Source: a virus
Strand: one strand, 5' to 3'
Virus record (IMG/VR): IMGVR_UViG_3300043172_000260
Coordinates: 1-29,037 of that record
Length of the DNA: 29,037 nt
A model generated the notes under the pieces. The model was given only the letters and a program-made list of their open reading frames with translations, made no database searches and was not told where the DNA came from. Position numbers and translations under genes: made by a program. Position 1 is the first letter of the stretch. The number at the start of each line of letters is the position of its first letter. This document shows, piece after piece, positions 1 to 29,037 of this stretch.

Positions 1-474
1 CGCCCTGCGCTTTTCAAGGAGTTCCGCGGTATGGACATCATCGTGACGGGGGACCCATCGGGTTCTTACGGCAATGAGGCCACAGAATTGACCTGTGAGA
101 AGATCCTGCGCGATGCCGGCTTCAACTACCAACCGGCGATCACGAACAAGCCTAACGCCCGTATTGAGGCCGTGGTGAGCTTTCTGGTCTCGAATGTGGA
201 GGGTAAACCGGGATTCCAGATCGACCCGTCCTGCAAGGTGTCCCGGGAAGGATTCGCTTCAGGGTACCATTATCGCAAGATTAAGACTGCCGCCGGCACC
301 CGATATTCCGACGCACCGGAGAAAAACGAGTTCTCCCACATACACGATGCGATTCAATATGCCTGTCTGTACCTCTCGGGGTTCCAGCTCCAGGTCCGCA
401 ATAAAGCGTTCGAGGGACAGGACGTCATCCCGAAGCGCACCGTAATCGGAAGCAACTCCGGAGGATGGACGTAA
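1..474 (+). CDS. Terminase large subunit, C-terminal part (5' truncated by window)
   Basis: This is the nuclease-domain end of the large terminase subunit, the ATP-driven motor and endonuclease that packages DNA through the portal. The frame is open from base 1, and the residues before the first in-frame Met (RPALFKEFRG) read as normal terminase sequence, so the gene starts upstream and the ATG at 31 is internal. Two landmarks of the RNase H-like nuclease fold are visible: GDPSG early in the fragment, and a late SHIHDAIQYACLYL segment. Their aspartates are the expected metal-binding acids. The ATPase half is outside the window. The gene lies two genes upstream of the portal, the usual place. 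The stop is TAA at 472-474 and overlaps the next start. The call rests on motif recognition and position; confidence is high. Confidence 0.88.
   Translation, partial: RPALFKEFRGMDIIVTGDPSGSYGNEATELTCEKILRDAGFNYQPAITNKPNARIEAVVSFLVSNVEGKPGFQIDPSCKVSREGFASGYHYRKIKTAAGTRYSDAPEKNEFSHIHDAIQYACLYLSGFQLQVRNKAFEGQDVIPKRTVIGSNSGGWT
460..464 (+). promoter_or_regulatory. Shine-Dalgarno deciding the start of the gene at 474
   Basis: GGAGG sits directly against the upstream ATG at 465 (no spacer) but nine bases before the ATG at 474. Only the second has a workable spacing. The preferred start therefore overlaps the terminase stop as TAATG, which suggests translational coupling. Confidence 0.6.
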
Positions 475-761
475 TGGACTATGAAGAAGCAATGCGGGAA
501 TTCACACGGGCTACGAAGCTTAACTGCGTAGAATTCGGGGAGTACACGGATGACGAGGTCTGGGCTTGGGCCGGGCGAATGCGGCATCTCCTGCCGGATA
601 AAGCTTTCGCATGTTGCGGCCTCCTCGCCGAACGCATGTTGCACCGGGTGAACCGCAAAGGGCATAGCCTCGACTTCGCAGAGGGGCTGTTCGCGGCATA
701 TGTATGCGGGCTGGACATTAAGACAAAGGAAGCGCTTGACAAATCAGCGGAGCTGTCTTAG
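474..761 (+). CDS. Small protein of unknown function between terminase and portal
   Basis: A protein of about 95 residues that I do not recognise. It is mixed-charge and probably helical, with aromatic residues in the first half (WAWAG) and two cysteines in a CCGLL segment. No signal peptide or membrane segment is visible. An in-frame ATG at 465 would add three residues, but the Shine-Dalgarno spacing favours 474. It is coupled to the terminase gene by a TAATG overlap and followed 27 bases later by the portal gene, so a role in packaging or head assembly is plausible. That is inference from position only. Small genes in this position vary between phages and often lack named families. Confidence 0.7.
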   Translation: MDYEEAMREFTRATKLNCVEFGEYTDDEVWAWAGRMRHLLPDKAFACCGLLAERMLHRVNRKGHSLDFAEGLFAAYVCGLDIKTKEALDKSAELS

Positions 762-788
762 GGTGCGGAAATTACAGGGGAAAACTTT

Positions 789-2987
789 ATGCCTCCAGAA
801 CGCGAGCAGACCGGAATAACTGACATCCGAGTCCCGAATCAATCGGGATATCTAACTAACGTGGCGAGTCCAGCCGCGATCGAAGAGGCACATTCTGCAG
901 AAATGGCGGAGGTCCTCGAGGCCGACCTGCCTGAAATCATCGACCCGTTAGTCGGGTTCTTCCAAGCCATCGTCGACGAAAACATGATGCACCGACAGTC
1001 CGAAGGGATCGACGACGCCCTGATTAACTGCGAAGAGCGCGTCCAAAGCCAATACTCCGCATCCAAGATTGCCGAGATCCGGGATTTCGGGGGTTCAGAG
1101 ATTTACATGGGGCTCACCGGCGTTAAAGCCCGAGCCGCTGAATCGTGGATGAAAGAGATTTTAACCACGGATCGCGAGCAGTTGTGGCGTATTGAACCCA
1201 CCCCGCTCGTTGATATCCCTAAAGACCTCGCGGACCAGATGGCTGATACGGCCGTCAAACGGATCAGGCAACTACAGGCGGAAGCGAAAGAATCAGGACA
1301 GCCGCTCGAGCTCACCCCCGCTATGATTTATGACCTCTCGGCCACCGTCCGGGACGAAGTGCTCGCTGAGCGCCGGAAGCTGGCAGACACCGCCGCCTCC
1401 CGTATGGAGCAGGTGATCCACGATCAGATGATCCAGATGGGCTTTGAAGCGATTTTCCGCAATTCGATTTCCGACGTATGTAAATCCAAGGCCGCGATCA
1501 TTAAAGGCCCGATTCCGGTCCAGAAGGACTGCCGGGCATGGAAGCTCGACAGGGACGGCGTTCCGCAGATGGTCAGCGAACGAGCCACCATACCGATGGT
1601 TTTCCGTACCGACCCACAGGATTTCTACCCCTCCCCCGTCTCCGGTGAAGAAATTTCCGGCAATACGGTGGAGCGCGTTACCTATGAACGCGGCGACCTT
1701 GCGGCATTGCGCGGTCAACCCGGTTGGGGTGAGGACGCCCTTAAACGCATTCTTGATAATTTCGACAACACTCAGCAGACCCAGACCTTTTCCACGGAGT
1801 CCGACGAGCTCCGGAACATCGAACAGACCAACGAAAATGTTTTCAAAACCTCCACCACCGGTTGGGAAATATACGCCCAGACGCCCGGACAGAAGCTCAT
1901 CGACTTCGGATTCAAGCTCGATCGCGACGGTAAGACGGAGATCGATCCTCAGGATTCGTACGACATCAACTGCATTCTGATCGACTCGGAGATCGTATAC
2001 CTTGATTTTAACCCGGATGAATTCGGCGGACGCCCTTACTCGGCCTCCGGCTGGAACGACATTACGGGGAGTTTCTGGTCGCAGTCTATCCCGGAACTCA
2101 TGGCGGACCTGCAGGATATGTGCAACGGTTCCGCCCGCGCTCTGTCTAACAACATGGCGTTCGCCTCCGGCCCGCAGACCGTGGTCAACGATATTACCCG
2201 ACTGCCGGACGGTGAGGAGCTCACAGCGCCCCATCCGCTGAAACTATGGCAGTTCACCAACGTAGGCAAGTCCCCCGGTAAGCCTCTCGAATTTTTCCAG
2301 CCCAGCTCCAATGCGGCTGAACTCCTTGCTGTGTATCAGCATTTCGCCAAGCTGGCGGATGATTACACGGGAATCCCGGCGTATGCTTACGGTAACGACA
2401 AGGTAGCCGGGGCCGGACGTACCGCAAGCGGTCTGTCCATGCTCATGTCGTCTGCCGCCCGGGGGATTAAGAACGTGATTCTTAATCTGGACACTCGGGT
2501 TTTGAACAAAATCGTCAAGGATCTGTATTATTACAACCTCAAGTACCTCGACGATCCGCTATTGAAGTACGGGGCTGACATCAACGTCCGCGCCACCGGT
2601 GCGATTCAGGTGATGATCAAGGAAACTATGGCCCAGCGCCGGCTTGAATTCATCCAGGCCACCACGAACGACCTCGACTTTAAAGTCATCGGGGCTGAGA
2701 ACCGGGCCGACCTACTCCGCGAAATCGGGGCTACGCTCGACCTTGATTCGAATCCGGTGCAGACGAAGGAACAGATTTCCACGATGATTCAGCAGGATGC
2801 TCAGGAAGCGGCACAGCGCCGTGAGGTTGAGCTGGCTGAACTTCAGCGTGAGGCCCAGAAAGACGAGGCTGAAATGGCGCTCAAAGCGGCAGAGACTGCT
2901 TTAGCCTATGCCAAAGCTGAAGCGGAGATCGCCCAGGGCCAGCAGAAATTAGATCAGGAAGGAGACGCCGCCAGTGAAACAACTTAG
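789..2987 (+). CDS. Portal protein (head-to-tail connector)
   Basis: A 732-residue portal, the dodecameric ring at one capsid vertex through which DNA is packaged and ejected. The size suits the large portals of short-tailed phages. Recognisable stretches include a GLTGVKARAAESW motif near residue 110, a SFWSQSIPELMADLQD region near 425, and GAGRTASGLSMLM near residue 542. All are typical of a widespread portal group in podovirus-like genomes. Residues about 655-730 are rich in Glu, Gln, Ala and Lys and should form a long helix or coiled coil, consistent with a portal barrel or crown. AGGGGAA lies before the ATG. It sits between terminase and scaffold genes as expected. An open frame of 313 codons on the opposite strand inside it is a shadow. 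Confidence 0.92.
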   Translation: MPPEREQTGITDIRVPNQSGYLTNVASPAAIEEAHSAEMAEVLEADLPEIIDPLVGFFQAIVDENMMHRQSEGIDDALINCEERVQSQYSASKIAEIRDFGGSEIYMGLTGVKARAAESWMKEILTTDREQLWRIEPTPLVDIPKDLADQMADTAVKRIRQLQAEAKESGQPLELTPAMIYDLSATVRDEVLAERRKLADTAASRMEQVIHDQMIQMGFEAIFRNSISDVCKSKAAIIKGPIPVQKDCRAWKLDRDGVPQMVSERATIPMVFRTDPQDFYPSPVSGEEISGNTVERVTYERGDLAALRGQPGWGEDALKRILDNFDNTQQTQTFSTESDELRNIEQTNENVFKTSTTGWEIYAQTPGQKLIDFGFKLDRDGKTEIDPQDSYDINCILIDSEIVYLDFNPDEFGGRPYSASGWNDITGSFWSQSIPELMADLQDMCNGSARALSNNMAFASGPQTVVNDITRLPDGEELTAPHPLKLWQFTNVGKSPGKPLEFFQPSSNAAELLAVYQHFAKLADDYTGIPAYAYGNDKVAGAGRTASGLSMLMSSAARGIKNVILNLDTRVLNKIVKDLYYYNLKYLDDPLLKYGADINVRATGAIQVMIKETMAQRRLEFIQATTNDLDFKVIGAENRADLLREIGATLDLDSNPVQTKEQISTMIQQDAQEAAQRREVELAELQREAQKDEAEMALKAAETALAYAKAEAEIAQGQQKLDQEGDAASETT

Positions 2988-3177
2988 CGCAGGAGAGGAC
3001 CCCCGCGTCATCAGGGATCTTGATGAGGCGACCCAGTTAATCAAATGGCTTCGGGATTCCGTTGAAGAAAACCGAGCGGAACTGGAGGTTATCACCGAGC
3101 CGGTTTACATATACCGGCTTCAGGGAGAGAACAGAGCCTTGAATAAAATACTGGACAAAGTACCCGAAGCAGGGTAA
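2974..3177 (+). CDS. Small helical protein of unknown function, GTG start
   Basis: A 67-residue protein starting with GTG and overlapping the end of the portal gene by 14 bases. AGGAAGGAG lies about ten bases upstream of the GTG, inside the portal C-terminus, so translation is probably coupled. The sequence is strongly charged and helical (for example EATQLIKWLRDSVEENRAE) with no membrane segment. I do not recognise a family. Small coiled-coil proteins between portal and scaffold occur in many phages and may assist head assembly, but nothing here proves that. Confidence 0.65.
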   Translation: MKQLSAGEDPRVIRDLDEATQLIKWLRDSVEENRAELEVITEPVYIYRLQGENRALNKILDKVPEAG

Positions 3178-3233
3178 AAACACTTTTACAACGCGGAAAG
3201 AGACACCTTCGGGACTTTTTCCTGTTTAGAAAC

Positions 3234-3254
3234 GCGCATACCGTCACGGAGCGC
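3234..3254 (+). promoter_or_regulatory. Weak inverted repeat in the portal-scaffold gap
   Basis: The 98-base gap 3178-3275 holds GCGC...GCGC arms enclosing a CCG/CGG inner stem, just before the GAAAGGA ribosome binding site of the scaffold gene. The stem is short and has a bulge. No T-tract follows, so it is not an intrinsic terminator. It could be an mRNA leader structure or chance. I see no convincing sigma70-like promoter in the gap. Confidence 0.25.
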
Positions 3255-3275
3255 AAACCAGAAAGGATAATAGAT

Positions 3276-4247
3276 ATGTCGGGAGATGTACCTAACGCAA
3301 TAGCCGAGAATGACAAGGAGCTTGATGCTCTTATGGACATGCTGGAGAAGGGGGAGAATCCTGCCCTGGAAGCCGAGGCAACGCAAAAAGTAAATGAGGT
3401 AACGCCGCCAGTGGCAACAGGAATCGAGACCCCTCCAGTAGTGGACGATTCAATACCACCCACGCCGAAACTCAACGACGAACTCGAGAAAGCCGACCAT
3501 CGGTATAAAACGCTGGAAGGAATGATGAGAGCCAATGCCAGACGGCAGGCAGAAATCATCGAGGGACTCACGGAGAAGTTAGAGGCCCAACGGGTCGCAC
3601 AGGTGGAAACACCGTTAGACGTTAATTCTATTCTGAGTGAGGATGAACTCGCACAGTTTGGAGAAAGCGGCATAGGAGTGCTGGAGAAACTAGCACGGGC
3701 GATTACGACACGGGAGATCGAGAAGGCCAGTATTGGAGTTGAGCAGAAGTTGGAGGACATGCGAAGACGCGTGGAGACCGCTGAAGCATCGGCAGAAGGG
3801 ACTGGAACTTGGGATCACGTGGAAGCAATTAACCCTGGCGCGAAAGCCATCAATGCCAGTGACAGTGGTTGGTTTACCTTCCTCACCACGATTGACCCGA
3901 TCAGCGGACGAGAGTACCGCGAACTCGGAGAAGCCGCGGCCGGGGTAAGTGACTATCAACGGTTGTCCATGCTGATTGACACCTATCGAACAAGTGCGAA
4001 TTTAGCCAAGCCAGCCCCATCGGCGAAGCCCCCGCAGACTCGAACGACTCCACCTAATGACGGTAACAGACGAACGACGAAAGCAGATGACATCGTGTAT
4101 ACGCAAGACGAGATTCGGGACTTCTTTATGGCGCGAGCCCTTGGAAAATCCTACTCCTTCCGAGGAGACTCTCTGAATGTGAAGCAGATGGATAAGCTGG
4201 AGTCGGCGATCGACACCGCCATGGAGGAAGGACGGATCTTAATTTAG
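3276..4247 (+). CDS. Probable capsid scaffolding protein
   Basis: A 323-residue hydrophilic protein immediately upstream of the major capsid gene, the usual scaffold position. The N-terminus is acidic (NDKELDALMDMLEKGEN), followed by a Pro/Val-rich linker and a long charged helical region around residues 75-175. A Pro/Thr-rich low-complexity linker lies near 245-265. The C-terminal helical segment has a few basic residues, in line with scaffold tails that contact the coat. No membrane segment or enzyme motif is visible. Scaffolds are poorly conserved, so the call rests on composition and position. A tail-assembly or head-protease partner is the main alternative. The Shine-Dalgarno is GAAAGGA, and the gene lies 61 bases before the capsid start. 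Confidence 0.75.
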   Translation: MSGDVPNAIAENDKELDALMDMLEKGENPALEAEATQKVNEVTPPVATGIETPPVVDDSIPPTPKLNDELEKADHRYKTLEGMMRANARRQAEIIEGLTEKLEAQRVAQVETPLDVNSILSEDELAQFGESGIGVLEKLARAITTREIEKASIGVEQKLEDMRRRVETAEASAEGTGTWDHVEAINPGAKAINASDSGWFTFLTTIDPISGREYRELGEAAAGVSDYQRLSMLIDTYRTSANLAKPAPSAKPPQTRTTPPNDGNRRTTKADDIVYTQDEIRDFFMARALGKSYSFRGDSLNVKQMDKLESAIDTAMEEGRILI

Positions 4248-4271
4248 GCAGTGTTGCCTATGGACCGGATT

Positions 4272-4300
4272 TCCTGTTGGCGGTTAGCGACTAAACAGGA
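4272..4300 (+). promoter_or_regulatory. Hairpin overlapping the capsid gene Shine-Dalgarno
   Basis: TCCTGTT (4272-4278) can pair perfectly with AACAGGA (4294-4300). The 3' arm covers most of the AGGAG that serves the capsid gene at 4309. A small GTT/GAC stem may form inside the 15-base loop. The seven-base stem could modulate capsid translation or mark an RNA processing site. The structure is visible in the sequence; its function is inferred. Confidence 0.4.
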
Positions 4301-4308
4301 GTAATATT

Positions 4309-5304
4309 ATGGCCTATCCTAATGGTTCACCAATGCCCTATGCGGCAGGTATTCCGTCCATTGGTAATGCGGCGATGCAGTATATCCCCATCTTGTATGC
4401 GGGTAAAACCATCAAGCGTTACTACGAAAATTCGATCATCCCTTTTATCAGTAACACTGATTATGAGGGTATGATCCGCGCTCAGGGTAACGAAGTGAAA
4501 ATTCGTACCGTCCCTGAAATCGCGATCGAAGATCACGCTATCGGTGATGTGATCACGAATCAGCGTCCTCTGTCCACGGCGAAGACGCTCGTGATCGACA
4601 AAGCGAAGCGCTGGTCCTTCATCATCGAGGACATCGAGCAGGTCCAAACCGACCTGAAAAACCGTGTAGGCGAGTGGTCTACAAACGCGGCTGAAAACCT
4701 TGATGCCGTTATCGCGACTGATGTCCTTGCGGACATCCCTTCGCAGGTTGGTGTAGCCAACCAGGGCACGACTGCCGGCGCTGTATCCGGTATGATCGAC
4801 CTCGGTACTACTACGAAGACCGGAATGATCACGCTGACTGCGGCGACGGTCATGAAGAAGATCGTTGAGCTCGGAGCCATTATGGACGAGCAGAATGCAC
4901 CTGACGCTGGTCGTTGGTTGCTGATCGATCCTCTGACTGCGGCTCTGTTGAAGTCTTCGGACATCAAAGACGCCAGCCTGACAGGCGATGGCAAGTCCCC
5001 ATTCCGTTCCGGATTGGTTGGACAGGTTGACCGTTTCACCGTGTTCACCACGAACCGTCTGAAGCGCGATCTCGTAACTGCTGGTGCTACCGGCGGCGGC
5101 GCGGCTGATCCTAATAACTATTACACAAACATGCTGTTTGGTAACCGTGAAGCACTGACGTTTGCCACCCAGTTGACCAAGAATAAGATGCAGGACGATC
5201 CTAACGGATTCGACATGATCTATCGTGGTCTGCAGGTGTATGGCTATGAAGTGATCAAACCTGAAGCGATTGGCCTGCTCCGCGCACAGCCATCATTCGC
5301 GTAA
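4309..5304 (+). CDS. Major capsid protein
   Basis: A 331-residue protein that I read as the HK97-fold coat subunit of the icosahedral head. It sits directly after the scaffold-like gene and before a small beta-rich protein. The length suits a coat protein without a long N-terminal delta domain, consistent with a separate scaffold. Recognisable features include an N-terminal segment rich in Tyr, Pro and Gly, a charged helical stretch (VQTDLKNRVGEWSTNAAEN) near residues 110-130, and a late loop with GGGAADPNNYYTN. The codon choice (CGT, GGT) and spacing look like a highly expressed gene. AGGAG precedes the ATG and is partly in a hairpin. An opposite-strand open frame of 163 codons is a shadow. 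Confidence 0.88.
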   Translation: MAYPNGSPMPYAAGIPSIGNAAMQYIPILYAGKTIKRYYENSIIPFISNTDYEGMIRAQGNEVKIRTVPEIAIEDHAIGDVITNQRPLSTAKTLVIDKAKRWSFIIEDIEQVQTDLKNRVGEWSTNAAENLDAVIATDVLADIPSQVGVANQGTTAGAVSGMIDLGTTTKTGMITLTAATVMKKIVELGAIMDEQNAPDAGRWLLIDPLTAALLKSSDIKDASLTGDGKSPFRSGLVGQVDRFTVFTTNRLKRDLVTAGATGGGAADPNNYYTNMLFGNREALTFATQLTKNKMQDDPNGFDMIYRGLQVYGYEVIKPEAIGLLRAQPSFA

Positions 5305-5328
5305 CCTAACCACTAACGGAGAAAAATA

Positions 5329-5778
5329 ATGCCTATAAATCAAGAAGTATATACCGAAGGTGGAGCACCTTCGAATGGTCAGGTCGCGAGTGTTCGCGTC
5401 GGTACTGTCGATCTCAGCTTGCTGAACGACGGAGTCGGTACGGCAATCGGAGACGTAATCGAGCTGTTCGACATCGACGCGAATGAAGTCGTGTTGCAGG
5501 CTGGATGGGCCGTGATGGAAGCAGGGACAGCCACGCTGACCCTCGACATCGGTACGACCACTACCGCCACGCTCTTCGGTACTGCCGAAGACGGTGCGAC
5601 GGTCGCTACGAAGCTCGCTGACGCTCTGCCGCCTCTTGGCGTTGCAGAGAAGATCGAGATCGTGGTTAAAACGGTTGCGGCTACAGTTGGCCGTATCAAG
5701 GTCTGGTGCGTAGTTGCACTGGTCGATGATCCGGCTGAGCCCGTACCTGCATCGGTACGTGTTCCACCGCTCGTGTAA
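5329..5778 (+). CDS. Probable head decoration/structural protein
   Basis: A 149-residue protein starting 24 bases after the capsid gene with a GGAG site. It is beta-rich with alternating small and hydrophobic residues (for example ATLTLDIGTTTTATL) and ends in a Pro/Val tail. It has no charged coiled coil and no membrane segment. Its place between the capsid gene and a strong terminator implies high-level expression together with capsid. The composition fits a head decoration or stabilising protein. I do not recognise a named family, so the function is inferred from context. Confidence 0.65.
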   Translation: MPINQEVYTEGGAPSNGQVASVRVGTVDLSLLNDGVGTAIGDVIELFDIDANEVVLQAGWAVMEAGTATLTLDIGTTTTATLFGTAEDGATVATKLADALPPLGVAEKIEIVVKTVAATVGRIKVWCVVALVDDPAEPVPASVRVPPLV

Positions 5779-5787
5779 CAACTGACT

Positions 5788-5811
5788 GGGCCCCTTAACG
5801 GGGGCCCTTTT
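5788..5811 (+). terminator. Intrinsic (Rho-independent) terminator after the capsid block
   Basis: A perfect seven-base GC stem, GGGCCCC (5788-5794) with GGGGCCC (5801-5807), encloses loop TTAACG and is followed by TTTT and a second T-run at 5816-5819. It lies in the only clear break after the capsid and decoration genes, so it should end or attenuate the capsid transcript. It is the strongest terminator I can find in the window. Confidence 0.85.
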
Positions 5812-5831
5812 ACCCTTTTCTGGAGAATATT

Positions 5832-6089
5832 ATGTCCCTTATTGAAAACAGAGCCGCTGAAAACGGCAGTGAAATTATCAATGATACCGCTTTGCACACC
5901 TTCTCGCGTCAGGTTATCGCGATTCGGATTCTCGAAGACACGGTCATCGCCACCCTTGATACGACCAACGTGGTCAACGTGGCGTACTATGATGCGAAAG
6001 CATTGACGAACGCCGACCCGGCTATCCTCGGGAATTTCATCGGGATCACGCTGACATCCGGAGCAGTACAAGCTATTTTCGCCGCATAA
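5832..6089 (+). CDS. Small structural-type protein of unknown function
   Basis: An 85-residue protein beginning 54 bases after the capsid-region stop and 21 bases after the terminator stem's T-tract, with TGGAG ahead of its ATG. The sequence alternates hydrophobic and small residues (VIAIRILEDTVIATLDT) and ends in a hydrophobic ALA-rich tail, with no obvious signal peptide. It is beta-rich and may be a small head or fibre-associated protein. I do not recognise a family. Its start MSLIEN resembles MSLFDF of the next gene only at the first residues. Confidence 0.6.
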   Translation: MSLIENRAAENGSEIINDTALHTFSRQVIAIRILEDTVIATLDTTNVVNVAYYDAKALTNADPAILGNFIGITLTSGAVQAIFAA

Positions 6090-6098
6090 GGAGAACAC

Positions 6099-7667
6099 AT
6101 GTCCCTGTTCGATTTTCGAAATTTCCTCTCCCCGTTCCTAGGGGCTGTGGGCTCCGCGTTAAAACCGGTCCTGGGTGTACTGCAGTGGTTAGTCGGCATG
6201 GACACGAATGTGGACACGTATGGGGCGGAGTTAAACCCATCCCTCGATTATACTGGATGGGTTGGCGAGGAAGTATGGACGGTTGCTGGAGGGGTGGCAT
6301 CAGGGAATGGTGCAAACGGGAATGGTGCTGAGATAAAACTCGATTACGCTGGCATTATCGATATTGGCACCAATTACTCAATAACTTTTGAGATCGCAAA
6401 TTATGTATCAGGCAGTGTGCTACTGAATCTACCATTCGTGTCTACGCTGAGTGCCGATGGGGACGGGGTCTTTACTGTAACCGGAGAGGCGACTTCTTCT
6501 TTTGCGAAGTTTATTCCGACCTCCTTTAACGGTGACCTAACCCTATTCTCAGTCCGCGAAGTCATCCCGAACGCCGACTACGGCACCATCATCGATGATC
6601 TCGATATCGTCAACCCAGAGCCCGAAGTGCGGGGTGTGAACTGTCTAGTATCGTCGGGTGCACAGACATGGACTATGAACACGATGCCTCCGGGTACTGC
6701 AATAGGAAATGCAGGAACTGCTGTAGGAACTGCCGTATCAGGAGCAATTAATTGGACAGCGGGTACTATCTCCCACGTTACCGTAGCAGGGGTGCTTGAA
6801 TTTCCTTGTGGTGACGGATATAAACTCCCTCAGAATGTATCAGGCGAGGATGCTCCTCGATATGTAATTTCGATGACTACGACATGGGGAACGAGTGACG
6901 ATATTGGTAGTTGGAATACGGCGAAGGGTCAAACCCCCATCCTATGGGGTGATGATGTGACTGGCGTATTCGATCTCGGTTTTATCCCCGATACTAATAC
7001 AGACATTGAGATACACCTGCGCTTGCGTGAATTCCCCGTTCATGTGGAAGCAAACGGTGTGTATGACGGTGAATCTAACAGGTTCTGGTTCGGCACACAT
7101 GCCGCCGCTGAAGCCATTAATGTCTACTGGGGCAACTATGCGATACCATTGCCCAATTCTGGATACGTTCGTATGGGCCTTAACGTTATTAAAGTGCTGG
7201 GAACAACCAGAAGAGTGTACCTTAACGGAACTTTCATCGATGATTTCGAGGGTGCAACTTGGGGAACCTTAACAGATAACTGGTATTTGATGGGCCGCAA
7301 CAGACCCGACACAGCGTCGTTTGACCAGCCTTCTGAAGAAGGTATGGAGCGTTGCCGTGTGTGGCAATCCAATGTCCTGATCCGTGATGTTATACCCACC
7401 AACGATGGGAGGTGTGTTAATCTTCTGGATGGTACTATATACGAACCTCTGATACCTGGAGGTCCGCATATGACATATCTTCCATCTTTAGATGATGGAG
7501 TATTATCCTACAGCGAGTGGCTAATAGCGGAAGATGCCAAAGGTTTATCTAGCGGCACTCACACCACAACACAGGTTTATGTTAAGTCCGTAGCACATGC
7601 CGCGCGAGTAAACCTTATCGCTAGATCTTATACCTTAACGGACAATGGAGTTGTAGATGATACATAA
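6099..7667 (+). CDS. LamG/jelly-roll virion adhesin
   Basis: A 522-residue protein that looks like a phage surface-binding protein. Residues 1-35 are hydrophobic and may be an assembly or virion-attachment segment. Residues about 45-155 form a jelly-roll-like region (GWVGEEVWTVAGGVASGNG; YSITFEIANYVSGSV) similar in pattern to carbohydrate-binding modules. A linker with IIDDLDIVNPEPEVR (residues 164-178) leads to a concanavalin/LamG-like domain at about 220-450. That domain includes RRVYLNGTFIDDF and the phage-typical ERCRVWQSNVLIRDVIPTN followed by LLDGTIYEPL. TAAGGAGA precedes the ATG. The linker recurs in the gene at 8283. Base composition becomes more AT-rich toward the 3' end. The role in host or glycan binding is inferred from the folds. 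Confidence 0.72.
   Translation: MSLFDFRNFLSPFLGAVGSALKPVLGVLQWLVGMDTNVDTYGAELNPSLDYTGWVGEEVWTVAGGVASGNGANGNGAEIKLDYAGIIDIGTNYSITFEIANYVSGSVLLNLPFVSTLSADGDGVFTVTGEATSSFAKFIPTSFNGDLTLFSVREVIPNADYGTIIDDLDIVNPEPEVRGVNCLVSSGAQTWTMNTMPPGTAIGNAGTAVGTAVSGAINWTAGTISHVTVAGVLEFPCGDGYKLPQNVSGEDAPRYVISMTTTWGTSDDIGSWNTAKGQTPILWGDDVTGVFDLGFIPDTNTDIEIHLRLREFPVHVEANGVYDGESNRFWFGTHAAAEAINVYWGNYAIPLPNSGYVRMGLNVIKVLGTTRRVYLNGTFIDDFEGATWGTLTDNWYLMGRNRPDTASFDQPSEEGMERCRVWQSNVLIRDVIPTNDGRCVNLLDGTIYEPLIPGGPHMTYLPSLDDGVLSYSEWLIAEDAKGLSSGTHTTTQVYVKSVAHAARVNLIARSYTLTDNGVVDDT
6591..6630 (+). repeat. Linker repeat, copy 1 (second copy 8469-8508)
   Basis: About 40 bases encoding IDDLDIVNPEPEVR are closely matched at 8469-8508 (IDDLDTVNPEPAIR), beginning with an identical ATCGATGATC. 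Most differences are single-base. The two copies lie in separate adhesin genes at module junctions, so this looks like a shared recombination or duplication point. Confidence 0.7.
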
Positions 7668-8283
7668 ACAAAAATCAAAAGCCGCACCCTTGTTTTTTGT
7701 GGCGCATAGTCCAGACGGCACTCGGCACATAGGGACAACTCCCGCGGGCCTGCAAACACACAGCGGTCAGGCAGAATTTATAGATGCGGAGAGTGAACAT
7801 GAAGTTTTGATACAGACTAATTTAAAGGGTTTGGATTTTACAGGATACAACCCACTGCCAGAATCTCCGACACCAGTCAAGGAAGGGCTGTACAGCTACG
7901 GATCTGAACTGGTGCTCTGTCGGAAGCCACACGCTAGAGGACTATTTAGTCCAGAGGAGACCCCTCTGTTATTCATAACACACAGGGATAGGCTCGGAGC
8001 GGTAGTGTGGATAGAAGATGAAGCAGTAGAGCGTGGGGTAGTTCGGAGGCATAAAGGGGTTAGATATAGATGCAGACGTAAACACACCACTGATGCGGAT
8101 AGCACGCCTGACACAGCTGGCGCACTTTGGAGAGTTGCCGCGAAGGCATGGGTTGTGCAGGAAGAGGTTACTGTAGGAGACATTCGCAGGTATCATCGAG
8201 TTAGGTATCGCTGTATAAAAGATCACCTCACTCGCGTCGGTAAGACCCCCTCAACGTCGCCTATTCTATGGGAGGTAATATAA
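7657..8283 (+). CDS. Protein with three tandem CBM5/12-like modules
   Basis: A 208-residue protein overlapping the preceding stop by 11 bases, with GGAG six bases before its ATG. Three short modules follow each other at residues about 76-110, 118-160 and 165-208. Each carries the pattern of a start-strand, an HxxxRYRC or YGSELVLCR core, a Lys/Pro-His pair, a Thr-Pro turn, and a closing LW or LF (TPDTAGALWRV; TPSTSPILWEV; EETPLLF). This pattern is typical of chitin/cellulose-binding modules of families 5/12 found in phage adhesins. No enzyme domain is present. Codon use is rich in AGA and ATA compared with neighbours, which suggests later acquisition. Likely a glycan-binding accessory virion protein. 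Confidence 0.7.
   Translation: MIHKQKSKAAPLFFVAHSPDGTRHIGTTPAGLQTHSGQAEFIDAESEHEVLIQTNLKGLDFTGYNPLPESPTPVKEGLYSYGSELVLCRKPHARGLFSPEETPLLFITHRDRLGAVVWIEDEAVERGVVRRHKGVRYRCRRKHTTDADSTPDTAGALWRVAAKAWVVQEEVTVGDIRRYHRVRYRCIKDHLTRVGKTPSTSPILWEVI
8270..8275 (+). promoter_or_regulatory. Shine-Dalgarno deciding the start at 8283
   Basis: GGGAGG lies seven bases before the ATG at 8283, whereas an in-frame ATG at 8268 overlaps the motif itself. The 8283 start also overlaps the previous stop as TAATG. This sets the start five codons later than the longest open frame. Confidence 0.75.
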
Positions 8284-10622
8284 TGGGTATGTACGCATCA
8301 GATGGAACCCTTATCGAGAAACCCGGCGGCCACCTACTCAACGGAAGCGAGTGCACGCTGATTCAGACTACTGCGAATGGGGATGCGTTCAGCGGCGCGA
8401 CGATTTGGGGTGGCGGAGCTACCCTCGCCCAAGACCTCACTGGCGTGGATACTGACGGCCTCACACTCATCGATGATCTTGATACCGTCAACCCTGAACC
8501 CGCCATCCGCGATTCAAACGGTCTCTCCTTTCCTGCTAGCCCCGGCGCAGGGGTTCACTTTAATTCCGCTGGTGGTTTCACAGCATCACCTCACATTAAG
8601 TTCCTAGGAACGATTGATGAGTATGATTCAGGGACACAGTGGCTTGCTCGTAGGAACAATTCGTGGCATGAATTTCAGTTAGTCTCTCACCAAGTCCATG
8701 ATCGGATGGACTGGGTTGTTTATTCGGGAGGTAGTAGCTCGACCAATAAATCATCCTTAGAGTTTCCCGCTTTCAGAACAACTTGGAACGGCAAGGTTGT
8801 AGAGATCGAGTGCTGGTATTCTCCCGCTACAGGGGAACAAGTTTCTCGCATTCGTGAGTTCGGGACAACCCCTTGGACTACATACACGGCTTCAGGTGTG
8901 ACTACTACCATTGCAGAGTTAGCGGTTCCTGACACCCAGATGCTTTGTCTTGGCGGTATCAATGAAAACGTAACGACAGCACCCTTCATCTACAAAGGTG
9001 TGATGGGATACCTAGAACTGCGCGACTTCGATGCAGACACTCTTCTCCATCGTTGGGTTCCATCTGTGGTATCTAATACACTTTACGATACGTCTGGCAA
9101 CGGTGGACACCTGACCCTTTCCGGCGGTACGAAGGAAACATGTTTCGCCACGCAGGATTTCTATGCCCACAACCATAGCAAAGGCTTCGGGAGGACTGAG
9201 GGAGTTGGTAGTTTCACGCTAGCTGTCGTGCCTGACATGCAGGAGTCCTCAGATGGGCGTTTAGCCCTATGGGATGACGTTTCCGATTGGCTCGACACAA
9301 ACAGCGACGAGTACCAAGCCATCCTATGCACAGGCGATTTAGTTAATCATGGCAACAACCAGACTCAATTTGATGCTGTCACACCGTGGATCACCACGAT
9401 AGACGCTCTCGGGAAACCTTTCCTCCTGTGCGCAGGTAACCACGACTACTCCTCGCAGGGTAATCCTACGGATCATACAGCTACAATGTTTGATGTTGCT
9501 TGGGGACAGGGTCGCCTGACTGGAAAATCTTGGTGGGACGGAGGTTTTGAAGGCTCCAACGCACGGAACTATTACTCCAAGCATACCCTTAATGGCTTCA
9601 AAGTCATGGTGGTAGTGCTTGACTGGGTTCCGTTAAAAACATCTGTCGCTTGGGCTAAGGGCATCATGTCAGCAAATCCAGATTATTCTGTAGTCTTCCT
9701 TAATCATGCCTGCCTAGGTCCAGACGGTTACATCATGTCTGCTTCAGATGATTACGATGCGGCTGAGTATGCTATATACGATTCAGCTACCATGTATACC
9801 GCAGAGGAGACTTGGGATCAGATAAAAACGGAAGATAACCTCCGTGTGATAATAGCAGGGCACATCTTTGATGCCGCGGCCGTGTCTCCTTCACAGGAAC
9901 TGGTAGCCGATGATGGTCATATTGTAACCACCCATGTTTGTAATTTCCACGATAATATCGGGGATGAGAACGAGCAGGGGTACATCCAACTGCTGGACTT
10001 CACAGTCGACGGCACGGTCGTAACAGTTAAAACCGTAAGTACGGTGGATCTGGATGAGCCTAGCTCGTCTCAATATGCTTACACTAAAACAGGTGCCGCG
10101 ATTACAGAGGTACCTAGTGGCGATCGCATCCCTGCTCAAGAGGATGAGCTATTCGCGGCAGACGGCTCGGCGATCACGAACCCTGGAAGCAAGGTTCATA
10201 ATGACAGCGAGAGCACGCTCCAGCAGACTAGCGCGACGTTTAACGACTTCGGAGGCGCGACGGTTTGGGGCGACGGTTCCACTCAATGGGATAAAGTAAC
10301 CTTCGCCGACATGATGGCCCACACTGACGGGGTTGGAGGTTCAACCTTCACCAAGGTCGACGTTGGCGGCATTGAGATGATCGAGCGTGCGGTTCAGTCT
10401 TCAGGTGCGGCCCTCTGGGTCGAAGTAACGCTTGCTGACTTCCTCGCCAAACAATCCGGTGAGGACAACTCGTGGTTTAAGTTCGTCATAGACAACGGGT
10501 ACTGCATGCTCGACGAGACCTGGCAATTCCCGGTGACTCAGGCGCTGACCGATGCGGAGCACAACCAGAACGTCGCTGATCAAGGGGACTCAGGATGCGG
10601 CGTACCCGCCACGTTGAGGTAA
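8283..10622 (+). CDS. Virion protein with LamG-like and metallophosphoesterase domains
   Basis: A 779-residue protein. An N-terminal module (1-80) is followed by a LamG-like domain to about residue 290, ending DTSGNGGHLTL. A calcineurin-like metallophosphoesterase domain follows at about 312-590. Its motifs appear in the right order: PDMQ (Asp318, with Gln where DxH is usual), GDLVNHG (351-357), GNHD (385-388), a later FLNHA (His475) and AGHIF (526-530), where the usual GHxH second His is Phe. Metal binding is therefore plausible but partly altered. Residues about 622-675 repeat the N-terminal module. A C-terminal 100-residue region is unassigned. It probably acts on the virion surface; hydrolysis of a phosphoester in capsule or teichoic-like polymer is one possibility, not shown. 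Confidence 0.75.
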   Translation: MGMYASDGTLIEKPGGHLLNGSECTLIQTTANGDAFSGATIWGGGATLAQDLTGVDTDGLTLIDDLDTVNPEPAIRDSNGLSFPASPGAGVHFNSAGGFTASPHIKFLGTIDEYDSGTQWLARRNNSWHEFQLVSHQVHDRMDWVVYSGGSSSTNKSSLEFPAFRTTWNGKVVEIECWYSPATGEQVSRIREFGTTPWTTYTASGVTTTIAELAVPDTQMLCLGGINENVTTAPFIYKGVMGYLELRDFDADTLLHRWVPSVVSNTLYDTSGNGGHLTLSGGTKETCFATQDFYAHNHSKGFGRTEGVGSFTLAVVPDMQESSDGRLALWDDVSDWLDTNSDEYQAILCTGDLVNHGNNQTQFDAVTPWITTIDALGKPFLLCAGNHDYSSQGNPTDHTATMFDVAWGQGRLTGKSWWDGGFEGSNARNYYSKHTLNGFKVMVVVLDWVPLKTSVAWAKGIMSANPDYSVVFLNHACLGPDGYIMSASDDYDAAEYAIYDSATMYTAEETWDQIKTEDNLRVIIAGHIFDAAAVSPSQELVADDGHIVTTHVCNFHDNIGDENEQGYIQLLDFTVDGTVVTVKTVSTVDLDEPSSSQYAYTKTGAAITEVPSGDRIPAQEDELFAADGSAITNPGSKVHNDSESTLQQTSATFNDFGGATVWGDGSTQWDKVTFADMMAHTDGVGGSTFTKVDVGGIEMIERAVQSSGAALWVEVTLADFLAKQSGEDNSWFKFVIDNGYCMLDETWQFPVTQALTDAEHNQNVADQGDSGCGVPATLR
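8319..8418 (+). repeat. Intragenic module repeat, copy 1 (copy 2 10179-10277)
   Basis: The N-terminal module of this gene (KPGGHLLNGSECTLIQTT through FSGATIWGGG) is repeated near its 3' end as NPGSKVHNDSESTLQQTS through FGGATVWGDG. Both protein and DNA are similar, with GGCGCGACG-ATTTGGGG versus GGCGCGACG-GTTTGGGG. The copies flank the phosphoesterase domain. Confidence 0.7.
8469..8508 (+). repeat. Linker repeat, copy 2 (first copy 6591-6630)
   Basis: Encodes IDDLDTVNPEPAIR and matches the linker in the LamG adhesin gene upstream at both DNA and protein level. It lies between the N-terminal module and the LamG-like domain here, the same relative place as in the other gene. Confidence 0.7.
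10179..10277 (+). repeat. Intragenic module repeat, copy 2
   Basis: C-terminal counterpart of the module at 8319-8418. It begins after a Pro/Gln/Glu linker that follows the phosphoesterase domain and is followed by about 100 residues with no matching partner. Confidence 0.7.
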
Positions 10623-10682
10623 GAGTAATTTATCTAACATGAAACTAACGAGTAACCCGTGAGATAACACGAGGCAGAGGAC

Positions 10683-10946
10683 ATGGAAATGGCTATAGAA
10701 GACCGGGATAGGCTGATCAGGGTGGAAACCTTGGTGGAAGTGATGGGAGATAAGGTCGACGCATTGACTAAGGCCATACAGGGGAACGGGCAACCGGGGC
10801 TACTGCAACGGGTCACTCACATGGAGACGATGATCGAAGAGCACATCTCGTCCCATGCAGAGGAGCCAGCTAGAACGGGTAATATAATTAACCTCATAGC
10901 GGTTGTTGCCATGGTCGTAATCGCAGGGATCGGATGGTTAAAATAA
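10683..10946 (+). CDS. Small tail-anchored membrane protein, holin/XhlA-like
   Basis: An 87-residue protein with a charged helical N-terminal part (RDRLIRVETLVEVMGDKVDAL) and one C-terminal transmembrane segment at about 68-86. There is no signal peptide, so the helical part would face the cytoplasm. This layout resembles XhlA-type and class III holin-like proteins, but similarity by eye is only moderate. A second ATG at 10689 has better spacing from the AGAGG at 10676-10680 and would remove two residues. The gene begins a run of four membrane-associated products, which supports a lysis or envelope role. The 60-base gap before it carries a weak TTATCT/AGATAA inverted repeat and no clear promoter. 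Confidence 0.6.
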   Translation: MEMAIEDRDRLIRVETLVEVMGDKVDALTKAIQGNGQPGLLQRVTHMETMIEEHISSHAEEPARTGNIINLIAVVAMVVIAGIGWLK

Positions 10947-11041
10947 TAGTACTTACGGTGGTCGCTACGTTGGTCGTTGAATGGTGTATTATCATGGCGT
11001 TTGTCGCGTCAGCCGCTTACGGAAGTTGGAGAGGAATGTAA
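10934..11041 (+). CDS. Hidden 35-residue hydrophobic membrane peptide
   Basis: A short frame from ATG at 10934 to TAA at 11039-11041. It overlaps the end of the preceding gene by 13 bases and overlaps the next ATG as TAATG, filling exactly the gap between them. The peptide has a hydrophobic core (IIVLTVVATLVV), an internal Glu-Trp and a second hydrophobic stretch (CIIMAFVASAAY), then a short Trp/Arg end. It could span the membrane once. AGGGA lies four bases upstream. The tight overlaps on both sides argue for a real gene. The function is unknown; a small holin, antiholin or lysis accessory peptide fits the context. Too short for family assignment. Confidence 0.5.
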   Translation: MVKIIVLTVVATLVVEWCIIMAFVASAAYGSWRGM

Positions 11042-11604
11042 TGAATAAGTTTATAGCTAAGAGTATCAAAGGGATTGCCACCGCTTGCGCGGCGGTTGGA
11101 ATGGTCGGCATTGCGTATGGGGGATACTTCGCGTTACTCGCCGCCCCCGGCCTCGGGCTTTTCGTCTACATCGCCTACACCCTGTTTAAGAAACCCATTG
11201 ATCAGGCAGACAACAGAGTATGGTTCCCGCCTATGGCGACCATCCTTCGCGTGCTTGCAGAGATGCCGGAAGCCCTGGCGGAACAGAGCTGTTCCCGAGG
11301 AGCGTACCTCCCTGAAATGAATGACTGCGATGACATGGCGGTCACCGGGCTTAGCGTCTTCCACCAAAAACTATTGAAGATCGCGGTTACCGTGCCGGAA
11401 GCCATCGGCAAGGGCCACCCCCTGCATATCTTCAGTTTCCGCCGCCGCAACGGAAAGTACCATCGCTTATTTTATATTATCAACTCCAAGGGCGAACGGG
11501 TTTACATTGAGAACTACCCCGTCTTTGATGAGTACCACGACAAGTCCGGGATGATCCGCGAACTCAATGCGGAAGAAGAGCACAACGGGCATTCCCTTAA
11601 ATAG
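11041..11604 (+). CDS. Membrane-anchored transglutaminase-like cysteine peptidase candidate
   Basis: A 187-residue protein. Residues about 11-47 form one or two hydrophobic segments, so the protein is membrane-anchored. Beyond them lies MNDCDDMA (Cys96), a RNGKYHRLFYI stretch (His141) and RVYIENYP (Asn158 after Glu157). This order matches bacterial transglutaminase-like cysteine proteinases, where a DCDD/DCED cysteine is followed by a His in a beta strand and then Asp/Asn. Homology is suggested by pattern only. A longer frame starts at 10981, but GGAGAGG before the ATG at 11041 and the TAATG overlap with the upstream ORF favour the later start. In this neighbourhood it may act on the envelope during lysis or entry. 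Confidence 0.55.
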   Translation: MNKFIAKSIKGIATACAAVGMVGIAYGGYFALLAAPGLGLFVYIAYTLFKKPIDQADNRVWFPPMATILRVLAEMPEALAEQSCSRGAYLPEMNDCDDMAVTGLSVFHQKLLKIAVTVPEAIGKGHPLHIFSFRRRNGKYHRLFYIINSKGERVYIENYPVFDEYHDKSGMIRELNAEEEHNGHSLK

Positions 11605-11613
11605 GAGTACGTA

Positions 11614-12045
11614 ATGATTAACGCACTGGCCATGACAGCAGGAACATCCGTGTTCGGACTTGTTACCGGATTCGTCTTCCGTTTGATCGGGGAGTCTCGC
11701 AGATCCAACAGCGAGAACATGCAACTGGCGATTAAAGCCCTGTCTGCACGCGATCTATCTGCCGATAACGCCTCCAAGCGTCCGAGTACCGGATGGCTAC
11801 GTTGGTTCTTCGGGGTTGCCGTAGTGCTGGCTGTTATCATCGCTCCCATCGCCATAGCCTACAATCCCAAGGTAGAATTGATGTACCCCATCACGAATAA
11901 CGATTGGTCAATCCTCTGGGGTCTATGGAAGCACGGAGGCACGACAACCTTTCAGGCTGTAGGCGGTTACCCTTACATCCCCGAAGCGCTTCAGGCATTC
12001 AATTTATATATTAGTTTTGTAGTTGGGCAGAAGCCCGCTAAATAG
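11614..12045 (+). CDS. Two-TM membrane protein, holin-like candidate
   Basis: A 143-residue protein with predicted membrane segments at about residues 4-25 and 63-84, separated by a charged cytoplasmic-type loop with basic residues (RRSNSENMQLAIKALSARD). A C-terminal region of about 55 residues with tryptophans, aromatics and a final hydrophobic stretch follows. AGGAG sits before the ATG. Two or three membrane segments in about 140 residues, next to other small membrane proteins, make holin the first hypothesis. Other inner-membrane roles are possible. No endolysin of a known muramidase or amidase type is visible in the window, so the lysis assignment is tentative. Confidence 0.55.
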   Translation: MINALAMTAGTSVFGLVTGFVFRLIGESRRSNSENMQLAIKALSARDLSADNASKRPSTGWLRWFFGVAVVLAVIIAPIAIAYNPKVELMYPITNNDWSILWGLWKHGGTTTFQAVGGYPYIPEALQAFNLYISFVVGQKPAK

Positions 12046-12055
12046 GAGAAGTACC

Positions 12056-13600
12056 ATGGCCGCACTATCCTTACTCGTAAAAGCCGTTGATACCATGTCC
12101 GTCTGGGTGGATAAGATCAACCTGTGTTTCACTAAGGCTGACGCCAACGAAGCGAGCATCACCGCTCTCGAAGCGGCAGACGCCCTTCTGGAGCCCCGTG
12201 TGACGCAGAACGAGACTGACATCGGCACGAACGACACGGACATCGCCACGAACGCTACAGGCATCGCCAACATCATCGACGGAACATCCACCCATGATCT
12301 CGTCAAACTTGATTTAACAACCGACCCGGCTTGGATCGCAGGACAACTCTCTTACGACCCTGAAGCGAAGACAGGGCGCATGGACACCGGGTACTCCGGG
12401 GTGCGGGTCCAGATCGGGCAGGAGGAGCACATCCCGTTCCTCAACAACACAGGGGTTCCGATCACCAACGGAACGCTGGTTAACGCAGGTGGGGTCGATA
12501 TTCCAACCAACACCCTGCTCGGCATCCCTTGCGAGATCAGCTCCCCCATAACCTCTTCAACAATTCTCGGCATTGCTACGGCCACTGTCGCCGACGGGGA
12601 GACGGGGCTTGCCACTTGTTTTGGTAAAGTGCATGACATAGACACTAGCCTCCTAAACGTAGGAGGGGTGCTATACGCAGGTAATGCGGGAGGGTATACT
12701 CAAACGTTCCCTAAGTACCCGAACACGGTGACGATCGTCGGGACGGTGTTGGAGTCAGATGCGGTTACGGGGCATGTCTTCGTCAACCTCTCTCCCTTCA
12801 TCCGCAGAGCCGCGAACAGGAGCTATTCTTTCTCACAGGCAAATATTGGATCTGGGATACGGTACCTCGGAGGGTTCTACCTTCACCAAGACGCCGCCCA
12901 AGCGCTGGACCAAGTGACTGACTATGACTACCCCCTCGATCCAGACACAGGGATTTCTGCCCACGTTTTTGCAGTGTTCTCCGGCCCCGGAAGTGTCACT
13001 GGAGGGGGGCAAGTCGGGCTTAAAGTCACAGGCACCCGAATCGACGACGCCGGGGGGCAGACGGCCACCACAGGCACCCCCGACGTTACGGAGATCATAA
13101 CGGACAACATTGAAACTGCGGCATTAAACGACTATTTCGAGACCCCCGGGAAATGGGTGGGAACCCCCACGTACGAACTGTACATCGTCAGCGGAAGCCC
13201 TTCGGCATACTCCGCCCTCATTAACGTAGGGCTGGCGAAGTATGAGGATCTCAGGAACCAGAAGTTCACGATTACCTCCCTTGACATTGTCGGCACTGCT
13301 GGAGCCAATGCGGTCGCCGGGACTTTTAACATGCGACTGAGGAAACACTCCTCTGCGGATTGGGTCTACCACGTCTCGGCTTTCGAACCCGGTGATGGGA
13401 TAGTCGCGGATTGGTCCGTTGACATGGCCGGGAAGACGAAGCTGGTTTCAGGGCAACCCCTTGCGTGGAAGCGCACAGATATAGCCCCATACATAGACGG
13501 CACAGCGGACGAGGGGCTTATCATCGAACTAGACTGCCCGGGGACTAACACCATTGAAACCCTGAGCGCCCATCTTTCAGGAGTTGTTGAGTCGCTGTAA
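12056..13600 (+). CDS. Tail fibre-like protein with N-terminal coiled coil
   Basis: A 514-residue protein. A longer frame begins at 12023, but AGGAG eight bases before the ATG at 12056 marks the likely start. Residues about 10-75 contain heptad-like repeats (NETDIGTNDTDIATNATGI), typical of a trimeric coiled coil. Residues about 95-150 match a widespread phage fibre pattern: LSYDPEAKTGRMDTGYSGV, then VRVQIGQEEHIPFLNNTG and PITNGTLVNAGG. The rest is beta-rich. No catalytic motif is visible. It probably forms part of a fibre or appendage that contacts the host. It follows the membrane-protein block and precedes the head-tail genes, so it is placed apart from the 6-10 kb adhesins. Confidence 0.72.
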   Translation: MAALSLLVKAVDTMSVWVDKINLCFTKADANEASITALEAADALLEPRVTQNETDIGTNDTDIATNATGIANIIDGTSTHDLVKLDLTTDPAWIAGQLSYDPEAKTGRMDTGYSGVRVQIGQEEHIPFLNNTGVPITNGTLVNAGGVDIPTNTLLGIPCEISSPITSSTILGIATATVADGETGLATCFGKVHDIDTSLLNVGGVLYAGNAGGYTQTFPKYPNTVTIVGTVLESDAVTGHVFVNLSPFIRRAANRSYSFSQANIGSGIRYLGGFYLHQDAAQALDQVTDYDYPLDPDTGISAHVFAVFSGPGSVTGGGQVGLKVTGTRIDDAGGQTATTGTPDVTEIITDNIETAALNDYFETPGKWVGTPTYELYIVSGSPSAYSALINVGLAKYEDLRNQKFTITSLDIVGTAGANAVAGTFNMRLRKHSSADWVYHVSAFEPGDGIVADWSVDMAGKTKLVSGQPLAWKRTDIAPYIDGTADEGLIIELDCPGTNTIETLSAHLSGVVESL

Positions 13601-13663
13601 ATGCTGGACGAACCCATTTAATATGATATAACACAGGGACAACTAACCTAAAGGAACCAGAAC

Positions 13664-14092
13664 ATGAATGATCAACCCGTATTAATGAAGAACACCACTA
13701 CCGGTGGATACTTCGTATATAATGAGCGGACGCAGAGCCGCATGAAGAACCTGATTCCAATCTTCGAGGCGCAAGTCACTCCGGAGATGGAAGAATCAGC
13801 AGGTCTCGCTCTTGGGCAGTACTCCCGAGAAAAGGAAGAAGTTGCACCTCCCGTCTCCGCTCCGGCGGCTACCACGGCTCCGGTGGTTAACGCTCCGGTG
13901 GTTAACGCTCCGGTGGTCCAGGTAGCCCGCCCCGACACGGAAGGGTGGAGCATGGAACAGCTCATGGAACTTGCTGAAAAGTTCGACATCCCAGTGCACC
14001 CAGCCGCTAAGGAAGCCGGCTATAATAAAGCCATCGACCGTTACTTCGTTGAAGTGAACGCTGAAGGCAACCAAAGCGAAGGGATCAGCTAA
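13664..14092 (+). CDS. Small head/connector-region protein with APVVN repeats
   Basis: A 142-residue protein with AAGGAA before its ATG. The N-terminal half (TTTGGYFVYNERTQSRMKNL) is compact. Residues about 68-87 are low complexity, with three APVVN-type units from a 15-base DNA repeat. The C-terminal part (WSMEQLMELAEKFDIPVHP... NKAIDRYF) resembles a small HeH/SAP-like helical motif often found at the ends of phage head proteins; the match is by eye only. It is joined to the head-tail adaptor gene by a TAATG overlap, so a structural or assembly role is likely. Function is not proved. Confidence 0.6.
   Translation: MNDQPVLMKNTTTGGYFVYNERTQSRMKNLIPIFEAQVTPEMEESAGLALGQYSREKEEVAPPVSAPAATTAPVVNAPVVNAPVVQVARPDTEGWSMEQLMELAEKFDIPVHPAAKEAGYNKAIDRYFVEVNAEGNQSEGIS
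13877..13921 (+). repeat. 15-base tandem repeat, three units
   Basis: GCTCCGGTGGTTAAC occurs perfectly at 13877-13891 and 13892-13906, followed by a partial third unit (GCTCCGGTGGTCCAG) at 13907-13921. It encodes APVVN units in a flexible linker. In-frame slippage would change the linker length without breaking the gene. Confidence 0.9.
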
Positions 14093-14430
14093 TGACATAC
14101 GCCGCCTCAGTCCTCATTCTTAAGGTCCGGGATCTAATCTCGGACTCCGAATCGCCGTACCGCTGGCTCGACGCCACGATGCTTGACTGGCTGAATGAGG
14201 GCGCGGCGGCCGTATTTGAGAATCACCCGGAGTTCTATTACGTGGACTCTGTGGTGACCACTCCCCCGGATACCCTCACGATCGTCGCCGACACATTGAC
14301 TACGACCCAATCGGGCCAGAAGATTTTAATTAACTATGTAGCGTATCGCTGTCTCTCCAGAGATAACGAGGACCCCGAGACACTGCAACAGGCCGAGCGC
14401 TTTCTACAGGCGTACGCTCTAGGAGTCTAA
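14092..14430 (+). CDS. Head-tail adaptor-like protein
   Basis: A 112-residue, mostly helical protein with the pattern LILKVRDLISDS, RWLDATMLDWLNEGAA and a late LINYVAYRCLSRDNEDPET. This pattern is shared by small phage head-completion adaptors that sit under the portal (gp6/gp11-like; DUF6682-like sequences are similar). The gene overlaps the previous stop as TAATG and is followed without spacer by the connector gene. In podovirus-type virions such a protein would extend the portal and receive the nozzle. The family call is by eye, supported by order. Confidence 0.72.
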   Translation: MTYAASVLILKVRDLISDSESPYRWLDATMLDWLNEGAAAVFENHPEFYYVDSVVTTPPDTLTIVADTLTTTQSGQKILINYVAYRCLSRDNEDPETLQQAERFLQAYALGV

Positions 14431-15057
14431 ATGGACAATATGCCCTATAAGTCAGTCGACACGTTCAACTACACGGAGCTATCCGATTTCGACCGTTTGG
14501 TCATGCCGTGGGTTCCAGGTGTCCCCGCCCCGATCTATGTGCTCCAGCGGGAGGAAGTCCTCCGTGAGTTCTGCCGCCGTTCAGGTGCCTTGATTGGCCT
14601 GCTACCAGGGATTAAGATCTTTGATGGGCAGAGCAAGTACGCCCTCGAAGGGACCCCCGACCTGTTGGACGTCCTGACACTTAAGGGCTTATACTTCGCT
14701 GAAAACGAAACGCCAATCAAAGAGGAAGCCTACCTGATGGATCAGGACCGCACCTCGTTCACCCTTCAGAGTTCGTGGGATGGCTCCTACGCTGAAGACG
14801 TGTTGATCCCATTGGTCTCGCTCACCCCCTGTTTCGGATCGGAACGCATTGAGTCTGTATTCTTTGAACGCTGGGCCGACGGCATTGCCGCCGGGATTGT
14901 AGCCAGCCTGACGAGAATCCCCCGCAAGTCGTGGACCGACCCCAACGTGGCCGCAGGATATCAAGGCAAATACGAGAATGCGGTCGCCAACGCGAAGATC
15001 GCAGTCAGCCGCAATTTTAATAAGTACGCCATGCGAACTGTTATGTCATTCACTTAG
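14431..15057 (+). CDS. Head-tail connector/stopper-like structural protein
   Basis: A 208-residue protein starting directly after the adaptor gene with AGGAGT upstream. It has a pattern I recognise from a common phage structural family: VLQREEVLREFCRRSG near residue 40, a beta-rich middle, and a C-terminal LTRIPRKSWTDPNVAAGYQGKYENAVANAK helical region (two pieces, residues about 165-195). The family is found beside adaptor genes in podovirus and siphovirus-like genomes and is usually annotated as connector or virion structural protein. Its exact place in the neck is inferred. Confidence 0.68.
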   Translation: MDNMPYKSVDTFNYTELSDFDRLVMPWVPGVPAPIYVLQREEVLREFCRRSGALIGLLPGIKIFDGQSKYALEGTPDLLDVLTLKGLYFAENETPIKEEAYLMDQDRTSFTLQSSWDGSYAEDVLIPLVSLTPCFGSERIESVFFERWADGIAAGIVASLTRIPRKSWTDPNVAAGYQGKYENAVANAKIAVSRNFNKYAMRTVMSFT

Positions 15058-15066
15058 GAGAACTTC

Positions 15067-15540
15067 ATGGCTTGTCAACGCCCCAGTCCGATTATCACTT
15101 TTGAGAGAGATGTTCCGAACATCTCTTTCTTGGTGACGGAAGGCGGGGAACCCATGCGTCTCTTTAATTACATCCCCGAGCTCCATGTACTTGATCAAGG
15201 GGGAAATAGAGTTGCGCAGTTTGGGATGGAGTCACTTAATATAGGGGAGCTCGTATTAACGGAGCTCGGTCAGGGCGACCTGGAGGAGTTCTACGCCGAA
15301 GTTTTTAAACTAACCACAGACAGTGGGTATACGGCTCAGATCTACCTGAACGCCCTGCCCTTTGCCTCAGAGGAGATAGGACTCAATGACATCGTCGACC
15401 CGTACTGGAACGAATATATCCCTCCAATGGACCCCTCTCACACTCCGGGTTGGTTCTCAGGAGAAACCAAGCAGGATCAAACGATTCCTACGGAAATTCC
15501 GTGGGCTGTTCGCGAAGCTTTTAAACTACGAGGATCATAA
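15067..15540 (+). CDS. BppU-like small tail/fibre protein
   Basis: A 157-residue protein with TAGGAGA before its ATG. Its first 105 residues align by eye with the first 115 of the next gene: both have a polar N-terminal strand region, a VAQFG/VAKFG motif, and YTAQIYLN/YTAQVFLN at the end of the module. The pattern resembles BppU-type N-terminal beta-sandwich domains of baseplate/upper-fibre proteins. The remaining 50 residues are a Pro/Trp-rich tail. It is likely a paralogue or truncated partner of the following protein. Function as a fibre-attachment protein is inferred. Confidence 0.6.
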   Translation: MACQRPSPIITFERDVPNISFLVTEGGEPMRLFNYIPELHVLDQGGNRVAQFGMESLNIGELVLTELGQGDLEEFYAEVFKLTTDSGYTAQIYLNALPFASEEIGLNDIVDPYWNEYIPPMDPSHTPGWFSGETKQDQTIPTEIPWAVREAFKLRGS

Positions 15541-15541
15541 A

Positions 15542-17017
15542 ATGGCCAGACTCAACACACCCCCAGTAACGGTCGTCCAAGGGGACGATGCTCCTGACAT
15601 CATAATCACGGTCCAACAGGACTCCAACGAGACGCCGTACATCCTCACGGAAATGGAGGCTACCGTAGTCCTCGTCGATTTGGCGGACCCTACCCAGTAC
15701 GTCGCGAAGTTCGGAGCGGCGATCGAAGATGCGAACGCAGGTAAGATCCGCATTTCGTGGGTGAAAGACCCAACCACTTCGACGTCCTATCTTGATGACG
15801 TAATCCCCGGTAAGCGGTACACGGCCCAAGTGTTCCTCAACCGCATCAACATCCCGGCGAGCTACATTGACGTCGAGGGGTACTCTGACTATTTCAATGG
15901 GCGGTACTTATACACAGGGCGGACTCAAGACACTTCTCCTGTCTATAAGCACGAGACTCAGGAGCTCTTCCTTTCCCGCTCGCTCTACGACGGTAATGGG
16001 AACCCTAACGAGTATGCGTGGCTGGTGACCAGCCTGCGTGAGGCTCCGTGGAGCGAAGTGAAGTCCCAAGGTAAAGCGGTGCTCGACTCCCCCGACCTAG
16101 ACATCATCCCCCTGTGGAACTATAAGCAGATCCTCGACGCCGAGACTGCGCCGGACTTCATCTTGAATCCTGTAGTGTCCACCGACTACGACATCTCTGA
16201 TGAAGTCCGACTGACCCTCCAAGGGTCCGGAATCCCGGAGATCTCTGACGGAACCCTGATTCTCCCCCGCGTTGACCCGGACGGAGGCGAACAGCAGTTG
16301 AAGAAGTACGAATTGATAGTTTCCGGAGTGACGTATCTCCTACAGTATCGATCGTCGTTCGGCGACTACACGTGGCAGTTCAACATAGACGACATACCGA
16401 GCGCTTCGCTCGTATATGTGGTAAAATCGTTCGAAGCTGAGAAGGTTCCAGTGTTCGATGACGAATTTCTAGTTTTTCAGGATGGGTATGTCGGAACTGC
16501 GCCGACGATCTTGAACGGACCTCCTTTGTTCGAGACGAGTGGGGACTTTGTCATCACCCCCGACGAAAAGACGGTGGTGACCGAGATAACTGCAAACGTG
16601 GTGGCGGAATACGGCCCACGCGCTGTATATCTTGAATATTTCGACGAGTACAACGGCCACGATCGGTTCAAAGGGGCTGAGGGCGTGTCCACTTTCACCC
16701 TTGAATACCAACCCGACGTTTGGTTAGGCGATCCGGGGTGGATGTGGAGAGTAAGCAACCCCGGCGGGAACATCAACCTAAACTACAACCTCCGCGACGA
16801 GGAGGACCCCCCTAAAACAGGGTGGCTCCCGGCGACCGGAGTAGGTACGGTCACTTTCCAATATGACAAGCTCCTTGAGCAGGACTTCACCATCGTAAAC
16901 ATTGCGGATGCGGCGGCAGATATTGAGGACCGAGGGACGCAGACCGTCCTGACGCAGATCCCCCTGATCGTTAAAACAGCCTACCGACTGGCTGAGGCGG
17001 CTGAGGTTACTGTATGA
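15542..17017 (+). CDS. BppU-like tail/fibre attachment protein, large
   Basis: A 491-residue protein. A frame from 15386 would be longer, but it runs over the preceding gene. GAGGA seven bases before the ATG at 15542 marks the true start. Residues 1-115 are the BppU-like beta module shared with the upstream gene (IIITVQQDSN, YVAKFGAAIED, YTAQVFLNRI). The remaining 370 residues are beta-rich, with Pro/Tyr/Asp-rich linkers and no enzyme motif. It ends in an ATGA overlap with the next gene. A role in tail appendage assembly fits the module and the neighbours; adhesion cannot be excluded. Confidence 0.62.
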   Translation: MARLNTPPVTVVQGDDAPDIIITVQQDSNETPYILTEMEATVVLVDLADPTQYVAKFGAAIEDANAGKIRISWVKDPTTSTSYLDDVIPGKRYTAQVFLNRINIPASYIDVEGYSDYFNGRYLYTGRTQDTSPVYKHETQELFLSRSLYDGNGNPNEYAWLVTSLREAPWSEVKSQGKAVLDSPDLDIIPLWNYKQILDAETAPDFILNPVVSTDYDISDEVRLTLQGSGIPEISDGTLILPRVDPDGGEQQLKKYELIVSGVTYLLQYRSSFGDYTWQFNIDDIPSASLVYVVKSFEAEKVPVFDDEFLVFQDGYVGTAPTILNGPPLFETSGDFVITPDEKTVVTEITANVVAEYGPRAVYLEYFDEYNGHDRFKGAEGVSTFTLEYQPDVWLGDPGWMWRVSNPGGNINLNYNLRDEEDPPKTGWLPATGVGTVTFQYDKLLEQDFTIVNIADAAADIEDRGTQTVLTQIPLIVKTAYRLAEAAEVTV

Positions 17018-17316
17018 GAATAGACCCGACAACGACCACATCAGGAGGCCCGATCATTGTGATCGAGCTGGAGGACGCGGATCTTGCGCTTGCGCTTGAT
17101 CCTGCGCCCCCTGTTTTGGCGGCGTCGGTGGTCCCGACCACGCTTTCAATCAGTCATATGTTTGTGGCCACGTTCAGCCCTGACTTTCCGAGCTTCCCTA
17201 ACCCTGACCCTGATCCCGAACCAGACCCAACCACATTTTTCGGAGTACCTTCAATGACCCTAGGTTTTGGCGGAGCTCCTCCTTACATCTCAGCATACCC
17301 AATAGGGGGAATATAA
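17014..17316 (+). CDS. Small Pro/Asp-rich protein of unknown function
   Basis: A 100-residue protein starting in an ATGA overlap with the previous gene. It holds a run of NPDPDPEPDP near residues 63-73 and a Gly-rich end (GFGGAPPYISAYPIGGI). No membrane segment or enzyme motif is visible. It may be a flexible linker or chaperone for the adjacent fibre proteins, but this is only suggested by position. Followed one base later by the fibre-shaft gene. Confidence 0.5.
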   Translation: MRIDPTTTTSGGPIIVIELEDADLALALDPAPPVLAASVVPTTLSISHMFVATFSPDFPSFPNPDPDPEPDPTTFFGVPSMTLGFGGAPPYISAYPIGGI

Positions 17317-17317
17317 A

Positions 17318-18055
17318 ATGGCCACAATCCTAGATCTAAAAGTAGCACAGTTCTTCCGCACCACTCTCACGACCTCTATCTCAGCGGGCACAGGCACCAC
17401 AGAGATTCAAGTGGCCAGCGTCGATGGGTTCCCCCTACCTACCGGGAGTGAGTATTTCTACCTCACGCTGGTTGACGGGGACACCGCCGAGACCGTTAAG
17501 ATCGAGAGCGTAAACCCGGGAACGAACACCCTTACCACCTTTGCAGGCGATGTGGTGGAACTCGGCTTTGAAAAAGGAGTCACCCGTGCGGAACTCTGGT
17601 TCACCGCCGAAGCGTTTGACGACATTCAGCAGGCCATTGAAGCGATTGACGGCGGGGGCGGTGGCGGAATCCCTCCCGATGAGAACTCCATCACCAACGA
17701 CGGGGGTGTCCTCAAAGTCAAACCATGGGGCGGAGATCCTTTGGCCGGAATCCAATCCACCCACATCCAGGATGCCGCCATCGGTAACCTTAAGATCGCG
17801 GCCAACGCGGTCCACGAGATTCAGATCCAGAACGCCGCTGTGACGAATCAGAAGATTGCCGCCGTTGACGCAGGGAAGATCACCACCGGAGATATCGCAA
17901 GGCTCCGCATGACTTCCGGCACAGGGTTAGGGCGCTCAAGCGTTTCGACCACCTCTGCGGCGCTTAGCTTTCTCCACATTGCGTACTCTGTGGTCGGAGG
18001 AGCCCCCACCGGGGGAGTAGACGGGGACATTGCCATTGAGTGGGAGGACTTATAA
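17318..18055 (+). CDS. Fibre-shaft-like protein
   Basis: A 245-residue protein. Residues 1-105 form a beta-rich module (ISAGTGTTEIQVASVDGFP), followed by a poly-Gly linker. A shaft-like series follows at about residues 145-195, with repeated Ala/Ile/Asn units (IQDAAIGNLKIAANAV, IQNAAVTNQKIAAVDAGKI), as in trimeric phage fibres. The last 50 residues are beta-rich. The pattern resembles short tail fibres and side fibres of many phages. It immediately precedes the GTG-start adhesin gene and may present it, as a shaft does a tip; that relation is inferred. Confidence 0.66.
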   Translation: MATILDLKVAQFFRTTLTTSISAGTGTTEIQVASVDGFPLPTGSEYFYLTLVDGDTAETVKIESVNPGTNTLTTFAGDVVELGFEKGVTRAELWFTAEAFDDIQQAIEAIDGGGGGGIPPDENSITNDGGVLKVKPWGGDPLAGIQSTHIQDAAIGNLKIAANAVHEIQIQNAAVTNQKIAAVDAGKITTGDIARLRMTSGTGLGRSSVSTTSAALSFLHIAYSVVGGAPTGGVDGDIAIEWEDL

Positions 18056-19804
18056 GTGGGAAAAGCACTCTCAATTAAAGAGCCCGGATGGCTGTACTCT
18101 AAGATAGCTGGCTCGTGGAAACGCGCCAAGAACATCTATATAAATGACGGAACCGGAGTTCAGGTCCCACAGAAGGACCAATTGACCGCAAGTGTTGACG
18201 CCCGACTAGGTGTTGGGAGCACGCTCGCTGTGGAGGGTCAGCTCTATTCCGCAAAGACTGACGGCGTTGCCTACACCCGCAACGTTGACTTCTGGGCCGC
18301 CGACGTCGACATCAGTTGTGTCTCCGTGTGGAACAACCGCTCCCCGTCGATCCGTCGTCTGACCGCTATCACTCCTCGGCACGCCGTAGGTGCGGAGCAT
18401 TATAACGACGGGTATTGGGACTATGCTATCGGGGACGTTTATGGGTTCCTCGGTATGGACAACACCTACCACACTGTTACGATTGAGGGGCTCATCCACA
18501 ACACTAACCATTCTCAAGACATGACGATCGCAGTGTTTGATTCCGACCTACCTACGAATATCACCCCTGTTAAAGTCCTCCCTGAGAACTGGGGCGACTA
18601 TATTGATAGGTTTAACGACCAGCTCCCGGATAGCGCTTATACAATCCCCGCCTTAACCCTCAACAAAAATTTCGAAGGCATCGTCCCGATCTGGAATTAC
18701 TACGTCGATGTCCCTGAAGCGGTGTATGAAAGGATGGCCTACGTTGAAGGTCAATTCTACACCAACCCGGAATACAGTGCGATGTACCGCCGACCCTCTT
18801 CAGGAGACTCAGGCAACCCTCAGTTCTTTATCTCCGAAGGCAAACCCCTATTGCTTTCACACTGGACAGGCCCCACTGCTGGCCCTGCTTATGTTGGGTA
18901 CGTTGACGAAGTCAATGCGGCCATCGTAACCCTAGACGGAGCGATTCAGACCGGGTATACGATAGAAGAGGGAAGCTTCCCCGATGACGGAGGTTGGAAG
19001 AAGGTTAACCGAATCCACATCAAGGACGATGCAACGTGGCGTTCTATCTCGTGGGACCTACCCCAATACAGTGTCACCATCACAGACACAGAACCCGACC
19101 TTGATTTATTCACCTATCTCGGCTCGCCTGATTTCCCTGTGCACATCATTTTAACCGTCTCCACCGGAGCCACCCTTTACAGCACGGACCCAACGAACGG
19201 GGCGTGCTTCGCTTCAGGCCCGTTCGCCGCAGGCACCTACCTGGAAGTCATCAACCGTGGTGAGATCTACGGAAGCCATGGAGCAGGTGGCCAAGGGGGC
19301 CAAGGAGCTTTGGTGTTCCAGCAAGGAAACCCCGGAGCCCGTGGCGGAACGGCTCTAGACATCTCGCAGATTGGACCCACTGAAATCGACAACACGAACG
19401 GCCTCCTCTTCGGGGGTGGTGGCGGTGGTGGCGGAGGTAGTGGAACGGACGGTCCGGCGGCAGGTGGCGGAGGCGGCGGAAATCCCGGAGGGCCCGCAGG
19501 GAACCTACCGGGCGGCGGCGAGGCCGGAGCTCAGGGCACAACTGCATTTTACACGACTGCGGCTGGAGGCGCTGGGGGGGTTACTACAGACCCACCCTAC
19601 CCGGACGTCACCATCGCAGGTACTGGAGGGACAGCCGAAGTTGGAGAGATCGGAGGGCTAGGAGGTTTTGCATTCCCCTTCGGCTCTGGGCTAAACCCCG
19701 GGGAGGGGGGAGCCGTCGGCCCCTCCATCGAGTTCGGAGTTTTCGAATGGGACATTACGGCAGGCGACACCGCCTCCAAAGTCAAAGGACCTAAAGAATC
19801 ATGA
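18056..19804 (+). CDS. Polyglycine-tipped adhesin with trypsin-like serine protease domain
   Basis: A 582-residue protein with a GTG start; GGAGG lies about eight bases upstream, inside the previous gene's end. Residues 10-35 (SKIAGSWKRAKNIYINDGTG) are a fibre-type attachment motif, repeated in weaker form near 312-332. Residues about 60-290 carry a chymotrypsin/trypsin-type triad in order: His109 in TPRHAV, Asp155 in QDMTIAVFD, Ser252 in SSGDSGNP, then LLLSHW. Spacings of 46 and 97 match trypsin's 45 and 93. Residues about 340-560 hold a beta region and long glycine-rich stretches, as in gp38-like adhesin tips. Likely a receptor-binding or maturing adhesin; protease activity is inferred, not shown. 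Confidence 0.75.
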   Translation: MGKALSIKEPGWLYSKIAGSWKRAKNIYINDGTGVQVPQKDQLTASVDARLGVGSTLAVEGQLYSAKTDGVAYTRNVDFWAADVDISCVSVWNNRSPSIRRLTAITPRHAVGAEHYNDGYWDYAIGDVYGFLGMDNTYHTVTIEGLIHNTNHSQDMTIAVFDSDLPTNITPVKVLPENWGDYIDRFNDQLPDSAYTIPALTLNKNFEGIVPIWNYYVDVPEAVYERMAYVEGQFYTNPEYSAMYRRPSSGDSGNPQFFISEGKPLLLSHWTGPTAGPAYVGYVDEVNAAIVTLDGAIQTGYTIEEGSFPDDGGWKKVNRIHIKDDATWRSISWDLPQYSVTITDTEPDLDLFTYLGSPDFPVHIILTVSTGATLYSTDPTNGACFASGPFAAGTYLEVINRGEIYGSHGAGGQGGQGALVFQQGNPGARGGTALDISQIGPTEIDNTNGLLFGGGGGGGGGSGTDGPAAGGGGGGNPGGPAGNLPGGGEAGAQGTTAFYTTAAGGAGGVTTDPPYPDVTIAGTGGTAEVGEIGGLGGFAFPFGSGLNPGEGGAVGPSIEFGVFEWDITAGDTASKVKGPKES

Positions 19805-21900
19805 AACTAAGCTATCAGCAGTTTTCAGGAATGCGCCCAGCCGTTGACCCTCGGGTATTGGCCAGTGGCGAAGCCCTCGATGCGGAAGATTGTGATCTTC
19901 GGTATCAAACCGCTCAACCGTTCCTTGCCCCTGACCCCTCCACCTTGACGGGGATTCGGCATGAACCGCTGGGCTATCTAGCCGCCGGACTCCTTGACAA
20001 CGCCGGGACTCCGATTAACCATTTGCATGATATCACCCACTACGAAGACGGTGGCGTTCCTAAAGGCGTGTACGATGTAAACGAACGGGGGACGTGTATC
20101 GCCCCTTCCGTCGTTGCGCGAGACGCTCACCAACGTGTCTATTTCAGTCGGCCCGAGGGTGGGGTATACGATCGAGGACGTACTGACGGTTCGGGAGCCT
20201 TCGAAGAGCGCACCGTAGGCGTCCCCGCCCCGGTTGATCCCGACTTGATTCAAGCCCCTACTGTATCCCCTCGCGATGACTCCGAAGCGCAGAGCGGGTT
20301 CAACATGACGTGGTTCTACTACATTGAGGAAATCCTCGCGCCGAACACTATCAGCGAGCAGGGGGGCCTATCTCAAAACAACATGGTCCTTGAGACGATC
20401 AACGACCTGTTTGATAACGCGACGTTCCGGTATACCTATGACGTGCCTATCACCACGCTTGGGCATCCGTTCTTCGGGTACGACGACACGGTCTACCACT
20501 TCATCATGTATGCCGAGATGACCTCACTCAACGGAAGATTCCTCGGTACCGTGTATCCGAGCCCCAGTATCCGGCAGGAAGACACCGACGCCTTTGTCGG
20601 AGGAACCCGAGCTGTGGCTACCATGGGTCTTAACGAGGATGCCACCCCCGACGATTTATATTTTTGTGATGTTTTATTCAACCCCGCCGGGGATGAGTAT
20701 TCCTATTACCGCTCTTATTTGTTCACATACGTCACCGACCGTGGCGAAGAGTCAGGCCCCTCAGCCTCCACCGATCCGTTCTCCGTCCTCCCGTCCCAGA
20801 AGGTGGACTTGAAGATCGACATTGCGAACGCTCCGGATAACGCGGAGTTGGTGCGGATCTACCGTACCGAGACCACCGAGGGAGGGACCTCCTTCTTCTT
20901 CGTCGCTGATGTGACGATCGTTTCGAGTCAAGTGGTCTACGAAGACCTGCTCCTTTCCGTGGACCTTCCCGGAGACACACTCCAGACGCTTAACTGGGAC
21001 GCGCCTCCCGATGACCTCAAAGGGCTGGTGCTGTCCACTAAAGGATTCTACGCAGGCTACGTCGGGAACAAGCTGATGCTCTCTGAGCCCTTCGTGGCTT
21101 ATGCATGGCCTACGGACTTCGCCATCGACTTCACGGGAGACATCACCCACATCTCAAGGTATGGGGATAACCTCGCCGTGTTCACTGACCGTGAGATTGC
21201 CTTGATTGTCGGCAACACCCCGCTTGAAGTGCGGAAAATTAAGGTCGAAGGGTTTGAAAACCTGACCTCGATCTTCTCCACGACCGAGATGGACGGGCTG
21301 TTATACTTCGCCTGCACCACGGGGATCGCTGTAATTTCCGGATCAAACGTAGCCATCGTAACCGACGAACTGCTCTCCGAGCGGTTCTGGAGAGACAGCA
21401 TCAACTCGTCTCAAGTTCGCTTGGCCTCCCTTGATAACACAATCTACATGCTGTCCGACCCGGATGATCAGGTCTGGCGGATAGGGCTTCAGGAAGACGG
21501 GGGCGGTTTGGTCAAACTTTCCGACGCCAACATTCGGGATCTCTACTCCTCGTCCTACTACCTCGGTGTGATCATGCTCCCGAGTTCAGAATCAGACTTC
21601 TACGTGTTCAACATCGGAGCCGACGTTCCGCGAACCGTCCGTTGGAGAGGACGGGTTGAGGTCGCTCAGGTCCCGATGTCTATTATCACCGTTCGGGTGC
21701 TGGCGGATGAGTACCCGGTCACCCTCAGAATCTTCGAGGGTGAAGACTTAAACCCTGTACCTAACGGGGAAATTGTGTTAAGCAGTGATAAGATTCGGAA
21801 GCTTCCCGTATACCGCAGAGGTCGCGAGTGGAGTTTTGAAGTGGAAGGGGACACCAACATTGTCGGATTGGAACTCGGAACCAGCGGGAGGGTCAGATGA
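19801..21900 (+). CDS. Tail nozzle/hub-like protein
   Basis: A 699-residue protein that overlaps the adhesin gene by ATGA and has AAGGA upstream. Its middle contains a pattern I know from a widespread phage tail family: a LSTKGFYAGYVGNKLMLSEP region near residue 409, followed by AYAWPTDFAIDF and a DNLAVFTDREIALIVG strand. Such proteins are thought to form the beta-propeller-like nozzle or hub of short tails (gp12/gp10-like). An Fn3/IgG-like region lies near residues 300-395 (YLFTYVTDRGEESGPSAS). The position downstream of the adaptor genes and upstream of ejection proteins agrees. Exact counterpart is inferred. Confidence 0.7.
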   Translation: MKLSYQQFSGMRPAVDPRVLASGEALDAEDCDLRYQTAQPFLAPDPSTLTGIRHEPLGYLAAGLLDNAGTPINHLHDITHYEDGGVPKGVYDVNERGTCIAPSVVARDAHQRVYFSRPEGGVYDRGRTDGSGAFEERTVGVPAPVDPDLIQAPTVSPRDDSEAQSGFNMTWFYYIEEILAPNTISEQGGLSQNNMVLETINDLFDNATFRYTYDVPITTLGHPFFGYDDTVYHFIMYAEMTSLNGRFLGTVYPSPSIRQEDTDAFVGGTRAVATMGLNEDATPDDLYFCDVLFNPAGDEYSYYRSYLFTYVTDRGEESGPSASTDPFSVLPSQKVDLKIDIANAPDNAELVRIYRTETTEGGTSFFFVADVTIVSSQVVYEDLLLSVDLPGDTLQTLNWDAPPDDLKGLVLSTKGFYAGYVGNKLMLSEPFVAYAWPTDFAIDFTGDITHISRYGDNLAVFTDREIALIVGNTPLEVRKIKVEGFENLTSIFSTTEMDGLLYFACTTGIAVISGSNVAIVTDELLSERFWRDSINSSQVRLASLDNTIYMLSDPDDQVWRIGLQEDGGGLVKLSDANIRDLYSSSYYLGVIMLPSSESDFYVFNIGADVPRTVRWRGRVEVAQVPMSIITVRVLADEYPVTLRIFEGEDLNPVPNGEIVLSSDKIRKLPVYRRGREWSFEVEGDTNIVGLELGTSGRVR

Positions 21901-22136
21901 CTTTAAGGGAAGCACGCAGGGGGCCTAAGCCCATAGCCAGAACCGCTGAGGACCTTAACTCCGACGTGGACGTTCTCCAACGTCGCGTGGGTGAAGCTAC
22001 AGAAAGTGCCGCCACCGTTGGGGATCTGAGCAGAGCGGGGATCATCACACAAACATCAGACGGATCATATACCGCCAACCGCAACGCCATTGCCGGCACG
22101 CAAGGGCTGTATGAATTTCTAAAGGACTTTAACTAA
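21897..22136 (+). CDS. Small coiled-coil protein of unknown function
   Basis: A 79-residue protein with an ATGA overlap to the nozzle gene, preceded by GGGAGGGT. It starts with a basic stretch, continues with an SDVDVLQRRVGEATESAA helix, and ends in a GLYEFLKDF segment. It is followed by a TAATG overlap into the first GNAT-like gene. I do not recognise a family. Tight coupling on both sides suggests a virion-assembly function. Confidence 0.6.
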   Translation: MTLREARRGPKPIARTAEDLNSDVDVLQRRVGEATESAATVGDLSRAGIITQTSDGSYTANRNAIAGTQGLYEFLKDFN

Positions 22137-22561
22137 TGAGAGTACGACTCTGGGATCGCAACGTTGATTATGAAACCATTCTCGGGTGGTGGGAAGGGCA
22201 TAAGTGCTCTGATGATTATGTCATCCCCACTCACCGCCTCCCGCCCTCGGGCTGGATGGTAGAGGATGATGATGGAACCCCGCTGTGTATCACATGGCTC
22301 TACTATTTTCAGCATACGTCGGGGGCCTTGCTCGGGAACATCGTCTCCAACCCCGCCGCCGCTCCGAAGTTACGAGCGGCGTCCTTGGACATGCTCCTGC
22401 TCAGAGTCACGACAGAAGCGGATAAGAACAACGCTGAAGTGATCCTCGGGATCACCTCCCGCGAAGGGATCGCCCGTAAAGCTTTGAAACATGGTTTCAA
22501 GAAATCGACAGAGCATAGTGTGGAATTTCAACGCGAGCGAGGTGGAGTATGTGGAAAGTAA
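22136..22561 (+). CDS. GNAT-like acetyltransferase-fold protein 1
   Basis: A 141-residue protein with WWEGH near the start, a DDDGTP turn, a WLYYF strand, LLGNIVSNP, a helical RAASLDMLLLRVTTEA region and a KHGFKKS end. These are features of the small GNAT-fold proteins common in phage tail/ejection regions. The canonical acetyl-CoA (R/Q)xxGxG/A loop is not clear, so catalytic activity is uncertain. It is paralogous to the gene at 23275 and overlaps the next gene by 13 bases. The substrate, if any, is unknown. Confidence 0.65.
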   Translation: MRVRLWDRNVDYETILGWWEGHKCSDDYVIPTHRLPPSGWMVEDDDGTPLCITWLYYFQHTSGALLGNIVSNPAAAPKLRAASLDMLLLRVTTEADKNNAEVILGITSREGIARKALKHGFKKSTEHSVEFQRERGGVCGK

Positions 22562-23271
22562 TCACCGTCCGATACAAAGGCGGATCTACTAAGAATGAGA
22601 AGCGCCAGGAGGAGACCCTCTTACAACAGGAACTCCTGCAGGCTCAACTCTCTGACATTGATCAGGAGTTTTATAATTTACGTAGGGATAACCGGACCCA
22701 GTATGATGAAACCTTCCGGCCCCTTGAGGAGTCCCTTCTTAGCCGAGCACGTCAGCCCGCCCGGGAAGCGACGTCCGCCACGGCCCGAGCGACGGAGTAC
22801 GACGCATCGGTTGAAGCGTCTCGCGGATCGACGTCTCGACGAGAGGGCCGCTACGGTATCTCTGGGGGCCCGACCGATGATATTGAAGATGACTACATCC
22901 GGTCCATCGCTTTGACGGCAGTGGGGAACGTCGGGAAGGAATCTGCGATTGAGACCAGAAATATGCTCACGCAGGGCGCTATCGGAATAGGCACGAGCGT
23001 TAATCAGGACATCGGAACCTCCTTCAACCGCTCTTTACAGGGGATCAGCGAAGGGCTGGGACATGCGGATGCCGCTTTCGCCAACTACTCCAACGCTCAA
23101 CAACACGATAACAACGCATACCTCGCAGGACAGCAGGGAATAGGAGCGTTGATTAATGCAGGCACTTCAGTCGCAGGGATGGGGATCAGCAATTATCAAA
23201 GCGCTCAACGCACCGCCGCCCTCGCAGGCACGACTACCGACCTCCCATGGACTGCCGCATTTACGGGGTAA
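22549..23271 (+). CDS. Internal virion (DNA ejection) protein A
   Basis: A 240-residue protein. Residues about 15-85 are highly charged and helical (EKRQEETLLQQELLQAQLSD; FRPLEESLLSRARQPAREATS). A central RYGISGGPTDDIEDDYI motif and a small-residue-rich C-terminal half (GAIGIGTSV, GALINAGTSVAGMGI) follow. This layout is typical of podovirus internal virion proteins that leave the capsid with DNA. It overlaps the first GNAT-like gene and is followed by the second, an arrangement I have seen in other podovirus-like genomes. Assigned from composition and order. Confidence 0.68.
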   Translation: MWKVITVRYKGGSTKNEKRQEETLLQQELLQAQLSDIDQEFYNLRRDNRTQYDETFRPLEESLLSRARQPAREATSATARATEYDASVEASRGSTSRREGRYGISGGPTDDIEDDYIRSIALTAVGNVGKESAIETRNMLTQGAIGIGTSVNQDIGTSFNRSLQGISEGLGHADAAFANYSNAQQHDNNAYLAGQQGIGALINAGTSVAGMGISNYQSAQRTAALAGTTTDLPWTAAFTG

Positions 23272-23274
23272 ACT

Positions 23275-23664
23275 ATGCACTTAAAAAACTTTCAACCTGA
23301 ACAGTACGAGCTCGTCGCCAACTGGTGGGATGCACATGGGTGGCATGCTGTACCGCAGGAGTTCTTATCGAAGACCGGTCTCATGATCTTCGATGATGAT
23401 AACATCCCAAGGGCCGCAGTCTGGCTCTATAGGACCGACTCGCCTGTGATGATGGGAGAGTGGCTGGTGGTCAACCCGGACAACACCCCCCGGGAGTCCT
23501 ACACAGCCATCAAGGAACTCCTTGAGAACATGAAGCTGATCGCAGAGTCAACAGGAGCGTATCTTATGACTTTCCTACAGAACGAATCTTTGGTAAAAAA
23601 CTTCCAGAAGCAGGGGTTTCACATCGAAGAGAAATCTTACAAAGTTGCGCATTTCGGAGGATAA
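23275..23664 (+). CDS. GNAT-like acetyltransferase-fold protein 2 (paralogue)
   Basis: A 129-residue protein that aligns by eye with the one at 22136: WWDAH, DDDNIP, VWLYR, MMGEWLVVNP, a central helix, and QKQGFHIEEK. The CoA-binding loop is again unclear. The ATG lies four bases after the previous stop, with a weak Shine-Dalgarno. Like its partner, it sits between internal virion protein genes, which suggests a role linked to that module, for example modifying a virion protein or being carried in the particle. That role is inferred. Confidence 0.65.
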   Translation: MHLKNFQPEQYELVANWWDAHGWHAVPQEFLSKTGLMIFDDDNIPRAAVWLYRTDSPVMMGEWLVVNPDNTPRESYTAIKELLENMKLIAESTGAYLMTFLQNESLVKNFQKQGFHIEEKSYKVAHFGG

Positions 23665-23665
23665 T

Positions 23666-24205
23666 ATGGCCGCAGGAACTACAATTGCATTAATGGGAAT
23701 CGCCATCGCGGGAGGTGTGGCTTCAGCCAGCGCGTCCAAGCAACAGGCGAAACGAGCGGATGCTCAGAGTAAGATCTCATCCAGACAGGGGGGCATCGAA
23801 CTTAGGCGGTCGGCCCAATCAGCCGAGGAAGCTATGCTTGAGCTCGAAGACGCTCGTGAGTATCAGCAGTGGAAGGAAACCTATGTTGACCCCGTGGTTA
23901 ACAAGACCCTCACCGATCCGACGCAAAGCGATCCGGCGCAACTGCGAGCCTCCCAGAATTTAGGCCGAGGCATTCAAGCGGACGAAGCGCGGGACGTCGT
24001 GGCTCAAGGAATCTCAGGGGCAGGCTTTGATATTGGAGGGACCCGCCATCAAGCCGCCGATGAGGACATTGCTAACAGCGTGGAGTCACTGAACCTCGCC
24101 ACACTGGGGGCGACTCACGAAGCCGTGAAACAGCAGGGAATTTCGAACACAGGGTCTTTGATCAATACCGGACGCCAAGTCTACAAACAGCAGGGGATAA
24201 TATAA
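23666..24205 (+). CDS. Internal virion protein B
   Basis: A 179-residue protein. A longer frame begins at 23645, but GGAGG six bases before the ATG at 23666 supports the later start. Residues about 2-26 are Ala/Gly-rich and hydrophobic (TTIALMGIAIAGGVASASAS), a segment that could insert into a membrane. A charged helical region follows (KQQAKRADAQSKISSRQ; AEEAMLELEDAREYQQW), then a Gly/Ala/Gln-rich end. This fits internal/ejection proteins of podoviruses. It ends in a TAATG overlap with the next gene. Confidence 0.66.
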   Translation: MAAGTTIALMGIAIAGGVASASASKQQAKRADAQSKISSRQGGIELRRSAQSAEEAMLELEDAREYQQWKETYVDPVVNKTLTDPTQSDPAQLRASQNLGRGIQADEARDVVAQGISGAGFDIGGTRHQAADEDIANSVESLNLATLGATHEAVKQQGISNTGSLINTGRQVYKQQGII

Positions 24206-25758
24206 TGCCTAGAGGAATCAGACCAAGAGTAGCCCCGACCGTTAACTACGGAGTCATCGGGAGCACCGTGTATTCAGATATCGTCCAAGGAGCCACCCAG
24301 TTGATGGGCATCGCGACTCAGGGCAGACGGGATGTAGAGGACGCCAAGTTCCGCCGCGAAGGCTTGAACGAGCAGAAAGACGCTCAGGATTTCCGCGAAA
24401 CGCAGGCAGGCATCTCCAACGTTCAACAGAACCGACGTCTGGATCTTGATGAGGCCCGGTTCGAGCAGAGCGTGGAGAATGATTACTACTCCAACGTGCT
24501 GAGGTTTGCGTCCGAGGGGAAACAGTTCACTGGGACCGCTCCGGAAGGAGCTTCCGCAGTCGCCGGCGTTCAGGAGCAGGGGAAACAGTTGAGTGGTCAG
24601 GTTCAATATGTGACCGCTACCCAGCGTCTTCTGGATAACTCTCAAGCCAAAGGTAAGGGAGGAACGTTCGACCAAGCAGAGCTGAAGAGGTACATGCCGC
24701 ACCTGGCCAGCAGTTTAAATCCTGACGGAGCCAACCCGGACTTCAAACTCACGGGGAAGCTTGATGATAAAGGACACATCGTCTTCTCTGCAGACGAGGC
24801 GACGGTGGCGAGCGCAGATCCGGCTATGCAGAAGATTCTCTCTGGCGAGACTCCCGTGACTCCGGCCATGCTGGCCAACCAGCTCGGGCAGGACATTGCC
24901 GGGTTAGGTGAGCTCGGTAAGTACGGGAAGTCGGCTCAGGTTAAAGCCAATCTCGTCTACGACAAGAGCCGCTCTACCTCGGCCCGGGCTCAATCGTCCT
25001 ATATGAACGTCCAGATCGCTAGGACCAACGACAAAGCCCTGACCGCCACGACGTCAGCGAACGCCCGTGTCGAGTCACAGTCGAAACGCTGGGCCGCCGC
25101 GCCGAATGCCGACATTTCTGCCGCCTCCGCGGCGGAGATTGAGACCAAGGGACTCATCAATGCCGCCTTCGCGACGCTCCAGACGGAGACCGAGGGAGTG
25201 ACGTCAGAGAAGGCGCTCACTAAAGCTAACCAGAAGTTTCAGCGGGCAGTCGTTGAGTCCTCGGCGAAGTTTAATAAGCTGGCCGGGAAAGCTCAGAACC
25301 TCAATGACTTTGAGCAGGCAGTCGGCGCAGGGACGCTGGACGGATCGTTCAATAACGACGCGTACGCTAAGCCGTTCGGAGCGCAGTACACGACAAAAGT
25401 GGGTCGAAACAACACGGAAGCGACCCTCCCAGTTCTGCGTCAGCAAGTGGTGAGCGAAGGCATGGACAACTTCATCGAGGCAGAGGTAGGCAGAATGATG
25501 ACGGCCAATCCGTCCCTTAATAGTGGTGATGCTCGGAATCAAGCGTCGACCAACTTCACGAATAAAGTAGCTCAGTACATCCGGGATGCGAGAACCGCAT
25601 CAGCCGAAGGGTTACCCCTTGCGAAGGACTCGATGCAGTTTCTGGAAGACTATGCGCCATCATTCCTCGACACGATGCGCCTGAACATTGTAACTTCCTA
25701 CCTACCGTCCGAACAAACCCCGGAAGTAAAAGACGAGTTCGCCGCTACTTTCGAATAG
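24205..25758 (+). CDS. Internal virion protein C
   Basis: A 517-residue, largely helical protein rich in Ala, Gln, Asn and charged residues. It starts in a TAATG overlap with the previous gene. Residues about 40-100 are charged and coiled-coil-like (RRDVEDAKFRREGLNEQKD). The middle and end carry many alanine-rich helical stretches and no enzyme motif. It lies between internal virion protein B and the giant protein, and its size and composition fit a structural ejection protein. No specific family is recognised. Fifteen bases separate its stop from the next ATG. Confidence 0.66.
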   Translation: MPRGIRPRVAPTVNYGVIGSTVYSDIVQGATQLMGIATQGRRDVEDAKFRREGLNEQKDAQDFRETQAGISNVQQNRRLDLDEARFEQSVENDYYSNVLRFASEGKQFTGTAPEGASAVAGVQEQGKQLSGQVQYVTATQRLLDNSQAKGKGGTFDQAELKRYMPHLASSLNPDGANPDFKLTGKLDDKGHIVFSADEATVASADPAMQKILSGETPVTPAMLANQLGQDIAGLGELGKYGKSAQVKANLVYDKSRSTSARAQSSYMNVQIARTNDKALTATTSANARVESQSKRWAAAPNADISAASAAEIETKGLINAAFATLQTETEGVTSEKALTKANQKFQRAVVESSAKFNKLAGKAQNLNDFEQAVGAGTLDGSFNNDAYAKPFGAQYTTKVGRNNTEATLPVLRQQVVSEGMDNFIEAEVGRMMTANPSLNSGDARNQASTNFTNKVAQYIRDARTASAEGLPLAKDSMQFLEDYAPSFLDTMRLNIVTSYLPSEQTPEVKDEFAATFE

Positions 25759-25773
25759 ACCACGAGGGATATA

Positions 25774-28700
25774 ATGGCTAAGACATACGATCTGTACGAA
25801 TCCTCCGAATGGGAGAACGCACTTCCTGAAGAACGTGAACTGATGGACTCCGCTGAGTCAAAGGCGGCGCTCCTTAAGCATACCACACTGGGGGATAAGT
25901 ACTTAGCGCTGGATGATGCGGGTCAGCGTGGCTATGAAGCTCGCATGACTCAAGCCCGTCAGAATGCCTTCCCTCAATATTTCGTTGAGGAAATTCCCGA
26001 CGTGCCGCAGGAGGAGGAGCCGGACACACCCCAGCGGATGCCCCACAACTCCGGCGTACCTTTCACTGCTACCCAGTCCCGTGCGCATGCAGAGATGCAA
26101 GCATCCCGCATCCGATACCCCGGTGGAGTGGATCAGGTTAAGCAGGATGAGAAAATCCTCAGCACCATTGACCGAGGACTATCCAGCCGGCTGTCTGAGA
26201 ACGAGCTCAGCCGAGCCCAGGCCCTTCTACAGGACCCGAGGCTGACTCGGAAATCTCTGAATCAGTTGAAGGGCACCCCCGATATCCAACGCCCGCTTGC
26301 CCGAGTGTCCGGGATTAAGGACCAGCTCAGGAGCTGGGAACGTGACTACGATGCGCTTGCCAAAGAGGCTGACAACAGTGCGCTTGAGTCGATCCGTCCC
26401 CGCGCCACCCGCCTTAAGAGTGAGATCAAACTGCTCGAAGAGACTCAGCAGGCTACCCCCGCCGGGACTGCACAGTCCGCGATGATGGGTGGGTTCTTCA
26501 CCTCAGGCTCGCCGAAGCCGACCAAGGCTTCCAAAGAAGCGCAGAAGCGTGCAGAGGAACTTTTCGGAGAGGACGTTGACTTCAAAGCCCTCCTCCAACG
26601 GAAGAGGGATGAGCAGGAAACCCTGACACTGAACGTCCAAATGAATTTACTGGCCTCCGACGAAGCGTCGGGCCATCGTCCCAACATTCGCGGTGAAAGC
26701 GCTCGAGGAAACACCCCTGAGTGGATTGATCTGATTCCGCTGGTGGCAGACACCAAGGATGCCAAGGAGATGTTCTCCAATATCAAGATGCTCAACGCTC
26801 AGCAGGAGGCCATCGCTTTAGGGCGACCTGATCCCCTGTCTGAAGTGGAGCAGGCTCGGGTCGGTCGATTCCTTACCGAGATCCAGAGTGAAGGCAAAGG
26901 CTCCCGTGCTACGGTCGGGATAATGAACGGCGTTGCCGACATGTACCCCTACGCTATGGCGATCGCTACCGGTACTGGAGTGGTGGCAGGTGGACGGGCG
27001 GCTCTGCTCAAAGGAGCCAAAACGAATGTAAAGAAGCGGGTTGCGGCTCACTTCGCATCCGCCGCCGCGACTGCCGCAGTGGCGTCATCCGTCTCTTCCG
27101 GAACCATCGTAGCGGAAGCCGGTCGGGCGTCTATTGATCCTGAAGTTCTGAACGCCGAGTTCAACACCGAGGAAGGCAAAGCGCTGACCAACTATCTTGA
27201 TCTGGAAAACCCGGTAACGGATAAGTTCACTCGTCGACTGTTTGAAGGATACACAGACAACTACCTTGAGAACATGACGGAGATGGTAGGCGGCGGGGTT
27301 ACCCGTGGTCTCCTCTTCGGACGGGCGGCATACGGACGCAGGGTCATGGCCGCAAACGTAAAGCGGATCAACCCACACATGACGACCGGCCAGCTCAATA
27401 AACTCATGCTGAAGTTCGAGCATGTTCTGGGCAACCGGCATGTTAAGAAAGCCGCCGCTGTTTCTGATGCCGTCCTACTCGGTCGGGGAACCTCTAAAAT
27501 CCAGAAAGGACTGGGAGCCATGGGCCTCGACGGATTCGGGGGAGAGATTATGGAAGAGGGTGTTTCAGCAATGAAGGACACCCTGCTCGAGATCGGTCTC
27601 GCTGAAGATGACAAGAGCGGACACACTTTAGCTCAGAAAATAATGAACCCTACCTACCTTTTCGACCCGACACAGGGTGGAGATGCTGAGGACTGGGTAG
27701 TGCTCGCCGCAACCATCGGGCTTCCAGGATCGCTACGAACCGGAGGCTCCTTCAGTAAGATGTACAAGAACCGTCAGACGAAGAAGCGTCTGGCCCTCAT
27801 CAAATCAGGGGAAGATCTCCTCACCAACGAGGATGGAACGCGGGTCGTACCGAAGGGCAATCAAGCTCAAGAGCTCGAGCTCCTCGACACGATTGAGGAA
27901 GCAGAGCGCGCGGAACAACAGAAGAAGGTAGACACCGCGGAGGAAGCTATCGCCAAGCAGGAGGAAGCTCTCGAAGATCGAATCGAGACCAACGCTCCTG
28001 AGACCCACGTAGAAGCACGACGTAAAGTTTTATCCAGACGCCTCGACGAGTATGCGGCGGCCCTCTTCGACCAACGAACCACCGAAGGACAGATCCAGGA
28101 ACGTCGTACGCAGGTGGAAGGCAGTGTCCAAAGCCAGGTCGATAACCTCCACGAGGCTGTCGGAGAGATGGACGCGTGGCACGATAAGGCGATTACACGT
28201 CTCGCGGCTCGTCGAGCCAACGGTTTCGTCGGCACTAAAGAATGGAAGGACACGATTCAGGCCCTCGTTACAGGGCTCACTCCGATCCACTTGAAAGTTG
28301 ATCGACATAATACGGTAGACAAGATCTACCGAACGCTTCGCTTTGGTGGAGCCAGCCCCCGAGCCCAACGGAACACCCGTAAAGAGGTAGCTGACGTGGT
28401 CCGAGGGTATGGGAAGCAGATCGTCAAAAGGAAGGGCGGCATTGTTCACATGTCCCAGGCGCTCAGTCAGGTGGCACCGTCCATGTACAACCGACTCAAC
28501 TACCACGAGCTGGGATGGCAGGTCCGCAAGGCGGAGAACCTCGCTCTAGAGGATCTTGATTCCAATGCGACAGAAGGTGAAATCGTTAAAGCGATGGAGG
28601 ATGCGGGGCGCGCTGTGGTGTCTGACGCTCTTGATACTGGCTTCTTCCCGATAGCCGGGGCCGGCAATGCGGCTCATAAGAAACTTTTAACTGCGGCTCA

Positions 28701-29037
28701 GGACGAGATCAAAGTCTGGGAGAGTGCAGAGGGTGAGAAGTTCACCGTCCTTGATGAAGCGGCATGGGCTAAGTTCTCACCGCAGGATCAGAGAGCACTG
28801 GCTAGGTACTTGACCCGAGTAGCCGACCTCCCTGAAGGAGCGAACCTGCTCGAAGCGCTGACTGCAGTGACAATTGCTGAAGTCGACCCTGTTAAGATGG
28901 CGAAAGAGAAAGGGCGTAAGCAGTACCTGCGGGAAGTCCTTGGAGGAGTTGCTCCGAATCTAGTCCCTCTGCTGGACGATCAGAAGCTGGTCGGTCGCTG
29001 GGGTAAGATCGTTGTGGTCCCTGATACCGTTATCAAG
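25774..29037 (+). CDS. Giant internal virion/large polyvalent-type protein (3' truncated by window)
   Basis: The frame opens at an ATG with GAGGGA upstream and runs without a stop to the last base, giving 1088 residues and continuing beyond. The first 270 residues are hydrophilic and helical with a Pro/Glu-rich linker (DVPQEEEPDTPQR). An Ala-rich region near 400-450 (MAIATGTGVVAGGRAAL; FASAAATAAVASSVSSG) could insert into a membrane. Near residues 575-665, GLGAMGLDGFGGEIMEEGV and later DWVVLAATIGLPGS resemble helper regions of large multi-domain phage ejection proteins. A strongly charged coiled coil lies at about 700-760. No catalytic motif is seen in the visible part; one may lie downstream. 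Confidence 0.78.
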   Translation, partial: MAKTYDLYESSEWENALPEERELMDSAESKAALLKHTTLGDKYLALDDAGQRGYEARMTQARQNAFPQYFVEEIPDVPQEEEPDTPQRMPHNSGVPFTATQSRAHAEMQASRIRYPGGVDQVKQDEKILSTIDRGLSSRLSENELSRAQALLQDPRLTRKSLNQLKGTPDIQRPLARVSGIKDQLRSWERDYDALAKEADNSALESIRPRATRLKSEIKLLEETQQATPAGTAQSAMMGGFFTSGSPKPTKASKEAQKRAEELFGEDVDFKALLQRKRDEQETLTLNVQMNLLASDEASGHRPNIRGESARGNTPEWIDLIPLVADTKDAKEMFSNIKMLNAQQEAIALGRPDPLSEVEQARVGRFLTEIQSEGKGSRATVGIMNGVADMYPYAMAIATGTGVVAGGRAALLKGAKTNVKKRVAAHFASAAATAAVASSVSSGTIVAEAGRASIDPEVLNAEFNTEEGKALTNYLDLENPVTDKFTRRLFEGYTDNYLENMTEMVGGGVTRGLLFGRAAYGRRVMAANVKRINPHMTTGQLNKLMLKFEHVLGNRHVKKAAAVSDAVLLGRGTSKIQKGLGAMGLDGFGGEIMEEGVSAMKDTLLEIGLAEDDKSGHTLAQKIMNPTYLFDPTQGGDAEDWVVLAATIGLPGSLRTGGSFSKMYKNRQTKKRLALIKSGEDLLTNEDGTRVVPKGNQAQELELLDTIEEAERAEQQKKVDTAEEAIAKQEEALEDRIETNAPETHVEARRKVLSRRLDEYAAALFDQRTTEGQIQERRTQVEGSVQSQVDNLHEAVGEMDAWHDKAITRLAARRANGFVGTKEWKDTIQALVTGLTPIHLKVDRHNTVDKIYRTLRFGGASPRAQRNTRKEVADVVRGYGKQIVKRKGGIVHMSQALSQVAPSMYNRLNYHELGWQVRKAENLALEDLDSNATEGEIVKAMEDAGRAVVSDALDTGFFPIAGAGNAAHKKLLTAAQDEIKVWESAEGEKFTVLDEAAWAKFSPQDQRALARYLTRVADLPEGANLLEALTAVTIAEVDPVKMAKEKGRKQYLREVLGGVAPNLVPLLDDQKLVGRWGKIVVVPDTVIK

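Follow-up and report, generated by a model that had tools for sequence, protein, structure and literature searches.

What is a protease of the trypsin fold doing inside a phage adhesin? The question is raised by a single open reading frame in a 29,037-nucleotide stretch of viral DNA (IMG/VR record IMGVR_UViG_3300043172_000260, hereafter the window), for which an initial annotation, made from the letters alone, had proposed a complete trypsin-like catalytic triad within a polyglycine adhesin. The enzymes of phage tails are known chiefly for their action on sugars and peptidoglycan; tailspike depolymerases, for example, are glycan-cleaving enzymes on receptor-binding tail proteins, and the self-cleaving chaperone domains of tail spikes occupy a C-terminal position. 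The window protein bears a resemblance to both, in that an enzyme or self-cleaving domain resides within a receptor-binding tail protein; however, the known domains cleave glycans or serve as intramolecular chaperones and have other folds, whereas the one described here is a trypsin-fold protease. The reading that we favour, leaning just past even chances, is that the protein is a tip adhesin of the gp38 kind with an inserted, active protease that cleaves host surface proteins. Four points come from computation: the protein has the fold, its triad is intact, it contains the adhesin domain, and its gene follows that of a fibre. That the protein is located in the virion tail is very probable, judging from its domains and from the order of the genes, and that host surface proteins are the main substrate is an even bet. 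The fold and the type of adhesin are both known; what appears to be new is a family of tail proteases of which the searched libraries contain essentially no description, together with the fusion of one of them with a gp38-like adhesin, seen once.

The gene and its surroundings

The protease-adhesin gene (Table 1) begins exactly where the tail-fibre gene ends, the TAA stop codon of the latter (18053-18055) being followed by the GTG at 18056 with zero gap. As in gp38-type systems, it follows the gene of the fibre that the adhesin would cap (17318-18055, then 18056), and the order of fibre then adhesin is that of S16-type phages. The G+C content within the open reading frame lies between 0.51 and 0.60, and that of the flanks is similar. 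As far as its genes tell, the window belongs to a tailed phage distant from named relatives: its portal protein (789-2987) is closest to the portals of Rhizobium, Roseobacter and Pelagibacter phages, at 24-29% identity, and is podovirus-like and not T4-like, the gp38 adhesins being those of T-even-like phages. The major head protein (phrog_267) is encoded at 4309-5304, and the virion gene block also contains, at 8268-10622, a gene whose 784-aa product includes a domain of the calcineurin-like metallophosphoesterases (PF00149, E 2.1e-9).

Table 1. Features of the protease-adhesin gene and its neighbours. Residue counts refer to protease family members from 148 loci, with the window and near copies included and gaps left aside; the count for Ser252 is in part a product of the motif by which the family was selected, and those for His and Asp are unbiased by it.
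Feature	Position	Strand	Basis
Upstream tail-fibre gene, 245 aa	17318-18055	+	PHROGs tail fibre families, e.g. phrog_7660, E 8.4e-5
Protease-adhesin gene, 582 aa	18056-19804	+	Open reading frame; GTG start, GGGAGG at 18042-18047, 8 bases ahead
First W-K stalk motif, residues 19-31, GSWKRAKNIYIND	18110-18148	+	Local alignment with second copy
Trypsin-fold serine protease domain, residues 43-305	18182-18970	+	Leave-out family profile, AlphaFold2, Foldseek, VIA-align
His109, earlier pick, not catalytic	18380-18382	+	Aligns with the Trp of trypsin QWVVSAAH
His115, catalytic His (trypsin His57), AEHY	18398-18400	+	Profile alignment; H in 153/153
Asp155, catalytic Asp (trypsin Asp102)	18518-18520	+	Profile alignment; D in 154/154
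GDSGNP, residues 250-255	18803-18820	+	Catalytic Ser252 at 18809-18811; S in 157/157
Second W-K stalk motif, residues 312-324, GGWKKVNRIHIKD	18989-19027	+	Local alignment; phrog_10745 covers residues 311-466
gp38-type polyglycine adhesin domain, about residues 335-582	19058-19801	+	Alignment with 26 relatives, profile, model
Downstream gene, phrog_511 'internal virion protein'	19801-21900	+	PHROGs, E 9.1e-64; overlaps the adhesin stop codon

A trypsin-fold protease domain

That the protein contains a trypsin-fold protease with an intact triad is close to certain. The decisive evidence for this identity is the match of the window open reading frame to a profile of 41 viral relatives from which the window had been left out (E = 7.2e-57, profile positions 3-252); the runner-up frame in the window reaches E = 2.6 against the same profile. 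The motif alone is weak evidence, because H, D and GDSG, if their spacing is left loose, also turn up in 679 of 200,000 shuffled versions of the domain, and the simple argument from their spacing was therefore dropped. A model of the domain computed by AlphaFold2 from a 42-sequence alignment (pLDDT 85.6, pTM 0.88) has the predicted double beta-barrel of the PA clan and bears out the trypsin fold that the initial annotation had expected. Foldseek against the PDB ranks S1-type proteases first (factor IXa, elastase, chymotrypsin; E from 7e-8), and VIA-align superposes the model on delta-chymotrypsin with Z 16.7 (rmsd 3.2 over 184 residues) and on thrombins with Z of about 16. In a viral structure library the model comes closest to an uncharacterized Caudovirales protein from an uncultured phage (TM 0.79), and at the sequence level the family profile matches factor IX (E 2.1e-4) as well as trypsins.

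The domain shares with the S1-like proteases of the PA clan (PF00089) its fold, the identity and the His-Asp-Ser order of the triad, the GDSG motif (both by alignment to trypsin and by their invariance in the family) and the S/T-W segment that comes after. It departs from the solved S1-like proteases in that identity amounts to about 8-14% and the single Cys in residues 41-313 leaves no room for the disulfides of S1A; nor does the translation show an IVGG-like start of the kind that serves zymogen activation there. Having neither conserved disulfides nor that zymogen N-terminus, it is filed as S1-like and not as S1A. Unlike typical members of PF00089, moreover, it is housed in a phage adhesin and falls below Pfam detection, with no match even at E 10 and hence short of the PF00089 cut-off. 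Direct searches with the window protein left the protease part unmatched in Pfam, PHROGs, the sequences of the PDB and named phages, and exact peptide patterns taken from the domain retrieved nothing from viral contigs.

Which residues, then, form the triad? The coordinates given for His109, Asp155 and Ser252 proved correct, and Asp155 and Ser252 are indeed catalytic and without exception conserved; the proposed histidine is not. When the profile is aligned to trypsin and factor IX, ItprHvlfAaH is paired with INDQWVVSAAH, which places the catalytic His at His115, six residues past His109, and in the alignment to trypsin DItiglLdsdl is paired with DIMLIKLSSPV and GDSGNPaFLI with GDSGGP. Since it is His115, Asp155 and Ser252 that pair with the trypsin triad, these three are taken as the catalytic trio. 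His109 is excluded both by this alignment and by its replacement among homologues: of 151 family members, 145 have H at this position and six have Y, F, I or R. Consequently, the first of the two separations within the triad, put at 46 residues in the initial annotation, shrinks to 40, and the second remains 97. The invariance of His115, Asp155 and Ser252 across the aligned sequences argues for selected catalysis and not for a scaffold alone. A further position may bear on specificity: a Glu stands 7 residues ahead of the catalytic Ser in 37 of 42 viral family members, and the window has Arg245 there, so that an altered substrate preference is possible, though this is a guess.

The adhesin and the origin of the fusion

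The part behind the protease is gp38-like by profile and by fold, as the description of the protein as a polyglycine phage adhesin had implied. It aligns with 26 viral polyglycine proteins, and the resulting profile of 27 sequences finds gp38 of Salmonella phage S16 (6F45, E 4.6e-8) and gp38 of PP01 (9V85, E 4.4e-6); the same two structures are the sole Foldseek matches below 0.001 of the AlphaFold2 model of the domain (pLDDT 76, pTM 0.76). Profile and fold thus both identify the polyglycine sandwich domain of the gp38 type, with the qualification that the Pfam score for PF05268 (16.3) stays below the cut-off of 25. In phage S16, gp38 caps the gp37 fibre, its polyglycine domain bears the proposed receptor-binding loops, and its N-terminus forms a three-helix attachment domain with an exposed Trp (PMC6851490). 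The window adhesin is like the gp38 proteins of S16 and PP01 in its C-terminal match and in following a fibre gene, and unlike them in having a protease ahead of the polyglycine domain; at its N-terminus the three-helix attachment domain was not recognised, and just a short W-K motif precedes the protease.

It is this motif that hints at how the fusion arose. The two copies, GSWKRAKNIYIND and GGWKKVNRIHIKD, give a local alignment that was equalled by 8 of 5000 shuffles. A W-K-type motif also precedes the polyglycine adhesins of four other loci (L175, L181, L193 and L196), and in protease-less relatives two such motifs stand next to each other directly before the polyglycine domain (NVGGVWKQQTDKYVNVGGVWKQV; L175, L181 and L193). 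Because the copies flank the protease here but adjoin in the relatives, the protease looks inserted, and the simplest reading of these sequences is that it entered between two W-K stalk repeats. The protease was absent from all 53 polyglycine-adhesin loci searched, and the polyglycine region from all 62 viral protease proteins examined; among the loci searched, the fusion of the two occurs in the window only.

A widespread family of tail-associated proteases

The family was opened by a degenerate DNA scan of viral contigs for GDSGNPxF[LF][IV], which yielded 86 stretches, nearly all of them encoding one evident family that can be aligned over the full window domain and whose members share about 30% identity. 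No model in PHROGs or NCBIfam recognises it, and Pfam Trypsin gives a weak match in 4 of 42 relatives (best E 2.1e-4); being invisible to the first two libraries and nearly so to the third, the family is missed by phage annotation. Among 50,697 records of named phages there is one relative, UOF78081.1, a hypothetical protein of Podoviridae sp. ct3Et533 (MW202510.1) with about 25% identity to other family members; like the window protein, it is encoded near virion structural genes, but its protease sits at the C-terminal end and a polyglycine domain is lacking. A trypsin-like serine protease has been noted in T4-like Rhizobium/Sinorhizobium phages (PMC10783043). Given that tblastn with family members found no named phage besides MW202510.1, no link to that protease could be drawn. 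A literature search for virion trypsin-like proteases on tail fibres returned nothing pertinent, which, as subscription journals lay beyond its coverage, is weak evidence of novelty.

In 49 of the 62 viral relatives the protease occupies the C-terminus of a tail or fibre protein, preceded by Ig-like or fibre regions; in most members the end of the domain (LTxxDLSxF) is kept to the last residues. The neighbouring genes belong, by their matches, to families of tail fibre, minor tail or tape-measure proteins. The claim that a protease in a receptor-binding tip is unusual must accordingly be divided: proteases of this family are widespread on tail and fibre proteins of uncultured phages, and only the gp38-type fusion has been seen in the window alone. 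As for phage markers, phrog_2 was dropped as a hallmark because it also matched 11 of the 14 cellular genomes that served as controls, and the PF03237 terminase scored above its cut-off in 8 of 26 records, a lower bound given that many records are fragments.

Plasmids yielded no family member, and bacterial genomes yielded 60 loci of two sorts. In one sort the neighbours are tail genes: L089 adjoins a tape measure gene, L099 a minor tail gene, and L092, from Anabaena lutea, matches the IMG/VR contig L013. The other sort makes up a separate, mostly Verrucomicrobiota branch (genome loci L102-L147), several members of which have Y, F or R at the position of His109. This branch and the signal-peptide-like N-termini of some relatives (L007, L084 and L098) indicate that the domain is not exclusive to virions. 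In the tree the window protease sits on a long, unresolved branch, and no closest lineage is therefore claimed.

What could the protease be for?

If the protein is a gp38-kind adhesin with an active protease, it would be mounted on the fibre encoded just upstream, its polyglycine domain would bind the host surface, and the tethered protease, active at that surface, would cleave either the receptor or a layer of protein that hides it, in the manner in which tailspike depolymerases attack polysaccharides. Particle exposure appears to be the common denominator, because the relatives carry their protease C-terminally on tail or fibre proteins and near tail genes. What counts against this is that the family extends beyond virions, as the Verrucomicrobiota branch and the signal-peptide-like N-termini show, that the fusion with a polyglycine adhesin has been seen once, and that the C-terminal position in most relatives fits maturation as well. 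Maturation or processing of the fibre, i.e. a one-time cut of the protein itself or of the upstream fibre during assembly with no role at the host surface, is indeed the main rival; the domain is placed in most relatives as are the self-cleaving chaperones of tail spikes, and the fibre and protease-adhesin genes are directly coupled. We nevertheless consider it unlikely for the window, where the protease is internal and the receptor-binding part lies downstream, so that self-removal would detach or shorten the adhesin; furthermore, protease-free polyglycine adhesins are common and thus require no protease to mature, and a domain end conserved to its last residues gives no sign of a discarded tail.

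Could the fold have been retained without its chemistry, as a binding or adaptor module? Inactive trypsin folds do exist, an umbrella toxin particle chain (8w20) is among the Foldseek matches of the model, and a compact domain would be suited to display on a stalk. Yet a pure scaffold would be expected to drop the triad in some lineages, whereas the trio and the oxyanion segment GDSG are invariant even at the low identity of the family, which makes this possibility improbable. Still less probable is a role in defence or interference, in which the enzyme would degrade proteins released by the host, or parts of rival phages, near the particle and not the receptor layer: display on the particle would suit it, nothing specific speaks for it, and an enzyme physically joined to a receptor-binding adhesin would rather be directed at the surface of the cell. 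Least credible of all is that a chimeric contig joined protease and adhesin in assembly; although the fusion was found in one record only, the open reading frame is single and unbroken, its G+C content is similar to that of the flanks, both neighbouring genes abut it directly, and the W-K motif flanks the protease on both sides.

Returning to cleavage at the host surface, can it be extended to the family as a whole? It is a tentative proposal, to which we give a little less than even chances, that a widespread but essentially unnamed trypsin-fold family, borne by the fibres and adhesins of uncultured phages, cleaves proteins of the host surface upon contact; jointly with it, and just as tentatively, the window would represent the extreme case, with the enzyme placed within the receptor-binding adhesin itself. 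The existence of such a family suggests that some phages cut proteins while attaching to their hosts. More broadly, that a protease whose triad never varies recurs on the tail and fibre proteins of uncultured phages suggests either that proteins are cut at the host surface or that fibres mature in a new way. Work with cultured strains is possible, since members with tail-gene-like surroundings occur in Anabaena lutea FACHB-196 (L092:5509-6798) and Luteolibacter pohnpeiensis KCTC 22041 (L099:5581-6753).

The architecture of the relatives shows some further variety. Two open reading frames (L075:2029-3939 and L052:3-1709) each encode two protease domains of the family in tandem, and at four loci (L019, L056, L061 and L071) paralogous protease genes lie side by side. 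Long SAETSAETSAEYT repeats follow the protease domain in the proteins of L020, L023, L033, L038, L044 and L065, and IGSTSAGIGST repeats precede it in those of L015, L042 and L077.
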